From Thermoleophilaceae bacterium (GTDB taxonomy: Bacteria > Actinomycetota > Thermoleophilia > Solirubrobacterales > Thermoleophilaceae): a stretch of DNA of 64,000 bases. This document shows positions 1-64,000 of this stretch, in pieces. The DNA lies in the NCBI GenBank assembly GCA_036378175.1, contig DASUWY010000014.1, positions 1 to 64,000 of the forward strand. The letters run 5' to 3'. Each line of letters starts with the position of its first letter. Position 1 is the first letter of the stretch. The position numbers were made by a program, and so were the translations under genes. The notes beneath the pieces were generated by a model. That model worked only from the letters and a program-made list of their open reading frames with translations. It did not search any database and was not told the origin of the DNA.

Positions 1-43
1 CGGGGTGAGGGCGGCCGGCTCTGCTGGCGGAACCGTACTGTGC

Positions 44-1021
44 TTACGCGCCGACAGGAGCCTGTCCCAGCACCTGCTGCACCGCGCCCACGATCTTGTC
101 CTCGCTCGGGAGGATGTACTCCTCCATCGGCTGGCTGTAGGGGATCGTGCTCTCGAGCGCGGTCACCTGCTTGATGGGCGCCCTCAGTGACGAGAAGCCC
201 TCGTCCGCCACCTCACCCGCGATCACCGCCGAGGCGGAGCCGTGGCGCGTGGCCTGGTCCACCAGCACCAGGTGTCCGGTCTTCTCGACCGACTCGATGA
301 TCGTCTTCATGTCCAGCGGGTTCAGAGTCCGCGGATCGATCACCTCGGCCTGGATACCTTCGCCGGCCAGCCGCTCCGCCGCGTTCATCGCGAGCCCCAC
401 CATGTAGCCGAGCGCGACGATCGTCACGTCGCCGCCCTCGCGCCGCACCGCCGCCTCCCCGAACGGCACGAGGTGCTCGCCGTCCGGCACCTCGCCGGGT
501 TCCAAGGTGAGCAGGTAGTGGTGGAAGTAGGCCACCGGGTTGTCGTCGCGGATGGCGGTGGCCATCAGCCCCTTGGCGTCCGCGGCGGTGGACGGGATCG
601 CCACCCGCAGCCCGGGCACGCCCATGAACATGCCGTAGATCGTGCCGGTGTGCTGGCCGGCCCAGCCGGCGGTGAAGCCGTAGCCCGCCTTGAGCACGAG
701 CGGCACGTTCACCTGTCCGCCGGTCATGTAGCGGAAGCGCGGCGCCTCGTTCACCACCTGGTTCATCGCCACGAGCATGAACTCGGCCATGTAGAGCTCC
801 ACCACCGGGCGGTAGCCCGCCAGCGCCGCGCCCACCGCCATGCCGATCTCCGCGGTCTCGGAGATCGGCGTGACGCGCACGCGGTCGGGCCCGAAGGCCT
901 GGAGGAACTTGTCGTTCTCGCTCGTCGCGATGTTCTGGCCGAAGTAGAGGACGCTGTCGTCGCGCTCCATCTCGCCGTGGATGGCCATCTCGATCGCGGC
1001 GATGTAGGGAATCTCAGTCAT
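44..1021 (-). CDS. 2-oxoacid dehydrogenase E1 component, beta subunit (pyruvate/acetoin type)
   Basis: 325 residues, full length for an E1 beta chain. An N-terminal transketolase-type pyrimidine-binding domain (about 4-180) carries the conserved Glu region ISETAEIG (53-60), which activates thiamine diphosphate, and a C-terminal transketolase domain (about 200-315) binds the partner. With the E1 alpha encoded 13 bp upstream it would form the alpha2beta2 enzyme that decarboxylates pyruvate, acetoin or a branched 2-oxoacid and passes the acyl group to a lipoyl E2 in the cytoplasm. Substrate cannot be decided from sequence. No E2 or E3 gene lies in the window; they may lie just beyond base 1, downstream in transcription. 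A GGAG lies upstream of the ATG. Confidence 0.88.
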   Translation of the reverse strand: MTEIPYIAAIEMAIHGEMERDDSVLYFGQNIATSENDKFLQAFGPDRVRVTPISETAEIGMAVGAALAGYRPVVELYMAEFMLVAMNQVVNEAPRFRYMTGGQVNVPLVLKAGYGFTAGWAGQHTGTIYGMFMGVPGLRVAIPSTAADAKGLMATAIRDDNPVAYFHHYLLTLEPGEVPDGEHLVPFGEAAVRREGGDVTIVALGYMVGLAMNAAERLAGEGIQAEVIDPRTLNPLDMKTIIESVEKTGHLVLVDQATRHGSASAVIAGEVADEGFSSLRAPIKQVTALESTIPYSQPMEEYILPSEDKIVGAVQQVLGQAPVGA

Positions 1022-1034
1022 CGATCAGCCGCTC

Positions 1035-2057
1035 CTATGCGTAGACGTACTTGGTGGCCTCTGCCGGCTCCGGCAGCGGACTCTCGATCCCGAAGTCCAC
1101 GGCCGCCTGCATCTCGTCCTTGGCCGACTGCATGATCTCGTCCGCCTGCTCGGCGGACATCACGCCGTCCTGCACGAGCTTGCCGCGGAAGCGCGGCACC
1201 GGGTCGCCCCTCTTGGCCGCCTCGTATTCCTCCGGGTTGCCGAACACCTCGATCGCCTCGTGCTCCGGGAAGTGCAGCGGGATGCCGGGCGGCACGATGA
1301 TGTTGCCGTGCGCGCTGAGGCGGTAGACCTTCGACTCCACGAGCGTCGGACCCTCGCCTGAGCGGGCGCGGTCCACCGCGGCGCCCACCGTCTCGTACAC
1401 GGCCACCGGGTCGCCGCCGTCCACCGTCACACCGGGCATCGAGAACGCCTTCGCCTTCACAGCGAGCGGCTCGCCCGCGGCCGCGTTGGCGTCCTCCTGC
1501 TCGGAGCGCGTGACCACGTTGTAGTTGTTGTTCTCCATGATGAACACGATCGGAAGCTTCCAGAGCGAGGCCACGTTGAGCGACTCGCTGAAAGCGCCCT
1601 GCTTCGAGGCGCCGTCGCCGAAGAAGCACAGCACCACCTGGCCCTGCTTGCGGATCTGCGCGGCGTAGGCGGCGCCCGTGGCCTGCGGAATGCCCTGCGC
1701 CACGATGCCGCTCGTGCCGAGGAAGCCGCGCTCCACGTCGGTGAGGTGCATCGAGCCGCCGTAGCCGCCGCAGAGGCCGGTCTTCTTGCCGTAGATCTCG
1801 GCCATCATCGCCTTCGTGTCGGTGCCGAGCACGATCGGGTAGCCGTGGCAGCGGTAGGTCGTCATCAGCTGGTCGTTCGGCTCCATCGTGGCGAGCGACC
1901 CGACGATCGACGCCTCGGCGCCGTCGGCGAGGTGCGTGTGGCCGCGGATCACGCCCGGGTGCTCCTCGAACGTGCCCTTCACGCGCTCCTCGAACTCCCG
2001 GATCCGCGCCATCTGGGTGAACATCCAGACCAGCCGGTCGTTGTCGAGCTCCTTCAT
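1035..2057 (-). CDS. 2-oxoacid dehydrogenase E1 component, alpha subunit
   Basis: 340 residues. The thiamine-diphosphate/Mg motif is visible as GDG at 147-149 with the closing NNN at 176-178, and HTHLADGAEA near residue 40 is typical of E1 alpha of acetoin/pyruvate dehydrogenases. Start ATG at 2057 is preceded by a strong AGGAGGAG ribosome site. It sits first in a tight pair with E1 beta, so the two are almost certainly co-translated. The xylose-isomerase-like gene ends 16 bp upstream on the same strand, so all three are probably one transcript. Whether the natural substrate is pyruvate, acetoin or a sugar-derived oxoacid is not resolved. Confidence 0.9.
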   Translation of the reverse strand: MKELDNDRLVWMFTQMARIREFEERVKGTFEEHPGVIRGHTHLADGAEASIVGSLATMEPNDQLMTTYRCHGYPIVLGTDTKAMMAEIYGKKTGLCGGYGGSMHLTDVERGFLGTSGIVAQGIPQATGAAYAAQIRKQGQVVLCFFGDGASKQGAFSESLNVASLWKLPIVFIMENNNYNVVTRSEQEDANAAAGEPLAVKAKAFSMPGVTVDGGDPVAVYETVGAAVDRARSGEGPTLVESKVYRLSAHGNIIVPPGIPLHFPEHEAIEVFGNPEEYEAAKRGDPVPRFRGKLVQDGVMSAEQADEIMQSAKDEMQAAVDFGIESPLPEPAEATKYVYA

Positions 2058-2073
2058 CCGCTCCTCCTAGATC

Positions 2074-2943
2074 TCAAGCCACGCCCGCGCGGAACTGCGC
2101 GGCCGTGGTCTCATACGCTCGTTTGAACTCCTCCTCGATCGGGAGGTTCCTCAGCTCCTCGGAGAGCACTTCCACTCCCCACGGGCCGGGATAGCCTGCC
2201 TCGCGGCAGGCGTCGACGTAGGCGGCCACGTTGAACTCGCCCTCGCCGGGAAGCCTGCGGTGGTTCACCACCTCGTCGATGGGGTCGGCCATGTCCTCGT
2301 ACTGGCCGTCTGACAGCTCGATCCAGGTGAGGTACTGGCGCGGGATGCGCTTCATGTCCTCGGGCGGGATGCCGAGCTTGGCCATGTGCCAGGTGTCGAT
2401 GGCGAGGCCGCCGTTGGGCTTGGCGGCGTCGTTCACCACGTGCAGCGCCTTGTCGAGCGAGTTCACGTTCACGTCGAACGGCATGAACTCGTAGACCACC
2501 TTGGCGGCGGTGTGATCGGCCGCGTCCTCGCACAGCTCGGCGAAGCCCTCGGTCACCTGGTCGAGCTCGCTTTGCGTGCCGGGGATGTTCCCGACCTTGA
2601 TGTGGTGGGCGTCGAAGGCGGCCGCGGCGTCGAAGAGGAGCTTGCGGCGCTCGTCCGACTCCGCGCGCCGCGGGTCGCCCTTCGGCACCCAGAAGTCCTG
2701 GAGGAACTCGAGCTGGATGAACTCCAGGCCCGAGTCGTCGAACACCTTCTTCATCTCGTCGAGCGTGGTGCTCTCGAGCTGGTGCTCGATGTCGGCGTGC
2801 CAGAGGCCGATCCCCTTGAACCCAACCTTCGCCGCCTCGGCGCAGCGGTCCCGCCACGAGAAGGTGCTCCACTCGCGCCCCACGTGCACCTCCACGGGTC
2901 CGGAGACGGTCCAGTAGAGAGCCACCAGGTCGACTTCGCCCAT
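2074..2943 (-). CDS. sugar phosphate isomerase/epimerase-like TIM barrel protein
   Basis: 289 residues. An AP-endonuclease-2/xylose-isomerase-like TIM barrel is indicated by the pattern of GFKGIGLWH near the N-terminus, a central VYEFMPFD strand with a metal-binding Glu, LAIDTWHM, and the C-terminal PWGVEVLSEELR strand. These are the usual positions of Glu/Asp/His metal ligands. The open frame extends 14 codons further upstream, but the ATG at 2943 has a clear GAGGAG site, so it is preferred. Family members isomerise or epimerise sugars, inosose or hydroxypyruvate. The link with the E1 pair suggests carbohydrate or polyol catabolism; the substrate is unknown. Confidence 0.75.
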   Translation of the reverse strand: MGEVDLVALYWTVSGPVEVHVGREWSTFSWRDRCAEAAKVGFKGIGLWHADIEHQLESTTLDEMKKVFDDSGLEFIQLEFLQDFWVPKGDPRRAESDERRKLLFDAAAAFDAHHIKVGNIPGTQSELDQVTEGFAELCEDAADHTAAKVVYEFMPFDVNVNSLDKALHVVNDAAKPNGGLAIDTWHMAKLGIPPEDMKRIPRQYLTWIELSDGQYEDMADPIDEVVNHRRLPGEGEFNVAAYVDACREAGYPGPWGVEVLSEELRNLPIEEEFKRAYETTAAQFRAGVA

Positions 2944-3047
2944 CGTCACTCCTCCTCGTTCGAGGGCCGTGTGGCGACCGTACATCCGCGCCCGATGGGC
3001 GTCCAGTCATCCAGCGCATGCCTTCTTGCCGATTTGCGCTCTGGCGC

Positions 3048-3076
3048 TTGGCGCGCCGTTGCCGTGCGCTTACAGT
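3048..3076 (+). promoter_or_regulatory. candidate leaderless promoter of the GMC dehydrogenase unit
   Basis: TTGGCG (3048-3053), a 17-bp spacer and TACAGT (3071-3076) lie so that transcription would start at or next to the ATG at 3083, giving a leaderless message, which is common in actinobacteria. No Shine-Dalgarno sequence precedes that ATG. Pattern match only. Confidence 0.4.
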
Positions 3077-3082
3077 GCGCTC

Positions 3083-3433
3083 ATGCAGGTGCTCGACGAG
3101 GGCCGCGTGAGCGTGGTCGAACAGCTCTGCGAGGCGATCGTTCCGGGGTCTTCGCGCGTGCGGCCCGTCGTCTATATCGACGCGGTCCTGGCTCGGATGC
3201 CGGCACCTCAGCGCGATGCCTTCATTGCCTCCGTTGACGCACTCGAAGGCGCGGACCTGCCCAGCGTCGCGCTCACACCCGAGTTCCTCATGGTGCGCGC
3301 GCTCTGCGTTGAGGCGTTCTACTCGGACTTCGTGGCGCCGGACGGCGAGGGCCCATCGGCCTACGAGGAGATCGGCTTCAACGCCTCTCCCCTTGCCGCG
3401 CGCGTGAAGAAGGACTGGTCGTACCTGGGATGA
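3083..3433 (+). CDS. small partner subunit of GMC dehydrogenase (gluconate 2-dehydrogenase subunit 3-like)
   Basis: 116 residues. The segment from EFLMVRALCVEAFYSD to a closing AYEEIGFN resembles the conserved C-terminal half of gluconate 2-dehydrogenase subunit 3 proteins, small partners of membrane or soluble GMC dehydrogenases. Unlike many of them it shows no twin-arginine signal, so the complex may be cytoplasmic. Its TGA overlaps the ATG of the GMC gene (ATGA at 3430-3433), arguing for fixed stoichiometry. The start at 3083 is chosen because the upstream extension of the frame is not conserved-looking and a leaderless promoter fits. Family assignment is moderate; no catalytic residues are expected. 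Confidence 0.6.
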   Translation: MQVLDEGRVSVVEQLCEAIVPGSSRVRPVVYIDAVLARMPAPQRDAFIASVDALEGADLPSVALTPEFLMVRALCVEAFYSDFVAPDGEGPSAYEEIGFNASPLAARVKKDWSYLG

Positions 3434-4875
3434 GCGAGCGCTTCGACGTCGTGGTGGTGGGCTCGGGCGCGGGCGGCGGCGTGGTGGCCGGCGAGCTCGC
3501 CGAGCGCGGGCGCAACGTGCTGCTGCTCGAGACGGGCCCTCACCTGACGGCGGCCGATTTCGAGCGCTGGGAGTCGAAGGCCTCGCACGACATGTGGTTC
3601 CCGATCCGGCTGGCGCTGCCGGCGGGCGATCCGGGCCGGGGACCCCTGGCGCTGATCAGCGGGCGCTGCGTTGGCGGCACCACCACGATCAACACCAAGC
3701 TTGCGTTGCGGGCCTCGCAGCGGGAGCTCGACAAGTGGCATGCGGCCTCCGGGGTGCAGCTGTCCACGGCCGAGATGGAGCCTTTCTACGACCGCGTGTG
3801 CTCGTACCTGGGTGTGCGCCGGCGGGCGGACTGGAACTGGCGCAAGTGCGTGCGGACGGCGGCGGCTGGGTTCGAGGCGCTGGGCTATGAGCTCGAGCCC
3901 GTGGACGCGTACACGGACGAGAACTGCATGCAATGCGGGTCGTGCCTGCAGGGGTGCCCGACGAATGCTGGCAAGTCGACTTTGAACACTTGGATTCACC
4001 GCAACTGGGTGGCTGGGCATCTTTCGCTTCGACCGGAGTGCTGGGCCTCGCGTGTCCTGATCAGCAATGAGGAAGCGACCGGAGTGGAGTATGTGGATGC
4101 CTCTGGGGCTTCTCACGTGGTTGAGGCCGATGTGGTTGTGGCTGCGTGCGGTGCCTTGGGGACGCCGCAGCTCTTGATGCGCTCCGGCGTGGCGAATTCG
4201 TGGGTGGGGCGCAACCTCGGCTTCCACCCAGCCCAATTCGTGTTCGGGCTGTTCGACGAGCCGCAGGACGCGCACATGGTGGCGCCCATCAGCTCGCACT
4301 TCCTGGAGAACGCACCGGACGACCGCGGCGGCTACATCGTCGAGGCCGTGACCGTGCAGGACCCAATCGGGTTCACCGTGGCTCTGTGCGACGAGAACGG
4401 CCCGATGTGGGGCGAGCCGCTGGTGGAGGCGGCGAAGAAGTACCGCAACTGGGTGGGGCTGCTCTGCCTCTCGAACGACGAGAACAACGGCCGCATCGAG
4501 GTGGATGCCGACGGCAACGAGACCTTCTGGTGCGACTTCCAGCCCCAGGAGATAGAGCGCCAGCAGGCGGCGTTCGAGTTCTCGCGACGGGTGATGGAGG
4601 CGGCGGGGGCGTCGCAGATTCTGTGGTCCTCGTTCGCGTCCACCCACGTGCAAGGGTCGTGCCGGATGGGCGCGGACCGTGACTCAGGCGTGGTGGACGG
4701 TCACGGGGAATCGCATGACGTACGGCGGCTGTACGTGGGCGACAGCTCGGTGTTCCCCCGCACACTGTCGGTGAACCCGTCGCTGACGATCATGGCCATG
4801 GCCACGCGGCTGGCGGATCATTTGGACGCCAACGAGAGCGGCTACCTCTCGGGCTCGCGGCAGCTCGTCGCGTAA
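3430..4875 (+). CDS. GMC-family FAD-dependent oxidoreductase with four-Cys cluster motif
   Basis: 481 residues. An N-terminal Rossmann FAD site GSGAGGG (11-17) is followed by a GMC signature region GRCVGGTTTINTK (78-90). Four cysteines in ferredoxin-like spacing (C166, C169, C172, C176, pattern CxxCxxCxxxC) are a hallmark of the gluconate/fructose/sorbitol-dehydrogenase branch and may hold an Fe-S cluster. The C-terminal GMC domain has the active-site HVQGSCRMG and SVNPSLT motifs. It likely oxidises a sugar or alcohol and passes electrons to a carrier rather than to oxygen. No signal peptide is evident. It overlaps the small subunit gene by 4 bp. Confidence 0.82.
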   Translation: MSERFDVVVVGSGAGGGVVAGELAERGRNVLLLETGPHLTAADFERWESKASHDMWFPIRLALPAGDPGRGPLALISGRCVGGTTTINTKLALRASQRELDKWHAASGVQLSTAEMEPFYDRVCSYLGVRRRADWNWRKCVRTAAAGFEALGYELEPVDAYTDENCMQCGSCLQGCPTNAGKSTLNTWIHRNWVAGHLSLRPECWASRVLISNEEATGVEYVDASGASHVVEADVVVAACGALGTPQLLMRSGVANSWVGRNLGFHPAQFVFGLFDEPQDAHMVAPISSHFLENAPDDRGGYIVEAVTVQDPIGFTVALCDENGPMWGEPLVEAAKKYRNWVGLLCLSNDENNGRIEVDADGNETFWCDFQPQEIERQQAAFEFSRRVMEAAGASQILWSSFASTHVQGSCRMGADRDSGVVDGHGESHDVRRLYVGDSSVFPRTLSVNPSLTIMAMATRLADHLDANESGYLSGSRQLVA

Positions 4876-4919
4876 CTCAACTGCAGCAATAACGGCACAC
4901 AGGAGTTACGCGGCAGCCT

Positions 4920-4936
4920 GGAACCGTGCGGTTTCC
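4920..4936. repeat. short hairpin upstream of the AbiEi/DUF559 gene
   Basis: GGAACC at 4920-4925 can pair with GGTTTCC at 4930-4936 around a GTGC loop, with one bulged T. It lies between the GMC stop and the next ATG (4954). It could be a weak terminator or an operator; neither role is shown. Confidence 0.3.
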
Positions 4937-4953
4937 GGGGCGATCCTGCCCCC

Positions 4954-5895
4954 ATGCCCGACGTGGTCGATCCAAGAGCTGATAATCAGCCTTTCGATCA
5001 ACCACGTCTGGCTCGGGTGTCGCAAATTGCGACAAAACAGGGTGGACCGATCTCCCGCGAGCAGCTGCTCGACCACGGGATCACCGACGGCGCCATCAGG
5101 TACTGGCTCGCTTCGGGCCGCCTTCATTGCTATTACCGCGGCGTCTACCTGCTCGGCCACGAGGCGATAACGGCGAAGGGGCGGATGCTCGCGCCGGTAC
5201 TGGCGTACGGGCACGAGGCGGTTCTCGGCTACCGCAGCGCTGGCCACTGGCGCGGCTTCTACCGCACGGCCCGCCCAGACATCGACGTGGTCGTGCCCGG
5301 CCGCACCAAGGCCAAGCAACCCGGCATCGATCTTCACCTCGTACGCAGCCTGGACCCGCGTGATGTGACCGAGCACGAAGGCATCCCCATCACCACCGTG
5401 CCCCGCACACTGCTGGACCTCGCCGAAGTGCTGAACCCGCGCCAACTCAAGCGTGCCGCGGAGGAGGCGGACCGGATGCGGCTGGTTGATTGGGCGGAGG
5501 TGCAGGAATTGCTTGAGCGGAGTCCGGGCAGGCACGGGCTCAAGCCACTCGGCTCCTTACTAGCTGATTTCGACTACGAACCCCTGAGCCGCAGCGAGTT
5601 CGAAGCCCTGTTCTACGACTTCTGCATGGACCACGGCCTGCCCCGGCCGACCATGAATGCTCCGATCCTCGGCTACACCGTCGATGCGCATTGGCCCGGG
5701 ACAAATGTGATTGTCGAGCTGGACAGCCGAGAGTTCCATCTGAATGCGAAGGCTTTCGAGGACGACCGCAAGCGTGATGGCGATCTCCTCGTTGCCGGTT
5801 ACCGCGTCCTACGCGTCACCTATCGGCAGCTGATGCGGGAGCCGAAGCAGCTTGCGGACAGGATCACGAAGCTCCTCGCCTATCCACCACCCTGA
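4954..5895 (+). CDS. AbiEi-type winged-helix plus DUF559 (endonuclease-fold) protein
   Basis: 313 residues. Residues about 20-60 (VSQIATKQGGPISREQLLDH and following) match the AbiEi-antitoxin-type N-terminal winged helix with its usual RGVYLLGH strand. The C-terminal third has a DUF559/Vsr-like nuclease fold: SEFEALFYDFC, YTVDAHWPGTNVIVELDS (the VD...E residues sit where this fold has its catalytic acids) and the closing YRVLRVTYRQL. Such proteins occur singly and often in multiple copies in actinobacteria without a recognisable toxin, as here. Defence or regulatory roles are proposed for relatives, but function is unknown. Its 3' end overlaps the convergent ligase gene by 32 bp. Confidence 0.72.
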   Translation: MPDVVDPRADNQPFDQPRLARVSQIATKQGGPISREQLLDHGITDGAIRYWLASGRLHCYYRGVYLLGHEAITAKGRMLAPVLAYGHEAVLGYRSAGHWRGFYRTARPDIDVVVPGRTKAKQPGIDLHLVRSLDPRDVTEHEGIPITTVPRTLLDLAEVLNPRQLKRAAEEADRMRLVDWAEVQELLERSPGRHGLKPLGSLLADFDYEPLSRSEFEALFYDFCMDHGLPRPTMNAPILGYTVDAHWPGTNVIVELDSREFHLNAKAFEDDRKRDGDLLVAGYRVLRVTYRQLMREPKQLADRITKLLAYPPP

Positions 5896-7093
5896 CCGCC
5901 TTGCCCTCGCTCCGCGGCACCCCACCCGGATCCAGCACCTCCACGGGAATCCGTATCCCGGTGTGCTCGCGCAGCAGCGTCTCAACCCGCTCGCGCAACG
6001 GCGCCACGTCCACGTCCACCGACGCCGGCTCGCACTGCACCACGAGCTCGTCCATCGCGCCCGACCTCGACACCACGAGCTGGTAGTGCGGCGCGACCTC
6101 CTCCACGCTCAGCAGGAGGTGCTCCACGTTCGACGGATAGATGTTCACGCCCCGGATGATCAGCATGTCGTCGCGCCGTCCGCGCAGCCCGCGGATGCGC
6201 GCGAAGGTGCGCCCGCACTCACACGGCTCGAGCGTCAAAGAGCCGATGTCGCCCGTGCGGTAACGCAGGAGCGGCATCGCCTCCTTCGTCAGCGTGGTGA
6301 AAACGAGCTCTCCCTCATCGCCTTCGTCGAGCACAGCGCCCGTGTCGGGATCGATCACCTCCACCAGGAAGTGGTCCTCATTCACGTGCAGCCCGTCGCG
6401 AACAGGTAGGCACTCGGTCGCCACCCCCGGCCCGCACATCTCCGACAGCCCGTAGAAGTTCACGGCGCGGAGCCCCGGCAGCTCGCGCTCGATCTCCGCC
6501 CGCAGGCCGTCCGTCCACGGCTCGCCGCCGAACAGCCCGAGCTCCAGAGACAGCGACGCCGGATCGATCCCCGCGTCGCGCACCGCCTGGGCGATCACGA
6601 GCGCGTATGACGGCGTGGACACGAGCACCTGGCCACCAAGGTCGCGCAACAACAACGCCTGCCGCGCCGTGAACCCGCCGGACACCGGAATGACGGTCGC
6701 CCCGATCCGCTCCGCTCCCTGATGGAACCCATGCCCGCCGGTGAACAGCCCGTAGGTGTTCGCGTTGTGCACGAGCATGCCGGGCCGCACCCCGGCCATC
6801 GTCATGCAGCGCGCCATCAGCCCGGTCCACACGTCCAAGTCCGCGCGCGTGTAACCCACCACCGTGGGCTTGCCATGCGTCCCCGAAGAAGCATGCACAC
6901 GCACCAAAGACGACACGGGCACCCGCAGCAGACCAAACGGATACGCCTCCTTCAATGCTGTCTTTGTCGTGAACGGCGCGTCAGCGAGCGACTCGAGCTC
7001 CACGCCAAAAACAGCGCGGAGCCGCTCGCTCTGCAGCTCCCGCAGTGCAGAACGCGAGAGCTGCTCGACGTCAGAGCTTGCGCTCGTGCGCAT
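5864..7093 (-). CDS. phenylacetate-CoA ligase-like (PaaK-type) adenylate-forming enzyme
   Basis: 409 residues, slightly shorter than the usual 430 or so. The phosphate-binding loop is SSGTHGKPT (69-77), the PaaK-type version of the ANL motif; further family motifs include NFYGLSEMCGPG and, near the end, RGVNIYPS. The enzyme would activate an aryl acetic acid to its CoA thioester with ATP. It starts inside the 3' end of the dioxygenase-like gene (23-bp overlap) and is last in an AraC-SDR-dioxygenase-ligase operon, so its likely job is to supply the acyl-CoA used by the neighbour. Phenylacetate versus a hydroxylated analogue is not resolved. Confidence 0.82.
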   Translation of the reverse strand: MRTSASSDVEQLSRSALRELQSERLRAVFGVELESLADAPFTTKTALKEAYPFGLLRVPVSSLVRVHASSGTHGKPTVVGYTRADLDVWTGLMARCMTMAGVRPGMLVHNANTYGLFTGGHGFHQGAERIGATVIPVSGGFTARQALLLRDLGGQVLVSTPSYALVIAQAVRDAGIDPASLSLELGLFGGEPWTDGLRAEIERELPGLRAVNFYGLSEMCGPGVATECLPVRDGLHVNEDHFLVEVIDPDTGAVLDEGDEGELVFTTLTKEAMPLLRYRTGDIGSLTLEPCECGRTFARIRGLRGRRDDMLIIRGVNIYPSNVEHLLLSVEEVAPHYQLVVSRSGAMDELVVQCEPASVDVDVAPLRERVETLLREHTGIRIPVEVLDPGGVPRSEGKAVRVVDRRGAS

Positions 7094-8447
7094 TCCAGTG
7101 CTCCTCGAGGTTGCGAACGAGCGCCGGACTGAGGTGGCAGTAGGCCTGCTCGCGGCAGTAGCTCGCCATGTACTGGCGGAACACGTCGGGCGGCTCCACC
7201 CCCACTCGCATCGCCTTGCGATTGGCGGCCGCGTTGATCAGCCCGGAGCTCGTCAAAGCCTCCACACGCGCGGAAATGGCGGCGTCCATCTCGGCGTCCG
7301 AGTCCACCACCTCATCGCAGAGCAGATCACCCTGCGGCGTGCCGGCCTCGAACTCGATCCCGGAAAGGATCGCCTGCCGCGCCAGCCTGTCGCCCACCGA
7401 GCGCGCGAGCCGCAGGTTGGAGGCGCCGGGAATGATCCCCTCCTTGCGCGCGGGCAGGTACAGCCTGCAGCCCCGCACCGCGATCACGTGGTCCATCACG
7501 TGAAGGAGCTGGCACGCGCCGCCTATCGCGTACGTCTCCACCGCCGCCACCCACAGCTTCTCCGTGGTTTGCTCCGGCTCGTCAGGACGGAAGTCCTCCG
7601 GCGTGAGCCCGCGGTAGAGCTTGTTCACGTAACCCATGTCGCGCGTGATGTAGAAGAGGTAGTCGAGCCGGCCCATGTAGATGTGCGTGAGGTTGATGCC
7701 CGCGCCGAAGATGCGCCGCCCGGCGTAGCGCGGGTGGTCGAGCACGCCGCCGCGGAACACGCCCACCTCCACGGCGGGGTCCAGCAGCGCGAGGTCCACC
7801 GCCACCTCGGTCACGGGGAGCGTGTCGCCGTCCTCAGCGTTCAGGTGGCGCGGGTTGCGCAGCTCCACGTACGCCGCGCGGCCGCGCCGCTCAACGTACG
7901 CGCCGCCGAGGTCCGCCACGCCGGTGGAGCGAAAGTCGTGGAGACGTTCGAGCGCCGCCTCTGTGGGACGCAGCATCGCCCACACGAGATGTGCCCCCGC
8001 GCGCGGGTCGGCGAGCACATGGGAGAGGAACAGTCCCTGCGCGATCTCGATGTGCTCCTTGTCCGCGAGCTTCCGCGCGCGCTCGAGCTCCATCGCCGAG
8101 CGGGTGGGAACGAGGCCCGGATAGAGATCGGCCGCCGCGTACACCAGCTCCTCCACGCGGAGCGCGAGCCGCATGTCCGCCGTGAGCGCGTTGTAAACGT
8201 CGACCGCGTATGCGCGCATGAAGTCGGCGCGCGCACCGTCGAGGAACGCCACGATCTCGTGCGCCGCCACCTGCTCGGTCTCGCTCCGCTCGGCGCGTGG
8301 AGACAGCCGCCGCAGCAGCTCTTCGCCGCGGGTGAGGAACTCGCAGGTGGCCCGCGCGGCCGCTGGGAACGAGCCGAGCGTGGTAGGCGTGGCCGATCGC
8401 CAGGCCGCGACTTCGTGCTCGGACAGGCCCGCGGCCTCGAGCGTCAC
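7071..8447 (-). CDS. DpgC-like cofactor-independent arylacetyl-CoA dioxygenase
   Basis: 458 residues. An N-terminal helical region (about 1-200) precedes a crotonase-fold domain containing GRRIFGAGINLTHIY (243-257), the oxyanion/active-site segment AIGGACQLL (307-315) and LPARKEGIIPGASNLRL. These closely resemble DpgC, the metal- and cofactor-free enzyme that oxidises 3,5-dihydroxyphenylacetyl-CoA to the glyoxylate during glycopeptide antibiotic assembly. Here it sits between an SDR and a PaaK-like ligase under an AraC regulator, with no peptide synthetase nearby, so a catabolic role on a phenylacetyl-CoA derivative is more likely. Recognition is from remembered family motifs. An ordinary enoyl-CoA hydratase is excluded by length and the helical N-terminus. 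Confidence 0.78.
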   Translation of the reverse strand: MTLEAAGLSEHEVAAWRSATPTTLGSFPAAARATCEFLTRGEELLRRLSPRAERSETEQVAAHEIVAFLDGARADFMRAYAVDVYNALTADMRLALRVEELVYAAADLYPGLVPTRSAMELERARKLADKEHIEIAQGLFLSHVLADPRAGAHLVWAMLRPTEAALERLHDFRSTGVADLGGAYVERRGRAAYVELRNPRHLNAEDGDTLPVTEVAVDLALLDPAVEVGVFRGGVLDHPRYAGRRIFGAGINLTHIYMGRLDYLFYITRDMGYVNKLYRGLTPEDFRPDEPEQTTEKLWVAAVETYAIGGACQLLHVMDHVIAVRGCRLYLPARKEGIIPGASNLRLARSVGDRLARQAILSGIEFEAGTPQGDLLCDEVVDSDAEMDAAISARVEALTSSGLINAAANRKAMRVGVEPPDVFRQYMASYCREQAYCHLSPALVRNLEEHWNAHERKL

Positions 8448-9202
8448 CAGCCGGCCACCGATCCGGCGTCCACGGGCATGGCCACGCCGGTGACGAAGGA
8501 CGCGTCATCCGAGCACAGCCACACCACAGCGGCCGCCACCTCCGCGGGGTCGCCGAAGCGGTCCATCGCCTGCGGCGCGAGGATCTCCTGCTGGCGGTCG
8601 GGCGGCTGGTCGGACATCAGTGGCGTCATGATCGCTCCTGGGCAGACGGCATTCACGCGGATGCCGTGGTTTGCGTATTCGATCGCCCCATTCTTGGTGA
8701 GTCCCAGGATGCCGTGCTTCGACGCCGCGTACGCGCCGATCAGGTGGACCCCGCGCAGGCCGGCGTTCGACGACGTGTTCACGATCGCCCCGCCGCCCTG
8801 CTGAAGCATCTGGCGGATCTGGAACTTCATCCCGAGGAACGTGCCGCGCAGGTTCACCGCGATCACGCGGTCGAAGTCCTCGTCGGACGTCTCGGCCAGC
8901 GGCGCGTGCACTCCGATGCCCGCGTTGTTGTGGGCGAAGTCGAGCCTGCCGTACGACTCGACCACGCGCGCCACGAGCGCCTCGCAGTCAGAGGACGCGG
9001 ACACGTCGCAGGGGAAGAACTCAGCCGTTCCGCCGGCCTCCCGGATAGCCCGCACGGTTTCCTCACCGCCGGCGCGCGAGCTCTCGAGATCCGACACGAC
9101 CACCGACGCTCCCTCGCTGCCGAACCGCAGCGCGCACGCGCGGCCGATTCCGCTTGCGGCCCCGGTCACAAGGCCCGCCTTCCCCTCCATCAGACCAGGC
9201 AT
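8444..9202 (-). CDS. SDR-family NAD(P)-dependent oxidoreductase
   Basis: 252 residues, the size of a classical short-chain dehydrogenase. The cofactor loop TGAASGIG lies near residues 14-21, NNAG marks the central strand, and the catalytic Tyr-Lys pair is in YAASKHG, with the Ser one strand earlier (NTSSNAG). A negatively charged residue after beta-2 (SDLESS) favours NAD over NADP. Its TGA overlaps the start of the dioxygenase-like gene (4 bp), so it belongs to the same aromatic operon. It may oxidise or reduce a hydroxy/keto side chain or a ring diol; substrate unknown. Confidence 0.85.
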   Translation of the reverse strand: MPGLMEGKAGLVTGAASGIGRACALRFGSEGASVVVSDLESSRAGGEETVRAIREAGGTAEFFPCDVSASSDCEALVARVVESYGRLDFAHNNAGIGVHAPLAETSDEDFDRVIAVNLRGTFLGMKFQIRQMLQQGGGAIVNTSSNAGLRGVHLIGAYAASKHGILGLTKNGAIEYANHGIRVNAVCPGAIMTPLMSDQPPDRQQEILAPQAMDRFGDPAEVAAAVVWLCSDDASFVTGVAMPVDAGSVAGW

Positions 9203-9214
9203 CGATCGGCGAAG

Positions 9215-10222
9215 CTAGAGAAGCCCGGGCGCCCGATCCAGCCCGCGAGCGCCCGATTCCTTGCCGATCCGTGCCAGCGCCGCATGGCGCGCCTCGCTGG
9301 GAGTGGCCCCGTATGCGCGCTTGAACACGCGCGAGAAGTGGGCGGCGTCGCGAAAGCCCCAGCGGAACGCGATCTCCGTCACCGACCCGCCGCTGGGACG
9401 CTCGAGGTCCTCGAGGCAGCGCCGCAGCCGCTCGCGCCTCACGAGCCCGGCCACCGACTCCCCGGAGTCCTCGAACAGCGCGTGAAGCGCGCGCACCGAG
9501 ATGGCGTGAGCCTTCGCGATCGACGCGGGCGAGAGCGCCGGATCCTGGAGCCGCTCGCGTATGTGGCGGCGAACGTGCGCCCGTACCGCCTCGCGCTTGG
9601 CGGCGCGGGTGGTGGGCACGCTTGGCTCAACCGCCGCACGCAGCAGCTCGAGCGCGGCATCGGCGGCGGCCGCGCCGGCGGCGTCGTCGAGGGCGGGCAG
9701 CTCCACGGCGAGCGCGTCCAGATAGCGGGCGAGCAGTCGCGCCGGCGCGTTGTGGCCGAGCGGCGGCAGCGCGTCCACCTCGCCCAGCCGCGGGCACACC
9801 GCCAGCACCCGCTCGCGCGGGAAGATCAGCGTGCGCTTGAGGAACGGCTCGACCACCTCCACCTCGGTGGGCTGCCAGCCGTCCCACAGCACGATGTCAC
9901 CGGCGGTGAGCGTGATCTCGCGCCCGCTCTCGCGCACCAGCTCCACGCCCTTGCGCACGAACTGGAAGCCCATCACGGAGTCGGGATCGCTGCCGGCCAG
10001 CGCCTTGGCGTGCCGCCCGAGCCAGGGCGAGGACGCGCAGTCCACCAGCGCGAGCCCGCCGAAGCGCCGCCTCGACACCGCGCCGTTGAACTTCGGCGGG
10101 GTGCGCGGGGTGGCCTTGATGTCGAAGCCGAGATGGGTGGCGGCGAGTATCTCCGTCCACTCGTCCAGGCCGTTCTCGCTCGGGACGCCTCTCAGGCGCC
10201 AGCGCTCCGGCTCATGGGTCAT
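9215..10222 (-). CDS. AraC-family transcriptional regulator (FeaR/NphR-like)
   Basis: 335 residues from the ATG at 10222; the frame is open for 45 more codons, but that stretch looks non-coding. The N-terminal half resembles the AraC_binding_2 ligand domain of regulators such as FeaR and NphR, which respond to aromatic compounds. The C-terminal 100 residues carry two helix-turn-helix units (AKAHAISVRALHALFEDSG and VTEIAFRWGFRDAAHFSRVF). The gene ends 12 bp before the SDR start on the same strand, so it probably heads and controls the aromatic operon that follows. Inducer unknown. Confidence 0.82.
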   Translation of the reverse strand: MTHEPERWRLRGVPSENGLDEWTEILAATHLGFDIKATPRTPPKFNGAVSRRRFGGLALVDCASSPWLGRHAKALAGSDPDSVMGFQFVRKGVELVRESGREITLTAGDIVLWDGWQPTEVEVVEPFLKRTLIFPRERVLAVCPRLGEVDALPPLGHNAPARLLARYLDALAVELPALDDAAGAAAADAALELLRAAVEPSVPTTRAAKREAVRAHVRRHIRERLQDPALSPASIAKAHAISVRALHALFEDSGESVAGLVRRERLRRCLEDLERPSGGSVTEIAFRWGFRDAAHFSRVFKRAYGATPSEARHAALARIGKESGARGLDRAPGLL

Positions 10223-10392
10223 CCCGCTCAGTGAAGCGGACGGTGACTGGGATTCCGCCAGCAACTCCCCACTCTCCTCACGTCCTCGGCCCCCAAGGCT
10301 AGACCAGATTCCGCGCGGATTGGCAAGAACGTGCGCGCTCTGAGGCTGGCCCAGCATCTACACCCGGCTGACAATGCAGCGCAGTGGGACTG

Positions 10393-11178
10393 CTACGTGC
10401 TCGCTTCGGACGGCACGCCCTCCTCAGCTTCGCCGTCTTCCCTTTCCGCAAGCGTGATCAGCGACGCGCCGGGCATGCGGTCGAGCATGTCCTTGTGCCG
10501 GAGCACGATGTCGAGGTTGAAGCGGGCAAGCCGGGCGTGCTCACGCGCCACGTTCTCGGCGCGCGCCCCTTCACGGCGCTCAATGGCGTCGATCAGCGAG
10601 CGGTGGTGGCTCTGCGCCACCACGAGCACCTCGCGCGACTCGGGCAGCTCGGCCTCCGTGAGAACGAACGCGCTCGGCCCGGCGAACGGGAGCGAGATCG
10701 CGTGGTCGAGCGCCCGCATGAGCAGCGGGCTGCGCGCGGCCTCGTAGAGCAGCGAGTGGAAGCGCTCGTTGAGGTCGACGTAGCGCTCGAACGACTCGTA
10801 GTCCGCCCGGTGCACGAACTCGTCCGTCTGCTCGGTGACCTCGACCATCGCCTTGAGCTCACGCCGGCTCACGCCGCGCTCGGCCGCGAAGCGCGCGGCC
10901 GTGCCCTCGAGCACGCCGCGAAGTTCGATCGCGTCGTCGATGTCCGCGCGTGTGAACTCGCGCACCACGTAGCCGCCGCCGGGCAGCACGCGCAGGAAGC
11001 CCTCGTGCTCGAGCGCCGAGAGTGCGAGGCGCAGCGGCGTGCGCGAAACGCCCAGTCGGTCCACCAGCGGGAGCTCCGACATGCGCTCTCCCGGAGCGAA
11101 CTCGCCACTCAACAGAAGCTCCCTCAGGCGGAGAAGCGCCCGCATGGTCTGCGAGGTGCCATTGGGTTGAGTGGTCAT
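10393..11178 (-). CDS. GntR-family transcriptional regulator (FCD subfamily)
   Basis: 261 residues. The winged helix is at about 10-75 (SELPLVDRLGVSRTPLRLAL, then LEHEGFLRVLPGGGYVV), followed by an all-helical FCD effector domain with the Asp/His metal-binding pattern (FHSLLYEAA, VAQSHHRSLIDAI). FCD regulators usually sense small carboxylic acids and repress transport or catabolic genes. It is divergent from the Liv-type importer starting at 11363, separated by 184 bp that would hold shared operators, so it probably controls that importer. Confidence 0.85.
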   Translation of the reverse strand: MTTQPNGTSQTMRALLRLRELLLSGEFAPGERMSELPLVDRLGVSRTPLRLALSALEHEGFLRVLPGGGYVVREFTRADIDDAIELRGVLEGTAARFAAERGVSRRELKAMVEVTEQTDEFVHRADYESFERYVDLNERFHSLLYEAARSPLLMRALDHAISLPFAGPSAFVLTEAELPESREVLVVAQSHHRSLIDAIERREGARAENVAREHARLARFNLDIVLRHKDMLDRMPGASLITLAEREDGEAEEGVPSEAST

Positions 11179-11276
11179 GCGGTCCTGCGCGGCCAGCTAC
11201 GCGCGCGCGAAATTGTATTCAGGAAAGGCACTTCAACGTGCTTAATACGCCGTTAACCGGCCCCGAACCCGCGGCA

Positions 11277-11305
11277 TTGCATACATCTGACCTTACATTT
11301 AGTAT
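11277..11305 (+). promoter_or_regulatory. candidate promoter/operator region of the Liv-type importer
   Basis: TTGCAT (11277-11282) and TAGTAT (11300-11305) are separated by 17 bp and point toward the importer start. ATTGCATACAT (11276-11286) is also an AT-rich near-palindrome of the sort bound by FCD-type GntR proteins. Both readings are pattern matches in the only AT-rich part of the divergent region. Confidence 0.33.
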
Positions 11306-11362
11306 CGACCGTCCCGTCGCTGGGGGCGGCGCGGACTCGTATTCACTCGAGGAGGAGGAGCG

Positions 11363-12751
11363 GTGAGGAAACACCTGGGCTCGCGCAAGACCCGTTCGGT
11401 CTTGTCGCTGTTGATCCTGGCGGTCGGCCTATCGATCGTCGTTTCAGCGTGCGGGAGCAGCAACAAGAGCAGCACCACTTCCGGTGGTGGTGGCGGTGGC
11501 GGTGGAAGCTCGACGAGCTCGCAGGCCGCCGATGTGACGAAGTGCGGCACCAAGCCCGGCGTCAAGGCCACTGGCACGCCGATCAAGCTCGGCGCGATCG
11601 TGACCAAGCAGCCCGGTACGGACTTCACCGACGGGGCCACGATGGCTGACGCGTACTTCCACTGCGTCAACGACAACGGCGGCATCAACGGCCACCCGAT
11701 CCAGTACAAGTGGTACGAGGAGCAGACGAACCCGGCGCAGATCGCGGGCTTCGCTCACAAGCTGATCCAGACCGACAAGGTCGTGGGCGTCGTGGGCGGC
11801 TTCAGCATCATCGAGTGCGCCGTGGACCACAAGTACTGGGAGTCGCTCGGCATCTACGAGCTCGACGCAGGCATCGCTCCCGAGTGCTGGGGCACGTCGA
11901 ACAGCGCGCCTCCGAACATGGGTCCGCGCTACAGCTCGGACGGCGCAGTTCAGGGCGTCGTGCGCGCGGGCGCGAAGAAGATCGCGTTCGACCAGTCCAA
12001 CGTGCCGGGCACCGGCTACATCGCAGCCGGCCCCGCGTCCGTGGCGAAGGCGCTGAACGTGCCGATCCAGCAGTTCAAGGACAACGTGCCGATCCAGGAC
12101 GCCAACTCGATCGCGCTGAAGCTCGTCCAGGCGGCCGGCAGTGACGGCGGCGTGGTGCTGAACTTCACCCCGCCCGAGGCGCTGAAGATCCTTCAGGCGG
12201 CTCAGCAGCAGAACCTGCAGGATCGCGTGAAGGCGTGGGCCTGCTCCACCCCGTGCAACACCGACTTCGTCGCGAAGGCGCTGGGTCAGCAGTGGGACGG
12301 CAAGCTGCTCGTGAATGCCGAGCTGAACGTGACCGACAACAACGGTCCTCAGACGCGGCTCTACCGCGCGGTGTTCGACAAGTACGGCTCGAAGGTGTCG
12401 GGTGGACTCGGCAGCTTCAGCCAGATGGGGTTCGTCATGGCGCAGCAGACCGTGATGGCGCTCGAGTCGATCAAGGGCGGCACGTACAACATCAAGACCG
12501 TCAACCAGGCGATCAAGAACCTCAAGGGGTTCAAGACCGACATGCTGTGCAAGCCCTGGTACTACGGCCAGGCGCCGCTGCACATTCCGAACAACACCGA
12601 CTACACCACCACGCCGCACAACGGCAAGATGGTGATCAAGGACGGGTGCATTCCGATCAACGCCGCGGACCCGGGCATCGCCCAGGTGCGGGCGATCGAG
12701 AAGAAGGACCCGAGCCTGTCGCAGCCCGGCACACCCGTGCCTGGTGCCTAG
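11363..12751 (+). CDS. Liv-type ABC transporter substrate-binding lipoprotein
   Basis: 462 residues with a GTG start behind GGAGGAGGAG. A lipoprotein signal peptide ends at the lipobox VSAC with lipidated C30, followed by a Ser/Gly linker including eight glycines (41-48) that tethers the binding domain to the membrane. The rest is a type I periplasmic-binding fold of the branched-chain amino acid/amide/urea/aromatic acid class (IKLGAIVTKQPG, NDNGGINGHPI, VVGVVGGFS). It begins a five-gene importer operon. The ligand could be an amino acid or, given the aromatic operon beyond the divergent GntR gene, an aromatic acid. Confidence 0.88.
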   Translation: MRKHLGSRKTRSVLSLLILAVGLSIVVSACGSSNKSSTTSGGGGGGGGSSTSSQAADVTKCGTKPGVKATGTPIKLGAIVTKQPGTDFTDGATMADAYFHCVNDNGGINGHPIQYKWYEEQTNPAQIAGFAHKLIQTDKVVGVVGGFSIIECAVDHKYWESLGIYELDAGIAPECWGTSNSAPPNMGPRYSSDGAVQGVVRAGAKKIAFDQSNVPGTGYIAAGPASVAKALNVPIQQFKDNVPIQDANSIALKLVQAAGSDGGVVLNFTPPEALKILQAAQQQNLQDRVKAWACSTPCNTDFVAKALGQQWDGKLLVNAELNVTDNNGPQTRLYRAVFDKYGSKVSGGLGSFSQMGFVMAQQTVMALESIKGGTYNIKTVNQAIKNLKGFKTDMLCKPWYYGQAPLHIPNNTDYTTTPHNGKMVIKDGCIPINAADPGIAQVRAIEKKDPSLSQPGTPVPGA

Positions 12752-12807
12752 CCGGAGAATGTGTTAGACAATTAAGTCAATAAGCGAGAGGGCGTCCAAG
12801 GTTCCAT

Positions 12808-13695
12808 ATGCCTAGCTGGGAGGACTTCAAGCCGTTCATCATCACCGGGCTCGCCCTGGGCGGCGTGTACGCACTGTCCGGGGTGGGGATGGTGGTCCTC
12901 TACAGGGCAACTGGAGTGCTGAACCTGGCGTTCGGTGCCGTGGGAGCCATGGGCGCCCTCATCGCTTGGCAGCTCATCAACCACAACGGCTGGGCCGAAG
13001 GCCCGGCCTTTGCGGCTTGTGTGCTGTTCGGCGGTGCGGTCACGCTGCTGTATGGCGTGATCTTCGGGCCGCCGCTCGCCTCGCGTGACCCGCTGATCAA
13101 AGCCACGGCCACGCTCGGCTTAACCCTGGTCTTACTGGGCGTCATGGACCTGATCTGGAGCGACAAGGCTCGCTCCATGATCCTGCCGACCTCGAACCAT
13201 GGCTTCGAGGTCAGCAACGTCTTCGTGAACTACACCGAGGTGATCGCAATCGCGTTCGCGCTCGGCGTGATGGCCGTCACCGCGGTGTTCCTGCGCTTCA
13301 CCAAGACCGGCACCGCGATGCGGGCGCTCGCCAACGATCGCGAGATCACGGCCACGCTCGGTGTTCCGGTGCGGCGAGTGGAGGCGGCGGCCTGGCTCGG
13401 CTCCGGCCTCCTCTCCGGGGCGGCGGGCCTCTTGCTCTCGAATCTTGTTGGCCTCGACGCGGCCACCCTCACCTTCCTCGTGATCTCATCGCTCGCCGCG
13501 ACGTTGATCGGGCGCCTGCGCTCGATTACAGTCACGTTCATCGCGGCCATCGTCATCGGCCTCGTGAACGCACTGATCACGCCGATTCTGTCCATCTCCC
13601 AGTACCGCGACATGACCCCGTTCGTGCTCGCGACCATCGCCCTGCTCGTCCTCTCCGGTCGGCGCGGCAGCGCTCTCTCGGGGAGGGCGGGTTGA
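12808..13695 (+). CDS. Liv-type ABC transporter permease (LivH-like)
   Basis: 295 residues with about eight hydrophobic segments and the LivH hallmark opening GLALGGVYALSGVGMVVLYR. The cytoplasmic coupling region is GTAMRALANDREITATLGVP. It forms a heteromeric membrane pore with the next gene product. It starts 56 bp after the binding-protein gene and ends 1 bp before the LivM-like gene, indicating one transcript. Confidence 0.87.
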   Translation: MPSWEDFKPFIITGLALGGVYALSGVGMVVLYRATGVLNLAFGAVGAMGALIAWQLINHNGWAEGPAFAACVLFGGAVTLLYGVIFGPPLASRDPLIKATATLGLTLVLLGVMDLIWSDKARSMILPTSNHGFEVSNVFVNYTEVIAIAFALGVMAVTAVFLRFTKTGTAMRALANDREITATLGVPVRRVEAAAWLGSGLLSGAAGLLLSNLVGLDAATLTFLVISSLAATLIGRLRSITVTFIAAIVIGLVNALITPILSISQYRDMTPFVLATIALLVLSGRRGSALSGRAG

Positions 13696-13696
13696 C

Positions 13697-14779
13697 GTGA
13701 GCGCCGCCGGAGCGACCACCACGAGCGGCGCCCGCCGTATGCGGATGCCGCGCCTCGACGCCGGCGACCGGGTGCGGGCGGTGATCATCAGCGTCCTCCT
13801 GCTGTTCGTGGTGATCGTGTTCCCGCAGCTCCTGAGCGGCTACTGGGTCACCGTCTTCACGTCGGTCGCGATCTACGCGGTGGTGGCGCTCGGCCTCGGC
13901 ATCCTCATGGGTCGCACGGGCCTCGTCTCGCTCGGCCAGATCGCGCTCCTTGCGCTCGCGGCCTGGGTGGGCGCGCGCCTGTTCTTTGCCACGGGCCTGC
14001 CCTTCCCGATCGTGCTGCTCGGCACCGGCCTGATCACGATGGTGCTCGGCACCTTGGTCGGCCTACCCGCATTGCGCCTCAGCGGGCTCTATCTCGCCCT
14101 GATCACCCTGATGCTCGCGGGCGCCATCACGGTCGTCCTCAGGGCCACGAACTTCCCGAACGGCGGCAGCGGCTTCCTCGGTCATACCGAGACCGATCGC
14201 GGAGCCGCCGACGTCCGCCGGCCGCTGCTCGCTCACGGCGACACCGCGTATCTGCGCTACACGATCATCGTCGCGGCGGTCCTCTTCCTGATCGCTCTCA
14301 TACACGTGCGCGCGAAGCCGGGACGGGCCTGGGCCGCGATCCGGCAGAGCGAATCGGCCGCGCTCGCGGCCGGGGTGAACGTCACGCTGTACAAGATGTG
14401 GGCCTTCGCGCTCGCGTCGTTCCTCACCGGCGTGGCGGGTGCGCTCCTCGCGGCGGACTCCGGGCAGCTATTCATCACCACGTTCCCCACCAGCGACTCG
14501 ATCGTGCTGCTCGCCGTGGTGCTGATGGGCGGGATCTACAGCCTGTGGGGCGCCGTGGTGGCCGGCTTATTGATGCAGTTCCTGCCGGCGCTGCTCAACA
14601 ACTGGGGCGTGTCCGCGGACTGGCTCACCATCATCTTCGGCATCGGCGTGATGCAGGTGCTGCTTACGGCGCCTCAGGGACTGGTGTATCAGTTCCCGCG
14701 CGACATGGCCAAGCTCGGGCGGTTGATCATGGGCTTGGTCGGGCGCGGTCGCCAACCGGCGCGGGAGCGGGCGGGATGA
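13697..14779 (+). CDS. Liv-type ABC transporter permease (LivM-like)
   Basis: 360 residues with a GTG start. A long polar N-terminus (about 30 residues) precedes about ten hydrophobic segments, with the LivM-type LMGRTGLVSLGQIA motif and the coupling loop GRAWAAIRQSESAALAAGVN. It pairs with the LivH-like permease to form the translocation path. Its last codons overlap the ATG of the ATP-binding gene (ATGA, 14776-14779). Confidence 0.87.
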   Translation: MSAAGATTTSGARRMRMPRLDAGDRVRAVIISVLLLFVVIVFPQLLSGYWVTVFTSVAIYAVVALGLGILMGRTGLVSLGQIALLALAAWVGARLFFATGLPFPIVLLGTGLITMVLGTLVGLPALRLSGLYLALITLMLAGAITVVLRATNFPNGGSGFLGHTETDRGAADVRRPLLAHGDTAYLRYTIIVAAVLFLIALIHVRAKPGRAWAAIRQSESAALAAGVNVTLYKMWAFALASFLTGVAGALLAADSGQLFITTFPTSDSIVLLAVVLMGGIYSLWGAVVAGLLMQFLPALLNNWGVSADWLTIIFGIGVMQVLLTAPQGLVYQFPRDMAKLGRLIMGLVGRGRQPARERAG

Positions 14780-15504
14780 TCGCGGTGAAGGACCTCACGG
14801 TCCGCTTTGGCGGGGTCACGCCGCTCGACCATGTGAGCGTCGAGTTCGGCGACGGCACCAACGGCCTGATCGGGCCGAACGGCGCCGGCAAGACCACCTT
14901 CTTCAACGTCCTTAGCGGCTTCGTCCGCCCCACCCACGGCAGCGTCACCGCCTTCGACGACAACCTGCTGTCGATGGCTCACTACCGGCGCGCCCGCTGG
15001 GGCGTGAGGCGCACGTTCCAAACCGAGCAGGCCATCGAGGAGCTCACGATCTTCGACAACGTGCTCATGGTGCTCGAGCACTCGTCCAGTGACGGTGCCG
15101 CCTCACGGGAGGAAGACGTGCTGAACACGATCCGCTTCGTGGGCCTCCAGGCGAGCCCCTACGCGAAGGTGGGCACGCTGGGCGCGGCAGAGCGCCGCCT
15201 TGTGGAGATCGCCCGCGCGGTGGTGGGCAAGCCGCGCATCGTGCTGCTCGACGAGCCGGCCGCAGGGCTTCCCGATGAGGAGACCGAGCGGATGGGCAAG
15301 GTCATCCAGAAGATTCCCGAGCAGACGGGCGCCACGGTGATTCTGGTGGACCACGACATGAGCCTCGTGTCCGCCTGCTGCTCGAAGACCGCGGTGCTCG
15401 ACTTCGGCAAGCTCATCGCGTCCGGCGACACGTCGGAGGTGCTGCGGAGCGAAAGCGTGAAGCAGGCCTATCTCGGCGCCGACGCGGAGACGGCGGCAGC
15501 ATGA
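14776..15504 (+). CDS. Liv-type ABC transporter ATP-binding protein (LivG-like)
   Basis: 242 residues. Walker A GPNGAGKTT (about 36-44), an ABC signature replaced by the family-typical LGAAERRLVEIARA, Walker B IVLLDEPAAGLP, and the switch His in ILVDHDM are all present. It energises import together with the LivF-like protein. The start at 14776 is set by the 4-bp overlap with the permease gene; the longer open frame upstream is a shadow of that permease. Confidence 0.88.
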   Translation: MIAVKDLTVRFGGVTPLDHVSVEFGDGTNGLIGPNGAGKTTFFNVLSGFVRPTHGSVTAFDDNLLSMAHYRRARWGVRRTFQTEQAIEELTIFDNVLMVLEHSSSDGAASREEDVLNTIRFVGLQASPYAKVGTLGAAERRLVEIARAVVGKPRIVLLDEPAAGLPDEETERMGKVIQKIPEQTGATVILVDHDMSLVSACCSKTAVLDFGKLIASGDTSEVLRSESVKQAYLGADAETAAA

Positions 15505-16331
15505 GCGAAGCGGAAAACACGCAGACCACCGCCACGGCCACCGCCGACAGCTCGGACGCGACCACGGATTCCGTGCTGCGCCTCGAGGACGTGGTGGTTG
15601 AGCGCGGCGGGCGAGCTGTGGTGCGTGGCGTGTCGATCGACGTGACGCCCGGCGAGGTCACGGCGCTGCTCGGACCGAACGGCGCCGGCAAGTCGAGCCT
15701 CGTGCTCGCGGTGGGCGGCGTGCTCCGTCCCGCGAAGGGCTCGATAACGCTTGACGGCGACAACCTCACAGGGCGGCGGCCCGAGCGCATCCGGCACGCG
15801 GGCGTGGCGGTGGTGCCCGAGGGACGCCGGCTGCTGCCGCTTCTCACCGTGCGCGAGAACCTCGGCGTGGCCTGCTACTCGCTCTCGCGCGAGGAAGCGA
15901 AGACCGGCATCAAGACCGCGCTCGAGCTCTTCCCCGAGCTCAACAAGCGCCTTGACGTGGCGGGCCGCCTGCTGTCCGGCGGCGAGCAGCAGATGCTCGT
16001 GCTCGCACAGGCGCTGGTGTCGCAGCCGAAGTTCATCTTCATCGACGAGCTGTCGCTCGGCCTCGCGCCGGTAGTCGTACAGCGCCTGCTGCCCACTCTG
16101 CGCGAGGTGGCAGAGCGGGGAGTGGGCGTGCTGCTGATCGAGCAGTTCGCCACCGTGGCCCTCGGCGTCGCCAACCGCGCGTACATCATGGAGGGCGGCC
16201 GGATCCAGTACTCGGGACTCGCCAGCGAGCTGAAGAACGACCCGAGCCTCCTCCACTCCGCTTATCTCCTGCGCGGCAGTGTGGAAGGCAACGGCGGCTC
16301 GGCCGCGCAGTCCGCCCCCGCCGCCGGCTGA
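15501..16331 (+). CDS. Liv-type ABC transporter ATP-binding protein (LivF-like)
   Basis: 276 residues. About 30 low-complexity residues precede the ATPase core, in which Walker A GPNGAGKSS, signature LSGGEQQ and Walker B FIFIDELSLGL are visible; VPEGRRLLPLLTV is the LivF-type Q-loop region. A short Gly/Ala-rich tail follows the domain. It overlaps the LivG-like gene by 4 bp and is the second ATPase of the heterodimer. Confidence 0.88.
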   Translation: MSEAENTQTTATATADSSDATTDSVLRLEDVVVERGGRAVVRGVSIDVTPGEVTALLGPNGAGKSSLVLAVGGVLRPAKGSITLDGDNLTGRRPERIRHAGVAVVPEGRRLLPLLTVRENLGVACYSLSREEAKTGIKTALELFPELNKRLDVAGRLLSGGEQQMLVLAQALVSQPKFIFIDELSLGLAPVVVQRLLPTLREVAERGVGVLLIEQFATVALGVANRAYIMEGGRIQYSGLASELKNDPSLLHSAYLLRGSVEGNGGSAAQSAPAAG

Positions 16332-16338
16332 GGCGGCC

Positions 16339-16746
16339 TTGCTCGGCCACATCGAGCACTTCCTCGTCCTGAGCGACGACATGGACGGCACGCGTGATTT
16401 CTACGAGCGCGTGCTCGGGCTGAGCGTGGGCGACCGCCCGCCTCTCCCCTTCCCCGGCTACTGGCTCTACCTCGGCGACGTGCCGGCGGTGCACGTGGCC
16501 GACCGCGCGGCGTACGAGGCGCACGCGGAGACGGCGGGCACGGGCTCCTCAGCCAGCGCCGCCAGCACCGGCGCCGTGGACCACATCGCCTTCAGCGCCA
16601 CCGGCTACGACGAGCTGAAGGCGCGGCTTGACGAGAACGGCGTGGGCGCCGTGGAGAACGAGATCCCCGGCGTAATGCGTCAGCTCTTCCTGCGTGATCC
16701 CAACGGGGTTCGACTCGAGCTGAACGTGCGGGACTCACGAAGCTAG
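16339..16746 (+). CDS. VOC-family (glyoxalase/dioxygenase superfamily) protein
   Basis: 135 residues if it begins at the TTG at 16339, just after the LivF-like stop and a GAGGCGG. The frame is open further upstream but would only read the tail of the ATPase gene in another phase. Two beta-alpha-beta-beta-beta modules are seen: HIEHFLVLSDDMDGTRDFYE and DHIAFSATGYDELKARLDE, closing with LFLRDPNGVRLEL. Metal ligands would be the two module-start His residues and the last Glu. Being last in the importer operon, it may act on the imported compound. Its TAG shares a CTAG with the convergent DUF1059 gene. Confidence 0.72.
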   Translation: MLGHIEHFLVLSDDMDGTRDFYERVLGLSVGDRPPLPFPGYWLYLGDVPAVHVADRAAYEAHAETAGTGSSASAASTGAVDHIAFSATGYDELKARLDENGVGAVENEIPGVMRQLFLRDPNGVRLELNVRDSRS

Positions 16747-16904
16747 CCGACGACCTCGATCCACTCGCGGATCTGGTCGTCGCTGATGCTCTCGAGCAGC
16801 TGTGGATGGTCGGTCCGCATGTGCTCGCGGATCAAAGACACAACTTCGTCGTCGCTGTTCGCGCGCGCGACGTAGCCACACTCGCACCTGATCTGATGTG
16901 ACAT
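16743..16904 (-). CDS. small DUF1059-type protein
   Basis: 53 residues. The CECGY start, the EDD/DDEVVSLIREHMRTDH helix and the SDDQIREWIE ending match the short DUF1059 proteins common in actinobacteria. Two cysteines near the N-terminus and His residues further on could bind a metal. Start ATG at 16904 lies 62 bp from the divergent BTAD regulator. No function is established for the family. Confidence 0.7.
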   Translation of the reverse strand: MSHQIRCECGYVARANSDDEVVSLIREHMRTDHPQLLESISDDQIREWIEVVG

Positions 16905-16966
16905 TGAGCACCGTCCTTGGACCCTGCCTGGATTCTCGTGGTGCGGGCGATTATGGTCGCTTGTGG

Positions 16967-17722
16967 ATGACGTCCACAAGGGTTCAGCTCTGCGGCCGGT
17001 TCGTAGTGGACGTCGAAGGCCGGCGCCTCGAAGGAGCCTTCCCGGGGCGCCAGGGACGCCTGCTGTTCGCCTACCTCGCGCTGAATCGCGACAGGCCGGT
17101 GCCCCGCAGCGAGCTGGTGGAGGCGCTGTGGTCGAGCGAGCTTCCACGCGATCCCTCCGACGCTCTCGCCGCGGTGCTGTCGAAGCTGCGGGCGGCGGTG
17201 GGCAACCACCACATCGAAGGCCGGTCGGAGATCACGCTCGTCCTTCCGCCGGACGCGCATGTGGACGTTGAGCGCGCGATTGCGAGTGCCCACGAGGCGG
17301 AGTCGGCATGCTCTCTCGGCGACTGGCACCGCGCCTGGGGGGCATCGCTGTGCACACAGACGATCGGGCGCCGCACCCTTCTTGGTGATTACGAGGCTGC
17401 ATGGATCGACGCCTGGCGGCGCACGCTCGACGATGCCCGCCTGCGCGCCCTCGAGTGCTACGGGCGAGCCTGCCTCGAGCTGGGCGGCACCGAGCTGGCC
17501 GCCGCCGAGCGGGCGGCGCGCGAGGTGATTCGGCTTGCACCGCTCCGCGAGAGCGCCTACGGGCTCTTGATGGAGTCGCTCGAAGCCTCCGGAAACGTGG
17601 CGGAGGCGCTGCTCGTGTACGAGGAGCTGCGCCAGAAGCTCCGCGAGGAACTGGGCATTGCGCCAACGGAGCTCGCCCAGGCGGAATACCGGCGCCTGCT
17701 CGGCGCCCCCGCGCGCGGCTGA
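16967..17722 (+). CDS. BTAD-domain transcriptional regulator (SARP-like)
   Basis: 251 residues from the ATG at 16967. The N-terminal OmpR-type winged helix (about 1-90, VQLCGRFVVDVEGRRL through DALAAVLSKLRAAVG) is followed by a bacterial transcriptional activator domain of helical repeats ending LREELGIAPTELAQAEYRRLL. This is the SARP layout without the NB-ARC/TPR extension. It lies 80 bp upstream of an FAD oxidase gene on the same strand, which it may activate. An in-frame ATG at 16898 is possible but overlaps the DUF1059 start. Confidence 0.8.
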   Translation: MTSTRVQLCGRFVVDVEGRRLEGAFPGRQGRLLFAYLALNRDRPVPRSELVEALWSSELPRDPSDALAAVLSKLRAAVGNHHIEGRSEITLVLPPDAHVDVERAIASAHEAESACSLGDWHRAWGASLCTQTIGRRTLLGDYEAAWIDAWRRTLDDARLRALECYGRACLELGGTELAAAERAAREVIRLAPLRESAYGLLMESLEASGNVAEALLVYEELRQKLREELGIAPTELAQAEYRRLLGAPARG

Positions 17723-17802
17723 CACGCTCCAAGCTTTCGCCAAGGTTCCGGCAAGGACCGCTGTGGACACTCGCGCACCGTCCCCCTGAGAAGGAGCATC
17801 AG

Positions 17803-19200
17803 ATGTCCATCACAGAATCGTCCCTGCCCGCCGCCGCGGTGGAGCAGCTCCGCGAGACGCTGCGGGGCGAGCTGATCGAGCCCGCCAGCCCCGGCTATGA
17901 CGGCGCGCGTGTGCTCTACAACGCCATGATCGACAGGCGGCCGGCGCTGATCGCGCGCTGCATGGACGTGGCCGACGTGGTGGCGTGCGTCCAGCTCGCC
18001 CGCCGAGAGGGCATCGACCTGGCCATCCGTGGCGGTGGGCACAACGGCGGCGGCCTTGGAAGCGTGGATGGCGGCCTCGTGATCGACCTCTCGCTCATGC
18101 GCGGCGTGCGGGTGGACCCCGAGGCGCGCACCGCCACCGTCGCGGGCGGCACCACGCTCGGCGAAGTGGACCACGCAACCCATGCGTTCGGGCTTGCCGT
18201 TCCAGCGGGGATCATCTCCACCACCGGCGTGGGCGGTCTCACGCTCGGCGGCGGCCTCGGCTATCTAACCCGCAAGTGCGGCCTGTCGATCGACAACCTG
18301 CTCGAGGCAGACGTGGTGCTCGCTGACGGCAGTCTGGTTCACGCCAGTGAGAGTGAGCACGAGGACCTTTTCTGGGCGTTGCGCGGCGGCGGCGGCAACT
18401 TCGGGGTGGTCACCTCCTTCACGTTCCAGACCCGCCCCGTGTCGATGGTCGTGGGCGGGCCGATGCTGTGGTCGCTCGACCAGACGCCGGAGGTGCTCTC
18501 GTTCTATGACGAGTTCATCGGCCAGGCACCCGACGACGTCGGCGGCTTCTTCGCGTTCCTCACGGTTCCGCCGGGTCCTCCGTTCCCGGAGGAGCTCCAC
18601 CTGAAGAAGATGTGCGGCGTGGTGTGGTGCCACACCGGCAACGAGGCCGAAGCCCGGGATGCACTCCAGCCGGTGCGCGACGCACTGCCGCCGGTTCTCG
18701 ACGGCGTGGGCGCGATGCCACTGCCCGCGCTGCAGTCCGCTTTCGACGCGCTCTACCCGCCGGGCGACCAGTGGTACTGGCGGGCGGACTTCGTGAAGAC
18801 GATCCCGCGTGCGGCCATCGACGCTCACCTCGAGCACGCCCGCCAGCTGCCCACGATGAAGTCGGGGATGCATCTCTACCCGATCGACGGTGCCGCCGGC
18901 CGGGTGCCCGCGGACGCTACGGCGTGGAGCTACCGCGATGCGCGCTACGCGCAGGTGATCGTGGGCGTGGATCCGGACCCGGCGAACGCCGGCGCGCTGA
19001 GGGATTGGGCGGTGGGCTACTGGGACGCCCTGCACCCCTACTCAGCCGGGGGCGCGTATTCCAACTTCATGATGGAGGAGGGTGAGGAGCGCGTCCGCGC
19101 CAGCTATGGCACGAACTACGACCGACTGGCGAAGGTGAAGGCGGAGTACGACCCCGCCAACCTGTTCCACGTGAACCAGAACATCAAGCCGGCAACCTGA
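17803..19200 (+). CDS. FAD-linked oxidase, berberine-bridge-enzyme family
   Basis: 465 residues with GAAGGAG upstream of the ATG. The p-cresol-methylhydroxylase-type FAD domain contains RGGGHNGGG, where the His is the usual covalent flavin attachment site. The second attachment Cys of bicovalent family members is absent: the segment reads AGIISTTGVGG where those have a Cys after AG. The C-terminal BBE motif YSNFM...YGTNYDRL...YDPANLFHVNQNI is intact. No signal peptide, so probably cytoplasmic. It probably oxidises an alcohol, sugar or secondary metabolite with oxygen or another acceptor; substrate unknown. Confidence 0.82.
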   Translation: MSITESSLPAAAVEQLRETLRGELIEPASPGYDGARVLYNAMIDRRPALIARCMDVADVVACVQLARREGIDLAIRGGGHNGGGLGSVDGGLVIDLSLMRGVRVDPEARTATVAGGTTLGEVDHATHAFGLAVPAGIISTTGVGGLTLGGGLGYLTRKCGLSIDNLLEADVVLADGSLVHASESEHEDLFWALRGGGGNFGVVTSFTFQTRPVSMVVGGPMLWSLDQTPEVLSFYDEFIGQAPDDVGGFFAFLTVPPGPPFPEELHLKKMCGVVWCHTGNEAEARDALQPVRDALPPVLDGVGAMPLPALQSAFDALYPPGDQWYWRADFVKTIPRAAIDAHLEHARQLPTMKSGMHLYPIDGAAGRVPADATAWSYRDARYAQVIVGVDPDPANAGALRDWAVGYWDALHPYSAGGAYSNFMMEEGEERVRASYGTNYDRLAKVKAEYDPANLFHVNQNIKPAT

Positions 19201-19210
19201 GCGCCGGGGA

Positions 19211-20818
19211 CTAAACGCCTCCGACCTCCGACGGACGACCTCCGACCTGGTCCGCGGCGCCACCGCGGATCAGGTCCGCGGCCCGCTCCGCGATCATGAT
19301 CGTCGGCGCATTGGTATTGCCGCGCGTGATCGTCGGCATCACAGACGCGTCCACCACGCGCAGGTTCTCCACGCCGTACACCCGCAGCTCGGCGTCCACC
19401 ACCTGGCCCATGGCGCAGCTCGAGGTGGGGTGATAGACGGTTTGCGAGGCGCGCATGATGAAGTCCATCACGTCCTCGTCGGAGTCCGACGCCGGCACGC
19501 TGAATGGCTCGCGCTCCACCGCCTTGAGCGCCGGCTGCTTCGCGATCTCGAGCGCCATCCTCACGCCGGCCATCATCGCTTGGCGATCCTCCTCGGTGGT
19601 GAGGAAGTTGCACAGCACGCGCGGCTTCGAATCGGGGAGGGGCGCGCGCAGCATCACGCGGCCGCGGCTCGTGGGCTTGATCACCACGGGTCCGAAGCAG
19701 TAGCCGTGATCCGACGGCGCTGTGAGGCCCTCGTCGAAGAACATCGAGGGCGCGAAGTGAAACTCGATGTCCGGCGCGTCGAGACCCGGCCTGGTGCGGA
19801 AGAACGCGCCCGCTTCGGGGATGTTCGAACTGAGCGGCCCACGCCCCTCGGTGGCGAGCAGCGCGATGTTCTCGGGGTTCACCGCGAGGTACAGGCTTGG
19901 CTCGTCGGTGAGGTAGTTCACCTGCGCCATGCAGTGGTCCTGCAGGTTGTGGCCCACCTGCAGGTCCTCTCGCATCTCGATACCGAGCGGCGCGAGGTCC
20001 GCGGCCGGGCCGATGCCTGACAGCATGAGCAGCACCGGTGACTGGTAGCTGCCGGCGGAGAGGATCACCTCGCGCTCGGCCCGCAACTGGATGAGCTGGC
20101 CGTCGCGCGCGATCTCCACGCCCACCGCGCGATCGCCCTCGAACAGGACGCGCGTGGCCATCGCGTTCGAGATCACGTCGAGGTTGGAACGCTGCCGCGC
20201 GGGATGCACGTACGCGTCCGCGCAGGACCATCGCAGCCCGTCGCGCTGCGTGAGCTGGAAGCGGCCCACACCCTCCTGGCGAGCCCCGTTGAAGTCAGGG
20301 TTGTGCTCGTGGCCGGCCTGCTGCGCGGCCTCGATCATCGTGTCCACGAGCGGATGCATCGAACGGCTGTCGCTCACGCTCAGGGGCCCGCCGGTGCCGT
20401 GGTAGGCGTCCTCGCCGCGCTCGTTGTCCTCGGCGCGCTTGAAGTACGGCAGGACGTCGTCGTAGCCCCAGCCGTCGAAACCCATGGCCGCCCATTCGTC
20501 GTAATCGGCGCGATTGCCGCGGATGTAGATCATCGCGTTGATCGAGCTCGAGCCGCCGACCACGCGGCCGCGCGGCAGGTAGAGCCTGCGGTTGCCGAGC
20601 CCGGGCTCCTGCTCGCCGAGCAGATCCCAGTCGAGGTTCGACTTGAACACGGCGGGGAAGGCCGCCGGCGTGCGGATCTCGTCCGCGGTGTCCGGACCGC
20701 CGGCCTCGAGCAGCGCGACGCTCACGTCGGGGTCCTCGCTCAGCCGCCCCGCGAGCACGCAGCCGGCCGAGCCGGCGCCCACGATCACGTAGTCGTACAC
20801 CGAACGGTCAGGCACCAC
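19211..20818 (-). CDS. GMC-family oxidoreductase (choline/alcohol dehydrogenase-like)
   Basis: 535 residues, full length for the BetA/AlkJ branch. The FAD site is VGAGSAGCVLA near residue 13, the GMC signature is GRVVGGSSSINAMIYIRG, and the C-terminal active-site region has YHPTSSCAMG and the catalytic Asn in RGNTNAPTIMIAE. It lacks the Cys-cluster of the other GMC enzyme in this window. It overlaps the zinc alcohol dehydrogenase gene by 11 bp, so the pair is co-transcribed; together they may act on a polyol or alcohol. Substrate unresolved. Confidence 0.85.
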   Translation of the reverse strand: MVPDRSVYDYVIVGAGSAGCVLAGRLSEDPDVSVALLEAGGPDTADEIRTPAAFPAVFKSNLDWDLLGEQEPGLGNRRLYLPRGRVVGGSSSINAMIYIRGNRADYDEWAAMGFDGWGYDDVLPYFKRAEDNERGEDAYHGTGGPLSVSDSRSMHPLVDTMIEAAQQAGHEHNPDFNGARQEGVGRFQLTQRDGLRWSCADAYVHPARQRSNLDVISNAMATRVLFEGDRAVGVEIARDGQLIQLRAEREVILSAGSYQSPVLLMLSGIGPAADLAPLGIEMREDLQVGHNLQDHCMAQVNYLTDEPSLYLAVNPENIALLATEGRGPLSSNIPEAGAFFRTRPGLDAPDIEFHFAPSMFFDEGLTAPSDHGYCFGPVVIKPTSRGRVMLRAPLPDSKPRVLCNFLTTEEDRQAMMAGVRMALEIAKQPALKAVEREPFSVPASDSDEDVMDFIMRASQTVYHPTSSCAMGQVVDAELRVYGVENLRVVDASVMPTITRGNTNAPTIMIAERAADLIRGGAADQVGGRPSEVGGV

Positions 20819-21857
20819 GTATCACCACCTTCATCACCTCGGAGGGATTGCTCATCGCGAAGTCGATCGCCTCCGGCGCACGCTCCAGCTCGAACTCGTG
20901 GCTGATCAGCCGTCGCACCGTGTCCGAGTTGCGCTCGACCGCGGCCACCGCCTCGGCGAACTCGCCGCCACCGCAGCAGCACACGCCCAGCATGTCGAGC
21001 TCCTTCTCGGTGAAGCTGCCCACGCGCAGCGCCACCTCCTCTCCGGACATGCCCACCTGCACCACCCGGCCGGCGGAGGCCGCCATGTCCACGGCCGCTC
21101 GTACGGCCTGCGGCACGCCGGTCGCGTCCACCGCCACGGGCACGCCCTCGCCGCCGGCCCACTCGCGAGCGAACGACACCACCTCATCGCGCGTGGACCA
21201 CTGCAGTCCCTCAGCGCCCATCTCGCGGCTCAGCCCGAGGCGGCTCTCCTGCGGGTCCACCACCAGCACCTCCGCGCCGCGCTCGCGGGCGAGCAGGCAC
21301 ACCGACTGGCCGATCGGGCCGCCGCCCAGAACCACCACACGATCGTCCGCGCCGATCCGCCCGCGCCTCACCGCGCGCACGCCGATCGAAATCGGCTCGG
21401 CCATGGCAGCCACTCCAAGGTCATCCTCGTTGATCGGGAACACGTGGTCCGCGGGCATCATCAGGCGCTCCTGCAGGCCGCCGTCCACATGGATGCCGAT
21501 GAGCTGGAAGTTGTCACACGTGTTCGGCCTGCCGACGCTGCACGGATAGCACTCGCCGCAGGCGCTCAGCGGATGGAGCGCGACGTGCCGCCCCGGCTCG
21601 AGCTCGGGGCTGCAGCCCTCGCCAACCGCCACCACCACCCCGGCCACCTCGTGGCCCTGGATCTTCGGGAAGGCCTTCTCGCCGCCGCCGGCCTCCTCGG
21701 TGAGATGACCCGCGAAGAAGTGGTAATCCGAGCCGCAGATGCCCACGGCCATCGATCCCACCATCACCTCGCCGGGCCCCGGCTCGTGCGGCTCCGGGAC
21801 GTCCACCAGCTCCATCGCCCCGACCGCCTTGGTCACCGCCGCGCGCACGGGTTGCAT
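20808..21857 (-). CDS. zinc-dependent alcohol dehydrogenase (MDR superfamily)
   Basis: 349 residues from the ATG at 21857. The catalytic zinc site is CGSDYHFF with GHEVAG, the structural zinc cysteines are in CGECYPCSVGRPNTC, and the Rossmann loop is VVVLGGGPIGQ. This is the sorbitol/threonine/galactitol-phosphate dehydrogenase branch. The frame is open further upstream, but 21857 is favoured by alignment to the family start and by the regulatory palindrome at this point. It precedes and overlaps the GMC gene. Likely oxidises a polyol or sugar alcohol. Confidence 0.85.
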   Translation of the reverse strand: MQPVRAAVTKAVGAMELVDVPEPHEPGPGEVMVGSMAVGICGSDYHFFAGHLTEEAGGGEKAFPKIQGHEVAGVVVAVGEGCSPELEPGRHVALHPLSACGECYPCSVGRPNTCDNFQLIGIHVDGGLQERLMMPADHVFPINEDDLGVAAMAEPISIGVRAVRRGRIGADDRVVVLGGGPIGQSVCLLARERGAEVLVVDPQESRLGLSREMGAEGLQWSTRDEVVSFAREWAGGEGVPVAVDATGVPQAVRAAVDMAASAGRVVQVGMSGEEVALRVGSFTEKELDMLGVCCCGGGEFAEAVAAVERNSDTVRRLISHEFELERAPEAIDFAMSNPSEVMKVVIRGA

Positions 21858-21862
21858 GCAAC
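21851..21862. promoter_or_regulatory. perfect palindrome over the zinc dehydrogenase start codon
   Basis: GTTGCATGCAAC is a perfect 12-bp palindrome covering the ATG (21855-21857, minus strand). It lies 18 bp from a LacI-type operator-like sequence. It may be a repressor site or only part of the leader. Confidence 0.35.
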
Positions 21863-21880
21863 CACAGCGCTGACGGCTAT

Positions 21881-21894
21881 TGCAAGCGGTTTTT
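21881..21894. promoter_or_regulatory. LacI-family operator-like sequence
   Basis: TGCAAGCGGTTTTT matches the core TGNAANCGNTT of LacI/GalR-type operators and lies in the 90-bp divergent region between the zinc dehydrogenase and the glycosyltransferase. No LacI-type gene is present in the window. Confidence 0.35.
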
Positions 21895-21947
21895 CCCTGC
21901 GTGCAGCGGCGCTTGTCGGGGAGCGCTAGCGAGTAGCGTGCCGAGCC

Positions 21948-23069
21948 ATGGGCGGCGTTTTGATCCTGTCGGCAGGCATTGGTGAGGGGCATGACCTGCC
22001 CGCGCGCTGGCTCGCTTCAGGGTTCTCCGAGGAGGCGCCCGAGGTGCCGGTGAAGATCGAGGACGGCCTGGCAGCCATGGGGCGGCTGGTGGAGCGGATC
22101 GTGATGGGCGGAAGCGCCTTCCATTCGCGGATCGGGAATGTGATCTTCGACGTGGAACACTGGCTGATGACGAGGGTGCCGCCGCTGCGCGCGCTCGCAG
22201 GGTGGGGCAGCGTGTTCCTCGGCGGCCGTGGCCTGCTGCGCCTGATCGAGCGCGAGCAGCCCGCGGTGATCGTGTCCACCTATCCCGGCGTGACGGAGGC
22301 GCTAGGCAGGCTCCGGCTCAAGGGCCGCCTGCAGGTGCCGGTGGTATCCGCGATCACCGACCTGGCCTCGCTTCTCTACTGGGCGCATCCGGGGGTGGAC
22401 CTGCACCTCGTCACGCATCCGGAATCGGTGGAGGAGGTGCGCGTGGTGGCCGGTGCGGACACGGACGTGGTGCCGGTGCGCGGGCTGAACGACCCGGCCT
22501 TCATCCATCCCCCCGGGCGCGACGTGGCGCGGCGCACGCTCGGCCTGCCTCCCGACGGCGCCGTGGTGGTGGTGTCCGGCGGCGGCTGGGGAGTGGGCGA
22601 TGTGATGGGCGCGGTGGACGAAGCGCTCGCGCTGCCAGGCGTGACGGTTGTGGTGATGTGCGGCCGCAACGACGAGCTGCGCACGCGGGTGGAGGCGCGC
22701 TACGGGGAGGAGCCGCGCGTGCGCCCGCTTGGCTTCACCAACCAGGTGCCCGAGCTGTTCGCCGCGGCGGACGCGCTCGTTCATTCCACGGCGGGACTCA
22801 CCGTGCTCGAGGCGTATCTCTGCGGCTGCCCAACTGTCTCCTACGGCTGGGGCCGCGGCCACATCCGCGCGAACAACGCCGCCTTCCGCCGCTTCGGGCT
22901 GGCGGACGTGGCGTCCACGCGCGCCGAGCTCGGCCCCGCCCTCAGCCGGGCGCTCGCGAGGGGGCCCTCGGAGCGGCCGTCCTTTGCGTCCCTGCCAACC
23001 GCCGCGTCAGTGATCCGCGAGCGCTTCGGCATCGGGCGGGCTGCCGCGCAGCTCACCGACCACGCCTGA
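21948..23069 (+). CDS. GT28-like glycosyltransferase (MGDG synthase/MurG-related)
   Basis: 373 residues. The N-terminus GGVLILSAGIGEGHDLPARW matches the acceptor-binding opening of monogalactosyldiacylglycerol-synthase-type enzymes. The C-terminal GT-B half has VVVSGGGWGVGD, VRPLGFTNQVPELFAAAD and the nucleotide-sugar motif STAGLTVLEAYLCGCPTVSY. It likely transfers a sugar to a lipid at the cytoplasmic face of the membrane. MurG itself is unlikely because the N-terminal motif differs and no division cluster is near. The 3' end overlaps the convergent permease gene by 63 bp. Confidence 0.75.
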   Translation: MGGVLILSAGIGEGHDLPARWLASGFSEEAPEVPVKIEDGLAAMGRLVERIVMGGSAFHSRIGNVIFDVEHWLMTRVPPLRALAGWGSVFLGGRGLLRLIEREQPAVIVSTYPGVTEALGRLRLKGRLQVPVVSAITDLASLLYWAHPGVDLHLVTHPESVEEVRVVAGADTDVVPVRGLNDPAFIHPPGRDVARRTLGLPPDGAVVVVSGGGWGVGDVMGAVDEALALPGVTVVVMCGRNDELRTRVEARYGEEPRVRPLGFTNQVPELFAAADALVHSTAGLTVLEAYLCGCPTVSYGWGRGHIRANNAAFRRFGLADVASTRAELGPALSRALARGPSERPSFASLPTAASVIRERFGIGRAAAQLTDHA

Positions 23070-23858
23070 GGCGCCGAGCAGCGCCGCTCCCGCTCCCGCC
23101 AGCAGCACGCCGGCCACCACGTCCACGCTCACCGGCTCTCCGAACGCCACCATCGCGGCCACGGCCGGCACCACCACCTGGGCGCTCACCACCACCGGCG
23201 CCACGCGCGAGGCCGGCAGCCCGCGCAGGGCGCTCATCTCCGCGGTGAGCGCAAGCGCGCCGGCCACGCCCGCCCCCGCCACGCCGAGCACCGCGAGCTC
23301 CGGCCGGCCGGACGCGGCAGCATCGGCTGTGAGCTTGAGGGCGATCGCCGCGAGAGCGTCACCCGCCGCCGCGCCCACGGCCGCGAGCCACAGCGGGGAG
23401 CGCGAGCGCAGAGCGAAGGGCATGAAAGCGAGCACCGCGATCGGCGCCGCGAACGCCACGAGCGCCACCGTCGAGGTGACCTCGTCGGAGCGTCCGGGGG
23501 CCGCCAGCGCGACGAGCACCACTCCTGCGATAACGGCCGCCGCGCCCGCCAGCTCCGGCCGCCCAATTCGCTCACGCAGGACGTAGTGAGCCAGCACCAG
23601 CAGACCCACGAGTCCGAGCGCGAGCACCGGCTGCACGACCGTGACCGGAGCATGCGCGAGCGCGAACACCTGAAGTCCCGCCCCCACGAGGGTGAGCGCC
23701 GTGCCCGCGAGCCAGCGCCCTCGCGCCGCGAGCCGCAGCAGCAGCGACGCCCGCAGCGCGTGCTCGCGCGGAGTCTCCCGTGCCTCCAGAGCCTGCAGCA
23801 CGTAGCCACACTCGTAACAGGCGGCGGCCAGCAGTGCGGCTACGAGACCGAGCGCCAT
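23007..23858 (-). CDS. DMT-superfamily membrane permease (EamA/NIPA-like)
   Basis: 283 residues, about nine to ten hydrophobic segments arranged as two homologous halves, with an opening GLVAALLAAACYECGYVLQ and a PVTVVQPVLALGLV helix typical of the drug/metabolite transporter superfamily. Substrate cannot be predicted. Its start is only 18 bp from the divergent deacetylase start, so the two share a very compact promoter region. Confidence 0.75.
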   Translation of the reverse strand: MALGLVAALLAAACYECGYVLQALEARETPREHALRASLLLRLAARGRWLAGTALTLVGAGLQVFALAHAPVTVVQPVLALGLVGLLVLAHYVLRERIGRPELAGAAAVIAGVVLVALAAPGRSDEVTSTVALVAFAAPIAVLAFMPFALRSRSPLWLAAVGAAAGDALAAIALKLTADAAASGRPELAVLGVAGAGVAGALALTAEMSALRGLPASRVAPVVVSAQVVVPAVAAMVAFGEPVSVDVVAGVLLAGAGAALLGASGVVGELRGSPPDAEALADH

Positions 23859-23876
23859 CAGTGACAGGATTGCGCG

Positions 23877-24590
23877 GTGGTCATCCGAACGCTCGCACTC
23901 GCCGGGGCGGCCGCGTGGTCAGCACCCGCGCTCGCGCCCATCGTCCCGGCGGTGTCCGACGTGATCGGGGTGCCGCGCCTCCTGCCGGCCGGCGCGCGCG
24001 GGGTGGCGCTCACCTTCGACGACGGGCCGCACCCCGAGGGAACGCCGGCGCTCCTCGACATCCTCGCCGGCGCGGGCGCTTCCGCGACGTTCTTCCTCAT
24101 CGGCGAGAACGTGCGGCGCTGGCCGGAGATCGCCCAGCGGATCGCGCGGGAGGGGCACGTGGTGGCGCTTCACGGGTACCGGCACCGCAATCAGCTGCGG
24201 CTCACGCCGCGCGCGTTCGCGAGTGACCTCGAGCGCGGCGCGCAGGTGCTCGAGGAGACGATCGGCACGAGGCCGACGCTCTATCGCCCGCCGTACGGCA
24301 TCTTCAGCCCGGCCGGTCTCGCCATCGTGCGGCGGAACGGATACCGAACCCTGCTGTGGTCGCGCTGGGGGCACGACTGGCGGCGCCGCATCACGCCCGA
24401 GCGCATCGCCGCGGAGGTCACGCGCGAGGTGGCCGACGGCGACGTTCTCCTGCTCCATGACTCCGATGAGTACAGCGCCCCGGGGTCGTGGCGCAACACG
24501 GTCGCGGCGATGCCGCGCATCCTCGAGGAGCTGTCGCGCCGCCACCTCGAGCCGGTCACGCCGCCGGTTCAGCCGGCGGCGTCGCGCTGA
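23877..24590 (+). CDS. polysaccharide deacetylase (NodB-type, carbohydrate esterase 4)
   Basis: 237 residues with a GTG start. A hydrophobic N-terminus (about 1-25) may be a signal or anchor. The NodB domain is clear: LTFDDGPHPEG holds the catalytic base and metal Asp, HGYRHRNQ stands in the metal-His position, YRPPYG is motif 3 and LLLHDSDEYS is motif 5. It would remove N- or O-acetyl groups from cell wall or exopolysaccharide. It lies next to a glycosyltransferase and a nucleotide-sugar pair, suggesting an envelope polysaccharide theme. Its end overlaps the convergent epimerase gene by 22 bp. Confidence 0.82.
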   Translation: MVIRTLALAGAAAWSAPALAPIVPAVSDVIGVPRLLPAGARGVALTFDDGPHPEGTPALLDILAGAGASATFFLIGENVRRWPEIAQRIAREGHVVALHGYRHRNQLRLTPRAFASDLERGAQVLEETIGTRPTLYRPPYGIFSPAGLAIVRRNGYRTLLWSRWGHDWRRRITPERIAAEVTREVADGDVLLLHDSDEYSAPGSWRNTVAAMPRILEELSRRHLEPVTPPVQPAASR

Positions 24591-25891
24591 CCCTCGCGGC
24601 CGCTGCGCCATGCGCGGCCGGCGGCGAGCGCCGTGATGGAGGCGAGCACCACCAGGGCGAGCATGATTCGATGGTGCAGCACGTCCTGTGCCATGTCGCG
24701 GGTCTGCGGCGTGAGCGCTTGGAATGCCACGCCCACGAGCATGGCCAGGATCACGAGCCCCGCGCGCACACGGTCGCGCGTCCAGTCAATGCCGGCGATC
24801 AGGGCCACGGGCACGCCGAACAGCACCATGGCGCCCAGGAAGCTCACGGGGTCCGTGGCAACATCCCAGCGGCTGAGCAGCGCCGCCAGGGCACCGGCAA
24901 CGGCAGCGGCTATCGCGATGCCGGCGCTGGAGCCCGCGGCACGGACGCGCTCCATCAGCGGCTCGGCCGTCCGCTGCGGCGCCAACGCCTCCTGGCGGCG
25001 GTGCCAGGCGATGTACCTGGTCACGCCCTCTCGGAAGTCGGTCTCCGGGTGCCAGCCGAGCTCGACGGCGGCGCGCTGACCGGAGATCTCGGCGCCGCCC
25101 TTGAAGTCCCCCGCGCGGCCCGGGGTGTGGACGATGTCCACATCGCCCACGAGGTCCCGCACGGTGTCCGCGATATTGCGAATCGACACGTCGTCGCGGC
25201 CCACCAGGTTGTAGGTGCGGTTGGCCGCCACCGGCGCCAGCGCGCGCACCACGCCCTCGGCAAGGTCCTCGACGTAGACGAAGCGGCGGGTCTGCTCGCC
25301 CGTGCCGGCGATCGACAGAGGCTCGCCCGCAAGGGCGCGCGCCACGAATGACGGCACCACCGCTGCCGCGCGCGCTCGCGGCCCGTACGGGATGCCGAAG
25401 CGAAGGATCGTTGTGTCGAGGCCGAACAGCTCGCTGTAGGAGCGGCAGTAGAGCTCGCCCGCAAGCTTCGTGGCCGTGTAGAGATGTGCCGGCGGATGCA
25501 GCGGCACGTCCTCGTCCACGCTTCCCTCCGCCTCCGAGTAGACCCAGATCGTGGACGCGTAGATCACGCGCTGCACGCCTTCCTCGCGGGCCGCCTCGAG
25601 CACGTTGAAGGTGCCGCGCGAGTTGAGCCGCTCGGCGGTGTCCGGGTCCTTGGCCACCTCCCCCACGTCGGCCGCCGCAGCCAGGTGCGCGATGGCGTCG
25701 CAGCCGCGCGCCGCCTCCCGCACCGCGTCGTAGTCGAGAACGTCGCCGATCACGGTCGGCACCTCACCCCGCGCATGGTGCGGCGACTCCCGCACATCGA
25801 ATATCACGGCCTCATGGCCAGCGGCACGTAGCTGGTCAACTACGAAGGAACCGATGAACCCGGCCCCTCCTGTCACGAGCACACGGCTCAT
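24569..25891 (-). CDS. NAD-dependent nucleotide-sugar epimerase/dehydratase fused to a four-helix membrane domain
   Basis: 440 residues from the ATG at 25891, which overlaps the aminotransferase stop (ATGA). Residues 1 to about 300 form an extended SDR: NAD loop GGAGFIG (8-14), ASTIWVYS active-site strand and catalytic Tyr-Lys in YTATK. The final 120 or so residues are different: four hydrophobic segments (AGIAIAAAVAGALAALL, FLGAMVLFGVPVALIAGI, AGLVILAMLVGVAFQAL, ALVVLASITALAAG) predicted to anchor the enzyme in the membrane. UDP-glucose 4-epimerase-like proteins are normally soluble and end near residue 310-330, so the fusion is unusual. Confidence 0.8.
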   Translation of the reverse strand: MSRVLVTGGAGFIGSFVVDQLRAAGHEAVIFDVRESPHHARGEVPTVIGDVLDYDAVREAARGCDAIAHLAAAADVGEVAKDPDTAERLNSRGTFNVLEAAREEGVQRVIYASTIWVYSEAEGSVDEDVPLHPPAHLYTATKLAGELYCRSYSELFGLDTTILRFGIPYGPRARAAAVVPSFVARALAGEPLSIAGTGEQTRRFVYVEDLAEGVVRALAPVAANRTYNLVGRDDVSIRNIADTVRDLVGDVDIVHTPGRAGDFKGGAEISGQRAAVELGWHPETDFREGVTRYIAWHRRQEALAPQRTAEPLMERVRAAGSSAGIAIAAAVAGALAALLSRWDVATDPVSFLGAMVLFGVPVALIAGIDWTRDRVRAGLVILAMLVGVAFQALTPQTRDMAQDVLHHRIMLALVVLASITALAAGRAWRSGREGQRDAAG

Positions 25892-26892
25892 TCCATACCC
25901 TCCGGCCTGTAGTAGAGGGGCACGCACCAATGATGGCTTGCGACCCAGTCGGAATTCGGCAGATCTTCGCCCGTTCCCATTAGCCGATGGCAGGGCTCGT
26001 CGTAGACCTTGCCCGTGGAGCGCTCGATCGGATCGAACACTATGTACTTGTAAAGCCCCGAGACCATCCCGTCCGGCAGACGTAGGCGCCCGGGATGCGA
26101 TTCATTCAGCACCGTGCGCGCGATTTCGTTCTTCCACGCCACGATCTCCTCGAGCCGCTCGACCTGCACGAGGCCCAGAGCGGCGGTGAACTCGTTCATG
26201 CGGTAGTTCAGCCCCTCGACCGCAAAGTCAGGCTTACCGTAGTTGCGGTAGGAGCGAGCGTAATCCAGAAGGGCGTCGTCATGTGAAACCAGCACGCCGC
26301 CCTCGCCCGTGCTGATGGTCTTCGTGGCGTACAGGGAGTACACGCCGGCATCCCCGTAGGTGCCGGCGCGGCGGCCGTTCCACGACGCGCCGTGCGCGTG
26401 CGCGCAGTCCTCGAGCAGGAAGATCCCGTGGTCGCGGCAGTAGGCGGCGATCCGCTCGACGTCGAACGCGATGTGCCCTCCTATGTGCACGAGGAAGCAG
26501 GCGCGCGGCCGCTCCCGCTCGGCCTTCCTCTCGAAGTCCTCGAAGGACATGCACAGGTCCTCGCGATTGCAGTCCACGAACACAGGGCGGCCGCCGGCCT
26601 TGAGGATGGCGAGCGGCGTGGCCATGAACGTGTTGGAGGGGCATAGCACCGCCTCGCCGCGCACTCCCGCGAACTCGAGCGCAGCCACCGCGCCGCCGCC
26701 CCAGCCGGACAGCGCCACAGCCGGGGCGCCGTTCCATTCCTCCCACGCCGCCTCGAAGCGGTCGGTCATCGGGCCGTGCGCCCACTGCTGGGAGTCGATC
26801 ACCTCGTCCCAGAGAGCGTGCAGCCGGTCGCGGTCACGCTGGTCGAATCCGATCGCGAACTCGTCCAGCCTCGGTCGAGTGGAAGAGGCCAA
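25888..26892 (-). CDS. DegT/DnrJ/EryC1/StrS-family PLP aminotransferase
   Basis: 334 residues with a TTG start, the only canonical start available in the open frame. Fold type I motifs are present: GGGAVAALEFAG, VFVDCNREDLCMS, EDCAHAHGA, and the PLP lysine in YATKTISTGEGG. The family aminates keto-sugars on nucleotide carriers or acts as a sugar dehydratase. It overlaps the epimerase gene, so the two likely make one modified sugar for an envelope glycan. It starts 21 bp after the formate dehydrogenase operon, possibly on the same message. Confidence 0.82.
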   Translation of the reverse strand: MASSTRPRLDEFAIGFDQRDRDRLHALWDEVIDSQQWAHGPMTDRFEAAWEEWNGAPAVALSGWGGGAVAALEFAGVRGEAVLCPSNTFMATPLAILKAGGRPVFVDCNREDLCMSFEDFERKAERERPRACFLVHIGGHIAFDVERIAAYCRDHGIFLLEDCAHAHGASWNGRRAGTYGDAGVYSLYATKTISTGEGGVLVSHDDALLDYARSYRNYGKPDFAVEGLNYRMNEFTAALGLVQVERLEEIVAWKNEIARTVLNESHPGRLRLPDGMVSGLYKYIVFDPIERSTGKVYDEPCHRLMGTGEDLPNSDWVASHHWCVPLYYRPEGME

Positions 26893-26913
26893 GGCGCCGG
26901 GAGCGTACCTACA

Positions 26914-27858
26914 TCAGGTGAGAGGCCTCTTAGTGCCGCCGTTCTGCACGTGCTCGTACCCGAAACGGCCCTTCACACAGAGGTTTCCGCGCGTGATGTC
27001 GTGGTCGTCGGGCGAGTCCACCCGCACCACCTGGTTGTCCTGCACCACCAGATCGAGGTTGCAGCCAACGCCGCAGAAGCCGCAGACCGTGCGGGTGACG
27101 GTTTGCTCCACAGGCTTCCACTCGCCTCGCTCGCGCAGCTCGTACTCGCTCCGCGGCATGAGGGCCCCGGTGGGGCAGACGGCAATGCAGTTGCCGCAGT
27201 ACACGCACGCGGAGTCCGGCAGGTCCACGTTCAGCTCGGTGGAGATGCGGGCGTCGAACCCGCGGCCGGCCACGTGAATCGCGAACGTGTTCTGGTACTG
27301 CTCGCCGCAGGCGTCCACGCACTTGTAACAGAGGATGCACTTGGAGTAGTCGCGCACGTACAGGTCGTTGTCGATCTTCACGGGCTGGTGCACGGTGGCG
27401 GCCGTCTGGCCGTCCGGCACCCGGTGATGCCCGGCCCGCGCGCGGTCGCGGTCCCCGCTGGGAGGCGCCGGCGGGCCGTAGCGCTCGCTGTCGGCTCCGT
27501 ACTGCTGCACGTACAGCTGGGCCTCCGGCGCCGTGGACAGGTCGACGCTCGAGCCGAGGAACTCGAGCACCAGCTTGCGCGAGTGGCGCACGCGCGGCGA
27601 GTCGGTGAGCACCTTCATTCCCGCTTCGGCAAGGCGCGAGCACGCCGGCGCGAGCACCCGAGCGCCCTCCAGCTCCACCACGCACACGCGACACACGTTC
27701 GCGGGCCGCAGCGTCTCCCCGTAGCAGAGCGTGGGAGTGTGAATCCCGGCCTTCTTGCAGGCGTCGAGGATCGTGGCTCCCTCGCGGACCGTCACGGGCT
27801 GGCCGTCCACCTCCAGCTCGACCATGCGCACCCCGGCTTCCGCGTAGATGTCAGTCAT
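26914..27858 (-). CDS. formate dehydrogenase Fe-S subunit: detached N-terminal part of the catalytic chain
   Basis: 314 residues. In order: a [2Fe-2S] ferredoxin domain (C45, C56, C59, C73), a degenerate NuoG-type linker, two [4Fe-4S] motifs (CILCYKC at 174-180 and CVYCGNC at 218-224), and a Molybdop_Fe4S4 domain with C259, C262, C266 and C294. In canonical FdhA/FdsA these all precede the molybdopterin domain in one polypeptide. Here the protein stops straight after NGGTKRPLT, exactly where the canonical chain would run into the molybdopterin domain, which is encoded separately as the first gene of the operon. Start ATG 27858 overlaps the previous gene by 8 bp; ATG 27825 is an alternative. 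Confidence 0.82.
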   Translation of the reverse strand: MTDIYAEAGVRMVELEVDGQPVTVREGATILDACKKAGIHTPTLCYGETLRPANVCRVCVVELEGARVLAPACSRLAEAGMKVLTDSPRVRHSRKLVLEFLGSSVDLSTAPEAQLYVQQYGADSERYGPPAPPSGDRDRARAGHHRVPDGQTAATVHQPVKIDNDLYVRDYSKCILCYKCVDACGEQYQNTFAIHVAGRGFDARISTELNVDLPDSACVYCGNCIAVCPTGALMPRSEYELRERGEWKPVEQTVTRTVCGFCGVGCNLDLVVQDNQVVRVDSPDDHDITRGNLCVKGRFGYEHVQNGGTKRPLT

Positions 27859-29695
27859 CGAAGACCCCCAAGGCGATTGCCGAGGCGATGGCGCTGCTCG
27901 CCGTCTGTCCGAGCCCGCAGATGGACGCGTCGCGCATGCAGTCACCGATCTCACCCAGCAGCGAGATCTCATCGCGCGCGCTGCCGCGCGTGCGGCCGGA
28001 GATGAGCCGCGCGAGCGCCTCCTCCTGCCGCACTGTGCCCACCCTGCACGGCACGCACTGGCCGCACGACTCGTCCCGGAAGAAGCCCGCGATGCGCATG
28101 AGGATGCCACGCATGTCCACGCGGTCGTCGAAGAGCATCACCACCCCCGACCCGAGCGTGGTGCCCACCTCACGCGCGGCCTCGATCGTGAGCTCGAGGT
28201 CGAGCTGGTCCGGCCCCACGAACGACCCGGCCGCGCCGCCGAGCAGGACCGCCTGGAGCGGCCGCCCGCCGGCCACGCCACCCGCCAGCTCGATCAGCTC
28301 ACGGAGCCGCGTGCCGTATGGCACCTCGTACACGCCGGGTGACTCCACGCAGCCGGAGAGACAGAACAACCGCGTGCCCGTGGATACGCCGCCGCCCACG
28401 GACGCGAACGCCGCGCCGCCGAACAGCACGATCTCGGGCACGTTCACGAGCGTCTCGACGTTGTTCACCACGGTCGGCATGCCGAAGAGCCCCTCGGTCA
28501 CCGGGAAGGGCGGCTTGCTGCGCGGCTCGCCGCGATAGCCCTCGATCGAGTTGAAGATCGCGGTCTCCTCGCCGCAGATGTAGGCGCCTCCGCCGCGGCG
28601 GATCTCGATGTCGAAGCTGAATCCGTGCCCCAGGATGTCCGGGCCGAGCAGCCCGCGGGCGCGTGCCTCCTCGAGCGCGACGTCGAGGATCTCGTACGCC
28701 TCCGGGTACTCGCCGCGCAGGTAGATCACGCCGCGTTCGCACGCGGTGGCGTACGCGGCGATCGTCATGGCCTCGATCACGGCAAACGGATCGCCCTCCA
28801 TCAGCACGCGGTCCTTGAACGTGCCGGGCTCGGACTCGTCCGCGTTGCAGACGAGGTAGTGCGGACGCCGCGGCTGCCGCGCCACCGCCTCCCACTTCAC
28901 CCCCGTGGGGAACGCCGCCCCCCCGCGCCCAACCAGTCCCGACTCCTTCACCTCACGAATGACGCCGTCGGGTCCCAGCTCAAACGCACGCCGCAGAGCC
29001 GCGTATCCACCCTGCGCCCGGTAGTCGTCGAGCGAGTGAGGCGACACGCGGCCAACACGGCCCAGGAGTCGAAGGGCAGGTGCGCCAGCCTGGGGCACAG
29101 TGACCCCTCTGACCTCTGACCTATGACCCATGACCTCCGCCGCCGCGGCGTTCGCGTCAGACACCGGCGCAAGCACGACCTCAACGGATTGTTCGCCGGC
29201 CGACGTGACAAGGGCGGCGGGGGCTCGGTCGCATTGCCCGAGGCACGGGCTGCGCACCCACGTGACCTCATGCGAGTCGTCTGCGTTCTCCGGCCCGAGA
29301 CGCTCCTCGAGCGTCGTGATCAGCTCCTCCGCCCCCGCGCACCTGCACGCGATGTCGTCGCACACGTGTATGACGCGCGGCGCGCGCGGCTCCACACTCA
29401 GCAACCCGTAGAAGCTCGCCACGCCGTACACGTCCGCGCGCGCAATCGTGAGCCGCTCGCAGATGTGGTCGAGCGCCGGCTCGCTGATCCAGCCCACTCG
29501 CTCCTGCACCGCGCGCAGCACGGGCAGCAGCAGGTGGCGGCCGTCGCGGGCCTCGTGGCCGCCATGCGCCACGTGACCCTCGGTCTCGTCCGCGCGCGTG
29601 CCGCCCTCCCAGCGCGACACCGCCGGACCGAGCACGGACGCCACCGCCTCCCGCTCCGCGGGACTGGCGACCACGGTGCCGAGGCGAAGGTCCAT
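27851..29695 (-). CDS. NuoE-NuoF fusion, NAD-linked formate dehydrogenase diaphorase subunit
   Basis: 614 residues. Residues 1-160 are a thioredoxin-like [2Fe-2S] NuoE domain with ligands C112, C117, C151 and C155. The rest is NuoF-like: GRGGAAFPTGVKWE (NADH/FMN site), CNADESEPGTFKDR, GAYICGEETAI, and the [4Fe-4S] motif ESCGQCVPCRVGT. It would receive electrons from the Fe-S subunit and reduce NAD+, making the complex a cytoplasmic NAD-dependent formate dehydrogenase (or CO2 reductase). Its ATG directly abuts the stop of the selenoprotein gene. Confidence 0.87.
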   Translation of the reverse strand: MDLRLGTVVASPAEREAVASVLGPAVSRWEGGTRADETEGHVAHGGHEARDGRHLLLPVLRAVQERVGWISEPALDHICERLTIARADVYGVASFYGLLSVEPRAPRVIHVCDDIACRCAGAEELITTLEERLGPENADDSHEVTWVRSPCLGQCDRAPAALVTSAGEQSVEVVLAPVSDANAAAAEVMGHRSEVRGVTVPQAGAPALRLLGRVGRVSPHSLDDYRAQGGYAALRRAFELGPDGVIREVKESGLVGRGGAAFPTGVKWEAVARQPRRPHYLVCNADESEPGTFKDRVLMEGDPFAVIEAMTIAAYATACERGVIYLRGEYPEAYEILDVALEEARARGLLGPDILGHGFSFDIEIRRGGGAYICGEETAIFNSIEGYRGEPRSKPPFPVTEGLFGMPTVVNNVETLVNVPEIVLFGGAAFASVGGGVSTGTRLFCLSGCVESPGVYEVPYGTRLRELIELAGGVAGGRPLQAVLLGGAAGSFVGPDQLDLELTIEAAREVGTTLGSGVVMLFDDRVDMRGILMRIAGFFRDESCGQCVPCRVGTVRQEEALARLISGRTRGSARDEISLLGEIGDCMRDASICGLGQTASSAIASAIALGVFDD

Positions 29696-31627
29696 TCACG
29701 CTCCCTTCGAGACAAACGCGGGCGCGCCCGCGCGGTCGTCGCGCTCGATCTTCTCCACGCGTATCGCCGCCGCCTTGAACTCGGCCGTGCCGGAGCGCGG
29801 ATCGGTGGCGTCGATCGTGAGCTTGTTCGTCTCCACCTGCTCGGGGAAGTGGAACGTCATGAACGCGAGGCCCGGACGCAGCGTCGAGTCCACCCGCACG
29901 GGCGCCGCCACGCTTCCCCTGCGCGAGCTCACGAGCACCAGCTCGCCCTCGGACAGCCCGAGCCGCTGAACGTCCTCGGGCGACAGGTCGATGGTCTCGC
30001 CCCGGTGGAGCGGCGAGCGATAGAGGCCCGACTGAGCCCCCGTGTTGAACGACTCGAGCCGGCGTCCGGTGGTGAGCCTGATCGGGAAGCTCGCGTCGAG
30101 CTCGTCCACCGGCGGCTCGTGCTCCACCACGCTGAACGGCGCGGGCGGCCCAACGAGCGGATCCGCCCACAGACGGTCGTGCAGGAACGGCGAGCCCGGG
30201 TGCGCCTCGTCCGGGCATGGCCACTGGATGCCGCCCATGCGCTCGAGGCGCTGGTAGGCCATCCCGGCATGCATCGGGCTTAGCGACCGCAGCTCGTCCC
30301 ATGCCTCCTCGGCGCTCGGCTCGCCCCACTCGTAGCCGAGGCGGCGGGCGAGCTCGGACAGGATCCACATGTCGTCGCGGGCGTCGCCCGGCGGGTCGAG
30401 CGCCTTGCGCACGCGCTGCACCCGCCGCTCGGAGTTGGTCACCGTGCCTTCCGACTCGCACCATGACGCCGTGGAGGGGAACACCACGTCCGCCATCTCC
30501 GCGGTGCTCGTGAGCAGGATGTCCTGCACCACGAGCAGGTCGAGCCCCTCGAGCAGCCTGCGCGCGCGGCTCGCGTCCGCCTCCGACTGGGCCGGGTTTT
30601 CGCCGATCACGTAGAGCGTGCGAAGGTCGCCGCGCTCCATCGCCTCGAACATCGCGGTGAGGTGCCAGCCGTAGTGCGGGTCGATCGGCACGCCCCACGC
30701 GGCCTCGAACCGCTCGCGCGCGGCGGCGTCCTTCTCGATGTCCTGGAAGCCCGGCAGCTTGTTGGGGATGGCGCCCATGTCGCCGCCGCCCTGCACGTTG
30801 TTCTGGCCGCGCAGCGGGTTGAGCCCGGAGCCCCAGCGGCCCACGTGCCCGCACAGCAGGCCGAGGTTGATCAGCGCGAGCACGTTGTCCACCGCGTTGT
30901 GGTGCTCGGTGATCCCAAGGGTCCAGCAGAGAATCGCCCGGTCGGCGCGGGCGTAGGCGAGGGCGGCGTCGCCGATCGCCTCCGACGGCACGCCGGTGAG
31001 CCGCTCGCCCTCCTCGAGCGTGTACGGCTCCACGGCGGCCGCGTACTCGTCGAAGCCGGTGGTGGCGTGTTCGATGAATGCCCTGTTGTGGAGTCCCGCG
31101 TGGATGATCACCCGCGCCATCGTGTTCGCGAGTGCGATGTCGGCGCCCACGTCGAGGCCGAGCCAGAGGTCCGCCCACTGGGCCGAGGACGTGCGGCGTG
31201 GATCGACCGCGATCATCCGCGCGCCATTGTGGACCCCTCGCAGCAGGTGCTGGAAGAAGATTGGGTGGGTCTCGCGCGCGTTCGAACCCCAGAGGACGAT
31301 GAGGTCCGTCTGCTCGATCTCCCTATAGGACGACGTCCCGCCGCCCGCACCGAACACCGTCGCCAGACCGACGACGCTTGGAGCGTGTCAGGTGCGGTTA
31401 CACGAGTCGACGTTGTTCGAGCCCATCACCTGGCGCGCGAACTTCTGCGCCAGAAAGTTCATCTCGTTGGTGGCCTTCGAGCAGGAGAAAACTCCGAACG
31501 ACCTGCGGGCGTCCGCCTCGCGCGCGCGCGAGAAGCCTTCCGCCGCGCGACCGAGCGCCTCCTCCCACGATGCCTCGCGGAGCTCGCCGCCGTCCCGCAC
31601 CAACGGAACCGTGAGCCTCGACCCCAT
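29696..31627 (-). CDS. selenocysteine-containing formate dehydrogenase, molybdopterin catalytic subunit (UGA = Sec80)
   Basis: 643 residues when the in-frame TGA at 31390-31388 is read as selenocysteine 80. The sequence around it, SCNRT-U-HAPSVVGLATVFGAGG, is the formate dehydrogenase active site, where homologues carry Cys or Sec. Before it lies MGSRLTVPLVRDGGELREAS, the usual start of the molybdopterin domain, and after it WGSNARETHP, GLNPLRGQNNVQGGGDMG and a C-terminal molydopterin-binding domain (IRLTTGRRLESFNTG). The frame is intact on both sides and a SECIS-like hairpin follows. The Fe4S4 domain that normally precedes this region is absent and encoded two genes later. ATG 31627 has a GAAGGAG site. 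Confidence 0.88.
31358..31376 (-). promoter_or_regulatory. bacterial SECIS-like hairpin
   Basis: On the mRNA, CGUCGUC (31376-31370) pairs with GGCGACG (31364-31358), leaving a GGUCU apical loop (31369-31365). The loop begins 18 nt after the UGA. Escherichia coli fdhF has the same GGUCU loop at the same distance, as SelB requires. One of the seven pairs is a G-U wobble. Confidence 0.78.
31388..31390 (-). other. in-frame UGA selenocysteine codon
   Basis: On the minus strand the codons read Thr-TGA-His at the active-site position of a formate dehydrogenase. Coding continues without a break for 563 more codons in the same frame. Confidence 0.87.
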
Positions 31628-31688
31628 ACGTCACTCCTTCCTCACTTGCGGTCCTGCCGCACAGCTTAAGCGCTACTGAACGCTTCGC

Positions 31689-31729
31689 AAAAAAGGCGGG
31701 AGCGGCGCCTCTGGCAAGACGCCGCTCCC
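31689..31729 (-). terminator. intrinsic terminator of the nirK-like gene
   Basis: Read on the minus strand: GGGAGCGGCG (31729-31720), a 12-nt loop, CGCCGCTCCC (31707-31698), then GCC and six T (31694-31689). A perfect 10-bp GC-rich stem with a U-tract, 39 bp beyond the stop at 31768 and upstream of the formate dehydrogenase start. Confidence 0.8.
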
Positions 31730-31767
31730 TGGCCGGTGGCAAGCACCGGAGGCTTGTGTCGTGTATG

Positions 31768-33291
31768 TCAGCCGCTCACCGTGAAGGGGATGTGCTGGCC
31801 TGCCTGGTAGTGGCCGGGCATGATGCACACCAGCTCGTAGCTCCCGGGCTTGAGCGTGGCGGACACCGTCGCGCTCTTGCCGCCCATCAGCTGCGGGCTC
31901 TTGGCGAGGGCGCCGCTCGGCACCCCGGCGTTCAGCTGGGCGGGCGCCCTGACGATGGCGAACTGGTGCATCGTCGCGCCGCTGTTTCGCACCTGAAAGC
32001 TCACCTTCCCGGCCTTCGCCGACGACACCGGCGACTTGATCCACATGTCGCCGAGCGTGACCGCGATGCCGCCCTTCGCCGCCGGGGCCGGCGCGGTCGC
32101 GGCGGGAGCCTTCGGCATCGGAGCGCCGGTGGTGTGGAACATTCCGGCCGCGCCCTTGGCCATGTCGCCGAAGGAGTGGGTGACGAAGGGGTAGTTGCCC
32201 TCCTGGTCGAGCGTGAACTCCACCCAGCCGCCCTGCGACGGCGCGAGATTGACGGTCTGCGAGTCGTGCCCCACCACGCCCTCGATGTGGGTGGTGTCGA
32301 ACACAGTGCCGATCACGTGGAAGGCGCTCCACTTGCTGGGGCCCGCGTCGAGGACGTAGGCGCGGATGCGCTCGCCCTTCCTCACGGTGATCGGGTTCAG
32401 CTTGTACTGGTTGGCGTAGCCGTTGAACGCCATCACGTCGGGCTTCTCGGCGTTCACCTTCGCCATGTCGGTGAGCCCGCCTGGCTGGCCGATGTAGAAC
32501 TCGTTCTGGACGAGCCACACCTCCTTGTCCACCGGCGCCAGCTTGCGCGGCTTGACGACCATCATTCCCGTCATCCCCGCCCCGGTGTGCATCAGGATCG
32601 GCTGCGTGGCGCAGTGGTACATGAACACGCCCGGGTGCTTCGCGACGAAGTTGATGGTTTCCGACTTGCCGGGGGCGATGTCCACGTAGTACTTGGAGGG
32701 CGCGACCTCAGCCGAGTGGAAGTCGATCGAGTGGGCCATGTTCACGTGCATGGCCTTGTTCGCGCCGTTCACGAATTTGATGGAGACCTGGTCGCCCTCG
32801 TTCACCACGATCGGCGGCGAGGCGGCGGTGCCCTTGTAGACCTTGCCGTTCACGGTGTAGGTCCACGCCTGCACCGGAGCCAGAGCGGGGTCGACCTGAA
32901 CGACGTGCTGGTCAACGCCCACGGTGAAGTGCTTCACCGCGCCCGGCGGGACCGCCGGGAGCGTGGGATCGACCGGCTGGAACTTCTCGAACTTCATGCC
33001 CTTGGCGTCGGCAAGGGTGGGCGCCGAGCCTGTGGTGTCGGCGGCCATCGCGTGCCCGCCAGCCGCGGCCGGTGCGTTCATGCTCGCCGCGGGCGTGTTG
33101 TCGTTGCTCGTCTGGCCGAGCTTCACGAGCGCGACGATCAGGGCCAGGATCGCCAGCAGCGAGGTGAGGCCGACTCCGACCATCATCCACGCGCGCCAGT
33201 CGCGATCGCGCAGCCCCTCTGCGGCCGCGTAGTCGAAGTCCTCGTGCCGAATTCGTTCGGCTTCCTCTGGGGGTGTGAGTACAGGTGCCAT
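31768..33291 (-). CDS. nirK: membrane-anchored NirK-type copper nitrite reductase with C-terminal cupredoxin
   Basis: 507 residues from the ATG at 33291 (GGAGGAA upstream). A cytoplasmic N-terminus and one membrane span (35-57) precede two cupredoxin domains. All NirK ligands can be placed: type 1 H187, C227, H235, M240; type 2 H192, H226, H372; catalytic D190 and H325. After a Pro/Ala linker (390-405) a third cupredoxin (408-507) has H442, C489, H494 and Q499, the last where blue copper proteins usually have Met. It would reduce nitrite to nitric oxide outside the membrane, the extra domain probably delivering electrons. A multicopper oxidase is less likely because the ligand set is the NirK one. 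Confidence 0.82.
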   Translation of the reverse strand: MAPVLTPPEEAERIRHEDFDYAAAEGLRDRDWRAWMMVGVGLTSLLAILALIVALVKLGQTSNDNTPAASMNAPAAAGGHAMAADTTGSAPTLADAKGMKFEKFQPVDPTLPAVPPGAVKHFTVGVDQHVVQVDPALAPVQAWTYTVNGKVYKGTAASPPIVVNEGDQVSIKFVNGANKAMHVNMAHSIDFHSAEVAPSKYYVDIAPGKSETINFVAKHPGVFMYHCATQPILMHTGAGMTGMMVVKPRKLAPVDKEVWLVQNEFYIGQPGGLTDMAKVNAEKPDVMAFNGYANQYKLNPITVRKGERIRAYVLDAGPSKWSAFHVIGTVFDTTHIEGVVGHDSQTVNLAPSQGGWVEFTLDQEGNYPFVTHSFGDMAKGAAGMFHTTGAPMPKAPAATAPAPAAKGGIAVTLGDMWIKSPVSSAKAGKVSFQVRNSGATMHQFAIVRAPAQLNAGVPSGALAKSPQLMGGKSATVSATLKPGSYELVCIMPGHYQAGQHIPFTVSG

Positions 33292-33498
33292 TTCTTTGGG
33301 TTCCTCCGTGCTTGCCTTTCTGCTCCGAGCATCGGTCCCAGGCCAGGCGCTGCGAAGGGCGGAAATGGCGAAAGTCATTCCGGCGCTCGGCCGAGCCCAT
33401 ATCCGGCCGTTATCGCCTCCGTAGTTGTCCGCCGGTTGGCGGGCGTCCGGCTTCGGGGAACTACTGAGTCCCGCCAATCGACCGATAGCCTCCCTTCC

Positions 33499-34449
33499 AT
33501 GGCCTCATCCGAGCGGCCCCCGGACATCAACGAGCTGCGGACGTTCTGCACCGCCGCGGACTCGGGCAGCCTCGGGCGCGCGGCGCTTCGGCTGGGGGTG
33601 TCCCAGCCCGCGCTGTCCAAGCGGCTCGCTTCGCTCGAGAGTCTGGCCGGCACGCAACTGCTCGAGCGCTCGTCGAAGGGCGTGAAGCTCACGCCCGCGG
33701 GGCGGCGGCTGTACGACGAGGCGCGGCGCCTGCTCGAGCAGGCGGACCGGCTCGACGAAGTGCTGGTGGGGCTGCGCCGCTCGGGCGGTCCGGTCCGGCT
33801 CGCCTCGAGCCATTCCGCCGCCGAGGCCATCGTGTCCGATCTGCTCGGGGACCTCGGCGGCGAGCGACCCCTCCCGGTGGAGCTCACCACCGCCAACTCC
33901 ACGGTCGTAAGGGACCTCGTTGCCGATGGCCGTGCGGATTTGGGGGTGGCGGCAAGCCGTCCGCATCACACTCCATACCCGGGCGTGCGCGAGCTGCCGC
34001 TGCTGGAGGACGAGGTGGTGTGCGCGGTGCCGCTCGCACATCCGTGGGCGCGGCGGCAGCAGGTCTCCCTGCCCGAGTTCCTGCGCACGCCGATGGTGCT
34101 GCGCGACCCGTCGTCGAACGCGCGCTGGACCGTGGATGCCGTGCTCCGGGAACGTGGCCTGGGCGCCCCGCCGGCCCTGTGCGAGGTGGGCACGCCGCAG
34201 GCCGCCAAGAGCGAGGCGCGTGCACGGAAGGCGCCCGTCCTGCTCTCGCGGTACGTGCTCCGCACGCGCGACTTCGCGGTGGTCGAGGTGGAGGACCTCG
34301 CTTTCCCGCGGAGCTTCGTGCTCGTGCTGCCGGCCTACGGCGAGCCCACTCAGGCCGTGAATGACCTGATCGAGCGGCTCCGGATGCGAGCTGACGAGCT
34401 GCACTCGGGCGGCCCCGTGGAGCACGCCGCCCAACCGGCGTCGCAATAG
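33499..34449 (+). CDS. LysR-family transcriptional regulator
   Basis: 316 residues. The N-terminal winged helix is clear (NELRTFCTAADSGSLGRAALRLGVSQPALSKRL in outline, about 10-43), followed by a linker helix and a two-lobed substrate-binding domain (PVRLASSHSAAEAIV, LGVAASRPHHTPYPG). It is divergent from the nirK-like gene with 207 bp between starts, the usual layout for a LysR protein controlling its neighbour. A much longer open frame upstream is antisense to nirK and not part of this gene. Confidence 0.86.
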   Translation: MASSERPPDINELRTFCTAADSGSLGRAALRLGVSQPALSKRLASLESLAGTQLLERSSKGVKLTPAGRRLYDEARRLLEQADRLDEVLVGLRRSGGPVRLASSHSAAEAIVSDLLGDLGGERPLPVELTTANSTVVRDLVADGRADLGVAASRPHHTPYPGVRELPLLEDEVVCAVPLAHPWARRQQVSLPEFLRTPMVLRDPSSNARWTVDAVLRERGLGAPPALCEVGTPQAAKSEARARKAPVLLSRYVLRTRDFAVVEVEDLAFPRSFVLVLPAYGEPTQAVNDLIERLRMRADELHSGGPVEHAAQPASQ

Positions 34450-34567
34450 CCGCCGGTTATGGCCCTGAGTTCCGCCGGAGATGACTTCGCGCTGGCTGCC
34501 CCTTTCCGCGCGGCCGCGCGCGCCCGACACTCTGGGCAGATACCCACCAGACCCAGGGAACCGAGAC

Positions 34568-34972
34568 ATGTCCACGCTCACAGCTCACCTCAGCCGCCCC
34601 GCCACGAGCCGCGGCCCCGCGCTCGTCGCGGCCGGCGGCCTCCTCCTCGTGGCACTCATCCACCTGCTCGACGGCCCGGGCTCGCTGGAGGAGAGCTCCG
34701 CCATCGGGCTGCTCGAGCTCGGGCTCGCCGCGGCATGCGTGCCGCTGGCGATCGGGCTCGTGGTCTGCCCCGTTCGTGATGTCTGGTTTGCGGCGGGACT
34801 GCTCTGCTGGGCCGCGCTCGGCTTCTACGTGGCCAGCCGCACCATCGGCCTGTTCGGCATGACCGACGATGTGGGCAACTGGTTCACGGTTCTCGGCGTG
34901 CTGAACGTGGTGGCCGAGGTGGCGGTGATCGGCGTGGTGCTCGCGGCGATCACTCGCTGGCGGCCGCGCTAG
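34568..34972 (+). CDS. small four-helix membrane protein of unknown function
   Basis: 134 residues from the ATG at 34568. Four hydrophobic segments are seen (ALVAAGGLLLVALIHLL, LLELGLAAACVPLAIGLVV, WFAAGLLCWAALGFYVAS, FTVLGVLNVVAEVAVIGVVL) with a conserved-looking acidic loop GMTDDVGNW before the last. No family is recognised with confidence. It follows the LysR gene by 118 bp on the same strand. Its stop codon lies inside a large inverted repeat shared with the convergent CBS gene. Confidence 0.65.
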   Translation: MSTLTAHLSRPATSRGPALVAAGGLLLVALIHLLDGPGSLEESSAIGLLELGLAAACVPLAIGLVVCPVRDVWFAAGLLCWAALGFYVASRTIGLFGMTDDVGNWFTVLGVLNVVAEVAVIGVVLAAITRWRPR

Positions 34973-35049
34973 TGGCCTGAGTCTGAAGTGGCGTCAGGCG
35001 CGACCAGACGCCGGGAAGGTGCCGGCGAAATGATGACTCAGGTCACTAG
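34969..35049. terminator. long inverted repeat spanning both stop codons of convergent genes
   Basis: CTAGTGGCCTGAGTC (34969-34983) and GACTCAGGTCACTAG (35035-35049) are inverted copies with one mismatch that can form a G-U pair. A second inverted pair, GGCGTC (34990-34995) and GACGCC (35007-35012), is nested inside. Both flanking genes end within the outer arms. No T-tract follows, so a bidirectional terminator or mRNA-end-protecting hairpin is an inference. Confidence 0.6.
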
Positions 35050-35534
35050 TCCCCTTCGGCCTCCCCCAGCCCCCACGCGAGCGCGGCGGCGAGGTCGAGC
35101 GTGGACACCACGCCGGCGGGATGCGCCTCCTCGTCCACGACGATGAGATGGCTGGTGCTGTGCTCGCACATGAGCTGGGCAGCACGGCTCGCGCTGTCGG
35201 ACTCCGACACCACCACCGGTCGCTTGGCCACATCGCCGGCGGTGGGCTCGTGCTCCTGCTCGGCGCGCATCGCGTTCATGAGATCGAGGTCGGAGATCAC
35301 GGCCCAGCCGTCACGGCCCGGGCCGCCGTCACCGAAGCCCGTGACCACGAGCGAGTGCACATGGTTGGCGGCCATCATCTCGGCCACCGCGCGGATGCCG
35401 GTCTCGGGCGGGCACGTGAGCACGCCGCGGCGCATCACGTGCTCCACGCGCGCATTGGCGAACGCCGGCGGAAGCTCGGTGAAGTAGGAGCCCTTCCTGT
35501 ACCAGCCGACGGGTCCCCGTGGTTCCTGGCTCAC
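35046..35534 (-). CDS. CBS-domain pair protein
   Basis: 162 residues from a GTG at 35534; an ATG at 35561 would add nine residues. Two CBS motifs are visible, VEHVMRRGVLTCPPETGIRAVAEMM and VAKRPVVVSESDSASRAAQLM in outline, each followed by the hydrophobic strand pair (HSLVVTG, HLIVVDEE). Such stand-alone pairs bind adenine nucleotides and sense energy state. It is divergent from a universal stress protein gene, a common association in actinobacteria. Confidence 0.78.
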   Translation of the reverse strand: MSQEPRGPVGWYRKGSYFTELPPAFANARVEHVMRRGVLTCPPETGIRAVAEMMAANHVHSLVVTGFGDGGPGRDGWAVISDLDLMNAMRAEQEHEPTAGDVAKRPVVVSESDSASRAAQLMCEHSTSHLIVVDEEAHPAGVVSTLDLAAALAWGLGEAEGD

Positions 35535-35578
35535 CGTCCCATTATGGCGAGCAGCCGCCATGGGTACGCTTCGCGCGC

Positions 35579-36067
35579 ATGCCGGAGGACTCGCGGCCCA
35601 TCCTGATCTGCTTCGACGACTCGGAGCCGTCGCACAACGCCATCGCCGAGGCGGCACGCCTATTCCCGGGCTCGCGCGCGGTGGTGCTGCACGTGTGGCG
35701 CTCGATCGAGTCGACCCCCGCGTACCGCTATTCGGCCGCCGGGCTCACCGGTGCGCTTCGCGAAGCGATGGACGAGCTCGAGACCGCGGGCCGGGAGGCG
35801 GCGGCCGGCGAGGCGGCAAAAGGCGTGAAGCTGGCGCGCGAAGCCGGACTGGAGGCCGAGGCGCTCGTTGTGGAGGCGAAAGAGCACACCGACTCGATCG
35901 TGGCCGAGCAGGCTGACCGCTTGGACGCGCGGCTTGTGGTGATGGGCTCACGGCGGCTCGGCGCGATCCAGGCCATGGCGCTCGGCGGATTCTCGGCGGG
36001 AGCCCTCCATCGCGCCACCCGGCCGGTGCTGGTGGTGCCGTTCCACTCGAGTCATCCGGGGAGCTGA
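35579..36067 (+). CDS. universal stress protein (UspA family)
   Basis: 162 residues from the ATG at 35579. The alpha/beta fold opens with ILICFDDSEPSHNAI and closes with the ATP-binding loop GSRRLGAIQAMALGGFSAGA and PVLVVPF, the UspA G-x2-G-x9-G pattern. It likely binds ATP and acts in stress or dormancy. A GGGTAC/TACGCT element 8-15 bp upstream could serve a stress sigma factor or a leaderless promoter. Its 3' end overlaps the convergent monooxygenase gene by 16 bp. Confidence 0.83.
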   Translation: MPEDSRPILICFDDSEPSHNAIAEAARLFPGSRAVVLHVWRSIESTPAYRYSAAGLTGALREAMDELETAGREAAAGEAAKGVKLAREAGLEAEALVVEAKEHTDSIVAEQADRLDARLVVMGSRRLGAIQAMALGGFSAGALHRATRPVLVVPFHSSHPGS

Positions 36068-37197
36068 CGCGCGATTTCGCGGGCCACGCGCCGGCCATCG
36101 ATCCTCATGAAGCGGAGCTGCCCCGCGGCGGTGGTGTAGTAGCCATTGAAGTGGAGCCGCGGCGCGCGGGGGTGCGCGCGCCAGCGGAGGGGCCTTCCAT
36201 GCAGTGCCGGCAGCCCGAAGCCGTCGAGCACGCCGAGGTGGCCGACGATCGACGGCAGGTTCCGCTGGTACCCGGTGGCGGCGATGACCACGTCCGGCGA
36301 GAGGCGGGCTCCATCCACGAGCACGACCTCCGAGGCCTCGAAGCGCTCCACGTTCGGCACGAGCTTCACCCTGCCGTGCTTCACGTCCTCGATGAAGCCG
36401 CTGTCCACGAGGGCCGAGACGTGCCGCTTCTTCGTCGCGCTCTGCGCGCCGATCGGCGCGCGCGGGATGCCGTATCGCGCCAGGTTCCCGTAGATCAGAC
36501 GCTGGAACAGGTAGCCGCCCTGGTCGACGAAGAAGTCGGGAAGCGGATCCATCAGCACGGTGGCGTAGTTGAGTGGGAGGCCGCGCGGCCATTCGCGCGG
36601 CACGACGCTCGGAGCGGTTCGCATCGACGTCCAGACCCGGCACCCGCTCGCAGCGAGCTCGTGTGCGATCTCCGAGCCTGTGTTGCGGGCCGAGATCACG
36701 AGCACGCTCCTGCCGGCAAACGGCTCGGCGCTCCTGTAGGCGGACGCGTGGATCAGCTCGCCCGTGAAGCCGTGGCGGCCGGGCCAGTCCGGGAGCTTCG
36801 GCTCGGCGTCGTGGCCGGTGGCGATGACGGCGAAGGCGGTGTCGATCTCGCCCGCGGAGGTGGCGAGCCTCCAAAGCCCGCCGGCGCGCTCCACGCGCCT
36901 CACCTCCGTGTGGAACTGCAGCCGCAGCCGGTGCCGGCGCGCGTACTCCTCGAGGTACTCCACCACCTGATCGCGCCCGGGCCAGCGCCCGTAGCGCCGC
37001 GGCATCCGGTAGCCGGCGAGCGTTGAGGTGATGCGCGGCGTGTTCAGGCGCAGGCTGTGGTAGCGCGAGCGCCAGCTCGATCCCACCTGGCCCGTCCGCT
37101 CCAGCACCAAAGGGTCGATGCCTTGCCGCTTGAGCATCGCGGCCACAGACAGCCCAGCCGCCCCCGCCCCGGCAACCACCACCCGCTCGCGAGTCAT
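36052..37197 (-). CDS. flavin-containing monooxygenase-like FAD/NAD(P)-dependent oxidoreductase
   Basis: 381 residues from the ATG at 37197. FAD loop GAGAAGLSVA, the second nucleotide loop in the SVLVISARNTGSEIAHELAA segment (an A-R-N variant of GxGxxG/N), and ATGYQRNLPSIV near the end place it in the YUC/FMO-like group (CzcO-related). These enzymes oxygenate soft nucleophiles or ketones, or serve as NAD(P)H-linked reductases. The middle glycine of the second loop is replaced by Arg, so NADPH use is uncertain. It is isolated, 122 bp downstream of dinB. Confidence 0.75.
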   Translation of the reverse strand: MTRERVVVAGAGAAGLSVAAMLKRQGIDPLVLERTGQVGSSWRSRYHSLRLNTPRITSTLAGYRMPRRYGRWPGRDQVVEYLEEYARRHRLRLQFHTEVRRVERAGGLWRLATSAGEIDTAFAVIATGHDAEPKLPDWPGRHGFTGELIHASAYRSAEPFAGRSVLVISARNTGSEIAHELAASGCRVWTSMRTAPSVVPREWPRGLPLNYATVLMDPLPDFFVDQGGYLFQRLIYGNLARYGIPRAPIGAQSATKKRHVSALVDSGFIEDVKHGRVKLVPNVERFEASEVVLVDGARLSPDVVIAATGYQRNLPSIVGHLGVLDGFGLPALHGRPLRWRAHPRAPRLHFNGYYTTAAGQLRFMRIDGRRVAREIARQLPG

Positions 37198-37319
37198 GAG
37201 AGCCACCGTAACCGCGCGCCATGCGCGACACCACTCGGGTGGCTCCGGGTGTCATCCCAAGCGCACGTATTTCATGCTTAGGTGGAGACACCCGGTGGAG
37301 AGCTCCCGCGGTGGCCACG

Positions 37320-38516
37320 TCAATCCGGCAGCAGCGGGACGGTTATGTGCGGGTCGCGGCCGAGCAGGACCGCGCGGGTGATCGCTCCGGTGCCGAAGCG
37401 GTCGCGGATATCGTCGAGAACGGCGTCGAGCGCGCTCTCGCGCTGACGGTCGAACGGCAGCGCCAGCTGCACCGCCCAGTCGTCCTCCAGGTTGCTCAGC
37501 GAGATCCCGATCAGCGTGATCCCCTGGCGCTCGATCATGGGCATCGCTTCCGCCAGCAGGCCGCGCGCGGTGGCGAGGATCTTCTGTGTGTGCGCCGTGG
37601 CTTCCGTGAGCGTGTGCGAGCGGGTGGCACGCGTGAAGTCCTCGAAGCGGAGTCGCAACACCACCGTCCTGCAGACCCGACTCGCCGCGCGCAACCGGCG
37701 CGCAACGCGCTCCACGAGGCCCACGAGGTTGGCGTCGAGCGCCTCGCACGAACGCGGGGCGCGGCGCCCGAGCGCGTGCTGCGCTCCCATCGAGCGCCGC
37801 CGGCGACCCGGCCGCACGCGCCGCGGGTCGCGGTTGTGCGCCAGCGCATGCAGGTGCCGCCCGGCGGCGCGCCCGACGATCGACACCAGCGTTGACTCAG
37901 GCAGCCTCGCCACCTCCGCCACCGTCGTGATCCCGAGCGGGCGCAGCTTCTGCGACGTCTTCTCCCCCACCCCCCACAGCCGCTCCACCGGCAACGGGTG
38001 CAGGAACGCGAGCTCGCGGTCCGGCGGCACCACCAGGAGTCCGTCCGGCTTGGCCACCGCGCTAGCCACCTTCGCCAGGAACTTGGTTCGCGCAACGCCG
38101 ACCGTGATCGGCAGGCCCACGCGCTCCCGCACGTCGCGCCGTAGCCGGACTGCGATCTGCTCGGGCGTGCCGAAGATGTGGTCGAGGCCGTGGACGTCGA
38201 GGAACGCCTCGTCGATCGAGAGCCCTTCGACGAGGGGCGACCAGCGCTCGAACACCTTGAACACCGCCTTGCTCGCCTCGGAGTAGGCGGACATGCGCGG
38301 CGATACCACCACCGCGTCCGGGCACAGGCGACGCGCGGTGCCACCGCCCATCGCCGTGCGCACCCCGCGCGCCTTGGCCTCGTAGCTGCAGGCGAGCACC
38401 ACGCCGGCGCCGACGATCACGGGCCGGCCACGCAGCCGCGGATCGTCCCGCTGCTCGACGGACGCGTAGAAGGCATCGAGGTCCGCGTGGAGGATCGTGG
38501 CCTGACCTGTTGACAC
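37320..38516 (-). CDS. dinB: DNA polymerase IV (Y-family)
   Basis: 398 residues from the GTG at 38516. Catalytic motifs are complete: ILHADLDAFYASVEQ (metal Asp, steric-gate Phe), SYEAKARGVRTAM, and the SIDEAFLDV acidic pair. Thumb HhH (LPVERLWGVGEKT) and little-finger domains follow, and the C-terminal LALPFDR is a beta-clamp-binding-type motif. It performs error-prone translesion synthesis. A LexA-type box abuts the start codon, which supports SOS control and this start. Confidence 0.88.
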   Translation of the reverse strand: MSTGQATILHADLDAFYASVEQRDDPRLRGRPVIVGAGVVLACSYEAKARGVRTAMGGGTARRLCPDAVVVSPRMSAYSEASKAVFKVFERWSPLVEGLSIDEAFLDVHGLDHIFGTPEQIAVRLRRDVRERVGLPITVGVARTKFLAKVASAVAKPDGLLVVPPDRELAFLHPLPVERLWGVGEKTSQKLRPLGITTVAEVARLPESTLVSIVGRAAGRHLHALAHNRDPRRVRPGRRRRSMGAQHALGRRAPRSCEALDANLVGLVERVARRLRAASRVCRTVVLRLRFEDFTRATRSHTLTEATAHTQKILATARGLLAEAMPMIERQGITLIGISLSNLEDDWAVQLALPFDRQRESALDAVLDDIRDRFGTGAITRAVLLGRDPHITVPLLPD

Positions 38517-38529
38517 GAACGTATGTTCG
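38516..38529 (-). promoter_or_regulatory. LexA (SOS) box of dinB
   Basis: CGAACATACGTTCG on the minus strand fits the Gram-positive LexA consensus CGAAC-N4-GTTCG with perfect arms. Its last base is the first base of the dinB GTG start, so the message may be leaderless or very short-leadered. Confidence 0.75.
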
Positions 38530-38549
38530 CACGTGTCCCGGCGTGAGGA

Positions 38550-38575
38550 GTTCGCACGGGCGCGGCACCGGGTAG
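38550..38575 (+). promoter_or_regulatory. candidate stress-sigma promoter of the 77-residue gene
   Basis: GTTC (38550-38553), 16 bp, GGGTAG (38570-38575) resembles SigB/SigF-type promoters and lies about 40 bp before the ATG at 38614. Weaker match than the gas vesicle promoter. Confidence 0.35.
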
Positions 38576-38613
38576 CAAAAGCCATACCCCAATCCACGGA
38601 GGGACCTGTGGCA

Positions 38614-38847
38614 ATGAACCTCAATCCCAGCCAGGCCATCCGCGGCGCCGTCGGCGTGGCGGCGCTCGGCTTCGTCGCCGCTCAGACGATCAAGGAGCGC
38701 CGCCGCACGAAGGTGTTCGGCATGAACCTCGACCTGCAGAAGTTCGCCAAGCAGGTGGGCAACGCCGCGGACCGGCTGGAGCGCACCAGCGAAGACGTGC
38801 GGATGATCAGCGTCCAGGCGAAGAAGCTCAGCAACAAGCTCGCGTAG
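38614..38847 (+). CDS. small hydrophobic-helix protein convergent with gvpK, unknown function
   Basis: 77 residues from the ATG at 38614 with GGAGGG upstream. One hydrophobic segment (AIRGAVGVAALGFVAAQTI) is followed by a basic cluster KERRR and an amphipathic helix (LQKFAKQVGNAADRLERTS and on). It could be a membrane-surface protein; the family is not recognised. It ends in TAG immediately before the CTA (stop) of gvpK. Position next to the gas vesicle operon suggests but does not prove a link. Confidence 0.55.
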   Translation: MNLNPSQAIRGAVGVAALGFVAAQTIKERRRTKVFGMNLDLQKFAKQVGNAADRLERTSEDVRMISVQAKKLSNKLA

Positions 38848-39189
38848 CTAGAGCAGGTTCCCGAGCGGGCCGAGATTGAGGTTGAGGTCTTCCTCCGTGA
38901 GCCCGAACTCCATTCGCAGCTGCTCCATCCGCTTGTCGAGCTCCATGAAGGTGCGGCCCAGGCGCTCGACCTCGTCCTCGCTGAGCGTGCCGCCGTCGAT
39001 GCGTCGCAACGCCTGACGCTCCATGAGCTGCCGGAGCAGCTCGATCACGGTGAGCACCAGCTGCGCAAGCCCGCGCTCCAGCTTCTCCGGATCCGCGTTC
39101 ACGCGCCGCGACAGAGCGTCGTCCAGCCGCGGCTCTTCGGCCGCAAACGGGTCGAGGTTCCGTGGCGCGTGCAGGAACTTGTCTCTCAC
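38848..39189 (-). CDS. gvpK: gas vesicle protein GvpK
   Basis: 113 residues. The GvpK core is plain: a DPEKLERGLAQLVLTVIELL helix, RQLMERQALRRIDGGTLS and the closing DLNLNLGPLG. GvpK is an essential accessory protein of vesicle assembly with no known enzymatic activity. It is the last gene of the operon and its start overlaps the stop of the preceding GvpF/L gene by 4 bp. Confidence 0.9.
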   Translation of the reverse strand: MRDKFLHAPRNLDPFAAEEPRLDDALSRRVNADPEKLERGLAQLVLTVIELLRQLMERQALRRIDGGTLSEDEVERLGRTFMELDKRMEQLRMEFGLTEEDLNLNLGPLGNLL

Positions 39190-39812
39190 GGCGCACTGAA
39201 GCTGTACGGGGGCCAGGGTCCTGTGCAGAGCAGGCGAAGCTCGGGATTCGCCTCCTCGAGCTCATGCACGCATTGGACGAACGACGCGACCGAGGTCCTA
39301 TCCACCAGGTAGGCGGCGCGAAGGAGCTCGGCAGGATCCGGGGCGGGCAGCTTCGCGCTCGCGCGCGCGCGTGAAGCAAGCGGCGAATGCACCTTCCGCG
39401 AAACCGCGTCCTCGGCCGCCGCCGAGCGCGCCTTCGCGCGCAGGTAGTCCGCTCCGCTGAGCGAATCGGACGGGCGCGGCCGCGGCTGGTCCCCCAGCAC
39501 ACGCACGGACACCTCCACCGCACCGCGCACGCGGTCGAGCGCGCGAGTGAACTCGCCGTGACGCTCCGCCAGCGCGCGCGCCGCGGCATCCTCGTCCTGG
39601 AGCCGCGTGCCGAAGCGCACCGGCAGCAGGTCCCTGTCATCCATCAGCGCCTCGACCACGCGCTCGTGACGCCACAACACCTCCGGCGTTACCTCGACGT
39701 CCTCCGCCGGCGCGCACACCACCGCCAGGCCATGGGTGGCCACCGCGGTGAGCGGCGCCACCTCCGGGAGCTCCGGCGCCGAGTCGTCGGTGATCGCGAA
39801 CAGCTCGATCAC
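39186..39812 (-). CDS. gas vesicle protein GvpF/GvpL family (third copy)
   Basis: 208 residues. GvpF/L features: an N-terminal small domain (LTAVATHGLAVVCAPAEDVEV), the LLPVRFGTRLQDEDAAARAL core and a C-terminal LRLLCTGPWPPYSF, the typical GPWPPYxF ending. GvpF/L proteins contact GvpA and are minor components or chaperones of the growing vesicle. It overlaps both neighbours by 4 bp. It is shorter than the other two copies. Confidence 0.85.
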   Translation of the reverse strand: MIELFAITDDSAPELPEVAPLTAVATHGLAVVCAPAEDVEVTPEVLWRHERVVEALMDDRDLLPVRFGTRLQDEDAAARALAERHGEFTRALDRVRGAVEVSVRVLGDQPRPRPSDSLSGADYLRAKARSAAAEDAVSRKVHSPLASRARASAKLPAPDPAELLRAAYLVDRTSVASFVQCVHELEEANPELRLLCTGPWPPYSFSAP

Positions 39813-40012
39813 AGCGCGCTGCCCATACGGGGCAGGATGTCCTTCTCCTCCGCCGTGGCCACGGACGAGATCAGCGCGCGCAGGCTCACGTAGACGAGGT
39901 CCACGTCGGCCGCGGCCAGCGTGATGTCTCCCGCGATCACCACGCCTCCGCCGAGCAGGCGGTCGATGAGGTCGATGAGAGCGACGTCCTGTTCGGCGAT
40001 CGTGGTGCTCAT
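39809..40012 (-). CDS. short GvpA-family protein (GvpJ/GvpM/GvpS-like)
   Basis: 67 residues from the ATG at 40012. The GvpA fold core is recognisable: ALIDLIDRLLGGGVVIAGDITLAAADVDLVYVSLRALISSV contains the helix-strand-strand-helix unit. It lacks the tail of the main GvpA and resembles minor shell proteins GvpJ/M/S, which probably nucleate or cap the vesicle. Exact class cannot be fixed. 4-bp overlaps on both sides. Confidence 0.8.
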   Translation of the reverse strand: MSTTIAEQDVALIDLIDRLLGGGVVIAGDITLAAADVDLVYVSLRALISSVATAEEKDILPRMGSAL

Positions 40013-40995
40013 GCGATCGTCGCGGCGCCGGTGGGGACGAAGTTGTACGGCGGCCACGGCCCGCTCAGCTCTACCCGCGCGCCGAGCGCCTCGTGCTGGG
40101 CCTCGAGCTGAGTGGCGACATCGCGCAGCTCTCCCACCCGTTCGGCCTCCACGAGGTAGGCGGCGTTCAGGATCATGTCCCCCTCGTGTCCCGAGAGCTC
40201 GCGGTTCTGCGGCGGGCGCGTGACCGAGTCGAGCGCGTGCTCCTCGAGCCGGCCGTGCACCTCGTGCGCGAGCTCGCGGACGAGGGAGGCGCCCACCTCC
40301 CGCAGGTGGCGCTCCAGCCGCCGCCGCAGCATGTAGGCGCCACCGCCGCCGACGTCCTCGAGCTCGTCCTCGAACGCCTGCGCCTGGTCGCTCCGGGCGC
40401 GTGCCTCCGCGGCCACCTTGTCCGGGTCAACGATCACCTTTGCGCTCCACTCCTGCCGGCCGCGCAGCAGCTCGAGCGCGTCGCGCAACGCGCGGCCTTC
40501 CCGCTCGAGCATCTCCCGCACGCCATCTTCGCTCTCGAACAGCGTGCACAGCCGCAGCGGCACGATCGTGGTCGCCTCCAGCGCCTCGTCGAGCACGGAC
40601 TCGTGCGCCCGCGCCACGCGCTCGAGCCACGCGAGGTCGTTCAGGTTCCGCCGCAGCGGCGCCTCGCCGAACTCCGCGCGCGGAACGCGGCTCACGAGCG
40701 CGACGAGGCCTGACGCCTCGATCGCCTGCACCTCCGTCCCCGGCTCGATGCCGGTCCGGGCCGGCGGCTGCCGATCCCCCGCGGGCGCCACGCAGTACGC
40801 CCACAGCAGCTCCCCGGCCTCGGGTTCCGGCATGGGCCCCGAGGGCGGCGGGCTCGGCGTGGCCTGCTCCCGCTTCTCCTCGCCGAGCGCCGCCGCCACG
40901 AGCGCGTCACGCAACACCACCAATGCCTCTTCTTCCGCCTGCGCCAGGAGAGCGGGCGCGCGCTCCGCCGCCCACTTCGCCAGGTCGTCTCTCAC
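40009..40995 (-). CDS. gas vesicle protein GvpF/GvpL family (long copy)
   Basis: 328 residues from a GTG at 40995 that overlaps the preceding stop (GTGA). Residues 1 to about 60 form an extra charged helical segment (AKWAAERAPALLAQAEEEAL) and a Pro/Ser linker not usual in GvpF. The GvpF/L core follows from LLWAYCVAPAGD through IVPLRLCTLFESED and ends LSGPWPPYNFVP. The added N-terminal helices might bind the coiled-coil tail of the neighbouring GvpJ-like protein; that is inference. Confidence 0.83.
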   Translation of the reverse strand: MRDDLAKWAAERAPALLAQAEEEALVVLRDALVAAALGEEKREQATPSPPPSGPMPEPEAGELLWAYCVAPAGDRQPPARTGIEPGTEVQAIEASGLVALVSRVPRAEFGEAPLRRNLNDLAWLERVARAHESVLDEALEATTIVPLRLCTLFESEDGVREMLEREGRALRDALELLRGRQEWSAKVIVDPDKVAAEARARSDQAQAFEDELEDVGGGGAYMLRRRLERHLREVGASLVRELAHEVHGRLEEHALDSVTRPPQNRELSGHEGDMILNAAYLVEAERVGELRDVATQLEAQHEALGARVELSGPWPPYNFVPTGAATIA

Positions 40996-41357
40996 CTCTT
41001 CGACTCCTCCTCGAGGCGCTTCTCGAGCCGCTCGAGCCGCTCGCGCAGCTCTCGGTTCTGCTGCTCCAGCTGCCGCGCGCCGTCGCCGTTCTCTCCCTGC
41101 GCCATCTTCTGTAGGGACGAGTCGCTCTCCCACCAGTTGATCCCCATCTCGCGCGCACGGTCCACCGACGCGATCAGGAGCCGCAGCTTGATCGTGAGCA
41201 GCTCGATGTCGAGCAGGTTGATCTGGATGTCACCCGCGATCACGATCCCCTTGTCGAGCACGCGCTCGAGGATGTCCGCGAGGTTGGTGTCGGACGACGG
41301 GCGGCCCGGCAGTCGATCGCTTGTGCGTGGCTGTAGCCCGCGTGCCTCCATGCTCAC
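40992..41357 (-). CDS. gvpJ: GvpJ-like GvpA-family protein with coiled-coil tail
   Basis: 121 residues; GTG at 41357 overlaps the gvpO stop, with an ATG two codons later. After about 25 polar residues the GvpA-type core reads NLADILERVLDKGIVIAGDI, LLDIELLTIKLRLLIASV, then a 40-residue heptad-rich region (QLEQQNRELRERLERLEKRL) forming a probable coiled coil. That tail is the GvpJ feature that separates it from the main shell protein. Likely a minor shell or tip component. Confidence 0.82.
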   Translation of the reverse strand: MSMEARGLQPRTSDRLPGRPSSDTNLADILERVLDKGIVIAGDIQINLLDIELLTIKLRLLIASVDRAREMGINWWESDSSLQKMAQGENGDGARQLEQQNRELRERLERLEKRLEEESKR

Positions 41358-41635
41358 GCCCCGTCGGCCTGGCCGCGAACGAAGCGGCCGGTACGCGAGT
41401 AACCGCGCAGGGTGCCTTTGTCGTCGAGCTGGATCGTGTAGGTGCCGAGCACGTCTGTGGTGTTCGGAATCCTTGCCAGCTCGAGAGCGTCCACGGTGAT
41501 GCGCCAGAACTCACCGTCCCACTCGAGTCCCGTCACCGCCTCGGGCTGATAGCCCGTCAGCTCCTCCACCGTGGTCAGCGCGGCTTGGCTGAGCTCGCTC
41601 GCCGACAGCCGGCCGTTGTTATTCGACTGTGCCAT
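41354..41635 (-). CDS. gvpO: gas vesicle protein GvpO
   Basis: 93 residues. The GvpO domain is seen from ELTGYQPEAVTGLEWDGEFWRITVDALELARIPNTTDVLGTYTI in overview, ending LRGYSRTGRFVRG. GvpO is typical of actinobacterial and haloarchaeal gas vesicle clusters and is required for vesicle formation. It overlaps gvpG by 17 bp. Confidence 0.88.
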   Translation of the reverse strand: MAQSNNNGRLSASELSQAALTTVEELTGYQPEAVTGLEWDGEFWRITVDALELARIPNTTDVLGTYTIQLDDKGTLRGYSRTGRFVRGQADGA

Positions 41636-41882
41636 TCCCCTCCTGTCCCGCGATGCCGCGGATCTCCATCAGCCGCTCGAGCAGCGCGTTCTCGGCGTCG
41701 TCGATGTCCTCGTCGCTGAGCTCCCCTGTCGCTCGCGCCTCTTCCAGCTCGATCAGCGCGGCCCGGATCGCCGACTCGTCGTAGAGCTCGAGCTCCGCCT
41801 GCTCCTTGATGCGGTCGGCGAGCCACACGGTCCCGCGTACGGGCGCGAGGGGCAGGGTGAGAAGGCCGCTGATCAGGCCCAT
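41619..41882 (-). CDS. gvpG: gas vesicle protein GvpG
   Basis: 87 residues. GLISGLLTLPLAPVRGTVWL followed by the charged helix IKEQAELELYDESAIRAALI and ELEEARATGELSDED is the standard GvpG pattern. GvpG works with GvpF/L as an assembly factor. The start ATG at 41882 lies inside the 3' end of the preceding gvpF (10-bp overlap). Confidence 0.88.
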   Translation of the reverse strand: MGLISGLLTLPLAPVRGTVWLADRIKEQAELELYDESAIRAALIELEEARATGELSDEDIDDAENALLERLMEIRGIAGQEGNGTVE

Positions 41883-42628
41883 GCGGCGGCCTCCGAGCCG
41901 AGCTCGATGTCCGCGAAGCTGTAGGGAGGCAGCGGTCCCACGTAGTGGAGCGAGATGCGATCTCCGAGCTCCTCGCCCAGGCGCCGGACCTCCTTGCCGA
42001 ACGCGTCCTGGCGCTCGCGCTCGACGAGGCAGGCGAGGTTGAAGGCGGCGTCCGACGAGCGCAGCTCCTCCTCCCTCACTCCGGTGGCCACGGGCTCGAG
42101 CATCTCGATCGCAAGTCGTGTGTCCTCGGCACGGCGGTGGCCGACCTCGCTCGCGACGAGCTCCCCGAGCCGGATCCGCTCGTAGTAGCCGGCCTCGTTC
42201 GGCAGCGTCCTGATGTGATCGCGCAACTCGGCGACCGCGCGCGAGCGCGTGACCACGTCGCGCATCAGCTGCTCCTCGTTGTAGTCGCCCCTCACGTTCA
42301 GCTGCACGCGTCCCGCCAGCTCGCGGAGGGCGTGCTCGAGCCGCTCCGCGTTCGGCTCGAGCAGCCGCTCGCGCACCGCCTGCTCGTCCTCCATCAGTGT
42401 CCCGAACCGCACCGGCAGCACCGTGGTGCCCCCACACGCCTCCTCCAGCACGCGCCAGTGCGAGCGAATCTCGCGTGCGGCAGCCAGCGCACCGCCGTCC
42501 ACCGGGCTCACGAGCGCCGCGAGGCCGGCATGCTCCACCGGCCGCACCTGTCCACCCTCCACGCCACTCACATCCACCGCGGCGCAGTCCGCCGCCAGTC
42601 CCACGCCATAGACGTAGACGGGGCTCAC
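41873..42628 (-). CDS. gvpF: gas vesicle protein GvpF
   Basis: 251 residues, the standard GvpF length. It begins VYVYGVGLAADC, has the conserved TTVLPVRFGTLMEDEQAVRE core and RVQLNVRGDYNE, and ends SLHYVGPLPPYSFADIEL. It immediately follows gvpA (adjacent with 1-bp overlap), the usual A-F-G order, so this copy is the best GvpF candidate of the three. GvpF holds GvpA before assembly. Confidence 0.87.
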   Translation of the reverse strand: MSPVYVYGVGLAADCAAVDVSGVEGGQVRPVEHAGLAALVSPVDGGALAAAREIRSHWRVLEEACGGTTVLPVRFGTLMEDEQAVRERLLEPNAERLEHALRELAGRVQLNVRGDYNEEQLMRDVVTRSRAVAELRDHIRTLPNEAGYYERIRLGELVASEVGHRRAEDTRLAIEMLEPVATGVREEELRSSDAAFNLACLVERERQDAFGKEVRRLGEELGDRISLHYVGPLPPYSFADIELGSEAAAWA

Positions 42629-43092
42629 TAGCTGCTCTTCCTGCTGCGGGAGCGACTGCCGGATGAACGGCTACCGGACGAAGAGGACGAAGACCGGCTG
42701 CGGGAACTCGACCTCGACCTCGAGCGGCTGTTCCCGCCGTCGTCATCGTCGTCGTCGCCGCCCGTGAGCTTCTCCTTCACGCCCTCGAGGGCTCCCTTGG
42801 CCTTCGACTCCGCGCCGCCCGACGTGATCGACTCCATGAGGTCCGGCAGGCCGTGCGTGGTGTCGTCGTGCGCGATGTCGAGCCGGTTCACCGCCTCGGC
42901 GAAGCGCAGGTAGGTGTCCACGCTCGCGACGACTATCCGCGCGTCGATCGTGAGGATCTCGATACCGATCAGCGAGACGCGCACGAAGGCGTCGATCACC
43001 AGACCCTTGTCCAGGATAACGTCGATTACGTCTGCAAGGCCGCTCGGTCTGGGTCGCTCGATGTATCCGCGCGGTGTTGTCGCTATCGCCAT
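42628..43092 (-). CDS. gvpA: main gas vesicle shell protein GvpA with Asp-run and Ser/Arg tail
   Basis: 154 residues, twice the usual 70-75 of cyanobacterial/haloarchaeal GvpA. Residues 15-75 are a clean GvpA core ([20 protein letters not shown], then [20 protein letters not shown]) which forms the amyloid-like ribbed gas shell. After a short linker comes a run of six Asp (113-118) and a 35-residue Ser/Arg/Gly tail (121-154). The same kind of tail is on the SRPBCC protein of this operon. The tail would be expected on the water-facing side of the shell. GAGGAGGGG precedes the ATG. Confidence 0.87.
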
Positions 43093-43127
43093 TGGGGTTT
43101 CCCCTCCTCGCTCGGGAATGGTGTCGG

Positions 43128-43364
43128 TCAGGTCTCTTTGGTCTGCTGTGTGGGCAGCGGTTCCTCGGACATGCCCATCAGGCGCTTACGGATGAAGGAG
43201 CGGTTCTTCGCCAGCGCCTTCGAGATCTCGGTCTTGCGGATGCCGTGCAGGTAGCCGATCGTCCAGTCGAGCTGCTGGAGCGCGTCCTCGGCGGCCTGGC
43301 GGTAGCGGTCGGTCTCGTCCTGCTTCGTGCCGCCCCGCCTGTTGTTGGTGCGCGTGCGCGCCAT
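43128..43364 (-). CDS. 78-residue basic protein preceding gvpA, unknown function
   Basis: 78 residues. A basic, disordered start ([20 protein letters not shown]) leads into helices ([19 protein letters not shown] and [18 protein letters not shown]), then a polar end. No family recognised. It lies between the acidic protein gene (17-bp gap) and gvpA (35-bp gap), so it is almost certainly co-transcribed and may be a gas vesicle accessory factor. Confidence 0.65.
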
Positions 43365-43381
43365 TCGGAACCTCCCGCCGG

Positions 43382-44068
43382 CTAGCTGCGGCCGGCCTTC
43401 GACTTCGTCTGCTTGGAGCGACGCTTCTTGGGCGGCTCGGGGGGCCGGTCGGCTGGATCGAGATAGTCATCGCCGCCCCGCATCACCGGAGGCCGGCGGC
43501 GGGGGCTGAGCGACGCCATCAGGTCGGGCGCGGACCGCGAGGCCTCTGCGTCGCCGCCGTTCGTGCCGAGCTCGATAGGCGGAGGGCCCTCGTCCTCTTC
43601 ATCCTCGTCTTCCGGCTCTTCCTCGTCCTCGTCCGGCTCCTCGTCGCCCGCGGCCTGCGGCCCGTCATCGTCCTCGTCTTCCGGCTCGTCCTCGTCGTCC
43701 CAGTCGTCGCCCTCGGAGTCGTCCTCGTCTTCCGGCTCTTCCTCGTCCTCGTCGGGCTCGTCCTCGTAGTCCTCGTCCGCGTACTCGTCCTCGTACGCCT
43801 CGTCCTCGGGCTCCTGTGGCTCCTCGTCCTCGATCCAGCCGTGCTCGGCGAGCCGATCGCGGACGCTGTCCGTGAGATCTCCCAGTCGCGGCACCTTGGT
43901 CAATGCCGCCGCCTTCGTCAGCGCCGGCGCCTTCGCAACGGCCACGCGGGCGGCCGTTGCGAGGGCAGCGCCGGCGGCAACCGCGGTCACCCCGGACATC
44001 CGTTTCCGGCGCTGCGGCTGCTCGCCATTGAGCGCGCTCTCGAGCGCGGCCGAAGCCACGCGGCTCAT
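43382..44068 (-). CDS. highly acidic low-complexity protein of the gas vesicle operon
   Basis: 228 residues from the ATG at 44068. A mildly hydrophobic Ala/Val segment (26-46) and a basic helix lead to a tract of about 80 residues (80-161) almost entirely Asp/Glu/Pro/Tyr, with the unit DEDEEEPEDED occurring twice. The last 40 residues are basic and Pro-rich (PPKKRRSKQTKSK). No family is recognised. The charge is opposite to the Ser/Arg tails of GvpA and the SRPBCC protein in the same operon, which suggests electrostatic partnership. Confidence 0.7.
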   Translation of the reverse strand: MSRVASAALESALNGEQPQRRKRMSGVTAVAAGAALATAARVAVAKAPALTKAAALTKVPRLGDLTDSVRDRLAEHGWIEDEEPQEPEDEAYEDEYADEDYEDEPDEDEEEPEDEDDSEGDDWDDEDEPEDEDDDGPQAAGDEEPDEDEEEPEDEDEEDEGPPPIELGTNGGDAEASRSAPDLMASLSPRRRPPVMRGGDDYLDPADRPPEPPKKRRSKQTKSKAGRS

Positions 44069-44084
44069 GTCGATGCGGCCGCGC

Positions 44085-44219
44085 TTAGCCACGGAGCACC
44101 TTGTACGTGATCGAGGCCGCCGCGGCTCCGGCCACCGCCGCAACCGCGATCGCGCGACCCACGCCGGCTCGCTTCCCGGCGACCCGGTCCACGAATGCCT
44201 GCTTCACCATTGAGCTCAT
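44085..44219 (-). CDS. 44-residue single-span protein in the gas vesicle operon
   Basis: 44 residues. ATG at 44219 is preceded by GGAGGG. A short basic N-terminus (VDRVAGKRAGVGR) is followed by a hydrophobic segment (AIAVAAVAGAAAASITYKVL). It fits between the SRPBCC gene (17-bp gap) and the acidic protein gene (16-bp gap). The good ribosome site, spacing and composition support a real small gene. No homologue recognised. Confidence 0.6.
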   Translation of the reverse strand: MSSMVKQAFVDRVAGKRAGVGRAIAVAAVAGAAAASITYKVLRG

Positions 44220-44236
44220 CGCCAGACCCTCCTGGT

Positions 44237-45403
44237 CTAGGACCGCGAGCCGCTCTTCCTCCTTGAGGACGAGCGTCCGCTGCTGCTCGAGCTGCCGTTG
44301 CTGCCGTTCGACGAGGAAGAGCTCCTCCGCGAACGACTGGACGAGCGCGTGCTGCCACTCGAACCGCTGCTGCCACTCGACCGACTGCCGCCACTCGAAC
44401 CGCTGCTGCCACTCGACCGGCTGCTGCCACTCGACCGGCTGCTCCCACTCGACCGGCCGCTGCCACTCGACCGGCCGCTGCCGCTCGAGCCGCTCCGGCT
44501 GCGCGAAGACGCGGATCCCCGCTTCTGCGACGAAGAGCGGCCGCGCGAGCTGCTCGAGGAGGACCTGCGCCTGCTCGGCGACGTCCTCGTCTTCTCGCCA
44601 CTGCCGGATCCCGACTCGTCCTCCTGCATCAGCACGTAGGCCTTGAAGCGAGCGAGGTCGGCGCGCACGGCGCGCTTGATGTGGCGCATGCCGCGGGCCG
44701 CCTTCTCGAGCATTGAGCCGGGCTGAACGTCGATGTTCACCTCCACGCGCGTGAGACGCGGCCCGAGCTCGTGGAAAGTGACCACGCCGGTGTGCGTCAC
44801 ACCCTCGCTGACCTTCCACTTGATCCGCTCGTTGGGCTTGTTCTCGACGATCTCCGCCTTGAACTCGCGGGAGAAGCCCCAGATCTTCGTCTTGAACGAG
44901 ACGTTCGAGTCGTCCTCCTCCGAGACCGACTGGAGGCGGTGCATGAACTTCGGCCACTCCTCGTACTCGGTCCACTGCTCGTAGACCGTGTTGAGCGGCA
45001 CGCCGATGTCGATGTCCTGCTGGATCGGCATGCGCCGGCCCTTGCCGACACCTTCCATGCCCTTGTTCTTGCCGCCGCCGCCCGGCAGCTTCTCGCTGAT
45101 CGCGTCCTTCGCGCCGCCCTTGAGCTTGTCGCCGGCGGCGTCCTTCAGCTTGTCGGCGCCGAGCTTGTCGCTCGCCTTCTCCAGCGGGCCGGAGCCGTTG
45201 CTGCTCAGTCCCTTCACAAGCTTTCCGGCGCCCTTCGCCGCCATGGGCGCGAGTGCCGCCACGCCCACTCCAGCGGCGAGGCCCTTGGCGCCTGACAGCG
45301 ATCCGTTGGAGCGGCCGCGTGCGTTCGTGGAAACCGATTCGACAGCTTCGCGGGCGACCTTGCCGAGTGCGGTGCCGATCGCGTCGCCTAGGTCCTTGGC
45401 CAT
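44237..45403 (-). CDS. SRPBCC-domain protein with long Ser/Arg/Gly tail, first gene of the gas vesicle operon
   Basis: 388 residues. A Gly/Lys/Ala-rich N-terminal third (1-122, including VGVAALAPMAAKGAG) precedes a SRPBCC/polyketide-cyclase-like domain (about 124-260: QQDIDIGVPLNTVYEQWTEY, FMHRLQSVSEEDDS, VVTFHELGPRLTRVEVNI). From residue 275 to the end the chain is almost only Ser, Arg and Gly in RSSGS-like repeats. SRPBCC folds bind hydrophobic ligands. Ser/Arg tails of this kind are disordered and could bind acidic partners or nucleic acid. An AGGAGGAGG site precedes the ATG, and a SigB-like promoter lies 65-90 bp upstream. Confidence 0.8.
   Translation of the reverse strand: MAKDLGDAIGTALGKVAREAVESVSTNARGRSNGSLSGAKGLAAGVGVAALAPMAAKGAGKLVKGLSSNGSGPLEKASDKLGADKLKDAAGDKLKGGAKDAISEKLPGGGGKNKGMEGVGKGRRMPIQQDIDIGVPLNTVYEQWTEYEEWPKFMHRLQSVSEEDDSNVSFKTKIWGFSREFKAEIVENKPNERIKWKVSEGVTHTGVVTFHELGPRLTRVEVNIDVQPGSMLEKAARGMRHIKRAVRADLARFKAYVLMQEDESGSGSGEKTRTSPSRRRSSSSSSRGRSSSQKRGSASSRSRSGSSGSGRSSGSGRSSGSSRSSGSSRSSGSSGSSGGSRSSGSSGSSGSTRSSSRSRRSSSSSNGSNGSSSSSGRSSSRRKSGSRS
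44240..44581 (-). repeat. imperfect tandem repeat coding for the Ser/Arg/Gly tail
   Basis: The coding DNA repeats short units around CCACTCGACCG and GCTGCTGCCACTCGA (plus-strand reading) many times, giving Arg-Ser-Ser-Gly-Ser-type repeats. Repeat number may vary between strains by slippage. Confidence 0.75.
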
Positions 45404-45467
45404 GAATGCCTCCTCCTAGCTCTTCTTCCCTCGGGGCCCCCGCCTCGTTGTTTTCGTGTTCGGGGCG

Positions 45468-45492
45468 ATACCCGACCTTTTGCGGGGAAAAC
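45468..45492 (-). promoter_or_regulatory. stress-sigma (SigB/SigF-type) promoter of the gas vesicle operon
   Basis: On the minus strand GTTT (45492-45489), 15 bp, then GGGTAT (45473-45468). This matches the GTTT-N14-17-GGGTA(T/C) consensus of general stress/sporulation-type sigma factors of Gram-positives exactly in both boxes. The predicted start is near 45460, giving a leader of about 57 nt before the ATG at 45403. Confidence 0.6.
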
Positions 45493-45566
45493 GGTTTGGT
45501 CAATATGTGGCGCGTTGGCCCAAGCGGCGCCGGACTGGACGGCCCGCGATTGGGTACCCCAAGCTC

Positions 45567-45809
45567 ATGGTGATCGGCGCAGTGGTGGCGCTGTGCGTTG
45601 TGCTCTTGATTCTCGGCTTCCTTCTGCCGCGACTCTCGCGACACCCGCAGCGCGGCGTGGACCGGGTGTTCGGCGCGGGCCGGCGCGGCGCGGCGAAGGC
45701 GCCCGGGCCGCTCGGCCGCTGGCTGCCGAAGCCGCTGCGAACGTCCCAGCGAGCGGCTGACAAGAGCGCGGCCGCTGGGCGCCGCGGACGGGCCAAGGCT
45801 CCGTTCTAG
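45567..45809 (+). CDS. small membrane-anchored basic protein, unknown function
   Basis: 80 residues from the ATG at 45567. One N-terminal span (VIGAVVALCVVLLILGFLLP) is followed by a strongly basic Gly/Ala/Arg cytoplasmic or surface tail (RGVDRVFGAGRRGAAK and on). Similar short proteins are common in actinobacteria, without known function. It is divergent from the gas vesicle operon with 163 bp between starts. The frame is open upstream, but that part looks non-coding. Confidence 0.55.
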   Translation: MVIGAVVALCVVLLILGFLLPRLSRHPQRGVDRVFGAGRRGAAKAPGPLGRWLPKPLRTSQRAADKSAAAGRRGRAKAPF

Positions 45810-45844
45810 CTTCTTCACCGCGTACGAACGGCAGCACCGCATCG

Positions 45845-45893
45845 CACGCTCTTCACCTTTCCCTCGCCATACGGGGATAACGTGAAGAGCGTG
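45845..45893. terminator. perfect 12-bp inverted repeat between convergent genes
   Basis: CACGCTCTTCAC (45845-45856) and GTGAAGAGCGTG (45882-45893) are perfect inverted copies around a 25-nt loop, placed between the ends of the small membrane protein gene and the large oxidoreductase gene. Probably a bidirectional terminator, though there is no T-tract. Confidence 0.55.
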
Positions 45894-45985
45894 GCTCAGC
45901 CGCCGCCCGGCTCCCGAGCTCGCGCGCCGTGGCACAGGACGGGCCGCCCAGCCAACTTACGATCGCGCCGTTCGGTCCCGCGACG

Positions 45986-48900
45986 TCACCGGCGGACGCG
46001 CCGGCTCGCCGCCACACCGCCCGCCGCCGTGGCGCCAACGGCCGCCAGCGCCACGGCCGCCCGCTTGGCGCGGGAATCCGTGGGGTGGCCGTTCGGCTCC
46101 GACGGCGCCACGTCCTCGAAGCGCGCGCCGCTCGTGGGCCCGGCCGCCCTGCGCACGGCCAATTGCAGCACCTGAGCCAGGTGCAGCGCCTGGCGGCCGC
46201 TGCCGTGCTCGATCTGCGAGCGGCAGCTGAATCCGTCCGTGATCAGCGCCACGTCAGGCGCCGCCTCGCGCGCGCGAGGAAGCAGCTTCTGCTCGCCCGC
46301 CTTGATCGACACCTCGTAGGGCTCGCCCTCCTCGTAGCCGAACGAGCCCGCAAGTCCGCAGCAACCCGTGTCGAGCACCTCGTAGTCGATTCCCACGCGG
46401 TCGAGCACGGCGGCGTCGCAGTCCGTGTCGGAGCTGGCCTTCTGGTGGCAGTGGAGGTGCACGAGCGCCTTCCCGTCAAGCCGCGGGATCTGCCAGTCCG
46501 CCGCGTGCTTCGCGATGAACTCGCCGAGCGTGAAGGTCTGGCGGGCGAGCCGCTTCGCGTCCTCGTTGGCCGGGAACATGTTGAGCAGCTCGTCGCGGAA
46601 CGCGGCGCCGCAGCTCGGCTCCAGCGCCACCATCGGCGTGCCCGCCTCGATGTCTGGCCGCAGCGTGTCGAGGATCTGCCCCAGCTGACGCCGCGCGAGG
46701 TCGAGCATCCCGAAGTCGTACAGCGGCCGGCCGCAGCAGAGCGGCCGCGGCGGGATCGCCACCTGGAAGCCTGCCGCCTCGAGCACCTCGGTTGCCGCCA
46801 CGGCGATCTCCGGGTGGAAGTGGTTGTTGAACGTGTCCGGCCACAGCAGCACCCGCTCGCCCGTGCGCCGCCCAGTGGCCCGCTCACGGAACCAGGAGGT
46901 GAACGTCTTCGTGGCGAACTTCGGCGGCCGCCGCTCAGGCGTGATTCCCACGAGCCGCTTGCCCAGGCGGGCGAACGGCTCGCGCTGCAGGAGGAAGTTC
47001 GCGAGCCGCGGGGCGAGCGACGCCAGCCGCGCCTCCCAGTAGATGAGCCCGAGCGCATAGGCGTGGCGCGGCCGCAGGCGGCGCTTCCAGTAGTGCGACA
47101 GGAACTCGGCCTTGTACGTGGCCATGTCCACGCGCACCGGGCACTCGTGCTTGCAGCCCTTGCACGCGAGACAGAGGTCGAGCGCCTCCTTCACGTCCTC
47201 GTTGCGCCAACCGCCGTCGATCGTGTCCGAGCGCATCATCTCGAACAGCAGTCGCGCGCGCCCGCGCGTGGAGTGCTTCTCCTCGAGCGTGACCTGGTAG
47301 CTCGGGCACATCGTGCCCTCCTGGTCGCGGCAGGCGCCCACGCCGAAGCAGCGCTCGGCCGCCGCCGCGAAGCTGCCGCCGTCCTCGTGAAAGCTGAAGC
47401 GCGTGTGCACGTCAAGCGTGCGGTAGCTCGGGTCGATCTGGAGATTGGTGTCGAGCGGGTACGGCTTCGCGACCTTGCCCGGGTTCATCTTCCAGTCCGG
47501 ATCCCAGATCTCCTTGAACTCGTTGAACGCGTCCACGAGCTCAGACCCGAACATACGGTCGAGCAGCTCGGCGCGCGCCTGGCCGTCGCCGTGCTCCCCG
47601 GACAGCGAGCCGTGGTACTTCGAGCCCACGAGCTCGGCGGCCTCCTCCATGAACTCGCGGTAGTTGCGCACGCCCTGCGGGGTGAGAAAGTCGAAGTCGA
47701 TGCGTGAGTGCACGCAGCCGTGGCCCACGTGGCCGAAGATGCAGGACACCCTCCGGCCGTGCTTGTCGCACAGCTCCTCGAGGTCGCGGATGTAGTCGCC
47801 GATCCGGTCGGGCGCCACCGCCGCGTCCTCCCACGACGGCCAGCCGGGATGTTCGCCGGGCATCTTGCTGTTGCCCACGCCGCCCTCGCGGATCTCCCAG
47901 ATCTGCTCCACCTGGTCAGGGTCCTCGTACAGCTTGCTGTCCACGTGCGGGCCCTCGTCGGGCAGCGACGCGATCATCGCTTCGGCCTTCTCGTCCGCCT
48001 CCTCCTTGCTGTCACCGCCGAATTCCACGAGCAGCCACGCTCCCCCGCCGGGCAGGAGCTCCGGGTGGCGCTTGAAGCCCTTCTTCAGCTCGTTGTCCAC
48101 GAGCCGCTGGTCGAACGTCTCGAGCCCGATCGGATCGAACTCCATGATGTCTGGCACCTGGTCGGCGGCCGTGGCGCAGTCGTCGTAGCCGAGCAGCACG
48201 AGCGAGCGATGCTGCGGGCTGTGGATGAGCTTGCAGCGCGCCTCGAGCACGAGCGCGCAGGTGGCCTCGGTCCCCACCAGCGCGGCCGCGACGTTGAAGC
48301 CGTTCTCCGGCAGCAGGCTGTCGAGGTTGTAGCCCGAGATGCGGCGCGGTATCCGCGGGTAGCGCTCGCGGATCAGGTCCGCGTAGCGGTCGCGCAGGTC
48401 CAGCAGCGCGGAGTAGATCTCGCCCTCCCGGCCGCCCGCGGCGATCTTCGCCTCGAGCTCCTCGTCGGTCATCGAGCTCTTCACCGTCATGCGCGTGCCG
48501 TCGTAGAGGAGCACGTCCAGCGCCTCGATGTTGTCGGCCGTCACGCCGGCGAGGATCGAGTGGACTCCGCACGAGTTGTTGCCGATCATGCCGCCGAGCG
48601 TGCAGCGGCTGTGGGTGGCGGGATCAGGCCCGAAGGTGAGTTCGTGCTCCTCCGCCTTCTCGCGCAGCCAGTCGAGCACGATCCCCGGCTCCACGCGCGC
48701 GTAACAGCCGTCGGGCGAGAGCTCGAGCAGGTTGTTCATGTACTTCGAGAAGTCGAGCAAGACGGCGGTGTTCACCGTCTGGCCGGCGAGCCCGGTGCCG
48801 CAGCCTCTCGCGACGATCGGCGCGCGGTGCTCGCGGCATGCCGCCACGGTGGCGATCACATCGCTCACGTCGCGCGGTACCACCACGCCGATCGGCACCT

Positions 48901-49039
48901 GGCGATATACGGACGCGTCGTTGGCGTAGAGGGCGCGGTCGCCGTCCGAGAAGCGCACCTCTCCGCGCACGTCCCTGCGTAGCGCCCGCTCGAGCTCTAC
49001 ACGGTCAGCCGTTGCTGCGGGTGCCGCGATTGTCGCCAT
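45986..49039 (-). CDS. FAD-binding and Fe-S-binding oxidoreductase, GlcD-GlcF-type fusion (D-lactate/2-hydroxyacid dehydrogenase-like)
   Basis: 1017 residues. N-terminal half: FAD_binding_4 (ARGCGTGLAGQ, GNNSCGVHS) and FAD-oxidase C domain (FGHVGHGCVHSRIDFD). Then a ferredoxin-like motif CLACKGCKHECPVR, and two CCG domains with LCCGRPLYDFG and DTGCCGLAGSFG that bind [4Fe-4S]. This is the YdiJ/Dld-type fusion that oxidises D-lactate or another 2-hydroxyacid and passes electrons to quinone. Unusually it ends with about 40 residues of basic/Ala-rich sequence including a hydrophobic stretch (AAVALAAVGATAAGGVAAS) that could be a membrane anchor. It is divergent from the pyruvate oxidase gene. Confidence 0.85.
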   Translation of the reverse strand: MATIAAPAATADRVELERALRRDVRGEVRFSDGDRALYANDASVYRQVPIGVVVPRDVSDVIATVAACREHRAPIVARGCGTGLAGQTVNTAVLLDFSKYMNNLLELSPDGCYARVEPGIVLDWLREKAEEHELTFGPDPATHSRCTLGGMIGNNSCGVHSILAGVTADNIEALDVLLYDGTRMTVKSSMTDEELEAKIAAGGREGEIYSALLDLRDRYADLIRERYPRIPRRISGYNLDSLLPENGFNVAAALVGTEATCALVLEARCKLIHSPQHRSLVLLGYDDCATAADQVPDIMEFDPIGLETFDQRLVDNELKKGFKRHPELLPGGGAWLLVEFGGDSKEEADEKAEAMIASLPDEGPHVDSKLYEDPDQVEQIWEIREGGVGNSKMPGEHPGWPSWEDAAVAPDRIGDYIRDLEELCDKHGRRVSCIFGHVGHGCVHSRIDFDFLTPQGVRNYREFMEEAAELVGSKYHGSLSGEHGDGQARAELLDRMFGSELVDAFNEFKEIWDPDWKMNPGKVAKPYPLDTNLQIDPSYRTLDVHTRFSFHEDGGSFAAAAERCFGVGACRDQEGTMCPSYQVTLEEKHSTRGRARLLFEMMRSDTIDGGWRNEDVKEALDLCLACKGCKHECPVRVDMATYKAEFLSHYWKRRLRPRHAYALGLIYWEARLASLAPRLANFLLQREPFARLGKRLVGITPERRPPKFATKTFTSWFRERATGRRTGERVLLWPDTFNNHFHPEIAVAATEVLEAAGFQVAIPPRPLCCGRPLYDFGMLDLARRQLGQILDTLRPDIEAGTPMVALEPSCGAAFRDELLNMFPANEDAKRLARQTFTLGEFIAKHAADWQIPRLDGKALVHLHCHQKASSDTDCDAAVLDRVGIDYEVLDTGCCGLAGSFGYEEGEPYEVSIKAGEQKLLPRAREAAPDVALITDGFSCRSQIEHGSGRQALHLAQVLQLAVRRAAGPTSGARFEDVAPSEPNGHPTDSRAKRAAVALAAVGATAAGGVAASRRVRR

Positions 49040-49186
49040 GGCGCGGACCTCCTTCGGAGTCGAACTGCTCGGTCTGTACCCCCGTCAAACGAGCAATCCC
49101 GCGGGCCATGTACGGGGTCTGACCTGCAACACGTCAAACGCCTGCGCTCGGGTAGCCACCCCACGACACCCACCACAGGAGGCGGC

Positions 49187-51016
49187 ATGCCAGACACTGC
49201 ATCTGACCTACTGGTCGAGCGCCTGATGGACTGGGGCGTGGACACCATCTTCGGCCTGCCAGGCGACGGGATCAACGGCCTGATGGAGGCCCTCCGCAAG
49301 CGCCACGACCGCATCCGCTACGTGCACGTGCGCCACGAGGAGGTTGGCGCGATGGCGGCGGTGGGCTACGCGAAGTTCACCGGGAAGCTCGGCGTCTGCT
49401 TCTCGACCGCCGGCCCCGGCGCGATCCATCTGGCCAACGGCCTGCTCGACGCGCGGCTCGACGGCGCGCCGCTTCTGGCCATCACCGGGATGACCTACCA
49501 CGACCTGATCGGCACGCATTACCTCCAGGACTTCGACACCGATCACCTCTACTCCAACCTCGCCGCCTACAACCAGCGGATCATGGGGCCCGAGCACATC
49601 CACAATGTGGTGGACCTCGCGTGCCGCACCGCGCTGTCGCAGCGGCTGCCATCCCACATCGCCTTCCCGATCGACTACCAGACGGCGGACGCCGAGGACC
49701 TGATGCGCTACAAGCGCAACGTCCCCGGTCACACCACCGTCGCGTTCAGCGCGCCGCTGCGCACACCGCCCGAGGAGGAGCTGAGGCGCGCGGCGGACCT
49801 GCTCGCGGGGGGCAGCAAGATCGCCATCCTTGCCGGACAGGGGGCGCGCGGCGCCGGACCGGAGCTCGAGCAGCTGGCCGAGACCCTTGCGGCGCCGATC
49901 ATCAAGGCGTCGCTCGGCAAGGACTGCGTGCCGGATGACAGCCCGTACACCACGGGCGGCATCGGCGTGATCGGAACGCGCCCGTCGCAGGACGCCGTGG
50001 AGGCCTGCGACACGTTCGTGATCGTGGGCAGCTCGATGCCCTACATCGAGTTCCTGCCACAGCCGGGCCAGGCGAAGTGCGTTCAGATCGACGACAAGCC
50101 CGAGCGCATCGGCCTGCGCTACCCCGCGGACGTGGGCCTCGTGGGCGACGCGCGCGAGACGCTGCGCCAGCTCCTGCCGATGCTCGAGCGCAACGAGGAC
50201 CGCAGCTTCCTCCAGCAGGCGCAGCACGGCATGGAGCAGTGGTGGGAGCTGATGGAGGAGCGCGGCACGCGCGACGACGTGCCGATGAAGCCGCAGGTGG
50301 TGACGTGGCACCTGTCAGAGCTGCTCGACGACGACGCGATCGTCTGCGGCGACTCCGGCCAGGTGACCACCTGGTCCACGCAGATGAAACTCCGCGCAAA
50401 CCAGAGCTTCTCGTTCAGCGGGACGAACTGCTCGATGGCGGCCGCCCTGCCATATGCGATCGGTGCGCAGACGGCGTATCCGGGCCGGCAGGTGGTCGCC
50501 ATCACGGGCGACGGATCGCTGACCATGCAGATGGGCGACCTCGCCACGCTGATGCAGGAGGGGCTGCCCGTGAAGCTGATCGTGTTCAAGAACAACACGC
50601 TCGGCCTCATCAAGTGGGAGCAGATGGTGTTCATCGGCAACCCGGAGTACGGCGTGGACTTCGCGCCCGTGGACTTCGTGAAGGTGGCCGAGGGCTGTGG
50701 CGCGCGCGCCTTCCACATCGAGGACCCGGCCGACTGTCGCGGGACCCTCGAGCAGGCGCTCGCGCACAACGGTCCCGCGGTGATCGAGGCCGTGGTGGAC
50801 GGCAACGAGCCGCCGCTGCCGCCGAAGATCACGCGCGAGCAGGCGAAGTCGCTGGCCACGGCGCTCGCCCGCGGCGAAGAGCACCGCGAGCGGATCGGAT
50901 TGACGATCGGGCACGACGCAATCGACGAGCGCACTTTCGCCCAGAGTCCTTACGGGGTGATGGGGCGCTTGAAGGAGAAGGTCACAGGAGGTAACGGCGA
51001 TGGCAACCCACGCTGA
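49187..51016 (+). CDS. thiamine-diphosphate-dependent pyruvate oxidase/dehydrogenase (PoxB-like)
   Basis: 609 residues with AGGAGG before the ATG. Domains: PYR (GLPGDGINGLMEAL, catalytic Glu in HVRHEEVGAM), FAD/NAD-like middle, and PP (ITGDGSLTMQMGDLATL ... NNTLGLIKWEQ) carrying the ThDP-Mg motif GDG-x-N. This is the PoxB/pyruvate oxidase branch rather than acetolactate synthase. It would convert pyruvate to acetate and CO2, linked to quinone or oxygen. The acetate transporter gene overlaps its 3' end, supporting acetate as product. A C-terminal membrane-binding helix of PoxB type is not obvious. Confidence 0.82.
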   Translation: MPDTASDLLVERLMDWGVDTIFGLPGDGINGLMEALRKRHDRIRYVHVRHEEVGAMAAVGYAKFTGKLGVCFSTAGPGAIHLANGLLDARLDGAPLLAITGMTYHDLIGTHYLQDFDTDHLYSNLAAYNQRIMGPEHIHNVVDLACRTALSQRLPSHIAFPIDYQTADAEDLMRYKRNVPGHTTVAFSAPLRTPPEEELRRAADLLAGGSKIAILAGQGARGAGPELEQLAETLAAPIIKASLGKDCVPDDSPYTTGGIGVIGTRPSQDAVEACDTFVIVGSSMPYIEFLPQPGQAKCVQIDDKPERIGLRYPADVGLVGDARETLRQLLPMLERNEDRSFLQQAQHGMEQWWELMEERGTRDDVPMKPQVVTWHLSELLDDDAIVCGDSGQVTTWSTQMKLRANQSFSFSGTNCSMAAALPYAIGAQTAYPGRQVVAITGDGSLTMQMGDLATLMQEGLPVKLIVFKNNTLGLIKWEQMVFIGNPEYGVDFAPVDFVKVAEGCGARAFHIEDPADCRGTLEQALAHNGPAVIEAVVDGNEPPLPPKITREQAKSLATALARGEEHRERIGLTIGHDAIDERTFAQSPYGVMGRLKEKVTGGNGDGNPR

Positions 51017-51683
51017 AGTCACAAATCGCAGGTTCGGAACGGACGCAACCCGCGCCACTGGGCGCGGCACCAAGCTCGAGGAGGCGGGCCCCGCCCGCTT
51101 CATAGCCGAGCCCGCGGCCGTGGGGCTCGCGGGATTCGCGCTCACCACGATGATGCTGAGCGTGATCAACGTCGGCATCGTCAGCCAGAAGGCGCTGCCG
51201 GTTGTACTGGGCCTCGCGCTCGCATATGGCGGCGCGATGCAGCTGCTTGCCGGCATGTGGGCGTTCATCAAGAACGACACCTTCGCGGCGGTGGCGCTCA
51301 GCTCATACGGCGCGTTCTGGATCTCGTTCTACCTGCTCCAAAAGGTGTTCCTGCCGCAGATCCCGGTGGCGTCGCAGGCGGCCGCGCTTGCGCTCTACCT
51401 GTTCTCGTGGTGCGTGTTCAGCTTCTACATGTGGATCGGGTCGTTCCGCGTGAGCGCGGCGGTGCAGCTCGTCTTCCTCACGCTGTGGCCGGCCTACTTC
51501 TTCCTTGGGCTGGGCAAGGCCACGGGATCGATGACGCTGTTCGAGATCGGCGGCGGCTTCGGGATGGCCACGGCGCTGGCCGCCTGGTACACGTCGGCGG
51601 CTCTTGTTCTGAACAAGACCTTCCGCCGCGATGTGCTGCCGATGGGTGAACTACGTTCGGCGCAGCAGGACGTAGCCGCCTGA
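51000..51683 (+). CDS. acetate transporter, GPR1/FUN34/SatP (YaaH) family
   Basis: 227 residues. The family signature appears as AEPAAVGLAGFALTTMMLS in the N-terminal region, followed by six hydrophobic segments (VVLGLALAYGGAMQLLAGMW, LFEIGGGFGMATALAAWYTS among them). It would move acetate or succinate with protons. It overlaps the pyruvate oxidase gene by 17 bp, giving an acetate-producing and acetate-moving unit. The first 35 residues are a polar cytoplasmic extension. Confidence 0.83.
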   Translation: MATHAEVTNRRFGTDATRATGRGTKLEEAGPARFIAEPAAVGLAGFALTTMMLSVINVGIVSQKALPVVLGLALAYGGAMQLLAGMWAFIKNDTFAAVALSSYGAFWISFYLLQKVFLPQIPVASQAAALALYLFSWCVFSFYMWIGSFRVSAAVQLVFLTLWPAYFFLGLGKATGSMTLFEIGGGFGMATALAAWYTSAALVLNKTFRRDVLPMGELRSAQQDVAA

Positions 51684-52384
51684 CCCGAGGCGCGATTCTC
51701 GCCTTCAGCGTCGCCGCGGGCGCGGTGGATGCCGCCACCTACCTGGGGCTTGGTCAGGTCTTCACCGCGAACATGACCGGCAACAGCGTGCTGCTGGCGA
51801 TCGCGGTGGCGAAGGGCAGCGGCGGGGCGGCGGCCCGTTCCGGCGCCGCCCTCGCCGGCTTCTGCGCGGGGGTCGCGCTCGGAGCACTCACGCGCGGCCC
51901 GGATGAGAGCGAGCGGTGGCCGGCGGGCGTTGCGGCGCCCCTCGTGCTGGAGGTGATCGCGCTGGCTGCGCTTGCCGTTGGCTGGGCGCTTTCGGGCGCC
52001 CATCCCGCGGACGCCGCGCTCTACGGCCTGATCGTCGCCTCCGGCATAGCCATGGGCCTGCAGAGCGCCACGACCCGCGCCGCGCCCATTCGCGGCATCT
52101 CCACCACGTACATGACCGGCACCGTCACACGAGCGGTGGAGGCCGCGGTGTCGAGGCTGAGGCGGCGCGACGGCGGACGTGAGGAAGCCGCGGAGTTCCG
52201 CGGGGGCACCTGGATCGTCTACATATGCGGCGCCCTGGCCGGCGCGTTCGCGGAACGCTCGTGGCACGCCGGCGCCGTCGCAATCCCTCTCGTGTTCACG
52301 GGTGTTATCGCCTTCATGGCCGTTGTGTTGCGCTTTGGTTACGGTTGCTTCATAACCGCAAAACGGCCTCGCCGTGTGGAATAA
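51680..52384 (+). CDS. DUF1275 (YoaK-type) membrane protein with probable CTG start
   Basis: 234 residues if read from the CTG at 51680, which overlaps the SatP-like stop (CTGA). The first canonical start, GTG 51725, would remove the first 15 residues, LTRGAILAFSVAAGA, which form the start of the first membrane helix and are conserved in position in DUF1275 proteins. The rest matches the family: YLGLGQVFTANMTGNSVLLA, GLQSATTRAAPIRGISTTYMTGT, and six hydrophobic segments. Function of the family is unknown; a transport role is assumed. If the CTG is not used, the gene starts at 51725. Confidence 0.72.
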   Translation: MTRGAILAFSVAAGAVDAATYLGLGQVFTANMTGNSVLLAIAVAKGSGGAAARSGAALAGFCAGVALGALTRGPDESERWPAGVAAPLVLEVIALAALAVGWALSGAHPADAALYGLIVASGIAMGLQSATTRAAPIRGISTTYMTGTVTRAVEAAVSRLRRRDGGREEAAEFRGGTWIVYICGALAGAFAERSWHAGAVAIPLVFTGVIAFMAVVLRFGYGCFITAKRPRRVE

Positions 52385-52425
52385 ATACCGCCCCAGGGAA
52401 CTCAACCTTCGGGGAGGAGAAACAC

Positions 52426-54120
52426 ATGACGAGACTCGCGCGGCGGGCGTTGCCCGTCGTCGTGGCAGTTTTTGCTGTTGTCTCCGCCACCGTGCTCGCT
52501 GCATGCGGTGGTGGAGGGAGCAATACGTCGACCTCAGGGTCAACGTCGGCATCGACCTCACAGGCCAAGAACGGCGGCACCATCACGCTCGTGATGGGAA
52601 CGGCGCCGGACTCGCTGGACCCGCAGTTCGGCTACACCACCCAGGCGGCGGAGCCCGACTGGCTCGCGTACACAGGCATGGTCACCTACGCGCATCAGAA
52701 CGGCACCGCGGGCACGCAGCTCATCCCGGGCCTGGCGGAGCAGCTGCCGACCGTGTCCTCGGACGGCAAGACGTACACGATGACCATGCGCAAGGGCCTG
52801 AAGTTCTCGAACGGCACGCCCGTCAAGGCGAGTGACTTCACCTACACGGTGGAGCGCGCGCTGCGGATTCCGTGGGGCGGCTCCGGCCAGTTCATCGCGG
52901 GGAACATCGTGGGCGCGAAGCAGTACGCCGCGAAGAAGGCCACCTCGATCTCCGGCATCACGGCGGATGACGCCACCGGCAAGATCACGATCCACCTCAC
53001 CAACCCGTACGGCGCGTTCGACAACGTGCTCGCCTTCCCGGCGCTCGGCGTCGTGCCGAAGGGCACGGCGATGAAGAACCTGCCGAACAACCCGCCCCCG
53101 GGCGTGGGGCCGTACTCGATCAAGAACGTCGTGCCCAACCAGTCGTTCGAGCTCGTGCGCAACCCGAACTGGGCCAGCATGAACATCCCGAACATCCCGG
53201 CCGGCCACGTGGACATCAAGGCGAAGATCTCGTCGAACGTGGACGCGAACGCGCTGTCGGTGGTGAACAACACGAACGACGTGTACGACTGGGCCGACAC
53301 GATCCCCGGCAGCCTGCTGCCGCAGATCAACTCGCAGGCGAAGGACCGCTACGCGAAGAAGGTCATGAACTCGACCTACTACGTGTTCATGAACACGCAG
53401 GAGAAGCCGTTCAACAACCAGCTCGCACGGGAGGCGGTGGTCACGGGTCTGAACCAGGGCGCGATGAGCCGCCTGAGCTCCGGCTCGCTGATCCCGGGCT
53501 GCTACTTCCTGCCGCCCGGCATGGTGGGTCACCCGACCACTCCGTGCCCGTACGGCGATCCGGCCAAGGGTGGCGACATCGCCAAGGCCAAGCAGCTGGT
53601 CCAGCAGTCCGGCATGGCGGGCCAGCCCGTCACCGTGTGGAGTCAGCAGCGTGCGCCGCGTCAGCAGTGGATGACGTACTACACGTCGTTCCTCAACCAG
53701 ATCGGCTTCAAGGCAAAGCAGAAGCTGATCGCCGACGCGTCGTACTTCCCGACGATCGGAAACCTGAAGCTCCATCCCCAGACCGGCTTCGCCGACTGGA
53801 ACCAGGACTTCCCGAATCCGATCGACTTCTACCTGCTTGTCCAGAGCAGCTCGATCCTGCCCACCAACAACGAGAACTTCGGTGAGGTGAAGGATCCGAA
53901 GGTCGACTCTGAGTCGGCCAAGCTCGGACAGGTGCCGACGGACAAGTTGAACACGATCGCCAGCCAGTGGCAGGCGCTCGACGAGTACCTGGCCAAGAAG
54001 GCCTACATCGGAGTGTTCGGGTACCAGACGTTCCCGGCGCTCTTGTCGAACAGGATGTCGACCAACTACGTGTTCCACCCCCTGTATGGGTGGGACTGGA
54101 GCTCCTTCTCGCTGAAGTAG
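52426..54120 (+). CDS. Opp/Dpp-type ABC transporter substrate-binding lipoprotein (family 5)
   Basis: 564 residues from the ATG at 52426 (GGGGAGGAG upstream). Lipoprotein signal with lipobox LAAC, lipidated C27, followed by a Gly/Ser/Thr linker. The family 5 fold is recognised from TLVMGTAPDSLDPQFGYT and LAEQLPTVSSDGKTYTMTMR with FSNGTPVKASDFTYTVERAL. It would capture peptides, nickel complexes or oligosaccharides. It begins a five-gene importer operon. Confidence 0.87.
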   Translation: MTRLARRALPVVVAVFAVVSATVLAACGGGGSNTSTSGSTSASTSQAKNGGTITLVMGTAPDSLDPQFGYTTQAAEPDWLAYTGMVTYAHQNGTAGTQLIPGLAEQLPTVSSDGKTYTMTMRKGLKFSNGTPVKASDFTYTVERALRIPWGGSGQFIAGNIVGAKQYAAKKATSISGITADDATGKITIHLTNPYGAFDNVLAFPALGVVPKGTAMKNLPNNPPPGVGPYSIKNVVPNQSFELVRNPNWASMNIPNIPAGHVDIKAKISSNVDANALSVVNNTNDVYDWADTIPGSLLPQINSQAKDRYAKKVMNSTYYVFMNTQEKPFNNQLAREAVVTGLNQGAMSRLSSGSLIPGCYFLPPGMVGHPTTPCPYGDPAKGGDIAKAKQLVQQSGMAGQPVTVWSQQRAPRQQWMTYYTSFLNQIGFKAKQKLIADASYFPTIGNLKLHPQTGFADWNQDFPNPIDFYLLVQSSSILPTNNENFGEVKDPKVDSESAKLGQVPTDKLNTIASQWQALDEYLAKKAYIGVFGYQTFPALLSNRMSTNYVFHPLYGWDWSSFSLK

Positions 54121-54130
54121 CTCGTCAGGA

Positions 54131-54166
54131 GTGGGCTGGGGCGACTACGCTGTCGCCTCAGCCCAC
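54131..54166 (+). terminator. strong hairpin after the binding-protein gene
   Basis: GTGGGCTGGGGCGAC (54131-54145) and GTCGCCTCAGCCCAC (54152-54166) form a 15-bp stem with one G-U pair and a 6-nt loop, between the binding-protein stop (54120) and the permease ATG (54182). Such hairpins let the binding protein be made in excess, by partial termination or 3' protection. No long T-tract follows. Confidence 0.6.
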
Positions 54167-54181
54167 TTCGGCTCTCGCGCA

Positions 54182-55201
54182 ATGGCCACATCTTCCGCCC
54201 CCGGAACCGATCTATCGACCGACCTTTCGGATGCGCTGATTGGCGAGGCCATTGAGCTGCCGCCGGGGTTAGGGCCGTGGAAGCTCGCCTGGCGGAGGCT
54301 GCGTCGCAACCGCGTGGCGCTCTTCTTCGGATTCGTCTTCCTCTTCATTCTCATCCTGTGCCTGCTCGCGCCCGTGTACGCGAAGCACGTGGCCCACACG
54401 GGACCCGCTGCGGAGAACATCACGGGCAGGGTGAATGGCAAGGACATCGTCAGCCCCACCGGCATTCCCACCGGCCCCACCTGGCACAGCCGCTACTTCC
54501 TGGGCGCTGACGCCAACGGCCGCGACGTGGCGGTGCGGCTCCTGTACGGCGGGCGCAACTCGCTCGAGATCGGGTTCGTCGCCACCGCCATAACGATCTT
54601 CTTCGGCCTCCTGGTGGGCGTGCTCGCGGGCTACCTCCGAGGCATCACCGACGGGATCATCACCCGCATCCTCGATGTGATCTGGGCGTTCCCAGCCGTG
54701 CTTCTGGGCGTCGCGCTCGGTGTGTCGCTCGCGCTCGGCGGGATCGGCCCGCTGCACGGCAACACGCTGATGGTGCCCGCCGTGGTGGTGGGCGTGGTGT
54801 ACATCCCGTACGTCGGCAAGCCCGTGCGCGGGCAGGTGCTCGGCTTGCGCGAGCGCGAGTTCATCGACGCCGCGCGCCAGCAGGGGCTGAGCCACGCGCG
54901 CATCATGTTCTCGGAGATCCTGCCCAACCTCGGGAGCACGATCGTGGTGTTCGTGCCGCTGATCCTCGCAAACGCGATCCTGCTCGAGGCCGGGCTCTCC
55001 TACCTCGGCGCCGGCGTGCAGCCGCCCAACCCGTCGTGGGGCACGATGATCGCCGACGGGATCAGGACGATCCCCGCGGCGTTCCACAACGTGCTCGTAC
55101 CGGGCATCATGCTCGTGCTGGCCGTGATGTCGATCAACGTGTTCGGCGACGGCCTGCGCGACGCCCTCGACCCGCGGTCCAAGGTCCGCATCGCCCGCTG
55201 A
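54182..55201 (+). CDS. Opp-type ABC transporter permease (OppC/DppC-like)
   Basis: 339 residues from the ATG at 54182, just after the intercistronic hairpin. OppC hallmarks: a cytoplasmic N-terminus, first helix ALFFGFVFLFILILCLLAP, HSRYFLGADANGRDVAVRLL, and the EAA coupling loop REFIDAARQQGLSHARIMFS. Six membrane spans. Forms the pore with the following OppB-like protein. Confidence 0.86.
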   Translation: MATSSAPGTDLSTDLSDALIGEAIELPPGLGPWKLAWRRLRRNRVALFFGFVFLFILILCLLAPVYAKHVAHTGPAAENITGRVNGKDIVSPTGIPTGPTWHSRYFLGADANGRDVAVRLLYGGRNSLEIGFVATAITIFFGLLVGVLAGYLRGITDGIITRILDVIWAFPAVLLGVALGVSLALGGIGPLHGNTLMVPAVVVGVVYIPYVGKPVRGQVLGLREREFIDAARQQGLSHARIMFSEILPNLGSTIVVFVPLILANAILLEAGLSYLGAGVQPPNPSWGTMIADGIRTIPAAFHNVLVPGIMLVLAVMSINVFGDGLRDALDPRSKVRIAR

Positions 55202-55204
55202 GCC

Positions 55205-56148
55205 ATGACCGGGTTCGTGATACGTCGGCTGCTCTCGATGATCGCGGTGATGTTCGTGATCTCGGTGCTCACCTTCCTGCTGCTCGAGGCGATCCCGAAC
55301 GGCGATCCGGCGCTGCGGCTGGCGGGACGGCTCGCGACCGCCGACCAGATCCAGGAGATCCGCGCGAAGTACGGCTTCGACAAGCCGATCTACGTGCAGT
55401 ACGCGAAGACGATGAAGAACATCTTCACGGGCAAGGCGTACTCGTACACGCAGGGCTTCAACGTGGTGGACGAGATCAAGGCCGGCCTGCCGGCCACGCT
55501 CTCGCTCGCGCTCGGCGCGGGGATCTTATGGCTGTTCGCGTCGATCCTCGTGGGCACCCTGGCGGCGATCAGAGCGGGCAAATACACCGACAGGGTGCTC
55601 ACCGTGCTCGCGATGATGGGCGTGTCGTTCCCGCCGTTCTTCCTGGGCGCGGTGCTGATCTACTTCCTCGGCTACAAGGCGAACATCTTCCCGCTGGGCG
55701 GCTACGTGAAGCTCACGAGCAATCCCTGGCAGTGGTTCACGCACATGATCCTGCCGTGGTTCACGCTCTCGGTGCTGTTCATCGGCTTCTATTCGCGCGT
55801 GCTGCGCTCGACCATCCTCGAGACTCAGAGTGAGGACTACGTGCGCACCGCGCACGCGAAGGGCCTCTCGGGCGGACAGGTGCTGAGGCGGCACATCCTC
55901 CGCAACAGCCTGATCCCCATCATCGCGCTGTGGGGCCTGGACCTCGCGCAGGTGATCGGCGGCGGCGCGATCCTCACGGAGTCCGTCTACAACCTGCACG
56001 GCGTCGGCCAGCTCGCGGCGGACTCGATCGCGAAGCTGGACATCATTCCCATCCTCGCCGTCGTGCTGCTCACCGCGTTCGCCGTCGTGGTGCTCGCGGC
56101 CGTGACGGACATCATCTACGCGTTCCTGGACCCGCGCATCCGGCTTTC

Positions 56149-56152
<4 letters not shown>
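55205..56152 (+). CDS. Opp-type ABC transporter permease (OppB/DppB-like)
   Basis: 315 residues. The OppB opening [20 protein letters not shown] and the [20 protein letters not shown] segment are typical, with the EAA loop [20 protein letters not shown] and six spans. It follows the OppC-like gene by 3 bp, the reverse of the usual B-C order. Its stop overlaps the first ATPase start (ATGA). Confidence 0.86.
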
Positions 56153-57203
<1,051 letters not shown>

Positions 57204-57207
<4 letters not shown>

Positions 57208-58313
57208 CGGTCGAGGCCGCCACTCCGCAGCCGGTCCCAGCGCCCGGGGCCGAGGCCCGCCCGCTGCTCGAGGTGGAGCACCTGAAGGTGCTCTTCCCCG
57301 TGAAGTCGAACGCGCTGCTCGCGCGCACCGTGGGGCACGTGCACGCGGTGGACGATGTGAGCTTCGGGCTGCGCGAGGGCGAGACGCTCGGCATCGTGGG
57401 CGAGTCCGGCTGCGGGAAGACCACGCTGATCCGCACGCTCGTGCGGCTGATCGAGCCCACCGCGGGCGCGATCCGCTTCCGCGGCAAGGACATCTCGGGC
57501 GCAGGGCGGCGCGAGCTCGAGCCGATCCGGCGGGAGATGCAGATGGTGTTCCAGGATCCGCAGGCCTCGCTCAACCCGCACAAGCGCGTGGACCAGATCC
57601 TGGGAACGCCGCTCAGGCTGCGCGGCGTGGCGAAGGAGCGGCTGCAGCCGGAGAGCCGCGAGCTGCTCGACCGCGTGGGCCTGTCCCCCGAGCACCTCAA
57701 CCGCTTCCCGCACGAGTTCTCCGGCGGCCAGCGGCAGCGCATCGGCATCGCCCGCGCGCTCGCGCTGGACCCGCGGCTGATCCTGCTCGACGAGCCGGTG
57801 TCCGCGCTCGACGTGTCGATCCAAGCGCAGGTGATCAACCTGCTCGACGACCTGCAGGACGAGCTGCACCTCTCCTACATCTTCGTCGCGCACGACCTGA
57901 GCGTGGTGCGCCACGTGTCGGACCGGATCGCGGTGATGTACCTGGGCAAGATCGTGGAGGTGTCCTCGGCCGAGGAGCTCTACTCGAAGCCGATCCACCC
58001 GTACACGTCTGCGCTGCTCGGCGCGATCCCGATCCCGGACCCGCACGAGAACAGGGCACGCGTGCGGCGCAAGTCGTCCGGCGAGCCGCCGAGCGCGATC
58101 AACCCGCCGAGCGGCTGCCGCTTCCACACGCGCTGCCCACGGGCCACCGACATCTGCAAGACGGTGGAGCCGCAGCTCAGCGAGTACGCCGGCGGCCACC
58201 TCGCCGCCTGCCACCACCCGCAGCACGTGAGTGCCGCGGAGGTGAACGGAGCCATCCGGTCCGACGCCTCTCCTCTCAGCGCCGGACCGGAGCAGCCGGA
58301 CTACGTCCCCTAG
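57204..58313 (+). CDS. Opp-type ABC transporter ATP-binding protein (OppF/DppF-like)
   Basis: 369 residues with a GTG start overlapping the preceding stop (GTGA). Walker A GESGCGKTT, MVFQDPQASLNP Q-loop, signature FSGGQRQRIGIARAL, Walker B LILLDEPVSALDVS, and the C-terminal CRFHTRCPRATDIC cluster. It completes the importer. Its stop lies within a small palindrome (58309-58323) shared with the convergent regulator gene. Confidence 0.87.
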
Positions 58314-58323
58314 GGCGCCTAGG
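58309..58323. terminator. short inverted repeat over two convergent stop codons
   Basis: CCTAG (58309-58313) and CTAGG (58319-58323) flank GGCGC; both the importer operon and the ArsR-AHSA1 gene stop inside the arms. Too short to be a certain terminator. Confidence 0.35.
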
Positions 58324-59080
58324 CGCTCGCGTACCGGAGCGAGCCCGGGGTGTCGAGGAGCTCGCCGGTCTCGAGCAGCGTCTTGAGCCCGGAGAGGATC
58401 ATCGGCCAGCCGCCGAAGAGCTGCTCGTTCGCGCCCTCGGCAAGCTGATCGTGGGTGACCACGAGGCGGCAGGAATCGCCCACCGGCTCGATCTCCCACG
58501 TGACGCGCGAGGTGCCTTCGGCCGCCACGTCCTCGCCCCACAGAGCGTGGAAGCTCTGCACGAGGCGCCGGGGCGGGTCCACCTCGAGGTTCTCTCCCTC
58601 GGCGAGAGGGCCGGGCGCGTTCACGTGCACCGCCGTGTAGCGAGAGCCGGGCGTCCAGTCCGACTCCACGCCCATGCCGAAGTTGTACTTCTGGCGCATC
58701 TCGCTGCTCGTGATCGCCTCCCACAGGCGCTCCGGCGTGGTCTTGATGTAGATCTCGAACACCTTCTCCATCGTCTTATCCTCCAGGTCGCGCTTCAGCC
58801 CTGTGAGCGCTGCGGCCCAGGGCTCTGCGTATTTGCTCACCCACCTGTCGTGGACGAGCCTGATCGGGACGGCGTTCAGGAAGTGCAGCTTCTCGCGGCC
58901 GCGCTTCCTGGTGGTCACAAGGCCCGCGTCCTCCAGCACCTTGAGGTGCTTCATCACGCCGAAGCGAGTCATCGGGAGGCGCTCCTCCAGCGCGGTGAGC
59001 GTCTGCCCGTCCTCTCTGAAGAGCTCGTCGAGCAGGCTGCGGCGCGTGGGGTCTGCGAGGGCCTTGAACACGTCGTCCAT
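58319..59080 (-). CDS. ArsR-family regulator fused to an AHSA1/SRPBCC domain
   Basis: 253 residues. Residues 1-95 are an ArsR-type winged helix (VFKALADPTRRSLLDELF, MTRFGVMKHLKVLEDAGLV, RGREKLHFLN). Residues 105-245 are an AHSA1-type SRPBCC domain (VFEIYIKTTPERLWEAITSS, WEIEPVGDSCRLVVTHDQL) that likely binds a small hydrophobic ligand. No metal-binding Cys pair is present in the helix domain, so it is not an arsenic sensor. A near-consensus promoter with an operator-like palindrome in its spacer lies just upstream, indicating autorepression. Confidence 0.85.
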   Translation of the reverse strand: MDDVFKALADPTRRSLLDELFREDGQTLTALEERLPMTRFGVMKHLKVLEDAGLVTTRKRGREKLHFLNAVPIRLVHDRWVSKYAEPWAAALTGLKRDLEDKTMEKVFEIYIKTTPERLWEAITSSEMRQKYNFGMGVESDWTPGSRYTAVHVNAPGPLAEGENLEVDPPRRLVQSFHALWGEDVAAEGTSRVTWEIEPVGDSCRLVVTHDQLAEGANEQLFGGWPMILSGLKTLLETGELLDTPGSLRYASA

Positions 59081-59088
59081 GGGTCGGC

Positions 59089-59118
59089 AGTATAGGTGAC
59101 TATTTGGTCACATGTCAA
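59089..59118 (-). promoter_or_regulatory. promoter with embedded operator of the ArsR-AHSA1 gene
   Basis: On the minus strand TTGACA (59118-59113), an 18-bp spacer and TATACT (59094-59089), 8 bp before the ATG. The palindrome GTGACCAAATAGTCAC (59111-59096) fills the spacer, an ideal repressor position. Confidence 0.68.
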
Positions 59119-59125
59119 GCCGGGC

Positions 59126-59157
59126 TTGTATTTGGAGGATTGTCTGACTAAGGTCAG
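59126..59157 (+). promoter_or_regulatory. leaderless promoter and operator of the MarR-GNAT gene
   Basis: TTGTAT (59126-59131), 17 bp, TAAGGT (59149-59154), 6 bp before the ATG at 59161, with no ribosome site. The inverted repeat CTGACTAAGGTCAG (59144-59157) covers the -10 box and would allow autorepression. Confidence 0.52.
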
Positions 59158-59160
59158 CTA

Positions 59161-60069
59161 ATGGACGCTGTCGCGCAGGTGCGGCGCTTCAACCGGGTGG
59201 TCACTCAGCGCGTTGGCGCGCTGGACGATCACTTCCTCTCCCGCGACCGGCCGCTGGGCGAGGCGCGCGTGCTGTGGGAGATCGGGCCGGAGGGCTGCGA
59301 CATCCGAGCGCTGCGCGCGCGGCTCGGCCTCGACTCCGGCTACGTGAGCCGGCTCCTGCGATCTCTCGAGGCGGACGACCTCGTGAAGGTCGGGCCCTCG
59401 GACCACGACCGGCGCGTGGCCACGGCTCGCCTCACGCGGCGTGGGCTGAAGGAGCGCGATCTCCTCAGCCGGCGCAGCGACGAGCTGGCCGCCTCGCTGC
59501 TCGAGCCGCTCAACGCCAAGCAGCGCGAGCAACTCGTGACCGCCATGGGCGACGTGGAGCGGCTCCTCAGCGCCGGGCTCGTGCGCATCGAGGCGCGCGA
59601 TCCGTCCGACCCTCAGGCCCAGTACTGCCTGCGCGAGTACGTGCTCGAGCTGGACCGCAGGTTCGAAGCGGGCTGGGATCCGAGCCGCAGCATCTCCGCC
59701 GATCCGCACGAGCTGCGGCCACCCGCCGGGCTGCTGCTCGTGGCAACCCTCTCGTCAGAGCCGGTGGGCTGCGGCGCACTGAAGTTCCACGACGGCGAGC
59801 CGACCGAGATCAAGCGCATGTGGGTGGCGCCCTCCGCGCGCGGGCTCGGCGTGGGCCGCAGGCTGCTTGCCGAGCTCGAGGCGCAGGCGGCGGCGCGCGG
59901 CACGAGTCGCATGGTGCGCCTCGAGACGAATGGATCGCTCACCGAGGCGATCGACCTCTACCGCTCCGCCGGCTACCGCGAGGTGCCCGCCTTCAACCAC
60001 GAGCCCTACGCCCACCACTGGTTCGAGAAGCGGCTGCGGCGCGCTCAGCCGTCGAGCGCCGCGCGCTGA
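59161..60069 (+). CDS. MarR-type regulator fused to a GNAT acetyltransferase
   Basis: 302 residues. Residues 1-140 are a MarR winged helix (LGEARVLWEIGPEGCDIRAL, LGLDSGYVSRLLRSLEADDL, SDHDRRVATARLTRRG). Residues 150-295 are a GNAT domain with the acetyl-CoA loop VAPSARGLGVGRRLLAELE and a late YRSAGYREVPAFN. This bifunctional architecture is known in actinobacteria and proteobacteria; substrate unknown. It is divergent from the ArsR-AHSA1 gene by 80 bp. Its 3' end overlaps the convergent cellulase gene by 25 bp. Confidence 0.83.
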   Translation: MDAVAQVRRFNRVVTQRVGALDDHFLSRDRPLGEARVLWEIGPEGCDIRALRARLGLDSGYVSRLLRSLEADDLVKVGPSDHDRRVATARLTRRGLKERDLLSRRSDELAASLLEPLNAKQREQLVTAMGDVERLLSAGLVRIEARDPSDPQAQYCLREYVLELDRRFEAGWDPSRSISADPHELRPPAGLLLVATLSSEPVGCGALKFHDGEPTEIKRMWVAPSARGLGVGRRLLAELEAQAAARGTSRMVRLETNGSLTEAIDLYRSAGYREVPAFNHEPYAHHWFEKRLRRAQPSSAAR

Positions 60070-61331
60070 GCGAGGCCGAGCGCGTACTCGGGCCACCAGG
60101 TGCCGGCGGACGGCGGCGTGCCGGCCTGGTCGCAGCCCGACCAGTCGCCGTCGGACTCTCCCGGCGTCTTGATCCAGTAGTAGGCGTCCACCATCGGATC
60201 GCCGGTATCCGCCGTTGGGCGGTGCCCAAGGCCTCGCCCCGCCGGGTTGCACCACACGCCATTCGCGCCCTGTCCGTTGCGGCTCGTGTCGATCAGCAGG
60301 CGCTTGTCGGGCATCCCGAGCGCGGCGACGATCTGCTTGCCATAGCCCACCTCGTTCGCGGTGGAGTCGAAGTTCGAGACGTTCAGCGCGATGCCGCGCG
60401 CCTTCGCCACCCCGGCGGCCGCCAGACGCTGAGCCATCGTCGCGGGCGAGTTCCAGCCCTTGTTGCCGGCGTCGAGGTAGACGGCGACCCCAGGCAGGGC
60501 GCTCAGCACCGACACCGCGTCGGCGAACATCGCGAGCTGGGCCTGCTGCGCCTGCGGCGTGGAGCATTCGCTCGGCAACCCCGGCAGGCCGTCGGGCTCG
60601 AGCACGACGGCGGCGCGCGCGTTGCCGATTCCCGCGGCGAAGGCCCGGATCCACGTGCCGTACTGCGCCTGCGAGGTGGCGGTGCATTGGGCGCGCAGGC
60701 CGGCCCGGTACGCCACCAGCACGGATTGCGTGGCCCCGCCGGCTCGGTTCCTGGCGATCGTGTTCTGCACGTCGGCCTGGACGTTGCCGTTCCAGTCGCC
60801 GAACCACGCGGATCCGGGCTCGGTGGCGATCTTCTCCAGCTCGTCGGCGTCGGCGCTGCGGCCGGCCGCGCGCCACTGCGCGGCGGTCTTCGCGGCGTTC
60901 GAGTTCGGGTCCACCCACCAGGTCTGCCCGGCGAAGGGGTTGCCGGGTGCCGGCGGCTCTGCGGGCGCTGTGGCTCCGGGCTGAGGTGCGCCATGGGAGG
61001 ACGGTGCCCTGCCGAGGAGGCTCACGGTCGCGCGCTTCACGGAGCAGCGCTTCGTCTTCGCCGCGACGGTGTGATGACCCGACGGGACGCGCACGCGCAT
61101 CGTCACTCGCTTCCAGCGCCGGGGAAGGCGCCGGCTGCGCACATGGCGCCGGTCGACGGACACGGTGAGGCGGGCACCTGACCGGCAGCGCGCGCGCGTG
61201 CGTGCCACGACGGCAATGGAGCTCGCCGGGTGCGAGCTGCGAAGCGTCGCGTGTCCGGAATGAAGCGACGAGCTGCCCACGGGGACGAGCGCCGCGGCGG
61301 TGGCGAGTGCGCTGGCCAGAAACTTGTGCAC
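60045..61331 (-). CDS. glycoside hydrolase family 6 (secreted cellulase-like)
   Basis: 428 residues. A signal peptide (KFLASALATAAALVPVG) and a basic beta-rich region of about 100 residues are followed by a Pro/Ala linker and the GH6 domain from FAGQTWWVDPNSNAAKTAAQ in outline. The acid Asp lies in VLEPDGLPG, LIDTSRNGQG is a family signature, and the C-terminal WIKTPGESDGDW holds the base-region Asp. GH6 inverting enzymes cut beta-1,4-glucan. No cellulose-binding module is recognised; the basic N-terminal region might bind cell wall or carbohydrate. Confidence 0.82.
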   Translation of the reverse strand: MHKFLASALATAAALVPVGSSSLHSGHATLRSSHPASSIAVVARTRARCRSGARLTVSVDRRHVRSRRLPRRWKRVTMRVRVPSGHHTVAAKTKRCSVKRATVSLLGRAPSSHGAPQPGATAPAEPPAPGNPFAGQTWWVDPNSNAAKTAAQWRAAGRSADADELEKIATEPGSAWFGDWNGNVQADVQNTIARNRAGGATQSVLVAYRAGLRAQCTATSQAQYGTWIRAFAAGIGNARAAVVLEPDGLPGLPSECSTPQAQQAQLAMFADAVSVLSALPGVAVYLDAGNKGWNSPATMAQRLAAAGVAKARGIALNVSNFDSTANEVGYGKQIVAALGMPDKRLLIDTSRNGQGANGVWCNPAGRGLGHRPTADTGDPMVDAYYWIKTPGESDGDWSGCDQAGTPPSAGTWWPEYALGLAQRAALDG

Positions 61332-61468
61332 CGATCAGATGGTCGGAGCGCGCCGGGCAAACTTGACGGCCGCAGCCGGCGAGGGCGACCTTTCGTGAAT
61401 GCAAGCGATGAGTTTCTGAGGTGCCTCTGGTCTCAAGGAACGTGATCAACCACCCCAAGGAGGATGTC

Positions 61469-61861
61469 GTGCCGCAGACGCAGACACGCATCAACAAGAT
61501 CGCGAACGTGGTCGTGCCCGTGGCCGACCAGGACCGCGCGATCGAGTTCTACGTCGACACGCTCGGCTTCGAGAAGCGCGTCGACCTGCCGTTCGGCGGC
61601 AGCTACCGCTGGGTCGAGGTGGCCCCCGAGGGCGAGGACACCACGGTCGCCCTCGCCCCTCCCCCGCCGGATGACCCGGAGGCCGCCGGCAACCGCCAGA
61701 CAGGCATCACGCTCCAGACCGACGACATCGAGGCGCTGCACGCCGACCTCAAGGCCGCCGGCGTGGACGTGGACGCGGAGATCAGCCGGATGGGCGACCC
61801 CGTGCCCCCGATGTTCTGGTTCCGCGACCCGGAGGGCAACACCCTGCTGGTGGTGCAGTAG
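61469..61861 (+). CDS. VOC-family (glyoxalase-like) protein
   Basis: 130 residues from a GTG at 61469, chosen because AAGGAGG lies 5 bp upstream. Two modules: NVVVPVADQDRAIEFYVDTL and QTGITLQTDDIEALHADLKA, ending MFWFRDPEGNTLLVVQ with the metal-type Glu. The first-module metal His is replaced (NVVVP), so metal binding is uncertain. Such proteins include bleomycin-resistance-like binders and small dioxygenases; no specific function can be given. Confidence 0.75.
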   Translation: MPQTQTRINKIANVVVPVADQDRAIEFYVDTLGFEKRVDLPFGGSYRWVEVAPEGEDTTVALAPPPPDDPEAAGNRQTGITLQTDDIEALHADLKAAGVDVDAEISRMGDPVPPMFWFRDPEGNTLLVVQ

Positions 61862-61871
61862 CCCGCATCTG

Positions 61872-61912
61872 CACGGGCTCGGGCTTCGCTCAGCGTCGAG
61901 CCCGGGCCCGTG
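61872..61912. terminator. long hairpin between convergent genes
   Basis: CACGGGCTCGGGCT (61872-61885) and AGCCCGGGCCCGTG (61899-61912) are inverted copies with one mismatch around a 13-nt loop, 11 bp after the VOC stop and 14 bp before the end of the M14 gene. Likely bidirectional terminator; no T-tract. Confidence 0.58.
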
Positions 61913-61925
61913 GCAGCTGCGTCGC

Positions 61926-62705
61926 CTAACCCTTCGTCGCGACGTCGATGACGAGCCTCGTGACCGCCCACGAGTAACGCCTGGTCGCGGCGCGAGATAC
62001 GTGCGCGGGCAGCTCGACCACGAAGGCGGTGCCGTCCTTCAGGCGGAAGTCCTGCCAGGTGGTGATGCTGCCGGGGTAGCGCGGGAGTTGCCGTAGCGGC
62101 AGGCGGCTCAGGCGGGAGTAGCGGCGCTCGAGGCGAACGTCCCCGCCCGAGCGGTCGGTGAGGGACAGCGGCTGGTGAAACCAGATGGTGAGGCGAGGCC
62201 TGAGCCTCAGGATGAGCGAGTGGGCGATGCGGTCCTCCGGCTCTGAGAGTGGATGCGGCCCCGCGTACTGCAGGGTGCCGGGCGGCCCGAGCGGGCGCCA
62301 GTGGAAGGGGAAGTTGCGGTTGAGATCCACGCCGTGGGCGTTCCCGCGGGTGTTCGCCGCCGCGCCGTCCGGATTTATGTCGGGAACGATCCAGAGGGAC
62401 ATCCCCGCGGGCGGCCGCCAGCCACGAAGCCGGTTCGCGATGGCGACGCCGGCCCGCTCGTTGCCGTGGATACAGCCCACCACGAGCGCTGCGATCGGCG
62501 CCTGGGGATCGCCCCGGACGAAGGCGCGGATGGGCCGGCCCTGCACGGAGCGGCCCAGGAGCCGCGCGGTGGTCACAACGTCAGCCGCCTGGCGCGCCGA
62601 CCGCACGTGGCCCGCATCGTCGTCGTCGGCGGCCGCCACCGCCGCGCCCGCCGAGGCGGCGACGATGATGACCGCCGGGGCGAGCCGTCGCGCGCGCACG
62701 TGCAT
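61926..62705 (-). CDS. M14-type zinc carboxypeptidase/murein peptide amidase-like protein, secreted
   Basis: 259 residues from the ATG at 62705. A signal peptide (RLAPAVIIVAASAGAAVAA) precedes an M14 fold with zinc ligands in CIHGNERAG (HxxE) and the later His in TIWFHQPL, substrate-binding Asn-Arg in VDLNRNFPFHW, and the catalytic Glu region FVVELPAHV. This is the short MpaA-like branch that trims cell-wall peptides. It is divergent from the sensor kinase gene. Confidence 0.78.
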   Translation of the reverse strand: MHVRARRLAPAVIIVAASAGAAVAAADDDDAGHVRSARQAADVVTTARLLGRSVQGRPIRAFVRGDPQAPIAALVVGCIHGNERAGVAIANRLRGWRPPAGMSLWIVPDINPDGAAANTRGNAHGVDLNRNFPFHWRPLGPPGTLQYAGPHPLSEPEDRIAHSLILRLRPRLTIWFHQPLSLTDRSGGDVRLERRYSRLSRLPLRQLPRYPGSITTWQDFRLKDGTAFVVELPAHVSRAATRRYSWAVTRLVIDVATKG

Positions 62706-62774
62706 CCACGGATGATGGCGCGCCCACGGGCCGCCCGCTATCAAGGGGCAGGCCATCCGTCCGATCACGCGGGA

Positions 62775-64000
62775 GTGAGGCTCCTGCCGCTGAGGTATGT
62801 CTTGGCGTTGCTCGCTGTCGCGCTCGGTTGCGCGGCAGTGTTCGCTGCCGCCGGACGGTCGATCGACCGCCAGCGGCGGGACGACTCCCGGAACGCGGCC
62901 GCAATGGTCACGGCCTCGGTCGCGTCACAGGTAGAGGCCGTGAATGCGTCGCTCGAGGACGCTGCGGCATTCCTCGCGTCCTCGCGAGTGGTGACGCCCG
63001 CGGAGTTCGCAGCATTTGCGCGGGCGCCGCTGAGCCGGCCGGCGGTCCGGTCGCTCGCGTACGTGCAGCGGGTGACGCCCGCGACCCAGGCGGCGTTCGA
63101 GCGCCGCCTAGGGGTTGCGATCAGGACGTTTGGCGCCCGTCGGGAGCAGAGGAATGCGGCCTCGTTCCCTGTTGCCCTCAGCGCGAGCCGCCTGGCGTCG
63201 CACCGCAACGTCATCGGCGTGGACAGCTCTACCGAGCCGCTCCGGCACGCCGCGATGAGCGAGGCTCTCCTCACGCGACAGCCTGTGGCCACCCCGCCGC
63301 TGCGCAGCCTGCGCGGCACATGGCAGCCACTCATCTACGTGCCGGTGGTGCGGCACCACCGCGACCTCGCCGGCTTCGTGGCCGCGGCGATCGATCCCCA
63401 CGCGCTCGTGGAGACAGCGCGCGCCGCGTTCCCTGGCACGGCCGACGTCCGGGTCCGCGACGGCTCCCGGACGGTCTTCTCCACGCCCGCCGACTACTCG
63501 CGTGCCCGGCGCGGCTCGGTCATGGCGGCCGGGAGGCGCTGGACCGTGGACGTGATCTCGCACGCGCCCACGGCGCCGGTTCAGCGGCTGCGCTGGATCG
63601 TCGCGGTGGTGGGCCTCCTGCTGCTCACCACCCTGTTCGTGCTGTTCCGCCGCGCGATCCGGCAGGCGCAGGATGCCGAGGCGCTCGTGACGGAGCGCAC
63701 CCGCGAGCTCGACACCGCCCTCACCGACGCCCAGACCGCCCGGACGGCGCTGAGCGAGCGAAACGAGAGCCTGCTCGAGCTCGACCGCTTCAAGGACCGC
63801 ATGCTCGGCCTCATCTCGCACGACCTGCGGTCGCCCCTCACGTCGATCCGCGGCTACGTGGAGCTCCTGCTCGACGAGGAGACGGGCGCGCTCAGCGAGG
63901 ACCAGCTCCGCTTCCTGGCAGTTGTGAAGCGCAACGCCGAGCGGCTCGACAGCCAGATCGGCGACCTGCTCCTGCTGGCCGGCATCGCGGAGGGCACGCT
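62775..64000 (+). CDS. sensor histidine kinase with CHASE-type sensor, cut by the window end
   Basis: At least 408 residues, incomplete at the 3' side. GTG at 62775 is the probable start. A first span (YVLALLAVALGCAAVFAAAG) and an extracellular region with LAYVQRVTPATQAAFERRLG resembling a CHASE domain are followed by a second span (WIVAVVGLLLLTTLFVLF), a coiled linker, and a HisKA domain with the phospho-acceptor His in LISHDLRSPLTSIRGY. The ATPase domain would lie beyond 64000. CHASE domains sense small external ligands; ligand and partner regulator are unknown. Confidence 0.83.
   Translation, partial: MRLLPLRYVLALLAVALGCAAVFAAAGRSIDRQRRDDSRNAAAMVTASVASQVEAVNASLEDAAAFLASSRVVTPAEFAAFARAPLSRPAVRSLAYVQRVTPATQAAFERRLGVAIRTFGARREQRNAASFPVALSASRLASHRNVIGVDSSTEPLRHAAMSEALLTRQPVATPPLRSLRGTWQPLIYVPVVRHHRDLAGFVAAAIDPHALVETARAAFPGTADVRVRDGSRTVFSTPADYSRARRGSVMAAGRRWTVDVISHAPTAPVQRLRWIVAVVGLLLLTTLFVLFRRAIRQAQDAEALVTERTRELDTALTDAQTARTALSERNESLLELDRFKDRMLGLISHDLRSPLTSIRGYVELLLDEETGALSEDQLRFLAVVKRNAERLDSQIGDLLLLAGIAEGT

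What the first reader, a model, noticed from the sequence alone, without database searches (positions are those of the whole stretch)
31358..31627. Selenocysteine formate dehydrogenase with a SECIS element matching the E. coli loop and spacing
Seen: an in-frame TGA (31390-31388) at the active-site position SCNRT-U-HAPSV, coding potential intact on both sides, and a 7-bp stem with a GGUCU loop beginning exactly 18 nt after the UGA. Known: E. coli fdhF uses the same loop and distance for SelB. Inference: the organism makes selenoproteins. Automatic annotation would split this gene into a 79-residue fragment and a truncated protein. selA/selB/selC/selD are not in the window.
Basis: partly seen in the sequence, partly recalled or inferred. 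Interest (0 to 1): 0.85.

Follow-up and report, generated by a model that had tools for sequence, protein, structure and literature searches.

The report
Selenocysteine formate dehydrogenase, split alpha subunit
A soil-type actinobacterium reads an in-gene UGA "stop" as the rare amino acid selenocysteine to build a formate-oxidising enzyme; this is a real, widespread but already known kind of gene, whose one less usual feature is that the enzyme's main chain is encoded as two separate proteins.

Summary
The in-frame TGA at 31390-31388 lies at the Mo-ligand position of a formate dehydrogenase (FDH), 18 nt before a GGUCU loop on a 7-bp stem. The genome holds tRNA-Sec, SelA, SelB, SelD and FdhD. 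TGA sits at this column in 105 of 110 homologues more than 60% identical. The other five have Cys, are nested in the tree (one Sec-to-Cys change), and come from genomes without SelA; seven TGA genomes checked all have SelA. The hairpin covaries, and a second UGA-containing FDH in the same genome has the same spacer, loop and stem length. The same three-gene cluster (640/614/316 aa) is published in Actinomycetospora chiangmaiensis, where formate removal needs selenium. So it is a new member of a known kind.

(1) The Sec chain is only the catalytic part: the [4Fe-4S] domain that normally begins the alpha subunit is the C-terminus of a separate iron-sulphur protein two genes downstream, in all 64 loci where it could be read. 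(2) The stem is unbulged with a 5-nt loop, so it matches E. coli fdhF in loop and spacing but not in stem geometry. I found no paper describing the split.

The parts
29696..31627 (-). fdhA: catalytic Mo-bisPGD subunit of formate dehydrogenase, 643 aa with Sec80; lacks the N-terminal [4Fe-4S] domain
   Evidence: Pfam Molybdopterin 8e-68 and Molydop_binding 9e-26; TIGR01591 positions 52-672; model matches E. coli FDH-H 1fdi, TM 0.91
31388..31390 (-). UGA read as selenocysteine (Sec80)
   Evidence: TGA in 105 of 110 close homologues, Cys in 5
31358..31376 (-). bacterial SECIS hairpin: 7-bp stem, loop GGUCU at 31369-31365, 18 nt after the UGA
27851..29695 (-). fdhB: fused FdsG/FdsB (NuoE/NuoF-like) diaphorase subunit, 614 aa; its ATG follows the fdhA stop directly (TGAATG)
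   Evidence: Pfam 2Fe-2S_thioredx, Complex1_51K, SLBB, NADH_4Fe-4S
26914..27858 (-). fdhC: iron-sulphur subunit, 314 aa (2Fe-2S, 4Fe-4S ferredoxin domains, C-terminal Molybdop_Fe4S4 domain); overlaps the end of fdhB (ATGACTGA)
26971..27084 (-). C-x2-C-x3-C-x27-C-V-K motif: ligands of the [4Fe-4S] cluster next to Mo and the lysine equivalent to E. coli FdhF Lys44, carried in trans
   Evidence: TIGR01591 positions 1-50 match fdhC residues 256-305; invariant C259, C262, C266, C294, K296; 64 of 64 loci

Best explanation
This is a three-gene operon for a cytoplasmic, probably NAD-dependent molybdenum formate dehydrogenase whose catalytic chain contains selenocysteine. SelB carrying Sec-tRNA-Sec binds the hairpin just after the UGA and inserts Sec80, which ligates Mo in the active site (UGA decoding inferred; machinery and codon shown). 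Formate is oxidised at Mo. Electrons pass to a [4Fe-4S] cluster held by the C-terminal domain of the separate FdhC chain, then through its other clusters to the FMN/NAD site of the fused FdhB diaphorase (inferred from domain content and FdsABG structures). FdhC's C-terminal domain replaces the N-terminal domain that is part of the same chain in other FDHs.
For: Full Sec machinery plus FdhD in the genome. TGA in 105 of 110 close homologues, none with another stop or residue there, 5 Cys. The five Cys forms are nested in the tree, one change; their genomes lack SelA while 7 of 7 TGA genomes have it (Fisher p 0.0013). In the class, 29 of 32 TGA-FDH genomes have SelA against 162 of 367 others (p 1.6e-7). 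Hairpin columns 16-21/27-32 pair in 94 of 94 sequences, with a C-G/G-C exchange in 16. A second UGA FDH in the same genome has an 18-nt spacer, GGUCU and a different 7-bp stem. Active-site His81 and Arg273 invariant. Split. Published relative FDH3 with Se-dependent formate removal (PMC7176365).
Against: No protein evidence for Sec in this organism. Single-sequence folding favours another register. SelA also occurs in many genomes without this FDH, so the association is not exclusive, and related genomes are not independent. NAD as acceptor and assembly of FdhA with FdhC are inferred from homology only; the C-terminal tail of FdhC is modelled with low confidence.
Confidence: 0.95

Rival explanations
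1. The TGA is a true stop or a sequencing error and fdhA is a broken gene or two short proteins.
For: Standard annotation rules give two ORFs; draft genome in 89 contigs.
Against: Same TGA in 105 homologous loci from other assemblies, with conserved reading frame and about 70% identity on both sides; Cys at exactly this column elsewhere; complete Sec machinery.
Confidence: 0.01
2. The UGA is read as Cys or Trp by a reassigned code or a near-cognate suppressor, not as Sec.
For: Cys occurs at this column in five relatives.
Against: UGA serves as a stop elsewhere in the operon (fdhA, fdhB and fdhC all end in TGA); the tRNA with anticodon UCA is a tRNA-Sec; loop and stem are conserved only with TGA and decay in the Cys forms.
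Confidence: 0.02
3. The conserved hairpin only reflects codon choice for the conserved peptide PSVVGLATVF and is not a SECIS.
For: The peptide is highly conserved; 0.7% of synonymous recodings have loop and stem by chance; shuffles do not remove relatedness.
Against: GGT is invariant for Gly in 94 of 94 Sec forms but GGA, GGG or GGT in Cys forms; paired third positions switch together; the second FDH in the genome has the same geometry with a different stem.
Confidence: 0.02
4. The substrate is not formate: another Mo-bisPGD oxidoreductase with Sec.
For: TIGR01591 score 645.1 is slightly below its cut-off of 666.25.
Against: The missing score lies in the 50 N-terminal positions that FdhC carries; active-site U-H and the LRGQNN Arg are invariant; best structural matches are FDHs; FDH3 of A. 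chiangmaiensis is linked to formate removal (PMC7176365).
Confidence: 0.03

Closest known systems
Actinomycetospora chiangmaiensis FDH3 (FdhA3/B3/C3; PMC7176365)
   Same: Sec-containing cytoplasmic NAD FDH; three genes of 640, 614 and 316 aa (here 643, 614, 314); a congener (L114) has the same gene set with TGA and SelA
   Different: Different class of Actinomycetota; the main text of the paper does not discuss the location of the [4Fe-4S] domain; the A. chiangmaiensis sequence itself was not compared here
E. coli FDH-H (FdhF) and its SECIS
   Same: Sec at the Mo site, UGA-CAC context, 18-nt spacer, GGUCU loop; fold TM 0.91
   Different: FdhF carries its [4Fe-4S] domain in the same chain; its hairpin pairs in a different register, from general knowledge with a bulged U17
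Rhodobacter capsulatus FdsABG and Methylorubrum extorquens FDH1
   Same: Same domain set; FdsG-FdsB fusion as in M. extorquens FDH1 (fusion recalled, not tested); FdhC matches the N-terminal part of their alpha chains
   Different: Their alpha subunit is one chain of about 950-990 aa; here it is two chains
Actinobacterial membrane FDH (NF041513) with Sec, as FDH1/FDH2 of A. chiangmaiensis
   Same: Second UGA FDH of this genome (L166, 1066 aa, 1874 bits) has the same SECIS geometry
   Different: A distinct, single-chain FDH-N-like family

Membership tests
Bacterial selenoprotein gene | In-frame UGA at a position where homologues have Sec or Cys | tested here: met
   105 TGA and 5 Cys among 110 close homologues
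Bacterial selenoprotein gene | tRNA-Sec, SelA, SelB, SelD in the genome | tested here: met
   All over curated cut-offs
Bacterial SECIS | Hairpin after the UGA with 16-37 nt between UGA and apical loop (PMC10778597) | tested here: met
   18 nt, conserved and covarying
Bacterial SECIS | SelB binding and UGA recoding | not testable with these tools
   Needs a reporter or mass spectrometry
E. coli fdhF-type SECIS | Same loop and spacer | tested here: met
   GGUCU after 18 nt in both
E. coli fdhF-type SECIS | Same stem register (bulged U17, 6-nt AGGUCU loop) | tested here: not met
   Here an unbulged 7-bp stem closes a 5-nt loop; none of the seven position pairs forms in E. coli
Mo/W-bisPGD formate dehydrogenase | Catalytic domains with Sec/Cys-His and conserved Arg | tested here: met
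Mo/W-bisPGD formate dehydrogenase | [4Fe-4S] domain at the N-terminus of the same chain (usual form; not essential if supplied in trans) | tested here: not met
   Absent from all 109 catalytic chains; present at the C-terminus of the separate FdhC in 64 of 64
NAD-dependent FDH (Fds type) | FMN/NAD diaphorase and FeS subunits in the operon | tested here: met
NAD-dependent FDH (Fds type) | NAD reduction by formate | not testable with these tools
   Enzyme assay needed
NAD-dependent FDH (Fds type) | FdhD sulphurtransferase available | tested here: met
   C60, 213.7 bits

The most novel reading that the evidence does not exclude
This operon represents an undescribed architectural class of formate dehydrogenase in which the alpha subunit is split, so that the [4Fe-4S] cluster and the lysine next to the Mo-pterin are supplied in trans by another subunit. 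The class is almost always selenocysteine-containing and is found in contigs assigned to Actinomycetota, Acidobacteriota, Chloroflexota, Planctomycetota, Gemmatimonadota and Eiseniibacteriota. The first electron-transfer step would cross a subunit interface, and the Cys form in Streptomyces and relatives would be a natural replacement in the same scaffold.
Probability: 0.4. Interest if true: 0.5.

Novelty: new member of a known kind. Interest (0 to 1): 0.33.

Why it matters
It shows Sec use in a lineage (Thermoleophilia, order Solirubrobacterales) for which I found no paper on selenoproteins, and adds a broad, testable set of selenoprotein FDHs from mostly soil and water bacteria. The split alpha subunit, if biochemically confirmed, would let the catalytic and electron-exit modules of an FDH be expressed and exchanged separately, and the clade gives a natural Sec/Cys comparison in one scaffold.

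Tried and rejected
Rfam found no RNA family in the window. Single-sequence folding was not decisive and favours another register for the window hairpin; I rejected that register because its pair 21-30 is broken in 16 of 94 and it pairs less overall. Literature searches on a split alpha subunit and on Solirubrobacter or Thermoleophilia selenoproteins found nothing on point; most subscription journals are not in that library. Some alignment or scan calls failed on coordinates and were repeated with corrected ones.

Full report
What was seen. On the minus strand an ATG at 31627, preceded by GGAAGGAGTGACGT, opens a frame that reaches a TGA at 31390-31388 and, read through, continues to 29696: 643 residues with Sec80 in DSCNRT-U-HAPSVVGL. 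By table 11 it falls into a 79-aa and a 553-aa ORF. Eighteen nucleotides follow the UGA, then GGUCU closed by a 7-bp stem (31376-31370 with 31364-31358), one pair being U-G. Among 1410 TGA trinucleotides of the window this is the only one with that exact arrangement, though 0.7% of synonymous recodings of the same peptide would show it.

Is it selenocysteine? The genome (4.29 Mb, 89 contigs, 95% complete) has a tRNA-Sec with anticodon UCA, SelB with its C-terminal part, SelA directly beside it on the same contig, SelD and FdhD. Of 110 homologous loci above 60% identity, 105 have TGA at this column and 5 have Cys: Nocardiopsis, three Streptomyces, Glycomyces. The five Cys rows form one nested group, one change on the tree, with support 87 for the group and 99 for its union with a TGA neighbour (quick search, site column masked). 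Their genomes have no SelA, whereas all seven TGA genomes checked have it. Across 399 genomes of the class, 29 of 32 with the TGA gene have SelA, against 162 of 367 without it; the three exceptions are fragmented assemblies. Genomes are related, so the p-values are indicative only.

The hairpin. In 94 distinct sequences the loop GGUCU is invariant and pairs 16-32 to 21-27 (counted from the U of UGA) are standard in every one; pair 18-30 is C-G in 78 and G-C in 16, pair 20-28 is U-G, C-G or U-A. All slid registers do worse. The Cys forms lose the loop and stem in part. Vienna folding of the single sequence prefers another register, which the alignment does not support. A second UGA-containing FDH of the same genome (L166, 1066 aa, NF041513, 1874 bits) has UGA, 18 nt, GGUCU and a 7-bp stem of different sequence. 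E. coli fdhF has the same spacer and loop but none of the seven position pairs; from general knowledge its stem has a bulged U17 and a 6-nt loop. So the resemblance to E. coli is in loop and spacing, not in the whole element.

What the enzyme is. fdhA is followed, with TGAATG and ATGACTGA junctions, by a fused FdsG/FdsB diaphorase (27851-29695) and an iron-sulphur protein (26914-27858). fdhA lacks the N-terminal [4Fe-4S] domain: TIGR01591 positions 52-672 match FdhA, while positions 1-50 match residues 256-305 of the last gene. The motif C-x2-C-x3-C-x(about 27)-C-x-K-G, whose lysine corresponds by position to Lys44 of E. coli FdhF (sequence; its role is general knowledge), is at the C-terminus of that separate protein in 64 of 64 loci where the gene could be read, and in none of 109 catalytic chains. 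Its Cys and Lys are invariant in 44 sequences. AlphaFold models agree: the catalytic chain matches E. coli FDH-H (TM 0.91), and FdhC matches the N-terminal part of one-chain alpha subunits of R. capsulatus, R. aestuarii and M. extorquens FDH. No listed PDB match to FdhC is a short chain ending in this domain.

Mechanism. Shown: codon, hairpin, machinery, domain content, gene order. Inferred: SelB-directed insertion of Sec80 as Mo ligand; formate oxidation at Mo; electron exit to a cluster on FdhC, then to FMN and NAD on FdhB.

Comparison with the known. Actinomycetospora chiangmaiensis has three Sec FDHs; its cytoplasmic FDH3 has subunits of 640, 614 and 316 aa, was detected in the proteome, and formate removal in that strain needs selenite (PMC7176365). 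A congener found here (L114) has the same gene set, TGA and SelA. FDH alpha is the commonest bacterial selenoprotein (PMC5029168). The finding is therefore a new member of a known kind. The split alpha subunit is the part for which I found no description, but the library searched is incomplete.

Taxonomy. The tree and shared contigs place the window's genome in Thermoleophilia, with a same-order genome titled Solirubrobacterales.

Noticed in passing
L166 (G000:C41), 1039-4239 +; UGA at 1603-1605: A second selenocysteine formate dehydrogenase in the same genome (NF041513, 1066 aa), with an 18-nt spacer, GGUCU loop and a 7-bp GC-rich stem; followed by what looks like its FeS subunit.
   Followed up: partly
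31768-33477 (-): Multicopper/cupredoxin protein (Cu-oxidase_3, Cu-oxidase_2, Cupredoxin_1) directly upstream of the FDH operon, of nitrite-reductase or multicopper-oxidase type.
   Followed up: no
33550-34449 (+): LysR-type regulator divergent from the cupredoxin gene and the FDH operon; possible regulator.
   Followed up: no
G001, G002 and others of the same family: SelA is present in the same-genus genome G001 and in many relatives in which this FDH was not found, so other selenoproteins (such as the NF041513 FDH) probably sustain the trait there.
   Followed up: no
L059 (Spirochaetaceae bin103), L099 and L109 (Eisenbacteria), L103 (Planctomycetota): The split Sec-FDH appears in contigs of scattered phyla, suggesting horizontal transfer or, for some metagenome bins, misbinned contigs.
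   Followed up: partly
L153, L155, L158-L160: Several homologues carry a second in-frame TGA inside the matched stretch; perhaps the natural stop at the C-terminal end, not examined.
   Followed up: no
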